Origin: Salipiger sp. IMCC34102
GTDB taxonomy: Bacteria; Pseudomonadota; Alphaproteobacteria; Rhodobacterales; Rhodobacteraceae
Direction of reading: 5' to 3'
NCBI RefSeq assembly: GCF_004145405.1
Contig: NZ_SELQ01000001.1
Coordinates: 372,001-436,000 of the forward strand
Length of the DNA: 64,000 nt
A program made the position numbers and the translations under genes. The notes under the pieces are model-generated. The model had not been told where the DNA came from and searched no databases. It saw only the letters and a program-made list of their open reading frames with translations. Positions 1-64,000 of this stretch are shown here, piece after piece. Every line of letters begins with the position of its first letter. Position 1 is the stretch's first letter.

Positions 1-540
1 CCCGCACCGCGCGGCATGCCACAGATCGAGGTGACCTTCGACATCGACGCCAACGGCATCGTGTCGGTGGGTGCCAAGGACAAGGGCACCGGCAAGGAGC
101 AGACGATCACCATCCAGGCCTCCGGCGGTCTGTCCGACGAGGACATCGAAGCGATGGTGAAGGACGCGGAAGCCAACGCCGACGCCGACCGCGACCGTCG
201 CGAGCTGGTCGAGGCGAAGAACCAGGCGGAAAGCCTCATCCACTCGACCGAGAAGTCGCTGGAAGAGCATTCCGACAAGGTTGACCCGACCACGGTCGAA
301 GCCATCGAACTGGCCATCGCCGCGCTCAAGGACGATCTCGAGAAGGACGACAGCGCCAAGATCAAGTCGGGCATCCAGAACGTGACCGAGGCGTCCATGA
401 AACTGGGTGAGGCGATCTACAAGGCCAGCCAGGAAGAGGGTGACGCGGAACCGCAGGCGAAACCCGCCGACGAAGGGGGCGACGACGACATCCTCGACGC
501 CGACTTCGAGGACCTGGACGACGACCAGAAGCGTAACTGA
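1..540 (+). CDS. dnaK: Chaperone DnaK (Hsp70), C-terminal part, cut by window edge
   Basis: The frame is open from base 1, so only the last 179 residues of the Hsp70 chaperone are present. They cover the end of the beta-sandwich peptide-binding domain ([27 protein letters not shown]), the alpha-helical lid, and a disordered acidic tail ending [14 protein letters not shown]. This tail resembles the usual DnaK C-terminal tail contacted by partners. DnaK refolds proteins in the cytoplasm with DnaJ (next gene) and GrpE (51 kb). The ATPase domain lies outside the window. A strong hairpin and T-run follow the stop codon, so dnaK and dnaJ transcription can be uncoupled. Confidence 0.97.
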
Positions 541-561
541 GGCATCCGCCTTCGGAACATG

Positions 562-591
562 GACCGGCCCCTTAACCGGGCCGGTCTTTTT
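562..591 (+). terminator. Intrinsic terminator between dnaK and dnaJ
   Basis: A perfect 9-bp stem (GACCGGCCC at 562-570 with GGGCCGGTC at 578-586), a 7-base loop and a run of five T make a classic Rho-independent terminator. It lies 20 bases after the dnaK stop and 20 bases before the dnaJ start. It should lower dnaJ relative to dnaK rather than end all transcription, since no obvious separate dnaJ promoter fits in the remaining space. Confidence 0.85.
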
Positions 592-611
592 CCTTTCCCA
601 AGGGGGACACC

Positions 612-1763
612 ATGGCAAAACGCGATTATTACGAAACGCTCGGCCTTGCCAAAGGGGCCGACGCGGCAGCGATCAAGAAGGCCTACCGGCAGAAGGCCAA
701 GGAACTGCATCCCGACCGCAACACCGACAACCCGCGCGCCGAGGAACAGTTCAAGGAAGCCAACGAGGCCTACGAGGTTCTCAAGGACGCCGACAAGAAG
801 GCCGCCTACGACCGGTATGGCCATGCGGCCTTCGAAGGAGGCATGGGCGGCGGCGGCGGTGGACCGCGCGGCCCCCAGGGTCAGGGTGACTTCGCCTCGG
901 CCTTCTCCGACGTGTTCGACGATCTGTTCGGCGACTTCATGGGCGGACAACGGGCGGGCGGCGGGCGCACCCGCGCGGCCCGCGGCGCCGATCTGCGCTT
1001 CAATTTGCGCGTGAAGCTCGAGGACGCCTACTCCGGTCTGCAGAAGACCATCACCGTGCCCACCGCCGTCACCTGCGGCAATTGCCACGGCACCGGCGCC
1101 GACGACGGGTCGGAGGCGGTGACCTGCCCCACCTGCTCGGGCATGGGCAAGGTGCGCGCGCAGCAAGGATTCTTCACCGTCGAACGCACCTGCCCGACCT
1201 GCAACGGCGCGGGCCAGACGGTCAAGAACCCCTGCCACGTCTGCCACGGCGCGGGCCGGGTCGAGAAGGAGAAATCCCTGTCGGTCAACATCCCCGCCGG
1301 GGTCGAGACCGGCACCCGCATCCGTCTTGCCGGCGAAGGAGAGGCCGGTATGCGTGGCGGTCCCGCGGGCGATCTATACATCTTCATCGAGGTGGAGGAT
1401 CACAAGATCTTCGAGCGGGAGTCGACGAACCTCTTCTGCCGCGTGCCGGTCTCCATCGCCTCCGCCGCCCTGGGCGGCGAGATCGAGGTGCCGACCATCG
1501 ACGGCGGACGCAGCCGCGTGAAGATCCCCGAAGGATCGCAATCGGGCCGCCAGATGCGCCTGCGCTCCAAGGGAATGCCCGCCCTGCGCGGCGGCGCGAC
1601 CGGTGACATGTTCATCGAACTCGCGGTCGAGACACCCGTGAACCTGACCTCCCGCCAGAAGGAGATCCTGCGCGAATTCGACACCCTGTCGAAGGACAAC
1701 AATCCGCAGGGCTCGTCCTTCTTCAAGAGCGTCAAGGGATTCTGGGATTCGATGAAGGGCTGA
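612..1763 (+). CDS. dnaJ: Chaperone DnaJ (Hsp40)
   Basis: Type I Hsp40 co-chaperone of 383 residues that delivers unfolded clients to DnaK and stimulates its ATPase. The J domain occupies residues 1-70 with the essential HPD at 33-35. A Gly-rich linker follows (about 76-95). The zinc-finger region has four CxxC motifs at 155-158, 172-175, 194-197 and 208-211, and the C-terminal beta-sandwich peptide-binding domains run to about 350. All canonical elements are present. The start is supported by AAGGGGG about 5 bases upstream. It is convergent with the TerC-like gene, with only 12 bases between stops. Confidence 0.98.
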
Positions 1764-1775
1764 CGCGCCCGCGCC

Positions 1776-2864
1776 TCAGATCGGCTCGTCCCGGCTCAAC
1801 CCGACGTCCTTGATCGGCGCCCGACCGTGGGCGCCGATCGTCCGTCTGGCCTTCAGCGACGACCGTAAGGCCAGACCGATGAACGCGGCCCCCAGCAGGC
1901 CGGTCACGTATTCCGGCACGTGCACCATCGTTTGCGCGAACATGATGATCGACAGCGTGACGATCGACCAGAACGCGCCGTGTTCGAGATAGGCGAACTC
2001 CGTCAGCGTCCCCTTCTCGACCAGCATGATCGTCATCGACCGGACGTACATCGCGCCGATCCCCAGGCCGATGCCGATCAGGAACAGGTTCTGCGTCAGC
2101 GCGAAGGCCCCGATGACACCGTCGAAACTGAAGGACGCATCCAGCACCTCGAGGTAGAGGAACGCCCCCAGCCCCGCCTTGGCCGCCCCCGTGGCGAGCT
2201 TCGCGGGGTTGTCCAGCACGCTGCCCAGCACGTGGACGGCCATGTAGGTCACAAGTCCCGCGACGGCGGCATAGAGGAAGGTCGCGACCGCCGCGCCGGG
2301 CAGGATCGTGGCCACGGTCAGGATCGCGATCAGCGTGACGGCCGAGGGGATCCCCTCGTATTGCCCCAAGCGGGCCAGCGGACGCTCAACGACTCCGATC
2401 CAGTGCACGTCCTTCTCGGCGTCGATGAAGAATTTCAGGCCCACCATCATCAGGAAGGCCCCGCCAAAGCCCACGATGGACAGGTGCGCGCCTTCGATGA
2501 TCTGCGCGTATTGCGCGGGCTCGGTCGCGGCGAGGCGCAGCGCCTCCCACGGGCCGACGCCGGCGGCGAGTACGACGATCAGCAGCGGAAAGACCAGCCG
2601 CATGCCGAAGACGGCGATCAGGATGCCCCAGGTCAGGAACCGGCGTTGCCAGACCTCCGACATGGTCTTGAGCGTGTTTGCGTTCACGATGGCATTGTCG
2701 AAGGACAGGCTGATTTCCAGCACCGCCAGCAGGGCGCCGATCAGCAGGAAGGACAACATCCCCGCGGTGCCGCCTTCCATCGTGAACCCAAGCCAGGCGG
2801 CAAGCACTAGGCCCACCGCCGTGACGATGAACGACCACAGAAAATATCGCGTGACACCTTGCAT
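1776..2864 (-). CDS. DUF475 / TerC-like integral membrane protein
   Basis: A 362-residue polytopic membrane protein with many hydrophobic segments. It matches the DUF475 branch of the TerC superfamily ([16 protein letters not shown] near residue 50 and a second [12 protein letters not shown] about 200 residues later). The duplicated acidic (S)FD motifs are typical of TerC-type proteins and are thought to bind metal. TerC relatives are linked to manganese export or tellurite resistance; the substrate here is unknown. The start was chosen at 2864 because GGGAGG sits 5 bases upstream; an ATG 24 bases earlier lacks this. The last codons contain an 11-bp inverted repeat (1812-1839). Confidence 0.85.
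1812..1839. repeat. Perfect 11-bp inverted repeat inside the 3' end of the TerC-like gene
   Basis: GATCGGCGCCC (1812-1822) and GGGCGCCGATC (1829-1839) are perfect inverted copies separated by 6 bases. They form a very stable hairpin about 50 bases past the dnaJ stop. No T-run follows on either strand. It may protect or end the dnaKJ transcript inside the convergent gene, or simply be a coding coincidence. Confidence 0.6.
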
Positions 2865-2966
2865 TCGGGCCTCCCAGCCAAGCCGCACCCCGAGAAGGGG
2901 TTACGTGGCTCCTCACGCCGATATCAGGTTAATCTTTCGTTCACCATGGCGAGTCTAGGCTTGTGC

Positions 2967-3719
2967 ATGAGCCAGGGTTTCCAGGACAGCCTTCCGATGT
3001 TCGGCCAGACCGACGAAGCGCCGGAGGTGCCGGTCGCGGGGCGCCTGCCGTCCTATATCCGCGACCATCGCGCCCGGCTTCGCGACCGGTTCCGGCACGG
3101 CGGCGCCGACGCCCTGCCCGACTACGAGATGCTGGAACTTCTGCTGTTCCGCTCGATCCCCCGCAAGGACGTCAAACCGCTCGCGCGGGCCCTCATCGAC
3201 CGGTTCGGGGATTTCGCGGGCGTCCTCTCTGCCCCGATCGACAAGCTTTGCGCGGTCGAGGGGGTGGGCGAGGGCGTCGCGCTCGATTTCAAGCTGGTGG
3301 AGGCCGCGACCCACCGCATGGCCCGCGGTCGCGTGCTACGACGGCAGGTCGTCTCGAGCTGGGACGCGCTGATCGACTATTGCCATACCGTGATGGCGCA
3401 TCGCGACACCGAACAGTTCCGCATCCTTTTTCTCGACACCCGGAACACCCTCATCGCCGACGAAGCGCAGGCCACGGGCACCATCGACCACGTGCCCGTC
3501 TACCCGCGCGAGGTCGTCAAGCGCGCGCTGGAACTCAACGCCGCGGCGATCATCCTGGTGCACAACCACCCCTCCGGCGATCCCACCCCCAGCGAGGCCG
3601 ACATCGCCATGACCCGCCAGATCGAGGCCGCCGCCAATGCCCTGTCGGTGCAGGTGCACGACCACCTGATCATCGGCAAGTCGCAGGAACTGTCGTTCCG
3701 CGCCGAAGGGCTGCTTTAA
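2967..3719 (+). CDS. radC: RadC family (JAB1/MPN metalloprotease-like) protein
   Basis: About 250 residues. The N-terminal UPF0758 helical part contains a helix-hairpin-helix-like segment ([17 protein letters not shown]), followed by a JAB/MPN domain. The zinc motif is intact: [14 protein letters not shown] near residue 195 supplies HxH...D. The family name comes from an old DNA-repair assignment that was later withdrawn; the true function is unknown, although relatives occur in anti-restriction and defence loci. ATG codons at 2946 and 2967 are both possible; 2967 gives a product close to usual size with an AGG about 7 bases upstream. Its TAA overlaps the stop of the convergent PBP-OmpA gene. 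Confidence 0.9.
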
Positions 3720-5263
3720 TCGCCGATCCAGACTTCGACCCGGCGGTTCATCTGCCGCCCCCAGGCGGTGTCGTCGCAACCCATCGGCAAGGCCTCCCCG
3801 AAGGCGGCCGTTCGCAGGCGCACGTCCTCCGGCACGGCCCCCAGCAACTCCATCAGGCGCTCGCGGATGCGCGCCGCACGGTCACGCGACAGATCCAGGT
3901 TCGCATCCGCCGGTCCCGCCCCGTCGGAAAAGCCGATCAGCAGGATATCGCGCCCGGCATAATTCCCCGCCCGGATGTCATGGGCCAAGGTCAGCAGGTT
4001 GGCCGAGGAGACGGGATCCAGCGTCGATTGCCCGATCTCGAACCGGAAGGTCAGGGACGCGCGGGCATGGGCCCGCATCAGGCGCACCATGCGCTGCAAC
4101 TCTCTCAGCGGCGTGTCCGTACCGGCGATGCCGATCGCATGGGCCAATCGCCCACCTTGCGCATCCAGCGGGATCGGCACGACGCCCAGGTCCACCAGCC
4201 CCGCGCGGCGGATGATCAGATGCGCTTCGGGCTCGCGCAGGAAGCGCAGGAATTCCCGCACCACGGGGGCCTGCCGGGTTTGCGACAGCGTGACGAAGAC
4301 CGGGGTGGTCAGTGGATAATCCTGCGTCTTGATCCCCGTCAGCAAGGGCGCGGCGGTCAGCCCGCAACTGTCGCGCAAGCTCAGGGGCTGGGCCACGCCC
4401 GTGTCGCCCAGTGCCGTCAGGCCCAGCGCACCGGGGTCCGCCGCCACGGCCGCCGCCAGCGCATCGGGGTCCGCGTGCCGCGTCACGCCCGCCACCTCGT
4501 CCGACAGGGCCGTGATGAACGCCTGCGCCTGCCCGTCGCCGGAGGGGCCAAGATGCAGCGTGATCGGCGTACCGTCCTCCCACGCCGTGCGCGCCCCCGT
4601 GAAGGCCGCGTCGAGCAATGCGGGATCGATCGTGCGCACCGGGTTCAGCGGCGAGACGATCGGCACCAGCGCGTCGATGCCGAGGATCGCCGTTTGCCCC
4701 AACCCGCGCAGATCGCCCAGGCCCACCTCTTGCACGCGGGCGCGTTCGTCGGCGCTGGCCTCGCGGTAGGACAGGGCGGCGTCCGCCTCGAAACTGACGA
4801 GATCCGCGAAACCCTCCGAACTGCTCGACGCCCGGATCGAGACGATCAATTGCGCCACCTCCGCCTCGTCCATCAGCCGGAACGTCTGGTGCGTCAGGTC
4901 CGTCTCCTGCTGCAGGGTCGACCATCCTCGGGCGCGTGCAAACCCGTCCAGAAGCGCCGGGAAAAGCACCTGCGCAATCCGCGGCGTGCCAGAGACACGC
5001 AAGGTCGGCACGTAGTCCGCGGCATCCGGGCACCCGTCGCCCGCGCAGGCGACATCGTCGTAATCCACCGTCAGCGGGCCATAGTCCGATTCGATCCGCA
5101 CGAAGCGTCCGTCGAAGCTGACCAGTCGGCCGGTCAGCACGAGGTCCCCCTGCCGGGAGGTCAGCGTGATCTCCTGCGCGCGGGCGGTCCCGCCCAACAG
5201 AAAAGATGCGACAACCAGGGTTGCCGCACCGATCCGTAACCAGCGTGTCAAAGCGCGTTTCAT
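3716..5263 (-). CDS. Periplasmic phosphate-binding-like domain fused to OmpA peptidoglycan-binding domain
   Basis: A 515-residue exported protein. A signal peptide with a hydrophobic core ends at about residue 30 (GGTARAQ). The middle, roughly residues 90-370, resembles a PstS-type substrate-binding fold ([32 protein letters not shown]). The C-terminal 115 residues are an OmpA/MotB-like domain ([19 protein letters not shown] followed by RAARIRERL, ending [10 protein letters not shown]). OmpA domains grip peptidoglycan, so this probably anchors a ligand-binding or sensor domain to the wall. The start overlaps the stop of the upstream exported protein as ATGA, so the two are translationally coupled. 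The ligand is unknown. Confidence 0.85.
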
Positions 5264-6345
5264 TTGGCAGCGAGTGTCAGGTCCTCGAACATGTTTTTCA
5301 ACACCAGATATTCGCCCTGCGCCTCGCATCCCGGCATTGTCATCACCAGATCGACCGCCTCGGCCTCGGCACCGACATTCACCTGGATGCTCTGCGCCGC
5401 CACTTCGCGACCGCAGTTGCCGGACGTCACCGCGGCCTCGACCGACAGGGCGACTGTTCCGTCGCGCTGCGAGGTGCCGCTGGGATAGGTATAGACCTCT
5501 GCCATCAATCCGTCGCTGATGGCGCCGTCACCCAGTCGCGTGATGACGCCGCCGGTCCCCGCCAGAGCGTCCTGCGTGTCGCCGGGCGTTTCCGCCCAAA
5601 GGTGTCCTTCACCGAAATACGCCGCCCCGAATTCAAGCGCGTGCAACTCGACGCCCGCATCGCCCTGCCACTGCAGGACCGCGCGGTCGACCTCTGCCAC
5701 TTCGGGGACCGAGGCGGTCGCGACCGCGCCGGAACCTTCACCGAAATCCGCCAGGAACAGCGCATCCTCCGACAGGGCCGGCACGCGGGCGGTGAACACG
5801 CCTTCGGCATCGGTGATCCCCTGGAACATCATGCCCTGGTGATGGATCGTCACGACGGCCTCCGCGCGGCAGCCGTCCTCGACGGTGACCTGCACCATGG
5901 CAAGCGGTTGCGGTTCGGCCGTCATCCGCGCCTTGCAGACCGGGGGAGCCGTCTTCGCAGGCGCGGGCGTCGTGATCGTCACGGGCCGCGGGATCCGTGC
6001 GGTGTCCTGCGGGGCGGGCGCTTCGGTGTAGGCGACGGTCATGGCCTCCGGCACCGGCGCGTCCAGCCGTGGCGCGGCGGGATCGCCCGGCAGTTGGACC
6101 TCGGTCGCTCCGGTGTCGGCCACAGGCACGCGCGCGGCAGGTGCGAAGGTGGAGACCCCCTCCCCCTTCAGCGGCCCACCCGCGACGGAAAGCTGCGGAG
6201 AGCCGGTCGCGGGCTGCGGCGCGGCCTCGGCGTCGTACCCGATCCGGTCGGCGAGGGCATCGCCGTATTGCATCACCGACCCGATCCCGAGCGCCACGCA
6301 GAAGGTGGTCCCGGCGGTCAGGAATTTTCTGGTCTTCGGCTTCAC
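5260..6345 (-). CDS. Uncharacterised exported protein, partner of the PBP-OmpA gene
   Basis: A 361-residue protein with one N-terminal hydrophobic segment (residues about 8-30), a Pro/Ala/Thr-rich low-complexity linker (about 40-135) and a C-terminal domain of unknown fold. That domain has four cysteines (in VCKA, DGCRAE, SGNCGRE and MPGCEA), consistent with two disulfides in the periplasm. I recognise no enzyme motif. The start is GTG, with GAGGGA about 6 bases upstream. It overlaps the PBP-OmpA gene by ATGA, implying a joint envelope function. I recall similar proteins beside secA in Rhodobacteraceae, sometimes labelled translocase, but nothing in the sequence supports that name. Confidence 0.7.
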   Translation of the reverse strand: MKPKTRKFLTAGTTFCVALGIGSVMQYGDALADRIGYDAEAAPQPATGSPQLSVAGGPLKGEGVSTFAPAARVPVADTGATEVQLPGDPAAPRLDAPVPEAMTVAYTEAPAPQDTARIPRPVTITTPAPAKTAPPVCKARMTAEPQPLAMVQVTVEDGCRAEAVVTIHHQGMMFQGITDAEGVFTARVPALSEDALFLADFGEGSGAVATASVPEVAEVDRAVLQWQGDAGVELHALEFGAAYFGEGHLWAETPGDTQDALAGTGGVITRLGDGAISDGLMAEVYTYPSGTSQRDGTVALSVEAAVTSGNCGREVAAQSIQVNVGAEAEAVDLVMTMPGCEAQGEYLVLKNMFEDLTLAAK

Positions 6346-6438
6346 GGCAGATCCCTCGTCACAAGTGCGATCAGGCGGATCGTGCCACCTGCCCGTGTCG
6401 GCGCCGGGACGCGCGCAAGGTCATCCTATGACCGAATT

Positions 6439-6470
6439 GGGGCGGGGCATGGTCAAGGCCCTCCCGCCCC
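6439..6470 (-). terminator. GC hairpin downstream of secA
   Basis: GGGGCGGG (6439-6446) and CCCGCCCC (6463-6470) pair across 16 bases, beginning 9 bases past the secA stop on the minus strand. There is no clear T-run, so it may be a weak or Rho-assisted terminator or an mRNA end. Confidence 0.4.
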
Positions 6471-6478
6471 GGCGCGCG

Positions 6479-9181
<2,703 letters not shown>

Positions 9182-9291
9182 AACTTCCCCGCTCAGAGCA
9201 CTTCCGCTCGTATGATCCGTCGTCCAAGGAGGCTGCTTGTCGGCCACGGCTTGCGCCCCTAGTTAGGAACCAAGACCTGCCTCTCCGGGCT

Positions 9292-9320
9292 TTGAGCAGC
9301 CGATGTAAGGGCGCAGGTAA
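9292..9320 (+). promoter_or_regulatory. Possible sigma70 promoter for ppiC-argJ-mutT
   Basis: TTGAGC (9292-9297) and AGGTAA (9315-9320) are 17 bases apart, about 49 bases before the ppiC start, in the 187-base divergent gap between secA and ppiC. The -10 match is poor. Confidence 0.25.
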
Positions 9321-9368
9321 GCCAAGTCAACGCAGGCCCCCCGGGCTGCTTCGCACAAGGACAAAGAC

Positions 9369-10205
9369 ATGACCCGATTGACCACCCTTCTCGGCGCATC
9401 CGCCATCGCGCTGACGGCCGGCACGGCCCAGGCACAGGATGCCTCCACCGTCGTCGTCACCGTGGGCGATACCGACATCACCCTGGGCGAGCTGATCATC
9501 GCCCGCGCCCAGCTGCCGCAGCAATACGCCCAGTTGCCCGACGACGTCCTGCTGCAGGGGCTGATCGACCAGCTGGTGCAGCAGCAACTTCTGGCAGAGA
9601 CGCTGGAAGACGTGCCCGCCCGCGTGGATCTCGCACTCGCCAACGAGGAACGGTCGCTGAAGGCCGGCGAGGTCGTCACCGACCTGTCCGAGGCCGCCGT
9701 CACCGAAGAGGCGATCCAGACCCGCTTCGACGAGATGACCGCCGGGGGCGAGGCCGAGCCCGCCACCGAATACAACGCCAGCCACCTGCTGGTCGAAACC
9801 GAGGAAGAGGCGCAGGCCGCCGCCGAGCGCATCGAGGGCGGCGAGGATTTCGCCGCCGTCGCGACCGAAGTCTCCACCGGTCCTTCCGCCCCCAATGGCG
9901 GAGAGCTGGGCTGGTTCGGCGCGGGCATGATGGTGCCCGAGTTCGAAACCGCCGTCGCAGAAATGGAGGTGGGTGCCATCTCCGAGCCGGTGCAGACCCA
10001 GTTCGGCTGGCACATCATCAAGCTGAACGAGACGCGCCCCGTCGCCCCGCCCGAGCTGGCCGAGGTCAGCGACGAGATCGCGGCCACCCTTCAGCAGGAA
10101 GCGATCAACGCCCGGATCGAGGAATTGCGCGCCGAAACCGAGGTCACCGTGACCGAGGACCTCGATCCCGCGCTGGTCAACGACCTCACGCTTCTGGAAG
10201 ACTGA
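9369..10205 (+). CDS. Periplasmic parvulin-type peptidyl-prolyl isomerase
   Basis: 278 residues. The signal peptide is cleaved after about residue 22 (TAQAQ). An N-terminal helical SurA/PpiC-like chaperone region spans about 25-130 and a single parvulin rotamase domain about 138-232 (ASHLLVETEEEA, NGGELGWFGAGMMVPEFE, TQFGWHIIKL). It isomerises prolyl bonds of secreted or outer-membrane proteins in the periplasm. AAGGACAAAGAC before the ATG supplies the ribosome site. argJ begins 3 bases after its stop, so the two form an operon with no obvious metabolic link. It faces secA across a divergent promoter region, which fits a shared role in secretion. Confidence 0.93.
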   Translation: MTRLTTLLGASAIALTAGTAQAQDASTVVVTVGDTDITLGELIIARAQLPQQYAQLPDDVLLQGLIDQLVQQQLLAETLEDVPARVDLALANEERSLKAGEVVTDLSEAAVTEEAIQTRFDEMTAGGEAEPATEYNASHLLVETEEEAQAAAERIEGGEDFAAVATEVSTGPSAPNGGELGWFGAGMMVPEFETAVAEMEVGAISEPVQTQFGWHIIKLNETRPVAPPELAEVSDEIAATLQQEAINARIEELRAETEVTVTEDLDPALVNDLTLLED

Positions 10206-10208
10206 GCC

Positions 10209-11420
10209 ATGGCCCTCTCCCCGCTGGCGCCGGCCAGCTTTCCCGACCTGCCCGTGATCGCGGGCGTCACCTTCGCGGCGGCGCAAGCGGGGATCAAGTA
10301 CAAGGGCCGCACCGACGTGATGCTGGCCTTGCTGGCCGCAGGCACGACCGTGGCGGGCGTCTTCACGCGCTCCGCCACGCGCTCGGCCAACGTGCTGGAT
10401 TGCCAGGCCAAGCTTGGCTCCGGCACCGATCCGGCGGCGATCGTGGTGAACTCGGGCAATTCCAACGCCTTCACCGGGCGCGCGGGCGAGGTTTCCGTCA
10501 AGGCGATCTGCGACGCGGTGGCCCGGGCGACGGGCATCGACGCGGCCCGTGTCTTCACCGCCTCCACCGGGGTGATCGGCGAACCGCTGCCCCATGACCG
10601 GATCGTCGCGAAACTGGAAGAGTTGCGCGACGCCCAGGCCGAAACGGGCCTCGCCTCCGCCGCCCGTGCCATCATGACGACCGACACCTTCCCCAAGGGC
10701 GCCACCCGCACGATCGAGGTCGATGGCAAGGCGGTGAACATCGCGGGCATCGCCAAGGGCTCCGGCATGATCGCGCCCGACATGGCGACGATGCTGGTCT
10801 ACATCTTCACCGACGCCGTCTGCGAACACGCCGCGCTGCAGCCGATGCTCGCGCGCTTGACGGACCGGACGTTCAACAACATCACCGTGGACAGCGACAC
10901 CTCGACCTCGGACTCGCTGCTGCTGGCCGCGACCGGAGCATCCGGGGTCGACGTGGCGGACAACGCGGCGTTCGAGGAGGCGCTCCACTCCGTCATGCTG
11001 GACCTCGCCCACCAGGTCGTGCGCGACGGCGAAGGGGCGACCAAGTTCGTCACCGTCGCCGTGACCGGGGCGGCGAGCGACGCCGACGCGCGTCTCGTCG
11101 CGATGGCCACCGCGAACTCTCCGCTGGTCAAGACCGCCATCGCCGGAGAGGACCCCAACTGGGGACGCGTTGTCATGGCCGTCGGCAAGTCCGGCGCGCA
11201 AGCCGACCGGGATCGCCTGACGATCAAGCTGGGGGACCTCACGCTGGCCCGCGACGGCTGGCGTGACCCCGACTACTCGGAAGAGGCCTGCGCCGCCTAC
11301 ATGAAGCAGCAGGACCTGATCTTGGGCATCGACCTCGGCTTGGGCGACGGGGCCTGCACCGTCTGGACCTGCGACCTGACCCATGAGTACATCCGCATCA
11401 ACGCGGACTACCGGTCCTGA
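10209..11420 (+). CDS. argJ: Bifunctional glutamate N-acetyltransferase / ornithine acetyltransferase ArgJ
   Basis: 403 residues. ArgJ moves the acetyl group from N-acetylornithine to glutamate (and can use acetyl-CoA), recycling acetyl in arginine synthesis. The precursor cuts itself before the Thr of the MATML motif, here Thr194 in KGSGMIAPDMATML, giving alpha and beta chains; this Thr is the nucleophile. Other family signatures are present (NSGNSNAFTG, FNNITVDSDTSTSD, GEDPNWGR). It sits 3 bases after ppiC and 49 bases before mutT. argG, a later step of the same pathway, lies at 40.7 kb. Confidence 0.97.
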   Translation: MALSPLAPASFPDLPVIAGVTFAAAQAGIKYKGRTDVMLALLAAGTTVAGVFTRSATRSANVLDCQAKLGSGTDPAAIVVNSGNSNAFTGRAGEVSVKAICDAVARATGIDAARVFTASTGVIGEPLPHDRIVAKLEELRDAQAETGLASAARAIMTTDTFPKGATRTIEVDGKAVNIAGIAKGSGMIAPDMATMLVYIFTDAVCEHAALQPMLARLTDRTFNNITVDSDTSTSDSLLLAATGASGVDVADNAAFEEALHSVMLDLAHQVVRDGEGATKFVTVAVTGAASDADARLVAMATANSPLVKTAIAGEDPNWGRVVMAVGKSGAQADRDRLTIKLGDLTLARDGWRDPDYSEEACAAYMKQQDLILGIDLGLGDGACTVWTCDLTHEYIRINADYRS

Positions 11421-11469
11421 AACGCCCCGCCCCGGCCCCGCGCCGGGGTCACCTTTCGTCGGAGACTCC

Positions 11470-11868
11470 ATGAAGCTGCTACTCGTCAGCGCCGTCGCCC
11501 TGATCGACGTCGACGGCCGCATCCTGCTGGCGCAACGCCCCGAGGGAAAATCCCTCGCCGGCCTGTGGGAGTTTCCCGGCGGCAAGGTCGATCCCGGCGA
11601 AACCCCGGAGGTCGCGCTGATCCGCGAACTTCAGGAAGAGTTGGGCATCGACACCTGGGCGTCCTGCCTCGCACCGCTGACCTTCGCAAGCCACACCTAC
11701 GACGACTTCCACCTGCTGATGCCGCTCTACGCCTGCCGCAAGTGGGAAGGCACGCCGCAGCCCCGGGAAGGTCAGACCCTCAAATGGGTCCACGCGCGCG
11801 ACCTCAAGGACTACCCGATGCCCCCCGCCGACATCCCCCTGATCCCCATTCTGCGCGACTGGCTCTAG
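11470..11868 (+). CDS. mutT: (Deoxy)nucleoside triphosphate pyrophosphohydrolase, MutT
   Basis: 132-residue Nudix hydrolase that destroys 8-oxo-dGTP so it is not built into DNA. The Nudix box runs from GGKVDPGE (residues 37-44) to RELQEELGI (about 52-60), with all metal-binding Glu present. The MutT-specific context LLAQRPEGKSLAGLWEFPGG is a good match. GGAGACTCC lies just before the ATG. An in-frame upstream extension of 29 residues overlaps argJ and has no homology. It is the likely last gene of ppiC-argJ-mutT. Confidence 0.93.
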   Translation: MKLLLVSAVALIDVDGRILLAQRPEGKSLAGLWEFPGGKVDPGETPEVALIRELQEELGIDTWASCLAPLTFASHTYDDFHLLMPLYACRKWEGTPQPREGQTLKWVHARDLKDYPMPPADIPLIPILRDWL

Positions 11869-12020
11869 AAGCGCGCCGCCCCTCCTCGCTTTTTTCCAAG
11901 TACTTGAACACGACGCCCGTCGCAGGCCCACCGCGGGCCATGATGCGCTACCTCCCCCTTCATCTGGCAAGATAAACTCACGACGCAACGCCAGCCGAAT
12001 GCGGTCGGCCCGGTAAACGC
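11869..12020. other. Convergent intergenic gap, mutT / infB
   Basis: About 150 bases between the mutT stop and the infB terminator. It holds a T-run (TTTTTT at 11890-11895) after a C-rich stretch but no convincing stem for mutT. No gene or RNA is visible. Confidence 0.4.
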
Positions 12021-12054
12021 AAAACGGCCCGCAGGATCTCTCCCGCGGGCCGTT
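12021..12054 (-). terminator. Intrinsic terminator of the rimP-nusA-infB operon
   Basis: A perfect 10-bp stem (AACGGCCCGC at 12023-12032 with GCGGGCCGTT at 12045-12054), a 12-base loop, and TTTT on the minus strand lie 19 bases past the infB stop. Confidence 0.85.
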
Positions 12055-12073
12055 CCAATTCAGGGCATTCGGA

Positions 12074-14551
12074 TCAGAGCGTGCGCTCGACCTCCTCGCG
12101 CTCGAAGATCTCGATCACGTCGCCTTCGCGCACGTCCTCGTAGTTCTCGAAGGCCATGCCGCATTCCTGGCCCGACTGCACCTCGGATACTTCGTCCTTG
12201 AAGCGCTTGAGCGTCTTCAGCGTGCCTTCGTGGATCACCACGTTGTCGCGCAGCAGGCGGACACCGGCGGAGCGGCGCGCGACCCCTTCGGTGACCAGAC
12301 AGCCCGCGACCTTGCCGACACCGGTGACCTTGAAGACCTCCTTGATGTTGGCGTAGCCGATGAACTTCTCGCGGATCTCCGCCGACAACAGGCCGGAAGC
12401 CGCCGCCTTCACGTCGTCCACGAGGTCGTAGATCACCGAATAATACCGGATCTCGACACCCTTCTGGTTCGCCGTGTTTCGCGCGCTGGCATTGGCCCGC
12501 ACATTGAAACCGAAAACCGGCGCGCCGGAGGCTTCGGCCAGGCCGATGTCCGTCTCGGTGATGGCACCGACGCCCGAGTGCAGCACGCGGACGCGCACTT
12601 CCTCGTTGCCGATTTTCTCCATCGCCTGGACGATCGCCTCGGCGGAGCCCTGGACGTCGGCCTTCACCACGATGGGCAGTTCCGACAGGCTTTCGTTGGC
12701 CTTGGCGTTCGCCATCAGCTGTTCCAGCGTCGTGGCGGCACCGAGTGCTGCGCGCTTGTCCTTGGCCGATTGCGCACGGTAATCGGCGATCTCGCGCGCC
12801 TGCGCCTCGGTCTCGGTCACGTTCAGCACGTCGCCCGCTTCGGGCGTGCCGTTCAGGCCCAGCACCTCGACGGGGACGGACGGTCCGGCTTCCTTCACCC
12901 GGTCGCCCTTGTCGTCGATCAGGGCACGGACCTTGCCCCATTGTTCGCCGACGACGAAGATGTCGCCTTGCCGCAGGGTGCCGTTCTGCACCAGCACGGT
13001 GGCCACGGGACCGCGACCCACGTCGAGCTGCGCCTCGATCACGGCACCCATGGCGGCGCGGTCGGGGTTGGCCTTCAACTCCAGGATTTCCGCCTGAAGC
13101 GAGATCGCTTCCAGCAGTTCTTCCAGACCCGCGCCCGTCTGGGCCGAGACTTCCACGTCCTGCACGTCGCCCGAGAGCTTCTCCACGATGACTTCGTGTT
13201 GAAGCAGATCGGTGCGGACCTTGTCGGGATTGGCCGAGGGCTTGTCCATCTTGTTGATCGCCACGATCATCGGGACCTTGGCGGCCTTGGCGTGATTGAT
13301 CGCCTCGATCGTCTGCGGCATGACCGCGTCGTCGGCGGCCACGACCAGCACCACGATGTCGGTGACCTGCGCCCCGCGCGACCGCATGGAGGTGAAGGCC
13401 GCGTGGCCCGGCGTGTCGAGGAAGCTCAGCACCTGGCCACCCTTCGTCGTCACCTGGTAGGCGCCGATGTGCTGGGTGATCCCGCCGGCCTCTCCGGCGG
13501 TGACCCGCGCGTTGCGGATCGCGTCCAGGATCGAGGTCTTGCCGTGGTCGACGTGACCCATGACCGTGATGATCGGTGCACGCGGCTTCAGATCGGCCGG
13601 CTTGTCCTCGGTCTGTTCGATCACCTGTTCGACGTCGGCGTCCGAGACGCGGACGACGCGGTGGCCGAATTCCTCGATCACCAGTTCGGCGGTGTCGGCG
13701 TCGATGGTCTGCGTCTGCGTCGCCATGATGCCGTTGGTCATCAACTGCTTCACGACGTCCGAGACGCGTTCGGCCATCCGGTTGGCCAGTTCGCCCACGG
13801 TGATCGCCTCGGGCAGCTGCACGTCGCGCACGACCTTCTCACGCTCGACCTGGCCGCCCATCGCCTTCTGGCGGTTGCGTTCCTGCTTGCGCTTCATCGA
13901 GGCCATGGACTTCTGGCGTCCGCCGGCCCCACCGCGCAGGGCATCGTTCACCGTCAGCTTGCCGCTGCGGCGTCCGTCGTCGCCCCGACCGGGCTTGTTG
14001 TCGCGCGGTTTCTGATCGCGGTCGCGATCGGTCTTGCGCGGTGCGGACGTGGGGCGCGACACGGCGGCCTCGCCCGGGACGGCGGCCGCGGCGGGCTGCT
14101 CGGGCGGCGCGTTCTTCGCGGCTTCCTCGCGGCGGCGCTTTTCCTCTTCCTCGGCGGCCTTGGCCTTGGCGCGCTCCTCGCGGGCGCGGTCCTCGGCTTC
14201 CTTGGCCTCGATCTCCGCGCGGCGACGCTCGCGCTCCTCGGCGCGGGCCTTCTCCTCGGCTTCGCGCTTGGCGGCATCCTCGACCTCGCGGGCCTTGGAC
14301 ATCGCGAGCGCCTTCATCCGGCGCTCCAGCTCGACGTCCGAGATCCCCGCCGGCCGCTTGGACGGATCGCCGCCCAGCTTGGGGTTGGCCCCGCCGGAGG
14401 CTTTCGCGGCACCCGGCTTGGGGACCACGACGCGCTTGCGCTTGACCTCCACCGCGACGTTCTTCGTCCGTCCGTGGCTGAAGCTCTGCTTCACGTTGCT
14501 GGGACGAGAGCCACCAAGGCCGAGGGGTTTCTTGCCGTCGTTATCGCTCAT
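12074..14551 (-). CDS. infB: Translation initiation factor IF-2
   Basis: 825 residues. The GTPase brings initiator tRNA to the 30S subunit and promotes subunit joining. The N-terminal 200 residues are a charged, Lys/Arg/Glu/Ala-rich repeat-like helix typical of alphaproteobacterial IF-2, followed by the IF2_N module (about 240-290). The G domain has G1 GHVDHGKT at 332-339, G3 DTPGHAAF, and G4 NKMDKP, then domains II, III and the C2 tRNA-binding domain. It is the last gene of the rimP operon, 4 bases after the YlxR/L7Ae gene. Confidence 0.98.
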
Positions 14552-14555
14552 CTAG

Positions 14556-15182
14556 CTACATATCCTTCCCGACAGCCGGATCGCTGTCGTCAATCTCGCG
14601 CAGGCCGCGCAGTCTTGCGGCCTCCATTACTACACGGTCGCTCAATCCGCCAGCGGCGAGCGCGCCGTGTATCACACTTTGCCGCCCGAAGGCCAAACCA
14701 AGTTCGGCCCCGGTCAGACAACCGAAATATCGCGCCCCCTCGGGCGTCCAGAGCTTGGTCTTGCCGCGCTCCGACCCGTCGGAGGCCTGCATGAGGACCC
14801 GCACCCGCGCGCCCCCGGCCAGCCAGCCCTTCACCTTCTCGAAGCCGCAGACGGCCAAGCCCGCCTTGCGCGCCATCGCCACCAGGTCCACGACCCGGCG
14901 CGCCATCTGCCGTTCGACTTCGTCGGCCAACCCATCCGGCACCGCGACCTGCTGCCGCGCGGCACGGCTGAACTGGCCCTTCTTCGCCGCATCCAGCGCG
15001 GCCCGGGTCGCGGTGACATACATCCCGCGGCCCGGAAGCTTTTCCAGAACGTCCGGCACGACCGTGCCGTCCGGCCCCACCACGAAGCGCACCAACCCCG
15101 CCTTCGGAGCCGTCTCACTGGTGACGATGCACCGGCGTTCCGGCCCGTCGTCCCGGGTCTTGTGTGCACCACCGCGGCTCAT
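14556..15182 (-). CDS. YlxR-L7Ae fusion RNA-binding protein
   Basis: 208 residues. The N-terminal YlxR (DUF448) domain covers about 10-95 (RRCIVTSE, VRFVVGPDGTVVPD, LPGRGMYV). An L7Ae/L30e-like domain follows at about 105-190 (AGLAVCGFEKVKGWLAGG). Many bacteria encode these as two small genes between nusA and infB; alphaproteobacteria carry them fused. Both domains bind RNA and the location implies a role in ribosome biogenesis or transcription; the exact job is not established. It lies 3 bases after nusA and 4 bases before infB, so all are cotranscribed. Confidence 0.9.
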   Translation of the reverse strand: MSRGGAHKTRDDGPERRCIVTSETAPKAGLVRFVVGPDGTVVPDVLEKLPGRGMYVTATRAALDAAKKGQFSRAARQQVAVPDGLADEVERQMARRVVDLVAMARKAGLAVCGFEKVKGWLAGGARVRVLMQASDGSERGKTKLWTPEGARYFGCLTGAELGLAFGRQSVIHGALAAGGLSDRVVMEAARLRGLREIDDSDPAVGKDM

Positions 15183-15185
15183 GGA

Positions 15186-16856
15186 TCAGGCCTCGACCTC
15201 TTCCATATCGGCATCCGTCTCCTCGGTTGCAAGGTCGTCGGGATCGACCCAGCCCAGCATCACGCGGGCGGTCATGACCATGTCCTGCGCCTCTTCGAGC
15301 TTGACGTCGAAGGGTTCCAGCACGCCTTCGTCCTTGTGCCGCTCGCCGTTCTGGATCGTCCAGCCGCCGGCCAGTTCCCAGTCGGCGCAGGTTGCGAAGT
15401 CTTCCAGCGTCTTCACGCCGTCCTCGGCCAGCGCCTTGACCATCTGCGGCGTCAGCCCCTCGAATTCGATCAGGCTGTCCTCCGCGCCCAGCGCGCGGGC
15501 CTCTTCCAGCGCCTTGGTGTTCTGCGCTTCCAAGTAGTCGCGGGCCCGGGCCTGCAGTTCGGCGGCGGTCTCGTCGTCGACCCCCTCGATCACCAGAAGC
15601 TCGTCCAGTTCGACGTAGGCGACCTCCTCGAGGTTGGTGAACCCTTCCGAGACCAGCAGCTGGGCGAAGAATTCGTCCAGGTCCAGCGTGTCCATGAACA
15701 GCTTCGTGCGCACCTCGAACTCGGCCTGGCGACGCTTGGATTCCTCTTCCTCGGTCAGAATGTCGATATCCAGACCCGTCAACTGGGACGCCAGACGCAC
15801 GTTCTGACCGCGCCGCCCGATGGCGAGGCTCAACTGCTCGTCGGGCACCACGACCTCGATCTTGCCGGCCTCTTCGTCCAGCACGACCTTGCTGACCTCG
15901 GCCGGTTGCAGCGCGTTCACGAGGAACGTCGGCATGTCCTCGTTCCAGGGGATGATGTCGATCTTCTCGCCCTGCAGCTCGTTCACGACGGCCTGCACGC
16001 GAGAGCCGCGCATACCGACGCAGGCGCCCACGGGGTCGATGCCGCTGTCGTAGGAAATCACGGCGATCTTGGCGCGCGAACCGGGGTCGCGGGCGACGGC
16101 CTTGATCTCGATGATGCCCTCGTAGATCTCGGGGACTTCCATCTTGAACAGCTCGGCCATGAATTCGGGCGCCGTGCGGGACAGGAAGATCTGCGGCCCG
16201 CGCGGCTCGCGGCGCACGTCCTTGATGTAGCAGCGGATGCGCTCGTTCGGGCGATAGGCTTCGCGGCCGATCTTGTCGTTGCGGCGCAGGATCGCCTCGC
16301 CGGAGCCTACGTCGACGATGACGTTGCCGTATTCCTCGCGCTTGACGAGCGCGTTGATGATCGTGCCGGCCCGATCCTTGAAGTCCTCGTACTGCTTGTC
16401 GCGCTCGGCCTCGCGGACCTTCTGCAGGATCACCTGCTTGGCCGATTGTGCGGCGATACGTCCCAGGTCCACGGGCGGCACCTGCTCGACCAGCGCATCG
16501 CCGATCTGCGCCCCACCGGTGTAATCGGTGATCTCGGATCCGTCACGCATCCAGCGAGAGCCTTGCTTGCCGGTATCCTGAAAGTAGGGCTGCGCGGTCT
16601 CGGTGGTGAACTCCGCCTGGTAGTTCTCGTATTCTTCCTCGTCCACGACGGTGCGCACGCGGGTGAAGGTCGCCCGACCGGTCTTGCGGTCGATGGCCAC
16701 GTGGATGTCCATCTCGGCGCCGTAGCGGGACTTCGCGGCCCGGGCGAGGCTTTCCTCCATCGCCTCGACCACCAGGCCGGGGTCGATGTTCTTCTCGCGC
16801 GCCACGGCCTCTGCGGTCTGCAAAAGCTCAAGCTGGTTGGCGGATGTGATGGCCAT
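15186..16856 (-). CDS. nusA: Transcription termination/antitermination factor NusA
   Basis: 556 residues. NusA binds RNA polymerase and modulates pausing, intrinsic termination and antitermination. Domains in order: NusA N-terminal domain (about 1-130), S1 (about 135-205), KH1 and KH2 (about 230-350, including [13 protein letters not shown] and the second [15 protein letters not shown]), and two helix-hairpin-helix acidic repeats (about 365-510) of the kind found in proteobacteria. Its ATG shares one base with the rimP stop (TGATG). The terminator-like leader ahead of rimP would let NusA control its own operon. Confidence 0.97.
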
Positions 16857-17482
16857 CAGTTCATCTCCTTGCGCGAACTCGGTCGCTTTTTCGTTCTCTT
16901 GTCGGGGGCGACGTTCTCGTCGCTGTCGATGATCGTCTGCACTTCGTCGAACTGCGTCTCGTCGATCATGCCGCCGTCCTTGCGACCCTTGAGGGCCTCT
17001 CGGATCAGATCGTCGGTCAGCACCAGCTTGGCATCCGACAGCCAGTCGAACTGCAACCCGATGGTGCCTTCCTCGATCTCGATCAGAACCTCATTGCCGT
17101 CCGTGCCCGCAAGCTCGCCCTTGAAGCGGCGGCGTCCGTCGATCAGCTCGTCGGTTTCCAGCTTGGCCTCGAAGCCCTGCCACTGGTCGAAATCCTTCAG
17201 CCTTGTCAGCGGCCGGTCGATCCCGGGGCTGGAGACTTCCAACATGTAGGCATCCAGGATCGGGTCCTCGACGTCCAGCACGGCGCTGACGGCGGTCGAG
17301 ATCTGGCCGCATTCGTCGACCTCGATCGTCCCGTCGGGTTTCTGCGCCATGACCTGCAAGGTGGTTTCCTTGCCCGACATCAGGCGCACGCGCACCAGCT
17401 CGAAGCCCAGGTCCTCGATCACGGGGCCGATGATTTCCGCGATCCGGCGGTCGATGGCGGCCTTGGCGACAAGATCGGTCAT
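16856..17482 (-). CDS. rimP: Ribosome maturation factor RimP
   Basis: 208 residues. RimP helps assemble the 30S subunit. Both family domains are visible: the N-terminal part with [18 protein letters not shown] and [24 protein letters not shown]-type signatures around residues 30-105, and the C-terminal Sm-like barrel to about 170. A Lys/Arg-rich tail ends the protein. The start at 17482 was chosen because AAAGGAAT lies 5 bases upstream; a longer in-frame extension runs back through a terminator and lacks homology. It is the first gene of the operon. Confidence 0.95.
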
Positions 17483-17499
17483 GGCATTCCTTTCAGGCA

Positions 17500-17524
17500 C
17501 AAAAAAACGGGCGCGCGGCCCGTT
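17500..17524 (-). terminator. Terminator/attenuator in the rimP leader
   Basis: On the minus strand AACGGGC pairs with GCCCGTT across a 5-base loop and merges into a run of about seven T (17501-17507). The T-run ends 18 bases before the rimP ATG and about 7 bases before its ribosome site, so no promoter can lie downstream of it. It may also end readthrough from the upstream ABC transporter genes (stop at 17657), but any rimP transcript must cross it, which points to attenuation. Confidence 0.75.
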
Positions 17525-17656
17525 ACGTGTCCGGTGGTGCAGGGGGTGGAGGCCTGCGCCGCTGTTGGGATGCAGATAGACCGGCGTGGCCCGGATTGCA
17601 AGCCCCAAGGGTCGGCCGCCCCGCCGGACCCGGCGAGGCGACGCAATTTCAACGGA

Positions 17657-19204
17657 TCAGGTGGTCCACCACCGCTCGGCCATGCGGGCATTGTCCATCT
17701 GCCACAGGTTGCCGATCGTCTCGGGCGTGCCGAGCTTGGCGCTCAGACCCTCGACGTAGTTGGCGAACATCGGGATCAGCACGCCGCCTTCGTCTCGCAG
17801 GATCATCTGCATCTCGGTGTAGATCTCGCGACGGCGGTCGCTGTCCAGCTCGGCGCGGCCTTCCAGCAGCAGCTCCTGGAAGCGGGCGCTGTCCTCGGTG
17901 CCCCACTGGCTGTCGTTCCACGGCACGCCTTCTTCGTAGGCGGAGGAGAACATCCAGTCCTCCGTCGCGCGGCCCGACCAGTAGGAGGCGCAGAAGTTCT
18001 TCTTCAGCCAGACGTTCGACCAGTAGCCGTCGGCGGGTTCCTGCACCACGTTGATGCCGATGCCCGCGACGGAGGCGGAGGCCTGCAAGAGCTGCGCCGC
18101 GTCGACCGCACCTTCGAAGGCCGCGTTGGACGCGGACAAATCGAGCGTGACGTCCTCCATCCCGGCTTCCTTGAGGTAGAAGGCCGCCTGGTCGGGATCG
18201 TAGGTCAGCTGCTCCATGTCGCCGGCATAGTACTGGCTGGCCGGACCGATGGGCGTGTCGTTGGCGACCTGACCGTGACCCAGCAGGATCTTGTCGACCA
18301 TCTCCTGGCGGTTGATCCCGTATTTCAACGCCTTGCGCAGGTTGACGTTATCGTAGGGCGAATTGTTGGTGAGCATCGGGAAGGTGTAGTGCTGGTTGCC
18401 CGTCACTTCCTTGATCACGATGTTCGGGTTAGCGCGCAGCAGCGATTCCACCTTGAAATCGATCCGGTTGATCGCGTCGACCTGGCCCGTCAGCAGCGCG
18501 TTGTTGCGCGCGGTGTTGTCGTTGATCGCGATGTACTCGATCTCGTCGAACCAGCCGGCGCTGTCGCCCTTGTAGTGATCGTCCACCCGCGTCGCGACCA
18601 TGCGGACGCCGGGATCGAAGGATTGCACCTGGTAAAGGCCGGTGCCGATGCCGTTGGTGATCGCGTCCTCGATCTGGCCCGCGGGATACATCAGCAGGTG
18701 ATAGTCCGACAGAAGGTAGGGGAAATCGGCGTTGGGCGCGTTCAGCACGAAGGTCACCTGATGATCGCCCGACTGGGTCATCTCGGTGATGTTCTGCACG
18801 ATGGGCTTGGCAGCGGACTTGCTTTCCTCGCCCAGGTGCATCTGAAGCGACTCGATCACGTCCTGCGGGCCGAAGGCCTTGCCGTTGTGGAAGTTCACGC
18901 CGGTGCGCAGGTTGAAGACCCAGGTTTGGGCGTCGGTGCTGTCCCAGCTTTCGGCCAGTTCACCCACCAGTGAGCCGTCGGCGGCCACTTCGGTCAGCGA
19001 ATCGAACACGGCGCCTTGCGCGGAGGCGATCATGAACAGGTCCGAATGCGTGCGCGCATCCCAGCTGTCAGAGGTGTTGGCCCCCGACAGGCCCGCCGTC
19101 AGCTTGCCGCCGCGGGTCTGCGCGCGCAGAGGCAGGCCGGTCAGGCCAAGCACACCGGCCGCGACACCGGTCTTGAGCAATCCGCGTCTGTTAAGAGTGG
19201 TCAT
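17657..19204 (-). CDS. ABC transporter substrate-binding protein, peptide/nickel family 5
   Basis: 515 residues, SBP_bac_5 family, which captures peptides, opines, nickel complexes or similar solutes in the periplasm. The N-terminus carries a twin-arginine-type signal (LNRRGLLKTG, cut near LRAQ), so it may be exported folded by Tat. The mature part has family motifs (SWDARTHSDLF, LAESWDSTDAQTWVFNLR-type segment around residue 80). It is the last gene of the dppBC-ATPase-SBP run, 64 bases after the ATPase-gene start side; a C-rich/G-rich hairpin (19243-19260) in that gap may adjust its expression. Substrate not predictable. Confidence 0.9.
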   Translation of the reverse strand: MTTLNRRGLLKTGVAAGVLGLTGLPLRAQTRGGKLTAGLSGANTSDSWDARTHSDLFMIASAQGAVFDSLTEVAADGSLVGELAESWDSTDAQTWVFNLRTGVNFHNGKAFGPQDVIESLQMHLGEESKSAAKPIVQNITEMTQSGDHQVTFVLNAPNADFPYLLSDYHLLMYPAGQIEDAITNGIGTGLYQVQSFDPGVRMVATRVDDHYKGDSAGWFDEIEYIAINDNTARNNALLTGQVDAINRIDFKVESLLRANPNIVIKEVTGNQHYTFPMLTNNSPYDNVNLRKALKYGINRQEMVDKILLGHGQVANDTPIGPASQYYAGDMEQLTYDPDQAAFYLKEAGMEDVTLDLSASNAAFEGAVDAAQLLQASASVAGIGINVVQEPADGYWSNVWLKKNFCASYWSGRATEDWMFSSAYEEGVPWNDSQWGTEDSARFQELLLEGRAELDSDRRREIYTEMQMILRDEGGVLIPMFANYVEGLSAKLGTPETIGNLWQMDNARMAERWWTT

Positions 19205-19242
19205 TGAATTCTCCCGTTGTGGTGACGCTTAAATGCGCCTTG

Positions 19243-19260
19243 ATCCCCTTTCGGGGGGGT
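19243..19260. other. Small hairpin between the ABC ATPase and the binding-protein gene
   Basis: Bases 19243-19248 (ATCCCC) can pair with GGGGGT ending at 19260 around a short loop, with one wobble pair. On the minus strand it lies between the binding-protein gene (upstream) and the ATPase gene, the usual place for a stabilising hairpin that raises binding-protein mRNA. No T-run follows. Confidence 0.35.
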
Positions 19261-19268
19261 GATTCGGT

Positions 19269-20915
19269 CTACATCTTATCCGTTGCCGCGTCGCCGATGT
19301 TATCAACTCCACGCGTCTCGAGCAGGTGGGTCAGCCAATCGGGGTCCATCTCCGGGACGCTCGACAGCAACAGGTCGGTGTAGGGATGATGCGGGGGCCG
19401 GAACATCTCCGACTTCGGCCCCTGGTCGAGCACGCGCCCGTCCTTCATCACGACGACCTCGTCGGAAATGGCGCGTACCGTGGCGAGGTCATGGGTAATG
19501 AACATGTAGGACAGCTGCAACTCGTCCTGCAGCCGTGCCAGCAGCTTGAGGATTCCTTCCGCGACCAGCTGGTCGAGGGCGCTGGTGACCTCGTCGCAGA
19601 TGATGAACTCGGGCTCCGCGGCCAAGGCGCGCGCGATCCCGATCCGCTGCTTCTGCCCGCCCGACAGCTCGGAGGGCAGACGGCCGTAGTATTCCGCGGG
19701 GTCAAGCTCGATCTGCTCCATCAGCTCGTTCACGCGCTTGCGCTTCGCAGCCCCCCGCAGGCCAAGGTAGAACTGCACCGGGCGCGCGATGATCTGGCCC
19801 ACGGACATGCGCGGATTGAGCGCTGTATCCGCCATCTGGTAGATCATCTGCACGCGGCGCAGCGTGTCCTTGTTGCGCTTGCGGTAGTCGGCGGCCATCG
19901 GCTCGCCGTCCAGCAGGATCTCTCCGCCGGTGGGCGGCAGAAGGCCGGTGATGCAGCGTGCCGCAGTCGACTTGCCCGATCCGCTTTCGCCCACGACCGC
20001 GACCGTGCGCCCCTTGTGGACGTCGAAGCTGATGTCGTGCAGGACCGGCACGGGGCCGTAGGAGGCATCGACGTTCCGGACCGAGATCACCGGCACCGTT
20101 CCTTCCGCCACCGCGGGTTTCGCCGGACGCTTGAAGCTGCGGACCGCCCAGAGCGACTTGGTGTACTCCTCCTGCGGGTCCGACAGCATGGCGCGGGTCT
20201 CGTTGGTCTCGACCTCCTCGCCGCGCAGCAGCACCTTGATGCGGTCGGCCATCTGCGCCACCACCGCAAGGTCGTGGGTGATGTAGATCGCGGCCGTGCC
20301 GAAATCCTTCACGATGCGCCGGATCGCGGCCAGCACCTCGATCTGGGTGGTCACGTCCAGCGCCGTGGTGGGCTCGTCGAAGATGATCAGGTCCGGGCGG
20401 CAGGACATCGCCATCGCCGTCATCGCGCGCTGCAACTGCCCGCCGGAGACCTGGTGCGGGTAGCGAAAGCCGATCTCCTCGGGGTTCGGCAGGCGCAGCC
20501 GCTCGTAAAGGTCGACCCCGTCTTCGACGCTTTCCGCCCGGCCCATCACGCCGTGCCGCACCGGCGCCTCGGTGTGCTGGTCGATGATCTTGTGAGCGGG
20601 GTTGAAGGACGCCGCCGCCGATTGCGCGACATAGGCGATCCGCTTGCCCAGAAGCGCGCGCTTCTGCCCGGCGGAGGCCTCGAACAGGTCGATCCCGTCG
20701 AACTTCACCTGGCCCTGGCTCACGCGCACCCCGTCGCGGCAATAGCCCATCGCGGCCAGGCCCAGCGTGGACTTGCCCGCGCCGGATTCACCGATCAGGC
20801 CCAGAACCTCGCCCCGGTCGAGCGTCAGGTCCACACCCTTGATGATCGGGACCCATTCCTCGTCGGTCCGCCCCTCCAGATGCAGGTCGCGGATGGTCAG
20901 TAGCGGTTCGGTCAT
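19269..20915 (-). CDS. ABC transporter ATPase, DppD-DppF type double-domain fusion
   Basis: 548 residues containing two complete nucleotide-binding domains in one chain. The first half has Walker A GLIGESGAGKSTLG (about 40), signature VSGGQLQRAM and Walker B LIIFDEPTTALD. The second half has Walker A AVVGESGSGKSTAA (about 330), signature LSGGQKQRIGIARAL and Walker B FIICDEVTSALD. It powers peptide/nickel uptake with the two permeases upstream. Classical Dpp/Opp systems encode the halves as separate genes. The ATG overlaps the DppC-like stop as ATGA. Confidence 0.93.
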   Translation of the reverse strand: MTEPLLTIRDLHLEGRTDEEWVPIIKGVDLTLDRGEVLGLIGESGAGKSTLGLAAMGYCRDGVRVSQGQVKFDGIDLFEASAGQKRALLGKRIAYVAQSAAASFNPAHKIIDQHTEAPVRHGVMGRAESVEDGVDLYERLRLPNPEEIGFRYPHQVSGGQLQRAMTAMAMSCRPDLIIFDEPTTALDVTTQIEVLAAIRRIVKDFGTAAIYITHDLAVVAQMADRIKVLLRGEEVETNETRAMLSDPQEEYTKSLWAVRSFKRPAKPAVAEGTVPVISVRNVDASYGPVPVLHDISFDVHKGRTVAVVGESGSGKSTAARCITGLLPPTGGEILLDGEPMAADYRKRNKDTLRRVQMIYQMADTALNPRMSVGQIIARPVQFYLGLRGAAKRKRVNELMEQIELDPAEYYGRLPSELSGGQKQRIGIARALAAEPEFIICDEVTSALDQLVAEGILKLLARLQDELQLSYMFITHDLATVRAISDEVVVMKDGRVLDQGPKSEMFRPPHHPYTDLLLSSVPEMDPDWLTHLLETRGVDNIGDAATDKM

Positions 20916-22102
20916 TCTTTCAGCCCCGACGATCTGTGCAGCATCCAGTCCACGAGGAAGTTCACCGCCACCGTCAGAAGCGCGATCGCCCCCGCCGCCA
21001 GCAGCGGCGCGCTGGCCGCGAGCGGTGCGAAAGCCGCGAAGTTGATGAAGGACGCAAGGTCGCGCACCATCGTGCCCCAGTCGGCAAGCGGCGGTTGGAT
21101 GCCCACGCCCAGAAACGACAGAGCCGCGATGGTCAGGAAGACGAAGCAGAACCGCAGCCCGAACTCCGCCAGGAGGGGGGCGGTGGCATTGGGCAGGATC
21201 TCCTTGAAGACAAGGTAGCGCAGCCCCTCTCCGCGCAGCTTGGCCGCCTCGATGTAGTCCATGACGACGATGTTCTGCGCCACGGCGCGCGCCAGCCGGT
21301 AGACCCGCGTGCTGTCGATCACCGCGATGATGAAGACCATGAAGACGGTCAGCGGAATGCCCAGCCGCGGCGCCCAGACGCTTGCGATCGTCATCAGAAG
21401 AAGCGCGAAGATCAGCGACGGGATCGCCATCAGCACGTCGACCGCGCGGGACAGAAGGTTGTCGAGCCACCCGCCCAGCGTCGCCGCCAGGATCCCCAGC
21501 GTCCCGCCCAGCACGAAGGCAAGGCAGGTGGTGGCAAAGGCGATGCCCACGGTGTTCTGCGCGCCGTAGATCAGGCGGCTCAGGATATCGCGGCCGATCT
21601 GGTCGGTGCCCAGCGGGAAATCGGGGTTGCCGCCCAGCGCGGGATCGCCCCCGGGCAGGATGTTGGCCGCCACGCCGGGGATGATCTGCTCCTGCCCGTA
21701 GGGCGCGATCAGAGGGGCGAAGATCGCCACGACCACGTAGACGATGATCGTCAGCATCCCGAAGGCCGCGGTCAGGGGCATCTGCCGGAAGGCCTTGCGC
21801 GACCAGGCGGGGCCCACCGCGCGGCCCAGTAGCCGGAACAGGATCGCCGCGATCGCGAACCCGATGAACAGGTTGATCGCCACCCGCAGGAAGAAATAGG
21901 TGTTCGCGACCTCCGCATCGGCGGACATCGACTGCAGGTAGGCCCAGGCGAGCCAGGCCAACAGGACCGCCACCAGCAGGTAGCCGTAGGCCACGGCGAA
22001 GGTCATGTCGCGCCAGTAGGGCCGGCGCGTCAACCGCTGGCCCGCGAAGCGAAAGACCCAGGCCAGGGGCAGCAGGGCAAGAAGAACCAGGGCGAGTGTC
22101 AT
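20912..22102 (-). CDS. ABC transporter permease, DppC type
   Basis: 396 residues. The N-terminal third holds extra membrane segments (about 1-125) before the OppC-type core with the periplasmic FPLGTDQIGRDILSRLIYG motif and the cytoplasmic EAA loop (YIEAAKLRGEGLRYLVFKEI). It forms the channel with the DppB-like partner. The start at 22102 gives ATGA overlap with dppB-like; a longer frame upstream lacks support. The additional N-terminal helices make it longer than the usual 280-300 residues of DppC. Confidence 0.9.
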   Translation of the reverse strand: MTLALVLLALLPLAWVFRFAGQRLTRRPYWRDMTFAVAYGYLLVAVLLAWLAWAYLQSMSADAEVANTYFFLRVAINLFIGFAIAAILFRLLGRAVGPAWSRKAFRQMPLTAAFGMLTIIVYVVVAIFAPLIAPYGQEQIIPGVAANILPGGDPALGGNPDFPLGTDQIGRDILSRLIYGAQNTVGIAFATTCLAFVLGGTLGILAATLGGWLDNLLSRAVDVLMAIPSLIFALLLMTIASVWAPRLGIPLTVFMVFIIAVIDSTRVYRLARAVAQNIVVMDYIEAAKLRGEGLRYLVFKEILPNATAPLLAEFGLRFCFVFLTIAALSFLGVGIQPPLADWGTMVRDLASFINFAAFAPLAASAPLLAAGAIALLTVAVNFLVDWMLHRSSGLKE

Positions 22103-23088
22103 TTCGGATGCCTCAGACGCGGGTTGCTGAGGATCGACATCACGTCCGCCGTCAGATTCAGCAGGATATAGGCCGCGGCGAAGATCAGGCAGCACGCCTG
22201 CACGACGGGAATGTCTCGGATCTTCACGCTGTCCACGAAAAGCTGGCCGATGCCGGGATAGACGAAGACCACCTCGACCACGACGACACCGGTGATCAGG
22301 TAGGCCAGGTTGAGCGCGATCACGTTGATGATCGGCGCCAGCGCGTTGGGCAGCGCGTGCCGCACGATGATGCGCATCGGCGCGATCCCCTTGAGGCGCG
22401 CCATCTCGATGTAGGGACTGGCCAGCAGGTTGATGATCGAGGCCCGCGTCATCCGCATCATGTGCGCCACCACCACCAGCGTCAGCGTCAGCGCGGGCAG
22501 CAGCGTGCGCGTCAGCCGCTCGCCGAAGGGCATGCCTTCATAGATGTTCGACAGGCTGGGCAGGATCGGGTTCAGCACCGCAAGGAACAGGATCAGCACG
22601 TAGGCCATGAAGAATTCGGGGCTGGAGATCGACGACAGCGTCGCCACGTTGGCCGCCTTGTCGAAGGCCGTGTTGCGATAGAGCGCCGCGAGGATGCCCA
22701 GGCCCACCGCGACCGGCACCGCGATGGCCGCCGTCACACCGGCAAGGAACATCGTGTTGGCAAAGCGGGGTGCGATCTGCTCGACCACGGTGACGCCGCC
22801 GCTGCCGCCCATGTTCTGCGCGAAGTTCAGCTGCGCGAAGGAGGTACCCAGATCGCCGGTCGCCATACCGCCCAGCCAGGCGAAATACCGCATCACCAGC
22901 GGCTGATCAAGGCCCAGGTCCCGTCGGATCTGCGCAGTCGCCTGCTCCGTCGCGCCCTGTCCCAGGATCACCTGCGCGAAGTCACCGGGCAGCGCGTTCA
23001 CCGCCAGGAAGATGACGATCGAAACGACCAGAAGTGTCAGCAGCCCAAGCCCGAGCCGCTGCAGAATGATCTTCAGTACGGTATTCAC
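22099..23088 (-). CDS. ABC transporter permease, DppB type
   Basis: 329 residues with an N-terminal membrane helix (LLTLLVVSIVIFLAV), a periplasmic loop containing FAQVILGQGATEQATAQIRR, and the core of five helices with the EAA loop (YIEMARLKGIAPMRIIVRHAL). It is the first gene of the importer operon. The start codon is GTG with only a weak ribosome site (GGGTAG close upstream). The 61-base gap to pip holds a possible weak promoter (TTTACA and AAAGTT spaced by 17) and no terminator. Confidence 0.9.
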   Translation of the reverse strand: MNTVLKIILQRLGLGLLTLLVVSIVIFLAVNALPGDFAQVILGQGATEQATAQIRRDLGLDQPLVMRYFAWLGGMATGDLGTSFAQLNFAQNMGGSGGVTVVEQIAPRFANTMFLAGVTAAIAVPVAVGLGILAALYRNTAFDKAANVATLSSISSPEFFMAYVLILFLAVLNPILPSLSNIYEGMPFGERLTRTLLPALTLTLVVVAHMMRMTRASIINLLASPYIEMARLKGIAPMRIIVRHALPNALAPIINVIALNLAYLITGVVVVEVVFVYPGIGQLFVDSVKIRDIPVVQACCLIFAAAYILLNLTADVMSILSNPRLRHPK

Positions 23089-23149
23089 CTACCCGATGTC
23101 CCCTTGGAATGACGCCAACTTTAACGGGGAATCCAAGGGTGTAAAGGAA

Positions 23150-24127
23150 TTAACCCCGTGAAAGCCCCAGGGCGTCCGCCCGCGCGGCATATCGGTCCAT
23201 CGTGCGCACCAGCTCGGCACTGATCGCGGGCTCCGACAGCGCGTGCCCCGATTTCGCGACGAACTTCAGCTTGGCCGCAGGCCAGGCCTCGGCCAGCCTG
23301 TAGGCGCTGACGGGCGGGCAGATCATGTCGTAGCGTCCCTGCACGATGGTTCCGGGGATCTCCGCCAGCCGGTCGGTACGGTTGAGGATCGCCGTCTCCT
23401 CGTCCAGCCAGCCCAGGTGCCGGAAGTAGTGGTTCTCCAGCCGGGCGAAGGCCCGCGCATACTCGGCAGAGCTTTCGCCCGTGACCCCGTTGCTGTCGAT
23501 CGCGGCCAGCGCATTCTCCCACGAGGCCCAGGCGCGGGCGTGTTTCGCCTCTTCCACCGGATCGCCGGAGAACAACCTCCGGTGATAGGCCGCGATGAAG
23601 TCGTCGTGCTCGTCTTCGGGAATGAGCCCGGTGAACTTCGCCCAGAGATCCGGCCAGAACCTTCCCGCGCCGCCGCCGTAGAACCAGTCGAGCTCGCCTT
23701 GCGTCATCAGGAACACGCCCCGCAGCGCCAGCGCCGCGACGCGGTCCGGATGGCTTTGCGCGTAGATCAGCGCCAGCGTCGCGCCCCAGCTTCCGCCGAA
23801 GACGATCCAGCGCGCGATCCCCAGGGTCTTGCGGATCAACTCGATGTCGCGGACGAGGTGCCAGGTCGTGTTGTCCTGCACGCTGGCATGCGGCCGCGAG
23901 CGCCCGCAGCCACGCTGGTCGAACAGCACCACGCGATAACGCGCGGGATCGAAGTAGCGCCGCATCGCGGGACTGCACCCGCCGCCGGGCCCGCCGTGCA
24001 GCACCACCACGGGGATTCCGTCGGGGTTGCCGCATTGCTCGACGTAAAGGCTGTGACCCTCGCCCACCTCCAGATCCCGGCGGTCGAACGGGTCGACGGG
24101 CGGGTAAAGGTAGGCGGCTGCGCTCAT
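23150..24127 (-). CDS. pip: Proline iminopeptidase
   Basis: 325-residue alpha/beta hydrolase of family S33 that removes N-terminal proline from peptides in the cytoplasm. The oxyanion motif HGGPGGGCSP is near residue 50, the nucleophile elbow GGSWG has Ser113, and the C-terminal acid and His (SGHALSEP) are present. The tryptophan/aspartate-rich cap is intact. The start at 24127 (MSAAAYLYPPV) matches homologues; another ATG 21 bases earlier is possible. Sitting just upstream of the peptide importer on the same strand fits use of imported proline peptides, but this is inference. Confidence 0.93.
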   Translation of the reverse strand: MSAAAYLYPPVDPFDRRDLEVGEGHSLYVEQCGNPDGIPVVVLHGGPGGGCSPAMRRYFDPARYRVVLFDQRGCGRSRPHASVQDNTTWHLVRDIELIRKTLGIARWIVFGGSWGATLALIYAQSHPDRVAALALRGVFLMTQGELDWFYGGGAGRFWPDLWAKFTGLIPEDEHDDFIAAYHRRLFSGDPVEEAKHARAWASWENALAAIDSNGVTGESSAEYARAFARLENHYFRHLGWLDEETAILNRTDRLAEIPGTIVQGRYDMICPPVSAYRLAEAWPAAKLKFVAKSGHALSEPAISAELVRTMDRYAARADALGLSRG

Positions 24128-24222
24128 CTGTCTCTGGTCTCGGTCCATGAAGAGGGCATATAGCGTGTCGAGCGCCAAGACCACGGCCCGCGCCCAAATT
24201 CGATGCTACCCGGAGGACCCCC

Positions 24223-24960
24223 ATGCCCACGAACACCATCGACGACGCAGAGATCGCCAAGTTCGAGGCCATGGCCGCCGAGTGGTGGGACGAGACCGGC
24301 AAATTCAAGCCCCTGCACATGATGAACCCGGTGCGGCTGGACTACATCACCCGGCACGTGGCGGCGCACTTCGGGCGCGACCTGTCCGCGGACCGGCCCT
24401 TCGAGGGTCTGCGCCTGCTGGATATCGGCTGCGGCGGGGGCTTGCTCTGCGAACCGATGGCCCGGCTGGGCGCCACCGTGGTGGGCGTGGACGCGGCACC
24501 GCGCAACATTCCCGTCGCGCGCATCCATGCCGAACAATCCGGCCTTGCGATCGACTACCGCGTCGGCACCGCCGAGGCGCTGGCGGCGGCGGGCGAGCAA
24601 TTCGACGTCGTCCTCAACATGGAGGTGGTCGAACACGTGGCCGATCCGCAAGGCTACCTCGACGCCTGTGCGGCCCTGCTGAAGCCCGACGGGCTGCACC
24701 TGTGCTCGACCATCAACCGCAATCCCAAATCCTTCGCCCTGGCCATCGTCGGCGCGGAATGGGTCATGCGCTGGCTGCCCAAGGGCACGCACGAATGGGC
24801 GAAGTTCATCACCCCCGACGAGCTTTTCGCGCTCTTGGAAAAGGCGGGCCTGACCCCGGTGGACCGCACCGGTTACGTTTTCAACCCGCTCACCTTCCGC
24901 TGGTCGATGTCCGAAAAGGACCTGTCGGTGAACTACGTCACGGCGGCGGTGAAGCCCTGA
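24223..24960 (+). CDS. ubiG: Ubiquinone biosynthesis O-methyltransferase UbiG
   Basis: 245 residues. UbiG performs the two O-methylations of ubiquinone synthesis using SAM. The Rossmann motif [17 protein letters not shown] is at about residue 67, with acidic VVGVDAA afterwards and the UbiG-typical N-terminal [31 protein letters not shown] precedes the ATG. It converges with the marR-type gene with a 3-base gap between stops. Confidence 0.96.
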
Positions 24961-24963
24961 GGC

Positions 24964-25401
24964 CTAGTCCGACAGCTTCAACCGCAACTCGCGCAGCAAT
25001 GGCAGGGCGGCGCGTACCTTGTCCTCTCCCACCTTCTGCGCCACGTCGCTGACGAGAGGAGAGATCGCCGCTACCGCCGCGTCGCGGGCCTGCACGCCGC
25101 TGGGGCTGATCGAGACCATCTTCTTGCGCGCGTCGTCCCAGTCGGGCCGCACGTGGATGTAGCCCGCCCATTCCAGCCTGTTGAGCGTGTTTGTCATCGC
25201 TCCGCGCGTCAGGTGAAAGGTCTGCGCCAGCTGCGTGGGCGATCGTTCCGATTGCGTGTGTGCGAGGTGGTTCAACACGCTGAAATGCGACAGCTCCATC
25301 CCCTTGGGCAGCACCCGGTCGAGCGCGATCCGCGCCAGCTGGTCCACCGCCAGCAGCTCCGAAAAGAGCGCGACGGCCAGGTGCTGGGAGGTCTCGCTCA
25401 T
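24964..25401 (-). CDS. MarR family transcriptional regulator
   Basis: 145 residues with the MarR winged helix-turn-helix (LSHFSVLNHLAHTQSERS, LAQTFHLTRGAMTNTLNRLEWAGYI, wing with RPDWDDARKKMVSISPSG) between helical dimerisation arms. MarR proteins repress neighbouring genes and release on ligand binding. It is the last gene of comF-grxC-nitrilase-marR, coupled to the nitrilase gene by ATGA overlap. The target and signal are unknown; autoregulation of this operon or redox sensing (given the grxC neighbour) is only a guess. No Cys sits in the DNA-binding part. Confidence 0.9.
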   Translation of the reverse strand: MSETSQHLAVALFSELLAVDQLARIALDRVLPKGMELSHFSVLNHLAHTQSERSPTQLAQTFHLTRGAMTNTLNRLEWAGYIHVRPDWDDARKKMVSISPSGVQARDAAVAAISPLVSDVAQKVGEDKVRAALPLLRELRLKLSD

Positions 25402-26231
25402 GACGGGTCCGCGAAGGCACGGTCGTGGGTCAGCGACGGGACGCGCTCGCGCGCGCGCGCGACCTCCGACAGGTCGAGGTCGACCAGCGTCACGCCCGGG
25501 TCGGTGCCCGCATCGGCCAGCACCTCGCCCCAAGGGGCGACGGCAAGGCTGTGGCCGTAGGTCTTCCGTCCCGGTCCGGTCGAGATGGGGTGCGTCCCGG
25601 TCTGCGCGGCCGCCAGCACGAAACAGCCCGTCTCGATCGCGCGGGCGCGCAGAAGGGTTTCCCAATGGGCGGCACCGGTGACGGGCGAGAAGGCGGAGGG
25701 CACCAGAAGCACCTGCGCCCCCGCCTGCGCCAGCATGCGGTAAAGTACGGGGAAGCGCAGATCGTAACAGACGCTGAGCCCCAGGGTGGCCGTCCCGGCC
25801 CGTGCTGTCACCGCGCGGTCGCCGGGGCGGTAGCCGGCGGATTCGCGGTAGGACTCGGTGTCCGACACGGTGACGTCGAACATATGGATCTTGTCGTAGG
25901 TCGCGGCGATCCCGCCATCGGGGCCGATCAGGACCGACCGGTTGGCGAACCGCCCCTCCGGGTCGCGTGTGCGCAACGCGACCGAACCGACAGATATCCA
26001 GACGCCAAGCCGCGCCGCGTCCTTTGCCAGCGCCGCGAGCGTGGGGTCGTCGTCCTGTTCGGCCAGCACGCGGGTCTGGTGGCCCCGATCCCGGCTGACG
26101 CAATTGGTGACCTCGGGCGTGCAGACCAGCTCCGCCCCGGCCTGCGCCGCCTCGGCCACGAAGGCGCGCGTGATCTCAAGGTTGGCCTGCGGATCGTCAC
26201 CGCTCGTCAACTGGACCAGCGCGGCCCTCAT
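25398..26231 (-). CDS. Carbon-nitrogen hydrolase (nitrilase superfamily, Nit1/NitFhit-like)
   Basis: 277 residues with the complete catalytic triad of the family: Glu in LVCTPEVTN (about 40), Lys in YDKIHMFDV (about 120) and Cys155 in LSVCYDLRFP. The sequence is closest in style to the Nit branch of nitrilases, which in other organisms hydrolyse deaminated glutathione. Placement directly after glutaredoxin is consistent with glutathione metabolism and repair of deaminated glutathione; this is inference. Both gene ends overlap neighbours by ATGA. Confidence 0.9.
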   Translation of the reverse strand: MRAALVQLTSGDDPQANLEITRAFVAEAAQAGAELVCTPEVTNCVSRDRGHQTRVLAEQDDDPTLAALAKDAARLGVWISVGSVALRTRDPEGRFANRSVLIGPDGGIAATYDKIHMFDVTVSDTESYRESAGYRPGDRAVTARAGTATLGLSVCYDLRFPVLYRMLAQAGAQVLLVPSAFSPVTGAAHWETLLRARAIETGCFVLAAAQTGTHPISTGPGRKTYGHSLAVAPWGEVLADAGTDPGVTLVDLDLSEVARARERVPSLTHDRAFADPS

Positions 26232-26485
26232 GACCGCAAGAGCGCCTCCAGCCCGCCGGTCCGGTCGAGCGCCATCAAGTCGTCACACCCGCCCACGTGC
26301 GTGTCGCCGACGAAGATCTGCGGCACCGTCCGCCGCCCGTTCGCGCGCTCGATCATCTCGTCCCGGCGACCGGGTTCGTCCGCAAGCGAGATCTCTTGGA
26401 ACGAAACCCCCTTCGATGTCAGCAGTCGCTTGGCCATGTGGCAGAAGCCGCAGGTGGGCTTGGTGTAGATCTCGACGTTCGGCAT
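26228..26485 (-). CDS. grxC: Glutaredoxin 3
   Basis: 85-residue glutathione-dependent dithiol oxidoreductase. The active site CGFC is at residues 12-15, with the TVPQIF cis-proline loop and GGCDDLMAL glutathione-binding segment. It reduces protein disulfides and mixed glutathione disulfides in the cytoplasm. It lies 32 bases after comF and overlaps the nitrilase gene by ATGA. Confidence 0.95.
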   Translation of the reverse strand: MPNVEIYTKPTCGFCHMAKRLLTSKGVSFQEISLADEPGRRDEMIERANGRRTVPQIFVGDTHVGGCDDLMALDRTGGLEALLRS

Positions 26486-26517
26486 GGGCGGGCTCCGGGT
26501 TCGGGTTCCGTGCCAAG

Positions 26518-27243
26518 CTAGGGCTCTTTTACCACCCGTGCCAGTACCGCGACCGAAATCGTGCCGGCCCCCGCCCGGCGCGCGGCCCGCGCCGCGGCCG
26601 TCAGCGTGGCGCCAGAGGTCATCACGTCGTCCACGATCAGCACCGCGCGCCCCGCCATCCGCGCACCCCGCCGCGGATGCGGACGGATCGCCCCCGAGAG
26701 CGCCTGGAAGCGGGCGCGCCTGGTCTCGTTCTCCATCTTCGGGTGGCGGTGGGTGCGTTGCAGCGCGTCCGGCAGGTAGTCCACCTCCAGGTGCCGCGCG
26801 ATCAGCCGCCCCAGCAGGGCCGCCTGGTTGTAGCGCCGCGTCACGAGGCGCGACCAATGCAGCGGGATCGGCACCACCAGCGTGTCCGCCCCGACCTTTC
26901 CCCGCAGCCGTTCCGCGATCCAGCCCGCCGCGGGCACCGCAAGATCGCTGCGGTCATTGTGCTTGAGCCCCAGTACCATCGCCCGCCCCTTGCCCGCATA
27001 TTCCAGGACCGCGCACCCCCGATCCCAGGGCGGCGGCGCGGCAAGGCAATCGTCGCACTGGTTCGCCCCCAGCCCGTCTTCCGTTCCCATAAGCGGCGCG
27101 CCGCAAAGGTCGCAGACGAGGCCGTGGATGAAATGCGTTTCCGACCAGCAGGCCCCGCAGAGGCCGTTTTCGTCGGCGACCGGCTCCGCGCAGCCGACGC
27201 AGGTCGCGGGATAGATCGCCCGGATCGCCGTTTGCAAGTTCAT
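26518..27243 (-). CDS. comF: ComF family phosphoribosyltransferase-like protein
   Basis: 241 residues. The N-terminal zinc-finger region has paired cysteines (CVGC, CGAC, CDLC, CDDC within the first 65 residues). The C-terminal type I phosphoribosyltransferase fold carries the PRPP loop VLIVDDVMTSGATL near residue 200. ComF proteins help DNA uptake during competence in some bacteria; the enzymatic role is uncertain. AAGGGG 5 bases before the ATG at 27243 sets the start (GTG at 27249 is an alternative). It diverges from the methyltransferase gene, the two starts being only about 14-23 bases apart. Confidence 0.9.
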   Translation of the reverse strand: MNLQTAIRAIYPATCVGCAEPVADENGLCGACWSETHFIHGLVCDLCGAPLMGTEDGLGANQCDDCLAAPPPWDRGCAVLEYAGKGRAMVLGLKHNDRSDLAVPAAGWIAERLRGKVGADTLVVPIPLHWSRLVTRRYNQAALLGRLIARHLEVDYLPDALQRTHRHPKMENETRRARFQALSGAIRPHPRRGARMAGRAVLIVDDVMTSGATLTAAARAARRAGAGTISVAVLARVVKEP

Positions 27244-27256
27244 CGTCACCCCTTAC

Positions 27257-28075
27257 ATGCGCACCATGCAGACCCTGACCGACACCGCAGCCCTGGCCCG
27301 TAACCGCGCGCGCGCGACGGTGGATTTCCTCCACCAGCGCGCCCGCGACGACCTTCAGGAGAGACTGGAAGAGGTTAACAGGACGTTTACGTCTGCCGCC
27401 CTCGTCACGCCGCGCCCCTCCCTGTGGCAAGGCTTCCCCGCCGCCCGCACCGTCCCCGACGCCGAGACGCTGGACCTTGCCCCCGGCGCGCATGATCTGT
27501 TGATCCACGACCTGTCCCTGCACTGGGCGAACGACCTCGTGGGTCAACTGGTCCAGTCCCGCCGGGCGCTGGCCCCGGACGGGCTGTTCCTGGCCACGCT
27601 CTTCGGCGGCCAGACCCTCAACGAGCTGCGCGTGGCCCTCGCGCAGGCGGAAACCCACGTGACCGGCGGCCTTTCGCCGCGCGTGGCCCCCATGGCCGAG
27701 ATCCGCGACCTGGGCGGGTTGCTGCAACGGGCGGGCCTGGCCCTGCCGGTGGCCGACAGCGACACGGTCCGCGTCAGCTACCCCGACCTGCCCGCGCTCA
27801 TGCGCGACCTGCGTGCCATGGGCGAGGGCAACGCGCTCGACGCCCGCCTGCGCCGGCCCACGCGGGCCGCGGTCCTGCGGCACGCGGCGGAGATCTATGC
27901 CGAACACTTCACCGGACCCGACGGCCGCCTGACCGCCACCTTCGAGATCATCACCCTGACCGGCTGGGCCCCCTCTGCCGATCAGCCGCAGCCGCTGCGC
28001 CCCGGGTCGGCCACCGCCCGGCTTGCGGACGCATTGGGCACGACGGAGAACCCCCGCGACATCCCACAAGATTGA
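27257..28075 (+). CDS. BioC/NDUFAF5-like SAM-dependent methyltransferase
   Basis: 272 residues (263 if the ATG at 27266 is used). The N-terminal RNRARATVDFLHQRARDDLQERL and the central DLLIHDLSLHWANDL and LAPDGLFLATLFGG segments are typical of the alphaproteobacterial BioC-like family, which includes the complex I assembly hydroxylase/methyltransferase NDUFAF5. The glycine-rich SAM loop is degenerate, as it often is in this family. The role is not certain: complex I assembly is one possibility and biotin synthesis is less likely because no bio genes are here. No clear ribosome site precedes it, so it may be translated from a leaderless mRNA. Confidence 0.8.
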   Translation: MRTMQTLTDTAALARNRARATVDFLHQRARDDLQERLEEVNRTFTSAALVTPRPSLWQGFPAARTVPDAETLDLAPGAHDLLIHDLSLHWANDLVGQLVQSRRALAPDGLFLATLFGGQTLNELRVALAQAETHVTGGLSPRVAPMAEIRDLGGLLQRAGLALPVADSDTVRVSYPDLPALMRDLRAMGEGNALDARLRRPTRAAVLRHAAEIYAEHFTGPDGRLTATFEIITLTGWAPSADQPQPLRPGSATARLADALGTTENPRDIPQD

Positions 28076-28099
28076 CGCTGCGGCCAAAGCGGTTATCTG
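28072..28099 (+). promoter_or_regulatory. Possible promoter for hemH
   Basis: TTGACG (28072-28077, overlapping the stop of the upstream methyltransferase gene) and TATCTG (28094-28099) are 16 bases apart, 30 bases before the hemH ATG. The -35 is good and the -10 is weak. Confidence 0.35.
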
Positions 28100-28129
28100 G
28101 GTTGCGTCCCGGCCACGCAGGAGCTTCCC

Positions 28130-29206
28130 ATGTCCGACGCCACCGTCCAAGCGCGCCCCGCGACCTGCCCCGTGCATGCGCCCGCGGACCATCCGAAGGT
28201 CGAACCGGCCCGCGTGGGCATCCTGCTTGCCAACCTCGGCACGCCGGACGGCACCGACTACTGGTCGATGCGCCGCTACCTGAACGAGTTCCTGTCCGAC
28301 AAGCGCGTCGTCGATTACTCCGCCTGGAAATGGCAACCGCTCCTGCAACTGGTGATCCTGTCCAGGCGTCCCTTCACCTCGGGCGCGGCCTACCGCTCGA
28401 TCTGGAACACCGAGGCCGATGAATCCCCCCTCCTGACGATCACCAAGGAGCAGACCGAGGCGATCCGGGCCGAAATGCGCGACCGCTACGGCGACAACGT
28501 CCGGGTCGATTTCTGCATGCGCTACGGCAACCCCTCGACCGCCTCCAAGGTGCGCGAGATGGTGGAGGCGGGCTGCCAGAAGATCCTCTTCTTCCCGCTC
28601 TACCCGCATTACGCGGGCGCGACTTCCGCCACCGCCAACGACCAGTTCTTCCGCGCCCTGATGAAGGAGAAGTGGCAGCCCATCGCCCGCGTGGTTGAGC
28701 CCTACTTCGCCGATCCCGCTTACATCGACGCACTCGCCCAGTCGATCGAGACCGCCTACGCCAAGCTCGAAAAGAAGCCCGAAAAGCTGATCTGCAGCTA
28801 TCACGGCGTGCCCGAGCGCTACCTGCGCGAAGGCGATCCCTACCACTGCCAGTGCCAGAAGACGACGCGCCTGCTGAAGGAGCGTCTCGGCTGGAACGAC
28901 ACCCAGATCGTCACCACCTTCCAGTCCCGCTTCGGACCGGAGGAATGGCTCAAGCCCTACACGGTCGAGGAAGTGGCGCGGCTGGCGCAGGAGGACGGCG
29001 TGAAGAACATCGCCGTCTGCGCGCCCGCCTTCAGCGCCGACTGCATCGAGACGCTCGAAGAGATCAACGAGGAGATCCGCGAAAGCTTCGAGGAGGCGGG
29101 CGGCGAACACTTCACCTATATCCCCTGCCTCAACGCGGACGCCGCGCATATCCACGCGCTCTGCGGCGTGATCGATCGGAACCTGACCGGCTGGATCGAC
29201 CAGTGA
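28130..29206 (+). CDS. hemH: Ferrochelatase
   Basis: 358 residues. Ferrochelatase inserts Fe2+ into protoporphyrin IX, the last step of haem synthesis. Signatures: GILLANLGTPDGTDYWSMRR near residue 30, catalytic His in ICSYHGVPERYL (about 225), Cys-containing CQCQKTTRLL, and the acidic TLEEINEEI (about 307). The N-terminal 25 residues (with CPVHAP) extend beyond shorter homologues but AGGAGCTTCCC supports this ATG. Upstream haem steps in the window are HemJ (62 kb) and the haem chaperone HemW (54 kb). Confidence 0.97.
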   Translation: MSDATVQARPATCPVHAPADHPKVEPARVGILLANLGTPDGTDYWSMRRYLNEFLSDKRVVDYSAWKWQPLLQLVILSRRPFTSGAAYRSIWNTEADESPLLTITKEQTEAIRAEMRDRYGDNVRVDFCMRYGNPSTASKVREMVEAGCQKILFFPLYPHYAGATSATANDQFFRALMKEKWQPIARVVEPYFADPAYIDALAQSIETAYAKLEKKPEKLICSYHGVPERYLREGDPYHCQCQKTTRLLKERLGWNDTQIVTTFQSRFGPEEWLKPYTVEEVARLAQEDGVKNIAVCAPAFSADCIETLEEINEEIRESFEEAGGEHFTYIPCLNADAAHIHALCGVIDRNLTGWIDQ

Positions 29207-29208
29207 GG

Positions 29209-29224
29209 CTTATCCGCGGATAAG
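29209..29224. repeat. Perfect 16-bp palindrome between hemH and the MFS gene
   Basis: CTTATCCGCGGATAAG reads the same on both strands and lies 3 bases after the hemH stop and 51 bases before the MFS start. It is an uninterrupted palindrome without a loop or T-run, which suits a dimeric regulator site better than a terminator. An AT-rich stretch (TTAAAATACAGTTAATTA) follows. Confidence 0.5.
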
Positions 29225-29274
29225 AAAGCGTTAAAATACAGTTAATTACCGGGCGCGCCCGGACCGAGGTTCCG

Positions 29275-30441
29275 ATGTCCATCGCCCCGCACCGCCAAGT
29301 CTTCGCGTCCTTCGCGATCTACGCCTTCTGCCTTGGGCAGCTCTTCACCCGGCTGCCGTCCGTGAAGGAGGCCATGGGCGTGGGCGAAGGGGCGCTGGGC
29401 CTGGCACTCATCGGGGCGTCGGTGGGGACGATGGTGGCGCTGACGCTGGGCAGCCCGGTCATCAACCGTTTCGGTCACAAAAGGGTGATGATCGGCGCGC
29501 TCATGGCGATGCCGGTGTTCTATGCCATCGCGATCCATGCGCCGGGGCCGGGAATGCTCTTCGTCCTTCTCTTGCCCGCGGGCGTCACGCTGGGCCTGAC
29601 GGAGATCATCGTCAACGTCGAAGCCGACCGGACAGAGGCACGGATGGGCCGCCGGATCATGAACCGGGCCCACGCCTTCTGGTCCTTCGGCTTCTTCGGC
29701 GCGGGCCTCTTCGGCGCGGGCATGGCGCAGGCCGGCGTGCCGCCCGCCCTTCACATGGCGCTGGTCATCCCCCTTGCCTGGGGCGCGCTCTGGCTCTTGT
29801 TGCGCAATTTCGAACCGGCGCCGAAGCGCGGCACCGACAGCTCGACCGAGGCGCCGATGATCGCGCGCCCGACCCTGCCGATCCTGGCCCTGGTGGGCGT
29901 CAGCATCTCGGCCATGGTGCTGGAGGGCGGTTCGCTCGACTGGTCGGCGATCTACATGCTTGAAAGCTTCGACACCGCCCCGGTCTTCGGCGGGTTGGCC
30001 GTGGCCACCGTAGCACTGAGCCAGGCGCTGGTGCGCTACCGCGCGGATCGGCTGATCGACCGGTTCCAGCCCGTCCCCGTGGCCCGGGCGATGCAGGCGG
30101 CAATGGCGCTGGGGGTGGTCTTCGTCTTCTTCGCGCCCGCCCCACTCGTGGCCCTGCTGGGCTTCGCGCTGATCGGCGGCGGCACGGCGACGCTCTTTCC
30201 GCTGGCGATCTCGGCCGCGGCGCAGCGCACCGACCGGCCCGCCGCCCTCAACGTCGCAGCCCTTGCGCAGTTCAGCTTCGTGGCCTTCCTGCTTGGCCCG
30301 CCGCTTCTGGGCTATATCGCCGAGCACGCGGGCCTGCACTGGGTCTGGGGCATCAGCCTGCCGCTGATCGCGCTCTCGCTGGCCCTCTCGAGCCGCCTCG
30401 CCCCGGCCGCGGAAGAGCCGTCCCCTGCTTCTTCTGGCTGA
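29275..30441 (+). CDS. MFS transporter
   Basis: 388 residues with about 12 hydrophobic segments and a polar central loop around residue 185-200 (PAPKRGTDSSTEAP), the major facilitator layout. The first cytoplasmic loop carries a degenerate motif A (NRFGHKRVMIG), and a second copy is YRADRLIDRF. It resembles the YbjJ/FucP-like group in length and style but I cannot name a substrate. GAGG lies 6 bases before the ATG. The last codons coincide with a dispersed intergenic motif (30428-30449). Confidence 0.85.
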   Translation: MSIAPHRQVFASFAIYAFCLGQLFTRLPSVKEAMGVGEGALGLALIGASVGTMVALTLGSPVINRFGHKRVMIGALMAMPVFYAIAIHAPGPGMLFVLLLPAGVTLGLTEIIVNVEADRTEARMGRRIMNRAHAFWSFGFFGAGLFGAGMAQAGVPPALHMALVIPLAWGALWLLLRNFEPAPKRGTDSSTEAPMIARPTLPILALVGVSISAMVLEGGSLDWSAIYMLESFDTAPVFGGLAVATVALSQALVRYRADRLIDRFQPVPVARAMQAAMALGVVFVFFAPAPLVALLGFALIGGGTATLFPLAISAAAQRTDRPAALNVAALAQFSFVAFLLGPPLLGYIAEHAGLHWVWGISLPLIALSLALSSRLAPAAEEPSPASSG

Positions 30442-30449
30442 AAATATCC
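30428..30449 (+). repeat. Dispersed 3'-end motif, copy 1
   Basis: CTTCTTCTGGCTGAAAATATCC overlaps the end and stop codon of the MFS gene. It differs at only a few positions from the copy after mutS (50955-50976). Motifs of this type recur after genes in Rhodobacteraceae genomes as I know them. The element here lies between convergent genes. Confidence 0.55.
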
Positions 30450-30564
30450 GCCCCGCCGGCGAGGCGTCCCGCACCCACCGTTTGCGGTGCCGGTTGAAAC
30501 GGAAGCGGACCGCAAGCGATCAGTGGCGGCGTCATGGAGGGCGGGACGCATCCCGCCCCTGAGA

Positions 30565-31152
30565 TCAAAGAACGACGACCTGCGTGCCGACCTGCGTCAT
30601 CGAGAACAGCTCGGCGATGTGCTCGTTGTAGAGACCGATGCAGCCGTTCGACGACCGCCGCCCGATCTTGCGCGTGTCGTGGGTGCCGTGGATCCGGTAA
30701 TACTGCCAGGTCAGCCAAAGCGCATGGGTGCCCAGCGGGTTGTCCGGGCCCGGGCCGATGAAGTCGGGCCAGTCGGGGTTGCGCTCCTTCATCGAGGGCG
30801 TCGGCGCCCAGGAGGGGCCGTCGACCTTCTTGATGATCTCGGTCTTGCCGCGGCGGGTCAGATCCTCGGTCAGCGGAACGGAGGTCGGGTAGAGCTTGTA
30901 GATCTGCTGGTCCTCGGACCAGTAGTGCAGCGCGCGGCTTTGCAGGTCGACCAGGATCGCCCCGCCCGCCAGCGTGTCGAAATGCGGACGCCAGTCCATC
31001 GCGCGGAAGCTGGCGACGTTGCGCACCACGGCGCTGCCGCCGCGGATGTTGGTCTCCATCTCGGTGCTGTTCGCCTGCGCCAGCGCGGGGCTGGCCAGAA
31101 GCGCCGCACCGGAGGCCAGAAGGCCGCGACGGGTCATGGTGGAATTGGTCAT
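30565..31152 (-). CDS. L,D-transpeptidase (YkuD domain), exported
   Basis: 195 residues. A signal with Arg pair (MTRRGLLASGAALLASPALAQ) suggests Sec or Tat export. The YkuD catalytic region near the C-terminus has His155 in HGTHDTRKIG and nucleophile Cys171 in SNGCIGLYN. Such enzymes make 3-3 peptidoglycan cross-links or attach proteins to the wall. The ATG at 31152 has GGGACC upstream; one 15 bases later lacks a ribosome site. It is divergent from the CAP-domain lipoprotein gene; a second L,D-transpeptidase lies just beyond that. Confidence 0.92.
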   Translation of the reverse strand: MTNSTMTRRGLLASGAALLASPALAQANSTEMETNIRGGSAVVRNVASFRAMDWRPHFDTLAGGAILVDLQSRALHYWSEDQQIYKLYPTSVPLTEDLTRRGKTEIIKKVDGPSWAPTPSMKERNPDWPDFIGPGPDNPLGTHALWLTWQYYRIHGTHDTRKIGRRSSNGCIGLYNEHIAELFSMTQVGTQVVVL

Positions 31153-31263
31153 GCTCGGTCCCAACGTATCGTTCGAGATTTCTTTTGCACCCGATAGCCT
31201 CCCGCGATCCAGTGGGGCAATTCAAAAGCGCGTGCGATGGGCGAAGAGGCGCTTATGCCGTGT

Positions 31264-31292
31264 TTGATCCGCATCATCCGTGCTGCTAACAG
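31264..31292 (+). promoter_or_regulatory. Possible promoter for the CAP lipoprotein gene
   Basis: TTGATC (31264-31269) and TAACAG (31287-31292) are separated by 17 bases and lie 25 bases before the ATG at 31318. Confidence 0.35.
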
Positions 31293-31317
31293 GATGCGAC
31301 GCACAAAGGACGCCTCC

Positions 31318-31875
31318 ATGCACCGACGCCTTGCCCTGACCGGCCTTGCCGCCCTGATCCTGACCGCCTGTGGCGCACCGCGCGGGCGAATCGGTCCGGA
31401 CGGGTTGCCCTTGCCCACTGTCTACCGGATCCAGCCGGGCGACACCGACGACATCCAGTTCCGCATGCTCGACAGCGTGAATTCGCTGCGCCAGGTCGCG
31501 GGCGCCCCCCCGGTGGAGCTCGACGCCTCGCTCACCGCCGCGGCGATGACCCACGCGCGTGACATGCAGGCGCAGAACCGGCCTTGGCTCTTCGGCTCGG
31601 ACGGGTCCTCCCCGATCGAGCGGGGACGGCGGGCGGGCTTCCGCGGCGAGGTCCTGGGCGAGAACATCTCGGAATCCTACGAGACCGAGCTCGAGACGCT
31701 GGCCGCCTGGATGCGACAGGAGGACACCCGTCGCGTGGTCCTAGATCCCGCCGCCCGCTACATGGGGCTGGGATGGAGCCAGGAAGCCGCAGGCAAGCTG
31801 TGGTGGTCGATGACGATGGGCTCTGCCGCGGCCCCGGTGCAGACCGCGGCCTTCACGCCTGCGATCACGAACTAG
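31318..31875 (+). CDS. CAP-domain lipoprotein
   Basis: 185 residues. A lipoprotein signal with lipobox LTAC at residues 15-18 would anchor it to a membrane. The rest is a CAP (SCP/PR-1-like) domain: LDSVNSLRQVAGAPPVELDASL, an AMTHARDMQ helix, GENISESY and a final MGLGWSQEAAGKLWWSMTMG strand. Bacterial CAP proteins are secreted and poorly understood; some act in the cell wall or on proteins. The first His and the Glu of the CAP cavity are partly recognisable. AAAGGACGCCTCC precedes the start. It lies between two L,D-transpeptidase genes. Confidence 0.88.
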   Translation: MHRRLALTGLAALILTACGAPRGRIGPDGLPLPTVYRIQPGDTDDIQFRMLDSVNSLRQVAGAPPVELDASLTAAAMTHARDMQAQNRPWLFGSDGSSPIERGRRAGFRGEVLGENISESYETELETLAAWMRQEDTRRVVLDPAARYMGLGWSQEAAGKLWWSMTMGSAAAPVQTAAFTPAITN

Positions 31876-31886
31876 GTGGTTTGCGT

Positions 31887-31905
31887 GGCGGGGGCCGCCC
31901 CCGCC
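31887..31905. terminator. GC hairpin between convergent CAP and L,D-transpeptidase genes
   Basis: GGCGGGGGC (31887-31895) and GCCCCCGCC (31897-31905) are inverted copies around a single base (in practice a 7-bp stem with a small loop). No T-run follows, but the position between two convergent stops suits a bidirectional end. Confidence 0.45.
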
Positions 31906-31912
31906 GCGCATC

Positions 31913-32416
31913 TCAGGTATAGATGAAGATCGGCGTGCCGTTCTTGACCATCGCGAAGATGTCTTCCATCTCCTCGTTGGTCACGGCGATGCAGCCCCAG
32001 GTCCAATCGGGCTTGCCCAGGAATTCCTTCGGCGTGCCGTGAATGAAGATGTCGCCTCCCGGCTCCTGCCCCATCTGCTGGGCCACTTCGATATCGCGCG
32101 AATTGGGATAGGAAATCCCGATCGACAGGTGAAACCGGCTGTTGGGATTGCGGCGGTCGATGCGGTAGGCGCCCTCGGGCGTGCGCCCGTCGCCCGAGAA
32201 TTGCTTGTGCCCTTCGGGGGTGAAGCCCATCTGCATGTCGTATTGCGCGAGCATCCTGTTGCCGCTGAGCAGTTGCAGCACGCGTTGGGCCTTGAAGACC
32301 TGAACGCGCGTGACTGGCGGGCCAGTGTAGATCTTGAACCGCGACGGCTGCGGTGCGCAGGCGGTCGTCAGCGCGGCGAGCGCGCCGAAGGTCGCGAAAC
32401 GTCGGGAAATCTTCAT
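31913..32416 (-). CDS. L,D-transpeptidase (YkuD domain), putative lipoprotein
   Basis: 167 residues. The N-terminal signal ends at a lipobox (LTTAC, residues 16-20). The YkuD domain has His126 in HGTPKEFLGKPDWTWGC and Cys142 as nucleophile. The residue before the glycine is Trp (WGCIAV) rather than the usual Ser-Xaa-Gly. It also has the TPEGAYRIDRRNPNSRFHLSIGISYP segment. Likely a wall cross-linking or protein-attaching enzyme, distinct from the one at 30.6 kb. The start at 32416 gives a clean signal peptide. Confidence 0.9.
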   Translation of the reverse strand: MKISRRFATFGALAALTTACAPQPSRFKIYTGPPVTRVQVFKAQRVLQLLSGNRMLAQYDMQMGFTPEGHKQFSGDGRTPEGAYRIDRRNPNSRFHLSIGISYPNSRDIEVAQQMGQEPGGDIFIHGTPKEFLGKPDWTWGCIAVTNEEMEDIFAMVKNGTPIFIYT

Positions 32417-32508
32417 GCTTCTGTCCTCAAGACCGACCCGTCTGCGCGGGTTCGGTCCCCCTTCTACAACATCCGGCCATCTGCGCATAGAGGGGTCGCG
32501 CGCTGCCT

Positions 32509-33701
32509 TCAGCCCCGTGTCACTCTGGCCACCAACTCCGTGTGAGGCGACCAGCGGAACTGGTCGACGACCTTTACCCAATCAATGGTAAACCCCGCGT
32601 TAACAAGCACCGCCACGTCGCGCCCGAAAGTCACGGGGTTGCAGGACACCATCGCGATGGTCTGGATGCTCGAACGCGCCAGCGTGGCCACCTGCGCCTC
32701 CGCCCCGGCGCGCGGCGGGTCGATCACGGCGGCGTCGAACCGGTTCAGCTCGTCGGGCTCCAACGGGCGGCGGAAGAGGTCGCGCACCTCCGTCGTGATC
32801 CGCTTGAGACCCTGCGCGCGGCGCCAGCCCTGGTCCAGCGCGTCGAGCATCGCGGCCTCTCCTTCGACCGCGTGGATCTCCGCCCGCTGCGACAACGGCA
32901 GGCTGAAGGTGCCGCAGCCGGCGAAAAGGTCCACGACACGAGCGGCATCGCCCAGGATTTCGGTCACGGCGTCCCGCAAGGCAGCCTCGCCTTCGGCGGT
33001 CGCCTGCAGGAACGCCCCGGCGGGGGGCACGACCCGGGCGGGCCCGAAGACCTGGCCGGGCGGGTGGATCATGGCAATGGGATCTTCGCCCCAGGACAGG
33101 CGGGCAAGGCCATGGGTCTGCGCGAAGACGGCAAGGTCGAGGCGCAACTGGTCGGTGAGAGGCTGCTCGCTGTCGACGCGCACATCCAGCCCCGCGTCGC
33201 TTTCGGTGACCGTCAGCGCAACCTCGCCCCGGCGCGAGGCGGCGAGGACGGTCAGCGCCTCCAGCATGGGAAGCGCGGCGGTCAGCCTTGGCGTCACGAG
33301 CTGGCAGTCCGGCACCGCGACGAGCGTATCCGATCCGCGCGCGTGAAAGCCCACCAGCGCGCCCTTCTTGGTGCGGCGCCCCGCGAACTTGGCGCGCCTG
33401 CGCGACCGGGGCGGCGAGGTATGCAAGCCTCGAAACGGCGGCGTCAGACCGTGGGCCGACAGCGCACGTTCGACGATGCCCTGCTTGAACCCGGCGACGA
33501 AGGGGTCCGAGGCATGCTGCAACGCACAGCCGCCGCAGCCCCTGTAGTGCCGGCACGGCGGGGCCACCCGCTGGTCCGATGGCGTCAGAATCTGCGCCGA
33601 GCCGTCCGGTCGCAGCGCGATCTCCTCCCCCGGCAGTGTCCGCGGGACCAATGTCCCGTCGCTCGCCCGGCCTGCGCCGAGATGGGTCAGCGCCTCGATC
33701 C

Positions 33702-33705
<4 letters not shown>
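32509..33705 (-). CDS. rRNA (uracil-5-)-methyltransferase, RlmD/TrmA family
   Basis: 398 residues. The N-terminal part includes an iron-sulfur cluster signature (CRHYRGCGGC with a fourth Cys in DCQL) as in RlmD. The C-terminal SAM domain has VDLFAGCGTFSLPL (about 260), the substrate-binding AFLQATAEGEAAL and the nucleophile Cys in MVSCNPVTFGRD. It makes 5-methyluridine in rRNA or tRNA; the target cannot be told from sequence. It has no long TRAM domain of the classical kind, only a short N-terminal part. Its ATG overlaps the preceding ABC exporter stop as ATGA, so it is translated after the exporter pair. Confidence 0.9.
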
Positions 33706-35527
<1,822 letters not shown>

Positions 35528-35531
<4 letters not shown>

Positions 35532-37360
35532 GCGTCCTGTCCCAGAAATCCGCCCGATTGACGGGCCCAGAACCGGGCATATAGCCCGTCTTGCGCCAAA
35601 AGCGCCTCGTGCGTGCCATCCTTGACGATCCGGCCCTGGTCCATGACCACGATCCGGTCCATCTGTGTCAGCGTCGACAGCCGGTGCGCGATGGCGATGA
35701 CCGTCTTTCCGTCCATCATCGTCTCGAGCGAGGCCTGGATCGCCGCCTCCACTTCGGAATCGAGCGCGGAGGTCGCCTCGTCCAGCACCAGGATCGGCGC
35801 GTCCTTGAGGATCACCCGGGCCAGCGCGATCCGCTGCCGCTGCCCGCCGGAGAGTTTCACGCCGCGTTCACCGACCAGCGCATCGTAGCCGGTGCGCCCT
35901 TCGCTGTCGGTCAAAGCAAGGATGAAGTCATGCGCCTCCGCCTGCCGGGTGGCGGCGAGCATCTGCGCCTCGGTCGCGTCGGGCCGACCGTAGAGGACAT
36001 TCTCGCGCACCGAGCGATGCAGCAGGGAACTGTCCTGCTGGACCATCCCCACCGCCTGCCGCAGGGCGTGCTGCGTCACGGTCGAGATGTCCTGTCCGTC
36101 GATTTCGATGCGACCCTGTTCGGCGTCGTAGAACCGCAAGAGCAGCTTGATCAGGGTCGACTTGCCCGCGCCGGAGGCGCCGACGACCCCCAGCTTCTGG
36201 CCCGCGGGGATGGTCAGGTCGATGCGTTCCAGCCCGCCCTTGCGCTGGCCGTAGTGGTGGGCCAGCCCCTCGATGCGGATCTCGCCCCGGTCGACCTTCA
36301 GCGGCGGTGCACCCGCGGCGTCGGTCAGGGTGACGGGATCGGCGATCGTCTCCATCCCTTCGCGGATCACGCCCACGTCGCGAAACATCTCGGAGATTGC
36401 GAAGATCACCCAGCCGCTCATGCTGGTCAGGCGCAGCACGAGCGCCGCGGCCGCGGCTACGACACCGACGCTGGCACTGCCTTGCGTCCACAAGAGAAGC
36501 GCCCAGCCGACGACGCCGACCACCAGCACACCGGCAAGCGTGAAAAGCCCGATGTCCATGATCGAGTAGATCCGCATCTCGCGCTGGACGGTGCGTCGGG
36601 TATCCTCCACCCCGTCGCGGGCGTAGGCCAGTTCCGTCGCGGGGTCGGAGAACATCTTGACCGAATGGATGTTGGTATAGGCGTCCACCACCCGTCCCGT
36701 GAGGGCCGAGCGTGCGTTGGAGGCCGCTTCGGACGCGGGCGAGACGCGCCCGATGGCCCAGCGCAGCAGGGCGAGGTAGGGCACGAGCCAGACCAGCAGC
36801 GGTATCAGCAGGCGCGGGTCGGCCTGTGCCAGCAGCACGACCGCGCCCAGGATGAAGGCCACGAAGTAGGACACCGCCTCGAAGGCCTTCGACACCAGCC
36901 CGACCACGGACATGGGCGTCTGCATGACCCGGTTGGACAGACGGCCCGCGAAATCCTCCTCGAACCAGCCGATGGGCTGTCGCATCACGTGCCGGTGCCC
37001 GCGCCAGCGTCCCAGCGCGCCAAGGTTCGGCACGATGGTCTGGAACAGGAGCAACGTCTGCGAGGCCTGGATCACCGGCTTGAGCAACAGGAAGAACAGC
37101 GCCGCCAGTGCCAGTTCCAGGCCATGATCGGCAACGAACGCCTGCGGCCCTTTCTCGAGCAGATCCACGAGCCGCCCGAGGTAGGCGACCATGCCGACCT
37201 CTATGAAGGCGACCGCCGCGGTGGAGATCAGCGTCCAGACGAAGACCTTCCGGAAGGGCTGCAACTGTTCGCGCAGGAACGGGATCAGCCGTCGCGGCGG
37301 GGCGTCGCGTTCGGGGTAATCGACGAAGGGATCGACCAGGTTTTCGAAAAGGCGGAACAT
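35528..37360 (-). CDS. ABC transporter, half-exporter (permease-ATPase) 1
   Basis: 610 residues: exporter membrane domain (about 35-330) and ATPase domain with GASGAGKSTLIKLLLR (about 395), LSGGQRQRIALARVI and LVLDEATSALDSE. The two proteins share near-identical C-terminal ends (RIVVM and RQSGGFL), so the pair arose by tandem duplication. Both ATPase sites look catalytically complete, unlike many heterodimeric exporters in which one is degenerate. First gene of the exporter/methyltransferase unit; 51 bases separate it from cca. Confidence 0.93.
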
Positions 37361-37411
37361 GGGGCATAGTCCTGAAGGTTGCCCGTTGTTTCTGCCCCTT
37401 CCGCGAGGGGT

Positions 37412-38551
37412 TCAACCCCCGTGGATCAGCGCCTCTCGGTCGAGTGAGAAGCCCGAGGCGATCCAGGCCGCCTCCGCCGCGCGCAGGGCCTGGCCCAGCG
37501 CGGGGCCCTTGAGGGTGGGCATGAAATCGGCGGCGGTGACGGGAAGGGTCTGCGTGGCACCCATCCGGGCCTGCGCGATGTCTTCCGGATCGACCGGCTG
37601 GCCCAAGCTCGCGGCCAGGATCGCCAGCTTGTCGATGGCGACCTCGGCCCCCAGCCGGTAGCCCATTTCGGCCGCGGGCGCGGGGTCGGTGGAGAGTGCC
37701 TCCAGCCGTTTCGCCTGCGCCTTGCTGAGCCGCAGCCGGTCCGTATCCCCGCCGAGGGCCGCCAGCCGCCGCAAGGGCTTTGGTGCCAGTCCGGCCTCCT
37801 GTTCGAGGTGGACCAGCACCGTCAGCACGTCGGGGGCCGCGCCGGTGAGAACGCGCATCAGCACCCCGCTTGTGCCCATCGCCGCCAAGGCGGGGGCCGG
37901 ATCGGGGGCCGCGAGCAGTTTCAGCATCTCGGCGGTGACGCGCTCGGCCGACAACCCGTCGAGCCCGTCCGCCCAAGCGGCGCAGGCGGCCAGCCCGTCG
38001 CGGTCGATCCCCAGCGCCGGGGCACCGTACCAGGCAGTGAAGCGAAAGAAGCGCAGGATGCGCAGGTAATCCTCCGTGATGCGCCGTTCGGGATCGCCCA
38101 CGAAGCGGACGTGTCCCGCTTTCGCGTCGGGCAGACCGCCGAGCGGATCCTCCACCGTGCCATCGGGGGCGGCGTAGAGCGCGTTCATGGTGAAATCGCG
38201 CCGCGCCGCGTCCTGTGCCAGGTCGTCGGTGAAGGCCACGGTGGCGTGCCGCCCGTCAGTGTCCACGTCGCGGCGCAGGGTCGTGACCTCGAAGGGGCGG
38301 CCTTCGGCGATCACGGTGACGGTGCCGTGGTCGATGCCCGTGGGGACGGATTTCAGCCCCGCCGTGCGGGCCAGGGCGATGATGCGTTCGGGCGCGGCAT
38401 CGGTCGTCAGGTCGAGGTCCGAGACCTCCCGCCCCAGCAGCGCGTTGCGCACGCAGCCGCCCACGAACCAAAGCCGATGGCCTTCCGCCGTCAGCGCGTC
38501 GCAGACCGCCCGGGTGGCGGGGTCGAACAGCCAGGGGGCGTCCAGTTTCAT
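37412..38551 (-). CDS. cca: CCA tRNA nucleotidyltransferase / poly(A) polymerase family
   Basis: 379 residues. It adds or repairs the 3' CCA end of tRNA (poly(A) addition is possible for relatives). Head domain: VGGCVRNALLGR at about 30, the metal-binding DLDLTTDA around 43-50, and RRDFTMNALYA about residue 125. A second half binds the tRNA. The start at 38551 overlaps the Nudix stop by ATGA; a longer frame upstream runs into that gene. Same transcript as the Nudix gene and hslO. Confidence 0.94.
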   Translation of the reverse strand: MKLDAPWLFDPATRAVCDALTAEGHRLWFVGGCVRNALLGREVSDLDLTTDAAPERIIALARTAGLKSVPTGIDHGTVTVIAEGRPFEVTTLRRDVDTDGRHATVAFTDDLAQDAARRDFTMNALYAAPDGTVEDPLGGLPDAKAGHVRFVGDPERRITEDYLRILRFFRFTAWYGAPALGIDRDGLAACAAWADGLDGLSAERVTAEMLKLLAAPDPAPALAAMGTSGVLMRVLTGAAPDVLTVLVHLEQEAGLAPKPLRRLAALGGDTDRLRLSKAQAKRLEALSTDPAPAAEMGYRLGAEVAIDKLAILAASLGQPVDPEDIAQARMGATQTLPVTAADFMPTLKGPALGQALRAAEAAWIASGFSLDREALIHGG

Positions 38552-39138
38552 GCCATGCGCTCCGCGAGGGCGCGCAGGATCCGCGCGCTGGCGCCCCAGA
38601 TGTAATAGGGGCCGTAAGGGACCGTGTAATAGTGTCGAAGGCTGCCCCGCCAGGCGCGGCTTTGCACCACGAAGCGGGCGGGATCGGTGACATGGGCCAG
38701 CGGGACGGTGAAGACCTCCGACACTTCGCCCCATTCGGCGCGCGGCGTGTAGGGCCCCTCGATCAGGCCGATCACCGGGGTCATGTGAAACCCCGTGACC
38801 GTCTCATGCGGGGGCATCTGTCCCAGAACCCGCACGCAGGCGGGATCGAGGCCCACCTCCTCCCGCGCCTCGCGCAGGGCGCAGGCGGTGACGTCGGCGT
38901 CCGTGATTTCCAGCTTGCCGCCGGGAAAGGCGACTTGGCCCGGGTGATGCTTCAGCGCGGGCGAGCGTTTCGTCAGCACCACCGTCTCACGCCCGGGGTC
39001 CACGGCGATCAGCACACCCGCCTGCCGAAGGGTCTGACCGGGGGAGGCCACCTCGGGGTTGAGGTCGAAATCGGTCGAGGGCCGGCCCGCCCGGGCCAGC
39101 GCCTGCGTCAGCCGGGATTCGAGATCAGGCCTCGCCAT
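38548..39138 (-). CDS. CoA pyrophosphatase-like Nudix hydrolase
   Basis: 196 residues. The UPF0035/CoA diphosphatase signature LTKRSPALKHHPGQVAFPGG precedes a Nudix box (GGKLEITDADVTACALREA then REEVGL). It likely splits CoA or oxidised CoA into 4'-phosphopantetheine and 3',5'-ADP. It overlaps hslO by 14 bases and cca by ATGA. Confidence 0.88.
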   Translation of the reverse strand: MARPDLESRLTQALARAGRPSTDFDLNPEVASPGQTLRQAGVLIAVDPGRETVVLTKRSPALKHHPGQVAFPGGKLEITDADVTACALREAREEVGLDPACVRVLGQMPPHETVTGFHMTPVIGLIEGPYTPRAEWGEVSEVFTVPLAHVTDPARFVVQSRAWRGSLRHYYTVPYGPYYIWGASARILRALAERMA

Positions 39139-40135
39139 CGGCGTTATCGGCCGCGCCTTCGGCTTCGAAGCCGAGGGTGCTGGGGTCGAACTCGTAATGC
39201 GCGCCGCAGAACTGGCAGTCGGCGGTGACCTTGCCGTCCTCGGTGGTCATCGTGCCGATGTCCTTGGCCGAGTAGATCGACAGCGACTGCCGCACGCGGT
39301 CGGCGGAGCAGGTGCAGCCGAAGACCACGGGCTGGGCGTCGTAGACCCGCGGGCGTTCCTCGTGGAAGAGACGCACCAGCAGGTCCGTCGGCTGGACCGT
39401 GGGGCCGATCAGCTCGATCTCTTCCACGGTGTCGAGCAGCGTGTTGGCCCGGGTCCAGTTCTCGCCCTCGTCCTCGGACAGGATGTCCTCGGCAGCCAGC
39501 AGACCGTCCTCGCCAGACCCGCCTTCACCGCTCGCGAAGGGAGAGGCCTTGGGCATGTGCTGCAGCATGACTCCGCCCGCCCGCCAGCGCGACGCCTCCC
39601 CCGCCTGCTGGCTTTGCCCGAAGGTCAGCGCGAAGCGGGTGGGGATCTGCTCGGACTGGGCGAAGTAGGTCTCGGCACAGCGGGACAGGCTCTCGCCGGT
39701 CAGCGGCGTGATCCCCTGGTAAGGGGCGGTGCCGGTGCCCTGATCGATCAGGATCGCGAAATACCCGTCGCCCACCTGGCTGAAGGGGTCGGCCTGCGGG
39801 TCCAGCCGTTCGGCATCGAAGCTGGCGTAGGCGCGGATGCGGGCCGGCTGGCCTTCTTCCGTGGGGCCATAGTAATCCATGGCGATCAGCCGGGCAGGCC
39901 CCGAGGAGCGGACCTGCAGCGACAGCTTCCACCGCAGCTTCATGGTCTGGCCGATGAGCGCGGTCAGAAGCGCCATCTCGGCCACCAGGGCCTCGATCTG
40001 GGCGGGATAGTCGTGCTGTTTCAGCACGTTGTCCAACACGCCGTCCAGCCGCGCCACGCGACCCCGGATGTCGGAGGCGTCGAGCGTGAAGGGCAGGACC
40101 GTGTCGTCCCAGGCGATCTGCGCGCCTATGGTCAT
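39125..40135 (-). CDS. hslO: Redox-regulated chaperone Hsp33
   Basis: 336 residues. Hsp33 is a holdase turned on by oxidation. The redox switch zinc site near the end is complete: C273-x-C275 and C306-xx-C309. The N-terminal substrate-binding region is typical (TLDASDIRGRVARLDGV, ALIGQTMKLRWKLSLQV). The start at 40135 is preceded by AGGAAACCCC and gives normal length. It is divergent from the Nudix gene at 40.2 kb and is the first gene of hslO-nudix-cca. Confidence 0.95.
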   Translation of the reverse strand: MTIGAQIAWDDTVLPFTLDASDIRGRVARLDGVLDNVLKQHDYPAQIEALVAEMALLTALIGQTMKLRWKLSLQVRSSGPARLIAMDYYGPTEEGQPARIRAYASFDAERLDPQADPFSQVGDGYFAILIDQGTGTAPYQGITPLTGESLSRCAETYFAQSEQIPTRFALTFGQSQQAGEASRWRAGGVMLQHMPKASPFASGEGGSGEDGLLAAEDILSEDEGENWTRANTLLDTVEEIELIGPTVQPTDLLVRLFHEERPRVYDAQPVVFGCTCSADRVRQSLSIYSAKDIGTMTTEDGKVTADCQFCGAHYEFDPSTLGFEAEGAADNADGEA

Positions 40136-40211
40136 GGGGTTTCCTCGAAGCTGGGAATTGGGCATACCGGGTCCATATAGGCAAGCATGGCACAGGTCCA
40201 AGGGGGCGTCG

Positions 40212-40655
40212 ATGATCCGCAGGTTTGGCGACACGCCCCGAAAGGGCGTGACCTACGGCCAGCGCAGTGGCGTCTACGCTATCCTGATGCGGCGCGGGCA
40301 GATGCTGGCGACCTGGCAAGGTGCCCCGCATTTCGAGTTGCAACTGCCCGGCGGCGGCATCGACCCGGGCGAGCATCCCCTGACTGCGCTCCACCGCGAG
40401 GTCTACGAGGAAACCGGCTGGCGCATCGCCTCCCCGCGCCGGTTGGGCGCCTTCCGGCGGTTCACCTGGATGCCGGAATACGAACGCCACGCGATGAAGG
40501 TCTGCACCGTCTACCTCGCACGGCCCGTCCTGCCGCTTGGACCCCCGACGGAGCCCAAGCACACCGCCGTCTGGCTCGATCCCGCGGATGCGGTGCGGAT
40601 GCTGGCGAACGACGGGGACGCCGACATGCTCGCCCGGGTCCTCCACCTTGCCTAA
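40212..40655 (+). CDS. Nudix hydrolase
   Basis: 147 residues with a full Nudix box ([18 protein letters not shown] then YEETGW at about residues 53-75). It belongs to the general small Nudix group that hydrolyses nucleoside diphosphates linked to another moiety; the substrate is unknown. Divergent from hslO, 76 bases apart; argG follows after 56 bases. Confidence 0.88.
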
Positions 40656-40711
40656 AGCCGCGTTTCACAGTATCGCGCGGCCTGATTGAACAGCTGCAAA
40701 GGCCCGTGCCC

Positions 40712-41929
40712 ATGTCCGTTCCCAAGAAAGTCGTGCTTGCCTACTCGGGCGGTCTCGACACCTCGATCATCCTCAAGTGGCTCAAGTCGGAATACGGGTG
40801 CGAGGTCGTGACCTTCACCGCCGACCTCGGCCAGGGCGAGGAGCTGGAGCCCGCGCGCCGCAAGGCCGAGGACATGGGGGCGGCCTCGATCTACATCGAG
40901 GACCTGCGCGAGGAATTCGTGCGCGACTTCGTCTTCCCCATGTTCCGGGCCAACGCGCTTTACGAAGGGCTCTACCTGCTGGGCACCTCCATCGCGCGGC
41001 CGCTCATTTCCAAGCGGCTGGTCGAGATCGCGGAGGCCGAGGGCGCCGACGCCGTGGCCCATGGGGCCACCGGCAAGGGCAACGACCAGGTCCGGTTCGA
41101 GATCGCGGCCTACGCGCTGAACCCCGACATCAAGGTCATCGCCCCCTGGCGCGAGTGGGATCTGACGAGCCGCACCAAGCTGCTGGAATTTGCGGAAGCC
41201 CACCAGATCCCCGTCGCCAAGGACAAGCGCGGCGAGGCGCCGTTCAGCGTGGACGCGAACCTGCTGCACACCTCCTCCGAAGGGAAGGTGCTGGAGGATC
41301 CCGCGCAGGAAGCGCCCGATTACGTCTACCAGCGCACCGTCTCGCCAGAGGACGCGCCGAACGAGCCGCAGATGGTCGAGATCACCTTCGAGCGCGGCGA
41401 CGCCGTGGCCATCGACGGCCAGGAGATGTCACCGGCCGAAATCCTGACCAAGCTCAACGAGCTGGGCGGCGCGCACGGCGTAGGGCGGCTGGACCTTGTC
41501 GAAAACCGCTTCGTAGGCATGAAATCCCGCGGCATCTACGAGACCCCAGGCGGCACGATCCTGCTGGAAGCGCACCGCGGGATCGAGCAGATCACGCTGG
41601 ATTCCGGCGCGGGCCACCTCAAGGACAGCATCATGCCCCGCTATGCGGAGCTGATCTACAACGGCTTCTGGTTCAGCCCCGAGCGCGAGATGCTGCAAGC
41701 ATTGATCGACAAGAGCCAGGAACACGTGCAGGGCACGGTTCGCGTGAAGCTCTACAAGGGATCGGTCACGACCGTCGCGCGCTGGTCGGATGCCTCGCTC
41801 TATTCCGAGGCGCATGTCACCTTCGAGGATGACGCCGGCGCCTACGACCAGACCGACGCCCAGGGTTTCATCCAGCTCAACGCGCTGCGGCTGAAGCTGC
41901 TGGCGGCGCGCGCGCGGCGGCTGAAGTAA
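40712..41929 (+). CDS. argG: Argininosuccinate synthase
   Basis: 405 residues. It joins citrulline and aspartate with ATP in the penultimate step of arginine synthesis. The N-terminal P-loop [15 protein letters not shown] (about 11-25), the [14 protein letters not shown] motif and the C-terminal EGVARRLDLVE-like segments ([18 protein letters not shown]) are conserved. The sequence is full-length. The ATG at 40712 was chosen over in-frame upstream codons that have no homology. Confidence 0.97.
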
Positions 41930-41950
41930 ATCCATCGCCCGGACATGAAA

Positions 41951-41979
41951 CGACCCGCCGCGCAACGCGTGACGGGTCG
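41951..41979. terminator. Hairpin after argG
   Basis: CGACCCG (41951-41957) pairs with CGGGTCG (41973-41979) and an inner CGCG/CGCG pairing extends it. There is no T-run. It lies 22 bases past argG in the convergent gap. Confidence 0.45.
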
Positions 41980-42001
41980 ATCCAAACGATTACTCGTTAA
42001 C

Positions 42002-42025
42002 ATCCGGGCGAACACATGCCCGGAT
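42002..42025. terminator. Hairpin after the small secreted gene
   Basis: ATCCGGGC (42002-42009) and GCCCGGAT (42018-42025) form an 8-bp perfect stem with an 8-base loop. TTTCGC follows on the plus strand and it lies 5 bases past the stop (42031) on the minus strand. It serves as a bidirectional end for argG and the secreted gene. Confidence 0.55.
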
Positions 42026-42030
42026 TTCGC

Positions 42031-42447
42031 TTACTCGGCGGTGATGACGGTCATCACCAGTTCGCCGTCGGGACGGACGGGGCCGTCCTCGGTCGCGCCG
42101 AGCGTATATTCGAAGACACCGGTCTCGTTGCCGCCTTCCTCGCCGTGCACCATCAGCATCAGCATGTCACCGGAGGCGACCTCTTCTTGCAGGATGGCGA
42201 CGACATCGGTGTTTTCACCGGCACGGAGCGGGGCGTAGCCGACGACGGGGCCGGGGGCCATTTCCGCGTCGGTGCGGTGGACGACCAGCCAGCCGTTCTG
42301 GGCAGCGGTGACCATGTCGGCGCTGACGACACCGCCCGAAACGTCCTGGTCGGAGGCGGTCACGTCATCTGCCATCGCGTGAGCGGCGGCAAAGGCGGAG
42401 CCAGCGGTCAGCATGGCGGCGGCGGTCGCGGCGTAGAAGGTTTTCAT
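42031..42447 (-). CDS. Small acidic secreted protein, DUF7282-like
   Basis: 138 residues with a clear signal peptide (residues 1-20, AFAA). The mature chain is very acidic and has the pattern SGGVVSADMVTAAQNGWLVVH, GPVVGYAPLRAGENTDVV and a repeated MLMLMVHGEEGGNETGVFEY that I associate with DUF7282, a short beta-sandwich domain seen in halophilic and marine microbes. There are no cysteines. Function unknown. It follows the sulfotransferase-like gene at 62 bases, same strand. Confidence 0.75.
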   Translation of the reverse strand: MKTFYAATAAAMLTAGSAFAAAHAMADDVTASDQDVSGGVVSADMVTAAQNGWLVVHRTDAEMAPGPVVGYAPLRAGENTDVVAILQEEVASGDMLMLMVHGEEGGNETGVFEYTLGATEDGPVRPDGELVMTVITAE

Positions 42448-42508
42448 CGTAGAAACTCCCTGTTTCTGTTGGTCTTGCCTGATACACGACGCGTCGCGGG
42501 AAAGAGTT

Positions 42509-43213
42509 TCAGCTTTTTTTAAGACGTTTCGAAAAAAGTCTCTCATAGGCGGGCAAGGCCCTTCGCGCGAGATCGGCGGCTTCGTCCATGAGGGGCGGCA
42601 TCGGTCCTTCGGGACCCGCGAAGCCGGTGCTGTCGTGGACGGCACCGTACCAATGCGCGGCCCAGACGCCGTCGTCGGGATGCCCGCCACGTGGCCAGGC
42701 CAGCATGTCGGCGTCGAAGGGCAGCTCGATCGCGGTACAGAGGGTCCGCAGCATCCCCTCGGGGTCGTCGCGGATGTCGGCGCTGTCGATGACCAGGCCG
42801 CCGATCCGGTCGTGAAGCGCGGCCTGCGCCGCGAACCCGATGTCGGCATCGGTGACGGTGTCGCGTTTTTCCCCGTAGCTCGCGATCACCCGGGCGGGGT
42901 GGCGGATGAGGTGGACGTTGACGCACCCCTCCGCCCAGTCTGTCGGCATGCCCTCCATGTGGTGCGCCATGTGCTTCATGTAGAAATGCGGCTTGCCGCG
43001 CGGGACGGGCCCGGCGCAACGGGCGGCGATGGCCTGCGGGTCGGTCTCGTGCGCTGCGGTGATCTCCTCCGACATCGGATGGTCGGCTCTCGTGCGCGCG
43101 AGGTAGGCGGCGTAGAACGGCTCGTCCCAGACGGCGAAGTCGGAGCGCGCGCCGAAGGCATACATCATCGCGGTCGACAGGTTCCGCGGGCCGGACCACA
43201 TGGCGATCTTCAT
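42509..43213 (-). CDS. Sulfotransferase-like protein paired with class IV aminotransferase
   Basis: 234 residues. The N-terminal MKIAMWSGPRNLSTAM contains a P-loop resembling the PAPS-binding 5' loop of sulfotransferases, followed by DFAVWDEPFYAAYL and a second RHPARVIASYGEK that resembles the 3' phosphate-binding motif. The family is annotated sulfotransferase-like; no activity has been assigned that I can name with confidence. It lies downstream of the aminotransferase gene with a 186-base gap. The ATG at 43213 was chosen over an upstream one lacking homology. Confidence 0.8.
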   Translation of the reverse strand: MKIAMWSGPRNLSTAMMYAFGARSDFAVWDEPFYAAYLARTRADHPMSEEITAAHETDPQAIAARCAGPVPRGKPHFYMKHMAHHMEGMPTDWAEGCVNVHLIRHPARVIASYGEKRDTVTDADIGFAAQAALHDRIGGLVIDSADIRDDPEGMLRTLCTAIELPFDADMLAWPRGGHPDDGVWAAHWYGAVHDSTGFAGPEGPMPPLMDEAADLARRALPAYERLFSKRLKKS

Positions 43214-43348
43214 TGGCCGGCCCCCGAAGACCGGATCGTCCCGCATTCCCGGCGCGCAAGCGCCCGCCTTGACCTCGCCCTCGGGAGGGGCGACATCGGA
43301 CCAGCGGCAGGGTGTGCGGCCTCGATGCCTTGAAATGCAACCGATGGC

Positions 43349-43366
43349 GAGGGCTGCACGGCCCTC
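43349..43366. other. Hairpin between aminotransferase and sulfotransferase-like genes
   Basis: GAGGGC (43349-43354) and GCCCTC (43361-43366) pair around a 6-base loop in the 186-base gap between the two minus-strand genes. No T-run follows, so it may only trim or stabilise the transcript. The rest of the gap shows no gene. Confidence 0.4.
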
Positions 43367-43399
43367 CCGAGGTCGTGGCGGGCGCTCTCGCGCCTCAGG

Positions 43400-44302
43400 C
43401 TAGGCCTGCGCATCGACAAGGGCCTTGTAGAGCGCGCGGATGCGCTTGGTCATCGGTCCCAGCTCTCCACTCCCGATCTGGCGTCCGTCGATCGTGCCCA
43501 CCGGCGTCTGCGCGCCGAAGGTGCCGGTCAGGAACGCCTCGTCCGCGCCGTAGGTGTCCACGAGGCTGTAATTCCGCTCGAAGACCTCGATCCCGTCGTC
43601 GCGGGCCACGTCGATGACCTTCTGACGCGTAATCCCGTTCATGCAGTAATCCCCGGTGCTGGTCCAAAGCTGGCCGCGGCGCACGATGAAGAAGTTGCAG
43701 GCGTTGGTCGTGTTCACGAAGCCGTGAACGTCAAGCATCAGCGCCTCGTCCGCGCCCGCCTTCTGGGCCGCGATGCAGGCAAGGATGCAGTTCAGCTTGG
43801 AATGGGAGTTCAGCTTGGGGTCCTGCGTCATCGGCAGGCCCCGCTGGTGCGGCACGGTGGCAAGGTTGATCGGACGCGGGATCGACGGGGTGGAATGTTC
43901 CATGATGATCACCACCGTCGGCCCCTGCCGCGACAGGGAGGGGTGCTGGAAGGGCCGCGTCTTGATCCCCCGCGTGACCATCAGGCGGGCATGGGCGTCG
44001 GTGGTCATGTCGTTGGCGGCGCGCGTCTCCTCCAACGCGGCCACCACCCCGGCACGGTCCATGCCGATATCCAGATCGATGGCCTTCGCCGCCTCGAACA
44101 GCCGGTCGAGGTGTTCGTCGAGGAACGCCCAGCGCCCGTCGTAAAGCCGCAGCCCCTCCCAAACGCCGTCGCCCAGCATAAAGCCGCTGTCGTAGACGCT
44201 GACCAGCGCCTCGGCCCGCGGCTTGAGGTTGCCGTTCACCCAGATGCGGATCGTCTCGTTGCGGGCGTCCTCGGCGGATTGGTGGGTAGAGACGTCGGTC
44301 AT
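43400..44302 (-). CDS. Class IV PLP aminotransferase (BCAT/D-amino-acid aminotransferase-like)
   Basis: 300 residues. The fold IV aminotransferase has VYDSGFMLGDGVWEGLRLY, the PLP-binding Lys169 in SHSKLNCIL, and DEALMLD. Family members transaminate branched-chain or D-amino acids or cleave aminodeoxychorismate. The motif that normally reads V-x-E-x-x-x-x-N-x-F here reads VNTTNACNFF: the conserved Glu that pairs with the PLP ring nitrogen appears to be Thr198. The enzyme may have altered chemistry or belong to a distinct subgroup. The substrate is unknown. A sulfotransferase-like gene is downstream on the same strand. Confidence 0.85.
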   Translation of the reverse strand: MTDVSTHQSAEDARNETIRIWVNGNLKPRAEALVSVYDSGFMLGDGVWEGLRLYDGRWAFLDEHLDRLFEAAKAIDLDIGMDRAGVVAALEETRAANDMTTDAHARLMVTRGIKTRPFQHPSLSRQGPTVVIIMEHSTPSIPRPINLATVPHQRGLPMTQDPKLNSHSKLNCILACIAAQKAGADEALMLDVHGFVNTTNACNFFIVRRGQLWTSTGDYCMNGITRQKVIDVARDDGIEVFERNYSLVDTYGADEAFLTGTFGAQTPVGTIDGRQIGSGELGPMTKRIRALYKALVDAQA

Positions 44303-44435
44303 GGGGTCCTCGGGTTGGTCACCGTGACGCTAGGTCTGCCCGCGCCGGGGGTAAAGACCGCGTGAGGCCGGACCGCGGGATTTGATCGCGCGCGGGCTTT
44401 ACCCCACCTTACGGGCAACCAGGAGAGGAACCATC

Positions 44436-45071
44436 ATGTTGAGAACCATCATCGCCGCAGGCGCCGTGACGCTCGGGCTCACCGGGGCCGTACAGGCGCA
44501 ACAGACCGAAACCGCCATCGTCGCCGGAGGCTGCTTCTGGTGCGTCGAGGCCGATTTCGAAAGCGTCGAGGGCGTGGGCGACGTCGTCTCCGGCTACACC
44601 GGCGGGACGGTGGAGGACCCGACCTACCGCGAGGTGACACGCGGCGGCACCGGCCATTACGAGGCCGTGCGCATTCCCTACGATCCCAGCGTCATCAGCT
44701 ACCGCGAGATCATGGACCTGTTCCTGCGGTCGGTCGACGTCTTCGATGACGGCGGCCAGTTCTGCGACCGGGGCGACAGCTACCGCACCGCGATCTTCGC
44801 CCAGACGCAGGAACAGGCCGATGCCGCGACCGCCGCGATCAACGCGGCCCAGCAGGAATTGGGACGCCAGATCGTCACGCCCGTCGTGCAGGCCGGTCCC
44901 TTCTACGTGGCCGAGGACTACCACCAGGACTATTACAAGTCCGAAGGGCTGAAGCTGACCCGCGGCGGGGTGAAGACGCAGGCCGGTGCCTACAAGTTCT
45001 ACCGCGACAGCTGCCAGCGCGACGAGCGCGTCCGCCAGATCTGGGGGGCCGACGCGCCTTTCGTGGGCTGA
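44436..45071 (+). CDS. msrA: Peptide-methionine (S)-S-oxide reductase, exported
   Basis: 211 residues. MsrA repairs methionine-S-sulfoxide in proteins. The catalytic Cys33 is in GGCFWCVEADF. Residues 1-21 form a signal peptide ending VQAQ, so it acts in the periplasm rather than the cytoplasm. AGGAGAGGAACC supports the ATG. I see no MsrB domain in it or beside it. It diverges from the aminotransferase gene and converges with the sugar kinase gene, with adjacent stops. Confidence 0.94.
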   Translation: MLRTIIAAGAVTLGLTGAVQAQQTETAIVAGGCFWCVEADFESVEGVGDVVSGYTGGTVEDPTYREVTRGGTGHYEAVRIPYDPSVISYREIMDLFLRSVDVFDDGGQFCDRGDSYRTAIFAQTQEQADAATAAINAAQQELGRQIVTPVVQAGPFYVAEDYHQDYYKSEGLKLTRGGVKTQAGAYKFYRDSCQRDERVRQIWGADAPFVG

Positions 45072-45947
45072 TCAGTCGCCCAGGATCGTGTTCTGGACTT
45101 CGTGCAGGTCCGGAATCACGTCCGAGGTGCCGTGGCGCTGCACCATCAGCGCCCCCGCGCGCATCGCCACGCCGATCGCCTGGCCCATGGGCTGACCCCG
45201 GTCCAGCCCCGCCAGCACGTAGCCGGTGAAGGTGTCGCCGGCGCCGGTGCTGTCCACCGCCTCGACCTTGTGGGCGTCGAAGTGCTGCGGGCCCTTGGGT
45301 CCGAACCAGTCGGCCCCGTCGGCGCCCAGGGTCACCACCACGTCGCGCACGCCCAGATCGTAGGGCTTCTTGCCCACGGCCTCGCGCAGCTGCCGCGCCT
45401 CGACCTCGTTGAGGAACAGCAAGTCGATGGACGGCAGCACCGCCTGCACCCGGTCCGCATCGAAGGGGGCGGCGGCATAGGCAACCTTCAGCCCCATCTT
45501 GCGACCCAGTTCGGCCGCGGTGCGCTGCAGGTTGGTTTCGTTCTGGATCAGCAGCCAGTCGCCGGTCTGCGCCTCCGACAGGGCCTCCTGCAGGATCGCC
45601 TGCGGGATCACGTCGTTGGCACCCGGAGAAAGGACGATCATGTTCTCCCCGTCCTGGTCGACGAGAATCAGGGCCTGCGTCGTATCCTCGTCGTCCATCC
45701 GCGCGATGAAACGGGTGTCGACGCCGTGTTCCATCAGCCGGTCGACGCACCATTCGCCGTCCTCGCCCACGGCGCCGATGTGATGCACCCGCGCCCCCGC
45801 CCGGGCGCAGGCCACGGACATGTTGGTCCCCTTGCCGCCCAGGAAGATCTTGTGATCGGTGGCCGACAGGGTCTCTCCAGCGCCCGGCATATGCGGCACG
45901 GCGAAGACCTGGTCGATGTTGATGGAGCCGAGATTCCAGATTGCCAT
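45072..45947 (-). CDS. rbsK: PfkB family sugar kinase (ribokinase-like)
   Basis: 291 residues. Both PfkB signatures are present: GGKGTNMSVACARAGA (about 33-48) and VDSTGAGDTFTG (about 230-241, with the catalytic Asp). It phosphorylates ribose or a related sugar. The substrate is not certain since no ribose transporter is adjacent. Its ATG shares one base with the malic enzyme stop (TGATG), so the two are cotranscribed. Confidence 0.88.
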   Translation of the reverse strand: MAIWNLGSINIDQVFAVPHMPGAGETLSATDHKIFLGGKGTNMSVACARAGARVHHIGAVGEDGEWCVDRLMEHGVDTRFIARMDDEDTTQALILVDQDGENMIVLSPGANDVIPQAILQEALSEAQTGDWLLIQNETNLQRTAAELGRKMGLKVAYAAAPFDADRVQAVLPSIDLLFLNEVEARQLREAVGKKPYDLGVRDVVVTLGADGADWFGPKGPQHFDAHKVEAVDSTGAGDTFTGYVLAGLDRGQPMGQAIGVAMRAGALMVQRHGTSDVIPDLHEVQNTILGD

Positions 45948-48196
45948 CAGGCCACCCTCGCGGCCGCGATGACGGCCATGTTTATGATATCGTTGACGGA
46001 ACTCACGGTCGAACAGATCTGAACCGGCTTGCCCACGCCCGCCAGGATCGGACCGATCACCGTGGCGCCGCCCATCTCCTGCATCAGTTTCACGCTGATG
46101 CTGGCCGAATGCCGCGCGGGCACCACCAGCACGTTGGCCGGTCCCGTGAGACGGCTGAACGGGTAATGCGCCGCGGCGGAGGGATTGAGCGCCACGTCCA
46201 CCGTCATCTCTCCCTCGTATTCGAAATCGACACCGCGCTGGTCGAGGACCTGCGGCGCGCGGTGCATTTTCTCCGCCCGCTCGGACATCGGGTAGCCGAA
46301 GGTCGAGAAACTGCAGAAGGCCACCCGTGGGTCGAGCCCGAGCCCGCGTGCGACCTCTGCCCCGCGGGTCGCGATGTCGGCAAGGTCGGTCTCGTCGGGC
46401 CATTCGTGGACCAGCGTATCAGCCACCAGCACGATGCGCCCGCGCGCCAGAAGTGCCGTGACCCCGACCGCCCCGTGGTGCGGTCGCGCGTCGAAGACGT
46501 GGCCGATCAGTTCCAGCACCTGCGCGGACTTGCGAGTGGCCCCGGTGACCATTCCGTCGGCGTGACCATGCGCCAGCATCAGAGCCGCAAAGACGTGTCG
46601 GTCGCGCGCGGCCAGCCGGTGCACGTCCTGCCGGTCGTGTCCCCGGCGCTGCAGACGGTCGTAGAGAAATCCCTTGTAGATCTCCAGGTGCTCGGTGTTG
46701 GCGGCGTTGACCACTTCGAGCTCGCCCACCGCGTCGTCGAGCCGTTCGGCCCGCAGAAGCGCCTCGACGTCCTTCGACCGCCCCACGACGAGCGCGCGGC
46801 CCAGACCCTGCCGCTGGTAGGCGATGGCCGCCCGCAGCACGCGCGGATCGTCGCCCTCGGCGAAGACCACGGTCGATTGCGCGGTCCGCGCCCGGTTGTA
46901 GAGACTGCGCAGGATGTTCGCCGTCGGGTCCATCCGCGCGGTCAGGGTGGCGGTATAGGCCTCCATGTCGATGATGGGCCGCCGGGCGACGCCTGTGTCC
47001 ATGCCCGCCTTCGCCACCGCCGGCGGGATCCGGTGGATGAGCCGCGGGTCGAAGGGGGTGGGAATGATGTAGTCCCGCCCGAAGGTCAGCTTCTTGCCGT
47101 AAGCCGCCGCGACCTCGTCGGGCACGTCCTCTCGCGCCATCTGGGCCAGGGCATGGGCGCAGGCGATCTTCATCTCGTCGTTGATCGCGCGGGCATGGAT
47201 GTCGAGCGCGCCCCGGAAGAGGTAGGGGAAGCACAGCACGTTGTTGATCTGGTTGGGATAATCGCTGCGCCCCGTCGCCACGATCGCATCAGAGCGGACG
47301 GCGTGGGCCTCCTCGGGCGTGATCTCGGGGTCGGGGTTGGCCATCGCAAAGATCACCGGGTTCGGCGCCATGCTTTCGACCATCGCGGGCGTCACGGCCC
47401 CCTTGGCCGACACGCCGAGGAAGACGTCCGCCCCTTCCATCGCCTCCGCCAGGGTGCGCGCCTCGGTGCTGGCGGCATGGGCGGATTTCCATTGGTTCAT
47501 CCCCTCGGTCCGGCCCTGGTAGATGACCCCCTTTGTGTCGCACATGATGCAGTTGTCGTGGGTGGCCCCCATCGCCTTCAGAAGCTCCAGGCAGGCGATC
47601 CCCGCGGCCCCTGCCCCGTTGAGGACGATGCGCACATCCTCGATCTTCTTGCCCGACAGGTGCAGCGCGTTCAGCAGGCCCGCGGCGCAGATCACCGCCG
47701 TCCCGTGCTGGTCGTCGTGGAAGACGGGGATGTCCATCTCTTCCTTCAGGCGCTGCTCGATGATGAAGCACTCCGGCGCCTTGATGTCCTCGAGGTTGAT
47801 CCCGCCGAAGCTGGGCCCCATCAGCCTGACCGCGTTGCAGAAGGCATCCGCGTCCTCGGTGTCGAGTTCCAGGTCGATGGAATTGACGTCCGCGAAGCGC
47901 TTGAACAGGACCGACTTGCCTTCCATCACCGGCTTGGAGGCCAGCGCGCCCAGGTTGCCCAGCCCCAGCACCGCCGACCCGTTCGAGATCACGGCGACGA
48001 GGTTGCCCCGGTTCGTGTAATCGTAGGAGGTCGCGGGATCGGCGTGGATCTCCTCGCACGGAATCGCGACGCCGGGGGAATAGGCAAGGCTCAGGTCCCG
48101 CTGGGTGGTCATGGGGACGGTCGGCGTGATCTCCCACTTGCCGGGGGTCGGTTGCAGGTGGAACGCCAGTGCGTCCTCTCGTGTCACTTTCGCCAT
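45947..48196 (-). CDS. maeB: NADP-dependent malic enzyme, MaeB type
   Basis: 749 residues. It decarboxylates malate to pyruvate with NADP+. The N-terminal malic domain and NAD-binding fold cover about 1-420 (SLAYSPGVAIPCEEI, HDDQHGTAVICAAG, VLNGAGAAGIACLELL). The C-terminal 320 residues resemble phosphate acetyltransferase, a typical fusion in proteobacteria where it acts as a regulatory domain. Length is normal. A divergent gap of about 110 bases separates it from mutS. Confidence 0.96.
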   Translation of the reverse strand: MAKVTREDALAFHLQPTPGKWEITPTVPMTTQRDLSLAYSPGVAIPCEEIHADPATSYDYTNRGNLVAVISNGSAVLGLGNLGALASKPVMEGKSVLFKRFADVNSIDLELDTEDADAFCNAVRLMGPSFGGINLEDIKAPECFIIEQRLKEEMDIPVFHDDQHGTAVICAAGLLNALHLSGKKIEDVRIVLNGAGAAGIACLELLKAMGATHDNCIMCDTKGVIYQGRTEGMNQWKSAHAASTEARTLAEAMEGADVFLGVSAKGAVTPAMVESMAPNPVIFAMANPDPEITPEEAHAVRSDAIVATGRSDYPNQINNVLCFPYLFRGALDIHARAINDEMKIACAHALAQMAREDVPDEVAAAYGKKLTFGRDYIIPTPFDPRLIHRIPPAVAKAGMDTGVARRPIIDMEAYTATLTARMDPTANILRSLYNRARTAQSTVVFAEGDDPRVLRAAIAYQRQGLGRALVVGRSKDVEALLRAERLDDAVGELEVVNAANTEHLEIYKGFLYDRLQRRGHDRQDVHRLAARDRHVFAALMLAHGHADGMVTGATRKSAQVLELIGHVFDARPHHGAVGVTALLARGRIVLVADTLVHEWPDETDLADIATRGAEVARGLGLDPRVAFCSFSTFGYPMSERAEKMHRAPQVLDQRGVDFEYEGEMTVDVALNPSAAAHYPFSRLTGPANVLVVPARHSASISVKLMQEMGGATVIGPILAGVGKPVQICSTVSSVNDIINMAVIAAARVA

Positions 48197-48306
48197 CGTA
48201 TCCCCCTCGTCTGAACCGCGACGTTAGCGGGGGCGGCGGCGGCGCTCAAGCGCGGGTTTCACGAGGCCCCCGGCGGTGCTAGGACAGCCGCCTGAGGGAG
48301 ATGCCG

Positions 48307-50940
48307 ATGACCGAGACCGTCACGCCGATGATGGCCCAGTACCTGGAGCTGAAGGCGCAGTACCAGGATGCCATCCTGTTCTACCGGATGGGCGATTTCT
48401 ACGAGATGTTCTTCGACGACGCGGTGCAGGCGGCCGCGGCGCTCGACATCGCGCTCACCAAGCGCGGCAAGCACGACGGTGCCGACATTCCCATGTGCGG
48501 CGTGCCGGCGCACTCGGCGGAAAGCTACCTTCTGACGCTGATCCGCAAGGGCTTTCGCGTCGCGGTCTGCGAACAGATGGAAAGCCCGGCGGAGGCCAAG
48601 AAGCGCGGCCACAAGGCGGTCGTGAAACGCGACGTGGTGCGGCTGGTCACCCCCGGCACCCTGACGGAAGACAGCCTTCTGGACGCCCGGCGGCACAACT
48701 TCCTGGCGGCCCTGGGGCGGGTGCGCGACGAGGTGGCCCTCGCCTGGGTCGACATTTCCACTGGGGTGATGCGGGTGATGCGATGTCCGGTGGTGGCGCT
48801 GGCGCCCGAACTGGCGCGGCTCGCCCCGAAGGAGGTGCTTGTCGCCGACGGGGACGAGGCCGATTTCCGCCCGCTGATCGAGGACGCGGGTGCGCATCTG
48901 ACCACGCTCGGCCGCGCCGCCTTCGACAGCACGGGGGGCGAGAAACGGCTCTGCGACTTGTTTCACGTGAAATCGCTCGACGCTTTCGGCAGTTTCGGCC
49001 GGGCCGAGATCGCGGCCCTCGCCGGGATCACCGAGTACCTCGAGATCACGCAGAAGGGCCAACTGCCCTTGCTGCGCCCGCCGGTGCTGGAAAGCCGCGC
49101 GGCCCTCATGCAGATCGACGCCGCGACCCGCCGCTCATTGGAGCTGACCCAAGCGATGGCGGGGGGCCGTGCAGGATCCCTGCTGGACGCGGTGGACCGG
49201 ACGGTGACGGCGGCGGGCGCGCGGCTTTTGGAACGCAGACTCTCCGCCCCGTCACGGCAGCTCGACGTGATCGCGCGCCGGCAGGACGCGGTGGGTGCCC
49301 TGCACGACGATCCGACCCTGACCGAGGATATCCGCGATCACCTGCGCGGGATCCACGACCTCGACCGCGCGCTCTCGCGTCTCGCGTTGGAACGGGGCGG
49401 CCCGCGCGACCTCGCCGCGGTGCGCAACACGATCGAACATGCCCGGCGTCTGTACGAGACGCTGAACCGCGGCGACCTGCCCGATCTTCTGTCGGAGGCG
49501 CAGGCCGCCCTCGCCGGTCACGAGGCGGTCCACGACCTGCTGGACGCCGCCCTGATCGCCGACCCGCCGCTGCTGGCCCGCGACGGCGGCTACATCGCTC
49601 CGGGTTTCGATGCCGACCTCGACGAGGCCCGCAAGCTGCGCGACGAAGGCCGCGGCGTGATCGCGGGCATGCAGGCGGAGTTCGTCGAGGTGACCGGCAT
49701 CAATGCGCTGAAGATAAAGCATAACAACGTGCTGGGCTACTTCATCGAGGTCACCTCGACCCATGCCGAGCGCATGTTGGCCCCGCCCCTGTCGGACACC
49801 TTCATCCACCGCCAGACGACCGCCAATCAGGTCCGTTTCACGACCGTCGAGCTGAACGAGATCGAAAGCCGGATCCTGAACGCGGGCTCCGAGGCTCTGG
49901 AGATCGAGAAGCGGCTCTTTGCGCAGCTGACCGAGTCGGTCCTGGCCGAACAGGCGGCCTTGGGCCAGTTGTCGCGCGCGCTTGCGGAATGCGACCTCGC
50001 AGCGAGCCTCGCCCATCTCGCGCGGCAGGACGGCTGGACCCGGCCCGAGATCGACGACAGCCGGGCATTTGCCATCGACGGCGGCCGTCACCCGGTGGTC
50101 GAGGCGGCGCTGTCCCGCGCGGGTCAGCCCTTCGTCGCCAACGGCTGCGATTTGACGGAGACGCCGATCTGGCTGCTCACCGGGCCCAACATGGCCGGCA
50201 AATCGACCTACCTGCGCCAGAACGCATTGATCGCCGTGCTGGCGCAGATGGGTGCCTTCGTCCCGGCGGAACGGGCGCATGTCGGCGTCGTCAGCCAGAT
50301 CTTCAGCCGGGTGGGCGCCTCCGACGACCTCGCCCGGGGCCGTTCGACCTTCATGGTCGAGATGGTCGAGACGGCGGCGATCCTGAACCAGGCCGACGAC
50401 CGCGCTCTGGTGATCCTCGACGAGATCGGGCGCGGCACCGCGACCTACGACGGTCTCTCCATCGCCTGGGCGACGCTGGAGCACCTGCACGATGTGAACC
50501 GCTGCCGCGCGCTTTTCGCGACGCATTACCACGAGATGAGCAGCCTCTCCGCCAAGCTCGACGGTGTCGACAATGCGACGGTCAGCGTGAAGGAATGGGA
50601 CGGCGACGTGATCTTCCTGCACGAGGTCAAGAAAGGCACCGCCGATCGCAGCTACGGTGTGCAGGTCGCCCGCCTCGCGGGCCTGCCCCCCGCCGTCGTC
50701 GCCCGCGCCAAGGTCGTGCTCGACGCGCTGGAAAAAGGCGAACGCGAAGGAGGCGCGGCCCGCAAGGCCGTCATCGACGACCTGCCACTCTTCGCGGCCA
50801 CGCCGCCGCCCGCCCCGTCCCCTGCGAAACGCTCCGCCGTCGAGGACCGCTTGCGCGACATCCACCCCGACGAGTTGACGGCCCGCGATGCACTGAACCT
50901 TCTCTACGACCTGAAAGACCTCGCGCAGTCTTCCGACTGA
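48307..50940 (+). CDS. mutS: DNA mismatch repair protein MutS
   Basis: 877 residues. The mismatch-binding N-terminal domain has RMGDFYEMFFDDA (about 22-33), then connector, lever and clamp domains, and the C-terminal ATPase with Walker A GPNMAGKSTYLRQ (from residue 626), FMVEMVETAAIL, Walker B LDEIGRGTATYDGLS and a helix-turn-helix. The ATG at 48307 was favoured because GAGGGAG lies at the right distance; the ATG at 48301 sits too close. Codons for FHVKS contain a parS-like sequence (48959-48974). Confidence 0.97.
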   Translation: MTETVTPMMAQYLELKAQYQDAILFYRMGDFYEMFFDDAVQAAAALDIALTKRGKHDGADIPMCGVPAHSAESYLLTLIRKGFRVAVCEQMESPAEAKKRGHKAVVKRDVVRLVTPGTLTEDSLLDARRHNFLAALGRVRDEVALAWVDISTGVMRVMRCPVVALAPELARLAPKEVLVADGDEADFRPLIEDAGAHLTTLGRAAFDSTGGEKRLCDLFHVKSLDAFGSFGRAEIAALAGITEYLEITQKGQLPLLRPPVLESRAALMQIDAATRRSLELTQAMAGGRAGSLLDAVDRTVTAAGARLLERRLSAPSRQLDVIARRQDAVGALHDDPTLTEDIRDHLRGIHDLDRALSRLALERGGPRDLAAVRNTIEHARRLYETLNRGDLPDLLSEAQAALAGHEAVHDLLDAALIADPPLLARDGGYIAPGFDADLDEARKLRDEGRGVIAGMQAEFVEVTGINALKIKHNNVLGYFIEVTSTHAERMLAPPLSDTFIHRQTTANQVRFTTVELNEIESRILNAGSEALEIEKRLFAQLTESVLAEQAALGQLSRALAECDLAASLAHLARQDGWTRPEIDDSRAFAIDGGRHPVVEAALSRAGQPFVANGCDLTETPIWLLTGPNMAGKSTYLRQNALIAVLAQMGAFVPAERAHVGVVSQIFSRVGASDDLARGRSTFMVEMVETAAILNQADDRALVILDEIGRGTATYDGLSIAWATLEHLHDVNRCRALFATHYHEMSSLSAKLDGVDNATVSVKEWDGDVIFLHEVKKGTADRSYGVQVARLAGLPPAVVARAKVVLDALEKGEREGGAARKAVIDDLPLFAATPPPAPSPAKRSAVEDRLRDIHPDELTARDALNLLYDLKDLAQSSD
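48959..48974. promoter_or_regulatory. parS-like site inside mutS
   Basis: TGTTTCACGTGAAATC matches the 16-bp parS consensus at 14 positions; the central 12-bp palindrome TTTCACGTGAAA is perfect and only the last two bases differ. It is 7-8 kb from parAB. The only other places with this 12-mer that I found are the two perfect parS sites. Confidence 0.65.
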
Positions 50941-50954
50941 CGCGAGGTCCGCAT

Positions 50955-50976
50955 CTTCTTCTGGCCAAAAATATCC
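50955..50976 (+). repeat. Dispersed 3'-end motif, copy 2
   Basis: CTTCTTCTGGCCAAAAATATCC is nearly the same as the copy at the end of the MFS gene (30428). It lies 14 bases past the mutS stop, ahead of a double hairpin. Confidence 0.55.
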
Positions 50977-50984
50977 CGGGGGTT

Positions 50985-51019
50985 CGGGGGCAGAGCCCCC
51001 GCTCCGGCCGCAGGCCGGA
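50985..51019. terminator. Double hairpin between convergent mutS and grpE
   Basis: CGGGGGC (50985-50991) with GCCCCCG (50995-51001), then TCCGGCC (51003-51009) with GGCCGGA (51013-51019). These two adjacent 7-bp stems probably end transcripts from both sides. No T-run. Confidence 0.55.
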
Positions 51020-51023
51020 CCCC

Positions 51024-51575
51024 TTAGCTCGCCGGCATCGACGACACGCCGACCTGCGCGGGACGCAGCAGCCGGTCGTGCAGCAGGAACCCTTCGGTGG
51101 ACACGTCGATGATCTCGCCGGCCTTGGTGCCGGGCAAGGGCGCTTCGAACATCGCCTGGTGCAGGTTGGGGTCGAACTTGTCGCCGACCTCCGGCGTGAT
51201 CGGGTCGATGCCGTGTTTCTTGAAGACCGAAATCAGCTCCCGCATCGTCAATTCCACCCCCTCCAGCAGCGCGGCGTTCACCGCCTTCTCCGCCTCGTCG
51301 GTGGCCTTCAGTGCGCGGCGCAAGTTGTCGTAGACGGGCAGCAGGTCGCGCGCGAGCTTGGAGCCGCCGTAGTTCTCCGCCTCGCGGCGGTCGCGGTCGG
51401 CACGCTTGCGGGTGTTCTCGGCGTCGGCCAGCGCGCGCATCCACTTGTCGCGGAAATCGTCGCGCTCTGCCTCGATGTCGGCGATCCGGGCGAGGGTCTC
51501 GTCGCCGGCCGCGTCCATCTCGTCGCCCTCTGCGGCGAGGTCATCGAGGCTCATGGGTTCGTCTTGGTCAGCCAT
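51024..51575 (-). CDS. grpE: Nucleotide exchange factor GrpE
   Basis: 183 residues. GrpE releases ADP from DnaK. The N-terminal half is acidic and coiled-coil (about 5-75), and the C-terminal beta domain carries LLEGVELTMRELISVFKKHG and DPNLHQAMFEAP. It follows hrcA by 10 bases on the same strand. dnaK and dnaJ are encoded 50 kb away, at the left edge. Confidence 0.96.
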   Translation of the reverse strand: MADQDEPMSLDDLAAEGDEMDAAGDETLARIADIEAERDDFRDKWMRALADAENTRKRADRDRREAENYGGSKLARDLLPVYDNLRRALKATDEAEKAVNAALLEGVELTMRELISVFKKHGIDPITPEVGDKFDPNLHQAMFEAPLPGTKAGEIIDVSTEGFLLHDRLLRPAQVGVSSMPAS

Positions 51576-51585
51576 GTCAATTCCT

Positions 51586-52644
51586 TCAGGAGCGATCGGC
51601 GATCATCCGGCCGATGCGCTGCGCGGTGTAGTTCACGATGGGCACGATGCGCCCGTAATTCAGTCGGGTCGGACCAATGACGCCCACGGCGCCGATGATC
51701 TTACGGTCGGCGTTCATATAAGGAGAAACCACCAGAGAGGAACCCGAAAGTGAGAAAAGTTTGTTCTCGGACCCGATGAAAATGCGCACGCCATCGGCGT
51801 CGTCGGCCAGTTCCAAGAACTGCGCGATATCGCGCTTGCGTTCGAGATCATCGAAGAGGCTGCGAATGAGCTCGATGTCAGCACCATCGTCGCCCAGCAG
51901 GTTGCCGCGCCCGCGCACGATCAGGCGTTCGTTCGCCTCGCCCTCGTTCTCCCACAGCACCGCGCCCGATTGCACCAGCTCCGCTGCCAGCGTGTCGATC
52001 TCGCGCCGCCGCGCGGTGATCTCGCGCGCGATGGCGTCGCCCAGCGTGGACAGCGTCTGACCTTCCGCGATGGCGTTCAGGAAATTCGCCGCCTCGCGCA
52101 TCGAGGAAGGCGTCTGCCCCGGCGGCGGGGTGAACAGCCGGTTCTCCACGTGGCCGTCGGCGAAGACCAGCACGACCAGCGCGCGGTTGGCGGAGAGTGA
52201 GACGAACTCGATATGCTTGATCGGTGCCTCGTGCTTCGGCGTCAGCACGAGACTCGCCACCTGCGTCACGCCCGACAGCGCGGAGCCCACGCGATCCAGC
52301 ACCGCCCCTACGTCGGTGTCGTCGTCGGTCAGCGTCTGGTCGATCAGGCTGCGGTCGGGGTCGGACAGCTGGTTCACCTCCAGCAAGCCGTCGACGAACA
52401 TCCGCAGGCCGACCTGCGTCGGGATCCGCCCTGCGCTGACGTGCGGGCTGCCTAGAAGGCCGAGGTATTCGAGGTCGTTCATCACGTTGCGCACGGTGGC
52501 GGGGCTGACCTTGTCGGTCATCTCGCGCGAGAGCGTCCGCGATCCCACGGGGGCCCCCGTCTCCAGGTAGCCTTCCACGATACGGCGAAACACCTCGCGC
52601 GAACGGGCGTTCATCTGCTCGAGTTCTGGTGGGGTCCGGGGCAT
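51586..52644 (-). CDS. hrcA: Heat-inducible transcription repressor HrcA
   Basis: 352 residues. It represses chaperone genes at CIRCE operators with help from GroEL. The winged helix is near the start (VFRRIVEGYLETGAPVGSRTL, SPATVRNVMNDLEYLGLLGSPH, SAGRIPTQVGLRMFV) and the C-terminal IDD and GAF-like part ends with VVSPYMNADRKIIGAVGVIGPTRLNYGRI. I see no CIRCE inverted repeat near hrcA or grpE, nor in the dnaK tail region, so its targets (probably groESL) lie elsewhere. Confidence 0.96.
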   Translation of the reverse strand: MPRTPPELEQMNARSREVFRRIVEGYLETGAPVGSRTLSREMTDKVSPATVRNVMNDLEYLGLLGSPHVSAGRIPTQVGLRMFVDGLLEVNQLSDPDRSLIDQTLTDDDTDVGAVLDRVGSALSGVTQVASLVLTPKHEAPIKHIEFVSLSANRALVVLVFADGHVENRLFTPPPGQTPSSMREAANFLNAIAEGQTLSTLGDAIAREITARRREIDTLAAELVQSGAVLWENEGEANERLIVRGRGNLLGDDGADIELIRSLFDDLERKRDIAQFLELADDADGVRIFIGSENKLFSLSGSSLVVSPYMNADRKIIGAVGVIGPTRLNYGRIVPIVNYTAQRIGRMIADRS

Positions 52645-52692
52645 GATGGGTCACTCTGACGGGCGGTTGCGGGGACGTCAACGGGACTTGGA

Positions 52693-52701
52693 TTATCCAC
52701 A
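52693..52701 (+). promoter_or_regulatory. Consensus DnaA box between hrcA and rph
   Basis: TTATCCACA is an exact match to the DnaA box consensus, placed in the 101-base divergent gap, 49 bases before hrcA and 45 bases before rph. It could let DnaA influence either gene. A single 9-mer match can occur by chance. Confidence 0.45.
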
Positions 52702-52745
52702 TGGGCGGCGTATGCCCCTCCCGCAACCCATGAAGGAGCACCGCC

Positions 52746-53453
52746 ATGCGCCCATCCGGCCGCGAAACCACCCAAATGCGCGACGTCACGATCGAGACGG
52801 GCGTCACCCGCCACGCCGAAGGCAGCTGCATGATCCGCGTGGGCGACACGCATGTGCTCTGCACCGCAAGCGTGGACGAGCGCGTGCCCTCCTTCATGAA
52901 GAACTCGGGCCTGGGCTGGGTGACGGCGGAATACGGGATGCTGCCGCGCGCGACGCACACCCGGATGCGGCGCGAGGCCAAAACCAGCCAGTCTGGCCGC
53001 ACGCAGGAAATTCAGCGGCTGATCGGGCGCTCGTTGCGCGCGGGCGTCGACCGGGTGGCCTTGGGCGAGCGCCAGATCCAGATCGACTGCGACGTGATCC
53101 AGGCCGACGGCGGGACCCGCTGTGCAGCGATCACCGGCGGTTGGGTCGCTCTGAAACTAGCGGTCAACCAACTGATGAAGGCGGGCCTCGTCACCTCCGA
53201 CCCGCTCGTAGAGCCTGTGGCCGCTGTGTCTTGCGGCATTTATGCCGGTCAGGAAGTGCTCGACCTTGATTACCCCGAGGATTCCGAGGCCGGCGTCGAC
53301 GGCAATTTCATCATGACCGCCGGAAAGCTGGTCGAGGTGCAGATGTCCGCCGAAGGGTCCACTTTCACCCGCGGCCAGATGGACAAGCTTCTGGACCTTG
53401 CCGAGACCGGCATCGCAGAGCTCAACCGCATTCAGTTGGAGGCCGTCGGGTGA
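52746..53453 (+). CDS. rph: Ribonuclease PH
   Basis: 235 residues. A phosphorolytic 3'-5' exonuclease that trims tRNA precursors. The family regions are complete: [62 protein letters not shown] and [16 protein letters not shown]-type motif. AAGGAGCACCGCC precedes the ATG. It is first in the rph-rdgB-hemW operon and its TGA overlaps the rdgB GTG. Confidence 0.97.
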
Positions 53454-54058
53454 GGCGCTTCGAGGGGTCGGAACTGGTCATCGCCACCCACAACACGGGC
53501 AAGCGGGACGAGATCGCCGACCTGCTGTCCGAATACGGCGTGACGCTGACCAGCAACGCCGATCACGGCCTGCCCGAACCGGAGGAGACGGAAGAGACCT
53601 TCGTCGGCAACGCCCGGATCAAGGCGCATGCCGCGGCCAAGGCCACCGGCCTGCCCGCGCTGGCCGACGACAGCGGGTTACAGATCGCGGCTCTCGACGG
53701 TCAGCCCGGCGTGCGCACCGCCGATTGGGCGGAAACGCCGAAAGGGCGCGATTTCGACATGGCCATGCGCCGTGCCTTCGACGCGCTCGAAGACATCAGC
53801 GCCCCCCACCCGCGCACCGCGCGGTTTTGCTGCACGCTTGTCTTGGCCTGGCCCGACGGCCATGACGAGGTGTTCGAGGGCACGATCGACGGCCGGATCG
53901 TCTGGCCCGGTCGCGGCGACCAAGGCCACGGTTACGATCCCATTTTCCAACCCGACGGGCATGAACAGACCTTCGGTGAAATGGATCGCTGGGAAAAGAA
54001 CCGCATGAGCCACCGCGCCGACGCCTTCGCCAAGCTTGTGGCGGGCTGCTTTGCCTGA
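53450..54058 (+). CDS. rdgB: dITP/XTP pyrophosphatase, RdgB/HAM1 type
   Basis: 202 residues. It removes non-canonical purine triphosphates from the nucleotide pool. Signatures: [17 protein letters not shown] (N-terminal), [28 protein letters not shown], and GHGYDPIF and [10 protein letters not shown] near the end. The start is GTG, overlapping the rph stop (GTGA). Confidence 0.96.
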
Positions 54059-55205
54059 AGACTGGCGCCACGGGGGCTTCGGCCTCTACCTGCATTGGCC
54101 GTTCTGCCAGGCGAAGTGCCCCTATTGCGACTTCAACAGCCACGTCGTCGACCACATCGACGAGGATCGCTGGGCGCGGGCCTATCTGTCCGAAATCGCG
54201 CGCCTGGGTGCCGAGACCGAAGGCCGCGTGCTCAATTCGGTTTTCTTCGGTGGGGGCACGCCCTCCATGATGTCAGCTGACTTGGTCGACCGGCTGTTAC
54301 GGGCGATCCGCGCGACTTGGCCCGCGTCGAACGACATCGAGATCACGCTCGAGGCGAACCCCACGTCGACGGAGGCCGACCGTTTCGAAGGGTATCGCGC
54401 AGCCGGCGTCAATCGTGTGTCGCTCGGGATGCAGGCCCTGAACGACACCGATCTGCGGCGCCTTGGCCGAATGCACAGCGTACGGGAGGCCATGCGCGCC
54501 TTGGACATCGCACGCGACACCTTCGACCGGATCAGCTTCGACCTGATCTACGCCCGACAGGACCAGACATTGCAAGATTGGACAGCAGAGCTGACCCTTG
54601 CGCTGTCCTTCGCGGGCGAGCACCTGTCGCTCTACCAGCTGACGATCGAAGACGGGACGGTGTTCGGGGCCCGCGCGGCACGGGGTCAGCTTCGCGGTCT
54701 GCCGGACGAAGACAGCGGGGCCGACCTTTATTTCGCGACGCAAACCCTTTGCGAAGAGGCTGGGCTTCCCGCCTATGAAACCTCGAACCATGCCAAACCT
54801 GGGCAAGAGAGCCTGCACAACCGTATTTACTGGCAATCCGGCGATTATGTCGGGATCGGTCCCGGGGCCCAAGGGCGTCTGACCCTCGGCGGCGCACGGT
54901 ATGCCACCGCGACCCCCCTCGCCCCGCTTGCCTGGTTGCGCGCCGTCGAAACGACAGGCGCAGGCGAAGAGCCGCGAGAGGCCCTGTCTGCCGACGAGCA
55001 CCTGACGGAGATGCTTTTGATGGGCCTTCGCCTGACGGAAGGTCTGGACCGTACGCGGCTTGCGGCGAACGGCTACGACGCTGCCAACCCCAAGGAACGC
55101 GAACTCGTCGACCTCGGCTTGATCGCCGAAGATCCCGACCGCCTGCGCGTGACGCGGAACGGCCGTCCCGTTCTGAACGGCGTCCTTCGCAGCCTTCTGT
55201 CCTGA
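54051..55205 (+). CDS. hemW: Radical SAM haem chaperone HemW
   Basis: 384 residues. HemW binds haem and SAM and helps deliver haem; it is a HemN relative that is not itself a coproporphyrinogen oxidase. The radical SAM cluster is C19-xxx-C23-xx-C26 (FCQAKCPYCDF). Later motifs FFGGGTPSMM and QDQTLQDWTAEL are typical. The start is not ATG: TTG at 54051 overlaps the rdgB stop by 8 bases and gives the usual EDWRxGGFGLY beginning; TTG at 54036 is an alternative. Its stop abuts the parB stop. Confidence 0.92.
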   Translation: MPEDWRHGGFGLYLHWPFCQAKCPYCDFNSHVVDHIDEDRWARAYLSEIARLGAETEGRVLNSVFFGGGTPSMMSADLVDRLLRAIRATWPASNDIEITLEANPTSTEADRFEGYRAAGVNRVSLGMQALNDTDLRRLGRMHSVREAMRALDIARDTFDRISFDLIYARQDQTLQDWTAELTLALSFAGEHLSLYQLTIEDGTVFGARAARGQLRGLPDEDSGADLYFATQTLCEEAGLPAYETSNHAKPGQESLHNRIYWQSGDYVGIGPGAQGRLTLGGARYATATPLAPLAWLRAVETTGAGEEPREALSADEHLTEMLLMGLRLTEGLDRTRLAANGYDAANPKERELVDLGLIAEDPDRLRVTRNGRPVLNGVLRSLLS

Positions 55206-56090
55206 TCAGGACCCACCCAGCATCCGCATCAGGTCATCCAACTGGCCCAGGTCGCGGTATTGCACCGTGACCTTGCCACCTTCCTGTCCTGCGGTGTGAT
55301 CGATGGAAACCTGCATCCCCGTACTGGCCGACAACTCTCGTTCGAGGGCGACGGTATCGGGATCCTTGACCGGCTTCGACCGGGACGACCCGCGGGAGGT
55401 CTTCTCCGGCGTTTTCACCAGTTTCTCGGCCGCGCGAACGGAAAGTCCTTTGCTGATGATCTGCTTGGCGAGATCCGTCGCCTTGTCATGCCCGATGAGC
55501 GTGCGCGCGTGGCCGGCGCTCAACTTGCCTTCGGCCAGCCATTCCAGAACGTCCTCGGGGAGGTTCAGCAGGCGCATCTGGTTCGCGATATGGCTGCGGC
55601 TTTTACCCAAGGCCGATGCTAACTGGTCCTGCGTATGACCGAACCGATCCATCAACTGCCGATAGCCGGTCGCCTCGTCCACCGGATTGAGGTCGGCACG
55701 CTGAATGTTCTCGATGATTGCGATTTCGAGGACCTCGGTGTCGTCGAACTCTCGCACGAGAACCGGAATATCGTGCTTGCGCGCGATCTGGGAAGCCCGC
55801 CAGCGGCGCTCGCCCGCGACGATCTGATAGTCGTCCTCGCTTCCCGGAAGACGCCGAACGATCAGCGGCTGGATCACGCCCTTCTCGGAGATGCTGGCGG
55901 CGAGGTCCTGCAACGCCTGCTCGTCGAACCTGCGACGAGGCTGATCGGGATTGGGGTGTACGCGCTCGATTGGAACGACGAGATCGGGGGTCGGCCGCTG
56001 CGTCTCGGTCACGGGCTCCGGTTGATGCACATCGGACATCAGCGCGGACAGGCCGCGGCCCAGCCCACGGGATTTGGGAGGTTGCGACAT
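55206..56090 (-). CDS. parB: Chromosome partitioning protein ParB
   Basis: 294 residues. A CTPase that loads at parS and spreads along DNA to organise the origin. N-terminal RGLGRGLSAL; CTP-binding/ParB-Srx region with VPIERVHPNPDQPRRRF and AGERRWRASQIA; central helix-turn-helix (TQDQLASALGKSRSHIANQMRLLNLP) that reads parS; C-terminal dimerisation domain. Its ATG shares one base with the parA stop. parS sites lie in rsmG and mnmG just upstream. Confidence 0.97.
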   Translation of the reverse strand: MSQPPKSRGLGRGLSALMSDVHQPEPVTETQRPTPDLVVPIERVHPNPDQPRRRFDEQALQDLAASISEKGVIQPLIVRRLPGSEDDYQIVAGERRWRASQIARKHDIPVLVREFDDTEVLEIAIIENIQRADLNPVDEATGYRQLMDRFGHTQDQLASALGKSRSHIANQMRLLNLPEDVLEWLAEGKLSAGHARTLIGHDKATDLAKQIISKGLSVRAAEKLVKTPEKTSRGSSRSKPVKDPDTVALERELSASTGMQVSIDHTAGQEGGKVTVQYRDLGQLDDLMRMLGGS

Positions 56091-56908
56091 CAGCTGGCCT
56101 TTCGCAGAGAGGGTTTCGTTTTCGACAGGATTTCCGCTGCAAGCGCGCGATACGCCAAGCTACCCGCGGACTGGCTGTCATAAGACAGGGCCGGCATCGC
56201 GTAGGACGGCGCCTCGGACAGGCGGACGTTGCGGGGAATGACCGTCTTGAAGACGAGATCGCCCAGGTTATCCCGGGCGTCGGCTTCAACCTGTTGAGAC
56301 AGGTTGTTTCGGCGGTCGTACATCGTCAGAACGATACCCTCAATCCGCAAATTTTTGTTCGCGTTCTGCCGAACCTCCCGGATCGTCAGCATGAGCTGCG
56401 ACAATCCTTCGAGCGCGAAGAATTCGCTTTGCAGCGGCACGACGACGGAATGGGAGGCCACCATGGCATTCACCGTCAAGATATTGAGCGACGGCGGGCA
56501 ATCGATCAGGATATAGTCCAACCCAAGGTCATCCATCGACAATTGCCGCAGGGCATCGTGCAGGAGATAACTCCGCTTTTCGTTCGAGATCAATTCGATG
56601 TCTGCAGAGCTGAGATCCGTGGTCGCGGGAATGAGCGTGAGATTTTCGAAGTCGGTTTTCTGAATCGCCGCCTCTGGAGACGCATCGCCCAAAAGGAAGT
56701 CATAGGTGGTAACCGCGCGATCATGGCTGGAAATACCGAGGCCGGTCGATGCGTTCCCTTGGGGATCTAGGTCGATCAAAAGCACCTTCTGCCCCTGCTC
56801 GGCCAAGGCCGCGCCAAGGTTGATCGTCGTCGTGGTCTTGCCCACCCCACCCTTCTGATTAGCGACCGCGATGATCCGCGTACGGGATTTAGCTTCGGAG
56901 GTTCCCAC
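56090..56908 (-). CDS. parA: Chromosome partitioning ATPase ParA
   Basis: 272 residues. The Walker-type ATPase that moves ParB-parS complexes. Deviant Walker A KGGVGKTT at residues 19-26, Walker A' LLIDLDPQGNASTG and YILIDCPPSLN. The start chosen is GTG at 56908, which has AAGGA exactly 8 bases upstream and overlaps the rsmG stop by 20 bases; TTG at 56929 is less likely. Confidence 0.96.
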   Translation of the reverse strand: MGTSEAKSRTRIIAVANQKGGVGKTTTTINLGAALAEQGQKVLLIDLDPQGNASTGLGISSHDRAVTTYDFLLGDASPEAAIQKTDFENLTLIPATTDLSSADIELISNEKRSYLLHDALRQLSMDDLGLDYILIDCPPSLNILTVNAMVASHSVVVPLQSEFFALEGLSQLMLTIREVRQNANKNLRIEGIVLTMYDRRNNLSQQVEADARDNLGDLVFKTVIPRNVRLSEAPSYAMPALSYDSQSAGSLAYRALAAEILSKTKPSLRKAS

Positions 56909-57515
56909 GGATGATGTCCTTGATGACAAGAATGCGAGCGTCAGGTTGTGTCAAACTTTGAACGGCGTGGCAAGTGAACTGCCAGGTCTCACGAGCGGTT
57001 TCCAGCTCTTCGGATGCCGTGCGGCCCTTGGGAAAAATGGCAGTACCGCCGGCTTTCAGTAGCGGTTCCGAGTGCGCAAGCAGGTCTGTCAATGGCGCAA
57101 GCGCCCTGGCCGTCACGATCTCCGCTGGATCGAGAAAGACCTCTTCGATCCGAACGGCGTGAATCGAAGCATTCAGTTTCAGTTCTCGAATGACGGTCCG
57201 CAAAAAAGCGGCCTTTCTCTGATCGCTCTCGACAAGGTTAATTCTTCGGTGCGGTGCATAATATTTCGCATGAATTGCCAGAACCAATCCCGGTAAGCCG
57301 CCTCCGCTGCCGATATCCGTAATCAGTGATGCGTCCTTTGAAATAAGCGGTGCTATCTGTAAGCTATCTAGGATATGACGCTCCCAGAGCTCATCAAGCT
57401 GACTGCTGGCAACCAGGTTGATCCGCTTAGTCCATTTTGTCAGTAAGTCTTCATAGGCACGCAGATCGTCCCATGTTTCACGTGAAACATCTTTGAAAGC
57501 GGGATTAGCCTGCAT
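56889..57515 (-). CDS. rsmG: 16S rRNA m7G527 methyltransferase RsmG (GidB)
   Basis: 208 residues. It methylates G527 of 16S rRNA. The N-terminal FKDVSRETWDDLRAYEDLL includes VSRET, encoded by a perfect parS site. The SAM motif is DIGSGGGLPGLVLA at about residue 65. It overlaps mnmG by 11 bases and parA by 20 bases. Its DNA is lower in GC (about 50% in the stretch 57181-57420) than the rest of the window. Confidence 0.96.
   Translation of the reverse strand: MQANPAFKDVSRETWDDLRAYEDLLTKWTKRINLVASSQLDELWERHILDSLQIAPLISKDASLITDIGSGGGLPGLVLAIHAKYYAPHRRINLVESDQRKAAFLRTVIRELKLNASIHAVRIEEVFLDPAEIVTARALAPLTDLLAHSEPLLKAGGTAIFPKGRTASEELETARETWQFTCHAVQSLTQPDARILVIKDIIRGNLRS
57474..57489. promoter_or_regulatory. 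parS site 1, inside rsmG
   Basis: TGTTTCACGTGAAACA is an exact copy of the 16-bp parS consensus to which ParB binds. It lies near the rsmG start and encodes VSRET in that gene. It is about 1.4 kb from parB. Confidence 0.92.
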
Positions 57516-59373
57516 GAGCCCGTCGATCTTTTTTCACCGACGCCCGTATGAGTAAGAGAGCCGCCGGTGTCATACCTTCAATTCGGGAAACTTCGTACAT
57601 CGAGCGCGGCTTGGCGCGCGCAATCTTCGACTTCAACTCGTTCGAAAGCCCGGACAACACGTCGTAGTTGAAGTCATGAGGAACGGGCTCGTTCTCCAAG
57701 GCCTGCAATGCAGCAGCATCGCGTTGCTGACGTTCCGCATAGGTGGCATAAAGCGCATCATTGCGAAGCTGCTCACCGATAGCGTTGGGGATCGATGCCG
57801 TTTCGGATACGAGTTCCCGTATAATTTTGAACGACATATCAGCCAAAGTTAAAGCATCAGCCGCCGAGCGCGTGGGTGCTGACCTATTCAAGCGCACGCC
57901 GCGATCCGCAAGCTTCTCGGCCGGTATCATCGACTTCGACAGCAGCGCCTGGCCAGCTTCGATTTGATCACGTTTTGCGGTGAAGGCATCCCATCTTTCG
58001 TCCGAGACTAGCCCAATGGTTCGGCCAATCGGGGTCAACCGACGGTCTGCATTATCCGCCCGCAGGAGCAATCTATACTCCGCCCGGGATGTGAACATCC
58101 GATATGGTTCGGTGACACCCATCTTCGTCAGATCGTCATTCATTACGCCTAAATAGCTGTCAGTCCGGCTGAAGATGTACGGTTCCTGCCGCTTCACCTT
58201 CCGGGCCGCGTTCAATCCGGCCACCAAACCTTGGCCGGCCGCTTCTTCGTAGCCCGTCGTGCCGTTGATCTGCCCTGCGAGATAGAGGTTCGGACAGGCC
58301 TTCAACGAAAAGTCAGCGTGCAAGGCCCTGGGATCGATATAGTCATACTCGATCGCGTAGCCGGGCTGCAGGATCTTGGCGTCTTCCAAGCCCTTCATGG
58401 AATGCACGTAATCGTTTTGGACGTCCTCCGGCAGAGAGGTCGAAATACCGTTCGGATAGACCACATCACTGTTCAGACCTTCCGGCTCCAGGAACACCAA
58501 ATGCGAGTCCTTGTCCGCGAAACGCGTGACCTTGTCTTCGATGGATGGGCAATACCGCGGTCCCACCCCATCGATATGGCCCCCATACATCGCAGAACGA
58601 GAAAGGTTGGCGACAATGATCTCGTGCGTCCGGGAATTGGTCTCCGTGACGCCGCACGCGATCTGTTTGGCGCCTGGCTCTGTCGAGAGGAAGGAGAACA
58701 GCGAGGGCTCCTCGTCCGCCTCCTGTCGTCCTACAGCATTCCAGTCGATCGAGGACGACGCCAAGCGCGGTGGCGTGCCGGTCTTGAGGCGACCGATGGG
58801 AAGATCCATGCCGCGGAGCTGTTGCGCCATCTCGGTCGATGCTGCGGCGCCGATCCGTCCACCCGGAAGCTGCCGATCACCGATGTGGATAACGCCGCCG
58901 AGGAAGGTTCCGGTGGTCAAGACGACCGTCGCCGCGTGCATTTCTTCAGACGCGGTCCGAATACCGCAAACGACATCCCCATCGAACAGCAGCCCGGTGA
59001 CCTCACCTTCTATCAAGGTCAGGTTGTCCTGTTCTGCAACAATTTGCTGCATCGCCTGCTGATAAAGCGCGCGATCCGATTGCGTTCTGGGTCCGCGTAC
59101 GGCGGGCCCTTTCGTTCGATTGAGCAACCGAAACTGGATGCCGGACGCATCGGCGGCCAACCCCATGGCTCCGCCTAGGGCGTCGATTTCTCGCACCAAA
59201 TGCCCTTTACCCAACCCGCCGATTGCGGGGTTGCAGGACATTACACCGATATCCGACGCCTTCATCGTGACAAGCGCCGCGGTGCAACCAGTCCGAGCGC
59301 TTGCCAAGGCGGCCTCGCAGCCAGCATGGCCAGCGCCGATAACGATGACTTCAAAATGTTTCACGTGAAACAC
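57505..59373 (-). CDS. mnmG: tRNA uridine 5-carboxymethylaminomethyl modification enzyme MnmG (GidA)
   Basis: 622 residues. A FAD enzyme that modifies the wobble uridine of tRNAs with MnmE. The dinucleotide-binding motif VIGAGHAGCEAALASAR is near the start; later motifs include CNPAIGGLGKGHLVREIDALGG, TGTFLGGVIHIGDRQLPGGR, and INGTTGYEEAAGQGLVAGLNA. It starts with GTG at 59373, directly after the mnmE TAG. The first codons (FHVKH) carry parS site 2. Confidence 0.97.
   Translation of the reverse strand: MFHVKHFEVIVIGAGHAGCEAALASARTGCTAALVTMKASDIGVMSCNPAIGGLGKGHLVREIDALGGAMGLAADASGIQFRLLNRTKGPAVRGPRTQSDRALYQQAMQQIVAEQDNLTLIEGEVTGLLFDGDVVCGIRTASEEMHAATVVLTTGTFLGGVIHIGDRQLPGGRIGAAASTEMAQQLRGMDLPIGRLKTGTPPRLASSSIDWNAVGRQEADEEPSLFSFLSTEPGAKQIACGVTETNSRTHEIIVANLSRSAMYGGHIDGVGPRYCPSIEDKVTRFADKDSHLVFLEPEGLNSDVVYPNGISTSLPEDVQNDYVHSMKGLEDAKILQPGYAIEYDYIDPRALHADFSLKACPNLYLAGQINGTTGYEEAAGQGLVAGLNAARKVKRQEPYIFSRTDSYLGVMNDDLTKMGVTEPYRMFTSRAEYRLLLRADNADRRLTPIGRTIGLVSDERWDAFTAKRDQIEAGQALLSKSMIPAEKLADRGVRLNRSAPTRSAADALTLADMSFKIIRELVSETASIPNAIGEQLRNDALYATYAERQQRDAAALQALENEPVPHDFNYDVLSGLSNELKSKIARAKPRSMYEVSRIEGMTPAALLLIRASVKKDRRAHAG
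59357..59372. promoter_or_regulatory. parS site 2, mnmE/mnmG junction
   Basis: TGTTTCACGTGAAACA, a second perfect parS. It spans the first codons of mnmG, 2 bases past the mnmE stop. The two sites are 1.88 kb apart. Confidence 0.92.
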
Positions 59374-60642
59374 CTACTTTCCGATACAGAAACTGGAAAA
59401 AATTTCTCCCAGCAGATCCTCGACGTCGACACGGCCGACGATGCTATCCAAGGCGCGAACTGCAAGGCGGATATCCTCAGCGATGAGATCCGCTTCGCCG
59501 TCTCCCTTAACCCGATCAATCGCGGCCGTCAAAAACTGAACCGCCAAGATCATCGCGGCGCGGTGACGCTCCCTGATCGCCAGTCCCGCTGTCGCGGATC
59601 GGCGGGACAATTCGACCGTGATAGCATCGAGCGCCTCGGCAACCCCTGCCCCGGTCAGACCGCTGATCCCGCCGGTCTTGTCCGCCTTTCCGAGGAGAAC
59701 CAGATCCCCTGGTTCCGGTGAAAACGGCGGATCACCGCCTTCTTCAGTAAGAAAAACCCGCAGGTCAGCATCACGCGCTCGCGAGATGGCGCGGGTGACG
59801 CCGAGTTGTTCGACCACGTCATCGGTTTCGCGCACCCCGGCCGTGTCGAGGAGCGTCACCGCAAGACCTCCGAGGTTCATACGCACTTCGATCACATCGC
59901 GCGTCGTTCCCGCGATCTCAGAGGTAATGGCCGCGTCGCGACCGGCTAACCTGTTCAAAAGCGTCGATTTTCCGATGTTCGGCGGTCCAACGATGGCGAC
60001 CTCGAACCCGGTCCGCACCATCTCGGCGGCCCGAGCTCCATCGATTTGCTGTTGCAGCGTGCGCAAGACGCCCGTGAGCAACGTGATAACCTCCGGGTTC
60101 ACGTCGACCGGCACATCCTCGTCCACGAAATCGATCGTCGCCTCGATCAAGGCGCCTGCCCGGATCAAGTCAGACCGCCAGAGATCCGCCTGCCGACCGA
60201 GCGCGCCGTTGAAGACCCGTACCGCCTGCTTGCGCTGCGCCTCCGTCTCCGCGTCGATCAGGTCGGCGAGACCTTCAACCTGGGTCAGATCTAGCGTTCC
60301 GTTTTCCAAGGCGCGACGGGTGAAGTCGCCGGGCCCCGCGGGGGTAGCGCCGAGCTCTTCAAGGCGCGTGCTCAACGCGGTGACGATCGCGATGCTACCG
60401 TGGCAGTGGATCTCGATCGTGGCCTCGCCGGTAAAGCTGTGACCTTCTTCGAAACGCAGGATCAAGGCGCTGTCGATGAGATCGCCGTCAGCATCGAGGA
60501 TCCGTCGCACCCCCCTCGCTTGCGGAACCGAAGACATCAGCCCACCGGCGATAATGAAAGCGTCGGGTCCGGAAATCCGCATGACCGACACCCCTGCCCG
60601 GCCCGGTGCAGAGGCCAGCGCGTAGATGGTCGGTTCTGCCAT
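59374..60642 (-). CDS. mnmE: tRNA modification GTPase MnmE (TrmE)
   Basis: 422 residues. It works with MnmG on wobble uridine. The N-terminal formyl-THF-binding domain is about 1-115. The G domain follows at about 215-365, with G1 GPPNIGKSTLLN, G3 DTAG and LLGKADKTGG standing in for the usual NKxD. The C-terminus ends CIGK with the catalytic Cys (residues 419-422). It follows rho by 4 bases. The G4 motif is slightly altered (GKAD instead of NKAD). Confidence 0.96.
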   Translation of the reverse strand: MAEPTIYALASAPGRAGVSVMRISGPDAFIIAGGLMSSVPQARGVRRILDADGDLIDSALILRFEEGHSFTGEATIEIHCHGSIAIVTALSTRLEELGATPAGPGDFTRRALENGTLDLTQVEGLADLIDAETEAQRKQAVRVFNGALGRQADLWRSDLIRAGALIEATIDFVDEDVPVDVNPEVITLLTGVLRTLQQQIDGARAAEMVRTGFEVAIVGPPNIGKSTLLNRLAGRDAAITSEIAGTTRDVIEVRMNLGGLAVTLLDTAGVRETDDVVEQLGVTRAISRARDADLRVFLTEEGGDPPFSPEPGDLVLLGKADKTGGISGLTGAGVAEALDAITVELSRRSATAGLAIRERHRAAMILAVQFLTAAIDRVKGDGEADLIAEDIRLAVRALDSIVGRVDVEDLLGEIFSSFCIGK

Positions 60643-60646
60643 GGGA

Positions 60647-61921
60647 TCAGGTGTTCATCGAGTCGAAGAAATCGGTGTTCGTCTTCGTCTGCTTGAGCTT
60701 GCCGATCAGGAACTCGATCGCGTCCGTGGTTCCCATCGGGTTCAGAATCCGCCGGAGGACGTAAGTCTTTTGCAGGTCTACCTTTTCCACCAGAAGCTCT
60801 TCCTTCCGGGTGCCGGACTTCAGGATATCCATGGCCGGGAAGACCCGCTTGTCGGCCACCTTGCGGTCGAGCACGATCTCGGAGTTGCCGGTGCCCTTGA
60901 ATTCCTCGAAGATGACCTCGTCCATGCGGCTGCCGGTGTCGATCAGCGCGGTCGCGATGATGGTCAGCGAACCACCCTCCTCGATGTTCCGCGCCGCACC
61001 GAAGAACCGCTTGGGCCGTTGCAGGGCATTGGCGTCGACACCCCCCGTCAGCACCTTGCCCGAGGACGGAACGGTCGTGTTGTAGGCCCGGCCCAGGCGG
61101 GTGATCGAATCGAGCAGGATCACCACGTCGCGCTTGTGTTCCACGAGGCGTTTGGCCTTCTCGATCACCATTTCGGAGACGGCCACGTGGCGGGTCGCGG
61201 GTTCATCAAAGGTCGAGGAGACGACCTCACCCTTCACGGACCGCTGCATGTCGGTGACTTCCTCGGGGCGTTCGTCGATCAGCAGAACGATCAGGTAGCA
61301 CTCGGGGTGGTTCTGTTCGATCGAATGGGCGATGTTCTGCAAGAGCACCGTCTTGCCGGTCCGCGGCGGGGCGACGATCAGCGACCGCTGGCCCTTCCCG
61401 ATTGGCGAGACGAGGTCGATGATCCGCGCCGACCGGTCCTTCTTGTCGTGCTCGGAATCGACTTCCATCTTCAGCCGCTGGTCGGGATAGAGCGGCGTGA
61501 GGTTGTCGAAGGCGACCTTGTGCTTGGTCTTGATCGGGTCCTCGAAATTGATCTTCTCGACCGTCTGCAGCGCGAAGTAGCGTTCGTTGTCGTTGGGCTC
61601 CTTCATGGTCCCTTCGACGGTGTCCCCGGTGCGCAAGGAGTGCTGACGGATCATTTCGGGCGAGACGTAGATGTCGTCGGGACCGGGCAGGTAGTTGGCT
61701 TCCGGCGAGCGCAGGAAGCCGAATCCGTCCTGCAGCACCTCGAGCACGCCGTCGCCGCCGATCAGCCATTCCTCATCGGCCCGTTCGCGCAGGATCGCGA
61801 ACATCATATCGCCTTTGCGCATGGTGCTGGCGTTCTCGATCTCCATTTCCTCGGCCATGGTGACGAGGTCCTTCGGGCTCAACGCCTTCAGGTCGGCAAG
61901 ATTCAGACGGTGGTCGGACAT
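60647..61921 (-). CDS. rho: Transcription termination factor Rho
   Basis: 424 residues. The hexameric RNA helicase. N-terminal helices and cold-shock RNA-binding domain (about 50-120, including DGFGFLRS and [18 protein letters not shown]), then ATPase with [12 protein letters not shown] (about 185) and [16 protein letters not shown]. The sequence is complete. It is first of rho-mnmE-mnmG-rsmG-parA-parB after hemJ. Confidence 0.98.
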
Positions 61922-62034
61922 GAATGGTCTCCGCGCCCGGCGGACGGGCGGATAATCGGTTTGATCGGGAAAACGCGGATGCCCGGACGGGCGGCGATTG
62001 CGGGCCAGTTAAGCCTGCGCGACGTGGAAGTCAA

Positions 62035-62481
62035 TCAGAAGGGTTCGACCACCACCGCGATCACCGCCACGACCATCAGGAGTGTCGGCACCTCGTTGGC
62101 CATCCGGAAGGTCCGGCCGGAATAGGCATTCTCGCCCGCGGCGAAGGCCTTGCGGCACTTCGCCATCCATATGTGCGCCGCTGTCATGCCGATCACCGCC
62201 AGAAGCTTGGCCCAGCCCCAGACCGCTCCGAAGTCGAGGCCGCCGAGCCCGATCATCACCAGCCCGAAGATCCAGGCCGCGATCATCGCGGGGTTCATGA
62301 TGACCCTCAGCAGCTTCTCTTCCATGACCTGGAACGTGCGATCCATCTCGGACCCGACCGTGGCCTGCTCTGCATGATAGACGAAAAGCCTGGGAAGATA
62401 GAACAGACCGGCCATCCAGGCGATCACCGCCATGATGTGAAACGCCTTGATCCAGAAGTAGTACGGCGCAATCCAGTCCAT
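62035..62481 (-). CDS. hemJ: Protoporphyrinogen oxidase HemJ
   Basis: 148 residues, four predicted membrane helices. HemJ converts protoporphyrinogen IX to protoporphyrin IX, the step before HemH. The conserved His is in IKAFHIMAVIAWMAGLFYLPRLFVYHAE, with the second His/Lys set in MTAAHIWMAKCRKAF. It is typical of alphaproteobacteria lacking HemG/HemY. The gene borders the putative origin. Confidence 0.94.
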   Translation of the reverse strand: MDWIAPYYFWIKAFHIMAVIAWMAGLFYLPRLFVYHAEQATVGSEMDRTFQVMEEKLLRVIMNPAMIAAWIFGLVMIGLGGLDFGAVWGWAKLLAVIGMTAAHIWMAKCRKAFAAGENAYSGRTFRMANEVPTLLMVVAVIAVVVEPF

Positions 62482-62563
62482 GCTTTTCCCCAGCCCGGTT
62501 CTGGCCTCTCCTTAATTAAATATAAAAGAAAGAAAAGATGATGATGTAGGGCGTCCGAGAATC

Positions 62564-62572
62564 TGTGGACAA
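62564..62572 (-). promoter_or_regulatory. DnaA-box-like 9-mer 1
   Basis: TGTGGACAA on the plus strand is TTGTCCACA on the minus strand. It is one base from TTATCCACA. Confidence 0.6.
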
Positions 62573-62589
62573 TGAATTCGTCCCTACGG

Positions 62590-62598
62590 TTGTCCACA
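62590..62598 (+). promoter_or_regulatory. DnaA-box-like 9-mer 2
   Basis: TTGTCCACA, facing box 1 with 17 bases between them, so the two form an inverted pair. Confidence 0.6.
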
Positions 62599-62655
62599 GC
62601 GCGTTGCCGCGATTTCAAAGATAAACCTTCGGGATATCTTTGTGGAACCTATAAA

Positions 62656-62668
62656 TATCAATAACTTG
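62656..62668 (+). promoter_or_regulatory. IHF consensus site in the putative origin
   Basis: TATCAATAACTTG fits WATCAA-N4-TTR exactly. IHF bends DNA in many origins, including Caulobacter and E. coli. Confidence 0.5.
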
Positions 62669-62870
62669 AGTGCCTCATTCACCTTGAGGTTCCGAGCCTT
62701 CCGCCTTGACTCTGGGATCGCGGGACAGTTGCGCACAGGCCGATGTTATCCTTTCCCCATGTGATCTTTTCGCGTGAAACCGCGATTGTGTCCGCCCGTT
62801 CACGGCCCGTCCTGCGGGAGCTTCGGGCACACGCGACCGGCTTGACCTTCCCGATCAAAATGTCCCTGAC

Positions 62871-62879
62871 TTGTCCACA
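62871..62879 (+). promoter_or_regulatory. DnaA-box-like 9-mer 3, at the maf start
   Basis: TTGTCCACA ends on the first base of the maf ATG, so DnaA bound here could also affect maf. Confidence 0.5.
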
Positions 62880-63478
62880 TGACTGCCCCCCTGATCCTTG
62901 CCAGCGGCTCCACGATCCGCGCCGCCCTGCTGCGTAACGCCGGCGTCCCGTTCGAGGTGCAGGCCGCGCGTGTCGACGAAGACGCCGTGAAGGACGCGTT
63001 GAGGGGCGAGGCGGCGTCTCCCCGCGACGTCGCCGACGCCTTGGCGGAGCTGAAGGCCGCCAAGATCTCCGGTCGCAGGCCGGAGGCGCTGGTGCTGGGC
63101 TGCGACCAGGTGCTGGCCTTCGACGGTGGCCTTCTGTCGAAACCCCGCGATCCGGAAGAGGCGCTCGCGCAATTGAGTGCGATGCGGGGCAAGGTGCACC
63201 AGCTGCTTTCCGCCGCGGTGCTCTACGAGGGCGGTGCGCCGCAATGGCGGCACGTGGGCGTCGTGCGGCTGCACATGCGGGACGCCTCCGACGCCTTCCT
63301 GGAAGACTACGTCGCGCGCAACTGGGACGAAATTCGACATTGCGTCGGCGCCTACCAGATCGAGGCGGAAGGGGTGCGACTTTTTCATCGCATCGAGGGA
63401 AGTCTTTTCGACGTCCAGGGCCTGCCGCTGCTCGAACTCTTGTCATACCTGACCCTTCGGGGAACACTGCCGGCATGA
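62879..63478 (+). CDS. maf: Nucleoside triphosphate pyrophosphatase, Maf family
   Basis: 199 residues. Maf proteins hydrolyse non-canonical or modified nucleotides, mostly dTTP/UTP or m7GTP. Signatures: LILASGSTIRAALLRNAGVPF at the start, LGCDQVLAFDGGLLSKP with the catalytic Asp (about residue 76) and KVHQLLSAAVLY. The ATG lies just after a DnaA-like box and has no strong ribosome site. Its TGA overlaps the aroE ATG (ATGA). Confidence 0.92.
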   Translation: MTAPLILASGSTIRAALLRNAGVPFEVQAARVDEDAVKDALRGEAASPRDVADALAELKAAKISGRRPEALVLGCDQVLAFDGGLLSKPRDPEEALAQLSAMRGKVHQLLSAAVLYEGGAPQWRHVGVVRLHMRDASDAFLEDYVARNWDEIRHCVGAYQIEAEGVRLFHRIEGSLFDVQGLPLLELLSYLTLRGTLPA

Positions 63479-64000
63479 CGCTGCCAGCCATTCCCCTTGC
63501 GGGCGTGATCGGGAACCCGATCGCGCAGTCCCGCTCACCGCGGATGCACAGGCATTGGCTGGCGCGCTATGGTCTGGCCGGCGATTACGTCCCCCTGGAA
63601 GTGCGCGAGGCGAACTTCGAAACCGTCGTGCGTACGATGCCGAAGATGGGTTTCGTCGGGGCCAACGTGACGATCCCGCACAAGACGGCGGCGCTCAAGA
63701 TCGCCGATCATCACAGCGACAGGGCCATCGTCATCGGGGCGGCCAACACGCTGATCTTTCGCGCGGACGGGACGATCTTTGCCGACAACACCGACGGCTA
63801 CGGCTTTATGGAGAACCTGCGCCAGGGCGCGCCGGGATGGGCGCCGCGATCCGGCCCCGCGATGGTGCTGGGCGCGGGCGGTGCCGCGCGGGCGGTGATC
63901 GTGGCGCTTGCGGACGCAGGCGTGCCGCGGATCCTGCTTTCCAACCGCACCCGCCCCAAGGCAGAGGCCTTGCGGGCCGAGTTCGGCAGCCGGATCGAGG
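63475..64000 (+). CDS. aroE: Shikimate dehydrogenase, N-terminal part, cut by window edge
   Basis: The first 175 residues of AroE. It reduces 3-dehydroshikimate with NADPH in aromatic amino acid synthesis. The substrate-binding domain has GVIGNPIAQSRSPRMH (about 10-25), GANVTIPHK (about 62), ANTL and DNTDGYGF (about 100), then the NADP fold VLGAGGAARAV (about 130). It overlaps maf by ATGA. The 3' end lies outside. Confidence 0.95.
   Translation, partial: MTLPAIPLAGVIGNPIAQSRSPRMHRHWLARYGLAGDYVPLEVREANFETVVRTMPKMGFVGANVTIPHKTAALKIADHHSDRAIVIGAANTLIFRADGTIFADNTDGYGFMENLRQGAPGWAPRSGPAMVLGAGGAARAVIVALADAGVPRILLSNRTRPKAEALRAEFGSRIE

Follow-up and report, generated by a model that had tools for sequence, protein, structure and literature searches.

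A 397-bp gap separating hemJ and maf, divergent genes on the minus and the plus strand respectively, is very probably the chromosomal origin of replication (oriC) of this Loktanella-like bacterium, and lies at the place expected for an origin in Rhodobacteraceae. We put the probability of this assignment at roughly 93%, on the basis of a cluster of DnaA boxes, conservation among relatives, the nearby parS sites and parAB genes, and the polarity of the surrounding DNA. An oriC between hemJ and maf had already been proposed from the letters of the DNA alone (below, the sequence-only reading), and the proposal gained support from a flip in the orientation of KOPS-type motifs, parS sites within 5.2 kb, a hemJ-gap-maf layout found in 76 of 80 named relatives, conserved box-like motifs, and the published placement of origins beside maf, as given in the accessible text of PMC4793288.

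Genomic context of the predicted origin

The gap occupies positions 62482–62878 of the window, the 64,000-nucleotide stretch of DNA analysed here, and the predicted oriC extends to 62879 when its last DnaA box is included (62482–62879, drawn from the box cluster, low G+C, synteny and footprint). The host contig (C10) measures 865,052 bp and belongs to a draft genome of 3.58 Mb (3,575,432 bases in 46 contigs), for which the closest named relatives based on hemJ were, among the matches listed, mostly Loktanella. The gap is bordered on the left by hemJ (UPF0093; 62035–62481, minus strand, Pfam PF03653) and on the right by maf (62879–63478, plus strand, Pfam PF02545), while parB and parA are encoded on the minus strand at 55206–56929 (Pfam ParB_N/HTH_ParB and AAA_31). 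Of the neighbours named in the sequence-only reading, ParB, ParA, RsmG, MnmG, MnmE, Rho, HemJ (UPF0093) and Maf were each found to match their Pfam family, and the putative aroE beside maf is named as in that reading. The gap was described there as the only large non-coding space of the window; open frames of at least 60 codons cross parts of it. An Rfam scan of 61900–63000 returned a single weak match (E 0.55), far under its gathering score.

The dnaA gene is not adjacent to the gap, the best Bac_DnaA match being located on contig C43; a position of dnaA away from the origin is common in Alphaproteobacteria. The dnaA neighbourhood was considered as a rival origin and rejected, its 15 kb holding three one-mismatch boxes and no exact one. 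The usual landmarks of alphaproteobacterial origins are hemE and PPRP, and hemE and a PF03618 gene flank the Caulobacter Cori. Here, hemE is not found beside the gap (the single URO-D match of the genome is on contig C41) and PF03618, the pyruvate-phosphate-dikinase regulatory family, had no match in the whole genome, so the hemE-PPRP landmarks are of no help in this case.

A cluster of DnaA boxes

Three identical exact copies of TTGTCCACA had been claimed for the gap and were indeed found, at 62564–62572 (box 1, minus strand), 62590–62598 (box 2, plus strand) and 62871–62879 (plus strand, over the maf start codon), with boxes 1 and 2 forming the inverted exact pair that had also been claimed. 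The third box runs one base past the range first noted, 62482–62878, and ends on the A of the maf ATG. In the 3,575,432 bases of the genome TTGTCCACA occurs six times, three of these copies being within the about 400 bp of the gap, and among the 16 genome-wide sites of the degenerate word TTRTCCACA the hemJ-maf gap is the sole 400-bp stretch with three. When an exact box was scored as 3 and a one-mismatch box as 1, the gap was the top-scoring cluster of C10, with a score of 9 compared to 5 for the next separate cluster. To the right of the inverted pair, a weak box-like site, TTGCGCACA (62729–62737, plus strand), has six of nine columns invariant and reads TTGTGCACA in several relatives, and a W-box-like pair of half-boxes, TTATCC...TCCCC (62746–62758, plus strand), has eight of 13 columns invariant and the relatives' consensus TTATCCCGTCCAC.

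The boxes were compared across 76 gaps, comprising those of 75 named relatives and that of the window, with one gap of 2454 bp left out. Box 1 was found within one mismatch in 59 gaps and was absent from 17; its commonest words in the 75 named gaps were TAATCCACA (33), TAATCCCCA (4) and TGATCCACA (3). The box over the maf start was placed using start codons extrapolated from the alignment, which are ATG in 63 of the 75 named loci. In 55 of the 75 loci, a box with at most one mismatch to TTRTCCACA starts 8 nt ahead of the predicted maf start, in the same register as in the window; all 55 are among the 63 with ATG at that position, and the 12 non-ATG loci have none. Any other distance from the maf start, within 60 nt, occurred one to three times.

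Exact boxes were also found outside the gap. Two further exact sites, both TTATCCACA, lie at window positions 52693 and 58884 (C10:424693 and 430884), less than 10 kb from the origin, and five of the six exact TTRTCCACA sites of C10 fall inside one 10.2-kb stretch. The second-best separate cluster of the contig, C10:646585–646767, has one exact and two one-mismatch boxes, with a weak Bac_DnaA match about 2 kb away (C10:644353–644649). On C41, an exact inverted pair of TTATCCACA, 46 bp apart, is located directly upstream of a gene named nrdR-like by resemblance (L233, 1984–1992 and 2030–2038; C41:269484–269538), and is a candidate DnaA-controlled promoter. The remaining exact boxes are on C1 (45582), C5, C19, C41 (181925), C42, C43 and C44, and as isolated sites on C10.

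Base composition and putative unwinding, IHF and methylation sites

The AT-richness ascribed to the gap was borne out by a G+C content of 51.9%, a value as low as which was seen in only 1.07% of equal-sized windows of C10. An A-rich purine tract ending in GATGATGATG (62518–62546, plus strand) is proposed from its conservation to be the DNA-unwinding element; across nine Loktanella-like genomes, 18 of the 31 columns of 62521–62551 were invariant. The tract is followed by a TAG (62547–62549, plus strand) that precedes box 1 by 14 bp. For the wider set, spacings were counted in the 59 gaps with box 1, the 17 lacking it within one mismatch being left out. In 46 of the 59 gaps, a GATGAT was present within the 60 nt preceding box 1, compared to 1.9 expected from shuffled sequences. 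In 38, the TAG of the GATGATGAT...TAG element was located exactly 13 bp ahead of box 1, every other distance being used by at most eight gaps. A rival unwinding stretch is the 60 bp of lowest G+C in the gap (62612–62671, 30% G+C).

The exact IHF consensus reported in the sequence-only reading, WATCARNNNNTTR, occurs once in the gap (sequence match TATCAATAACTTG, 62656–62668, plus strand) and has 11 copies on the 865-kb contig, counting both strands; it was found in 18 of the 76 gaps, compared to 2.9 expected from shuffles. The GANTC sites it listed are likewise present, with two in the gap (62559 and 62708), where the contig averages 0.39 per 400 bp. The CcrM-type site GAATC (62559–62563) abuts box 1 and is invariant in the nine Loktanella-like sequences, while in the wider set a GANTC abuts box 1 in just six of 59 gaps. 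The other site, GACTC, is part of TTGACTC (62706–62712, plus strand), which also resembles a −35 element and is invariant in all nine Loktanella-like sequences.

Conservation of the locus among relatives

The four named relatives without the hemJ-gap-maf layout had no maf in reach. A second set of relatives was drawn from DNA matches in 57 of 101 genomes, and 30 of its loci (L052–L081) were looked at; the layout was present in 23 of these, including that of the genome itself, and the other seven had no maf in reach. As the named loci are related to one another, the counts of boxes, GATGAT and TAG given above do not represent independent events.

In the nine Loktanella-like genomes, eight from the genus of the window plus its own, conservation of the gap was poor outside a few short blocks. 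These comprise the A-rich tract with GATGATGATG, AGAATC together with box 1, box 2, TTGACTC, TTGTGCACA, TTATCCCGTCCAC, and TTATCCACATG over the maf start. Of the alignment columns, 64 of 97 were invariant inside the blocks, which were drawn after viewing the alignment, compared to 20 of 303 for the rest of the gap.

Replichore polarity, parS sites and alternative origin positions

The motif GGGNAGGG, which we take to be the KOPS consensus, changed its prevailing direction about the gap, with 21 forward and 61 reverse copies on the left and 88 forward and 25 reverse on the right (Fisher P 2.5e-13). FtsK is described in the accessible text of PMC7901474 as moving DNA along KOPS towards dif. The cumulative minimum of GGGNAGGG was located at 437483 on the contig, and an unbiased scan of every 8-mer present 40 times or more, allowing any change point and blind to the position of the gap, returned GGGCAGGG as the most polarised 8-mer with the same change point, 2.8 kb from the gap. 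In a two-segment model, whose posteriors assume one change point here and in the relatives below, the 95% posterior set of 433392–444401 includes the gap at 434680; the best interval, 437483–441255, received 74% of the posterior and the gap's own interval 5%.

The genome has two parS sites when up to one mismatch is allowed, both of them exact copies of TGTTTCACGTGAAACA beside parAB and 3.3 and 5.2 kb from the gap, one at the start of mnmG (59357–59372) and one inside rsmG (57474–57489). The same 16-mer bound ParB in Hyphomonas according to the available part of PMC6650430. A parS pair is present at the corresponding place in three relatives (G011, G058 and G005), one of the G005 sites having one mismatch. 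A third parS-like site of the window, with two mismatches, is found at 48959, 13.7 kb from the origin, and falls in a frame named mutS-like by resemblance.

The best KOPS interval is offset to the right, beginning 2.8 kb from the gap, which could be read to mean that the gap is merely a shared, DnaA-regulated promoter region of hemJ and maf and that the true origin is a few kb away, for instance at 437483–441255. DnaA boxes do occur at promoters too, as the inverted pair upstream of the nrdR-like gene on C41 illustrates. However, KOPS are spaced kilobases apart, which places an offset of 2.8 kb within their resolution, and no box cluster of comparable score was found elsewhere in 433–444 kb or on C10 as a whole. 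Furthermore, a promoter does not need an AT-rich tract whose distance to box 1 is fixed. We regard this explanation as improbable.

GC skew would draw the origin much further to the right, to the cumulative minimum at 541.5 kb of the contig, 107 kb from the gap, with 540 kb as its best single change point. Yet no 20-kb bin has a skew as large as 0.05 in size, and the gap falls inside the 95% change-point set of 220–620 kb, the signal being weak and derived from one of 46 contigs; GC skew therefore cannot place the origin. About the gap itself the mean skew changes from −0.0085 on the left to +0.0082 on the right (P 0.0006), with the sign expected of an origin. An origin near 541.5 kb is further opposed by KOPS that are mostly forward already from 441 kb, by the lack of a cluster of at least two boxes there among the clusters listed, and by the position of both parS sites at 429–431 kb, and is the most improbable of the positions considered. 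The hemJ-maf gap thus remains the preferred origin.

KOPS and skew were also analysed in the three relatives named above. In G005, from the same genus, the locus is inverted on its contig and KOPS still turn from reverse to forward nearby (10 forward and 28 reverse, then 19 and 4), with the best interval 6.5–9 kb to one side and 7% for the interval of the site itself; its GC skew did not change at the site (P 0.76). In G058 the KOPS counts were 4/33 and 31/19, with the best interval 16–18 kb from the orthologous site, and the best GC-skew change point was 200 kb, 9 kb from the site at 191 kb (95% set 110–240). No flip of KOPS was seen at the site in G011 (20/13 and 20/12), where the best GC-skew change point, 180 kb, is the 10-kb bin boundary nearest to the site at 180.65 kb (95% set 140–210). 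In each of the three genomes, one or both of the measures thus back the neighbourhood, and in two of the genomes the other measure fails, a result that is mixed and mostly supporting.

The plasmid-like contig C1 (77,692 bp) has a ParA-type gene (Pfam AAA_31) around 41–44 kb (L001), whose neighbour had no Pfam match at E 1e-8. As a control for KOPS polarity the contig is suggestive only, KOPS seeming to flip near the ParA-type gene (4/8 and 8/2), and the contig holds one TTGTCCACA, within a reading frame.

Comparison with known origins

In the accessible text of PMC4793288, the predicted origin of Ketogulonicigenium vulgare Hbe602 adjoins maf, and DoriC entries show an origin beside maf to be conserved in Rhodobacteraceae; 101 origins of this family have been curated by means of DnaA boxes, GC disparity, local GC minimum and parAB (PMC6699656, available part). 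The window resembles these origins in its position beside maf and near parAB, its DnaA boxes and its low G+C, and differs in that its box 1 is TTGTCCACA, whereas this box is TAATCCACA or TGATCCACA in 36 of the 75 named relatives.

The Cori of Caulobacter crescentus is described, in the parts of PMC4468827 and PMC4285127 available, as containing the G-box TGATCCACA, the W-box TCCCCA and CtrA sites. It shares with the window its membership in the Alphaproteobacteria and a parS within 8 kb, and some relatives of the window have the Caulobacter G-box or the W-box-like TCCCCA at the same positions. Unlike Cori, the gap of the window contains no CtrA site of the form TTAA-N7-TTAA; such sites were present in six of 76 gaps, compared to 1.2 expected in shuffles, and CtrA may thus have a role elsewhere in Rhodobacteraceae.

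The oriC of Escherichia coli (NC_000913.3) is similar in that a TGTGGATAA box has an AT-rich stretch on its left and is preceded by a TAG at a distance of 13 bp, and different in its AT-rich sequence, box arrangement and neighbours. The basal unwinding system has been defined as at least three NAN triplets within 16 bp of a box, 3'-GAT-5' being best (PMC8287927, accessible text). The window is comparable in having trinucleotide repeats by a DnaA box, and its TAG equals one 3'-GAT-5' unit near the usual distance. A strict DnaA-trio reading, made by eye against that definition as available, was rejected, since the repeats read 5'-GAT-3' and are 18 bp from the box, past the 16-bp limit, leaving one well-placed TAG only.

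Proposed mechanism and implications

From the features described above, we infer that DnaA and IHF bind the gap and at which place it unwinds, as well as any part played by GANTC methylation. ATP-bound DnaA would occupy boxes 1 and 2, the strong inverted pair, together with the weaker sites on the right, with IHF bending the DNA between the two groups. A DnaA filament would then grow leftwards from box 1, crossing the 14-bp spacer to reach the A-rich GATGATGATG stretch. This stretch would melt and receive the helicase, and replication would proceed bidirectionally from the gap. ParB on the two parS sites, 3–5 kb away, would draw the new origins apart.

A more specific hypothesis, which we put forward tentatively and consider unlikely, is twofold. 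The A-rich tract together with a GATGATGAT...TAG whose distance to box 1 is fixed at 13 bp would be an unwinding signal specific to the roseobacter family and other than the published DnaA-trio, and the box over the maf start (TTATCCACATG) would lock the right edge of the origin, so that DnaA bound at initiation would directly gate maf expression and tie replication to a protein linked to septum formation. Neither the fixed TAG spacing nor a box on the maf start codon was mentioned in the accessible text of a mainly open-access origin literature. These are the only details that may be unreported, the oriC site itself being ordinary for the family.

For this draft Loktanella-like genome, the analysis yields an origin with good support, along with a map of oriC elements compared across roseobacters. 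Should the fixed TAG spacing and the maf-start box prove functional, direct and testable predictions would follow on how such origins open and on whether initiation is coupled to maf expression.
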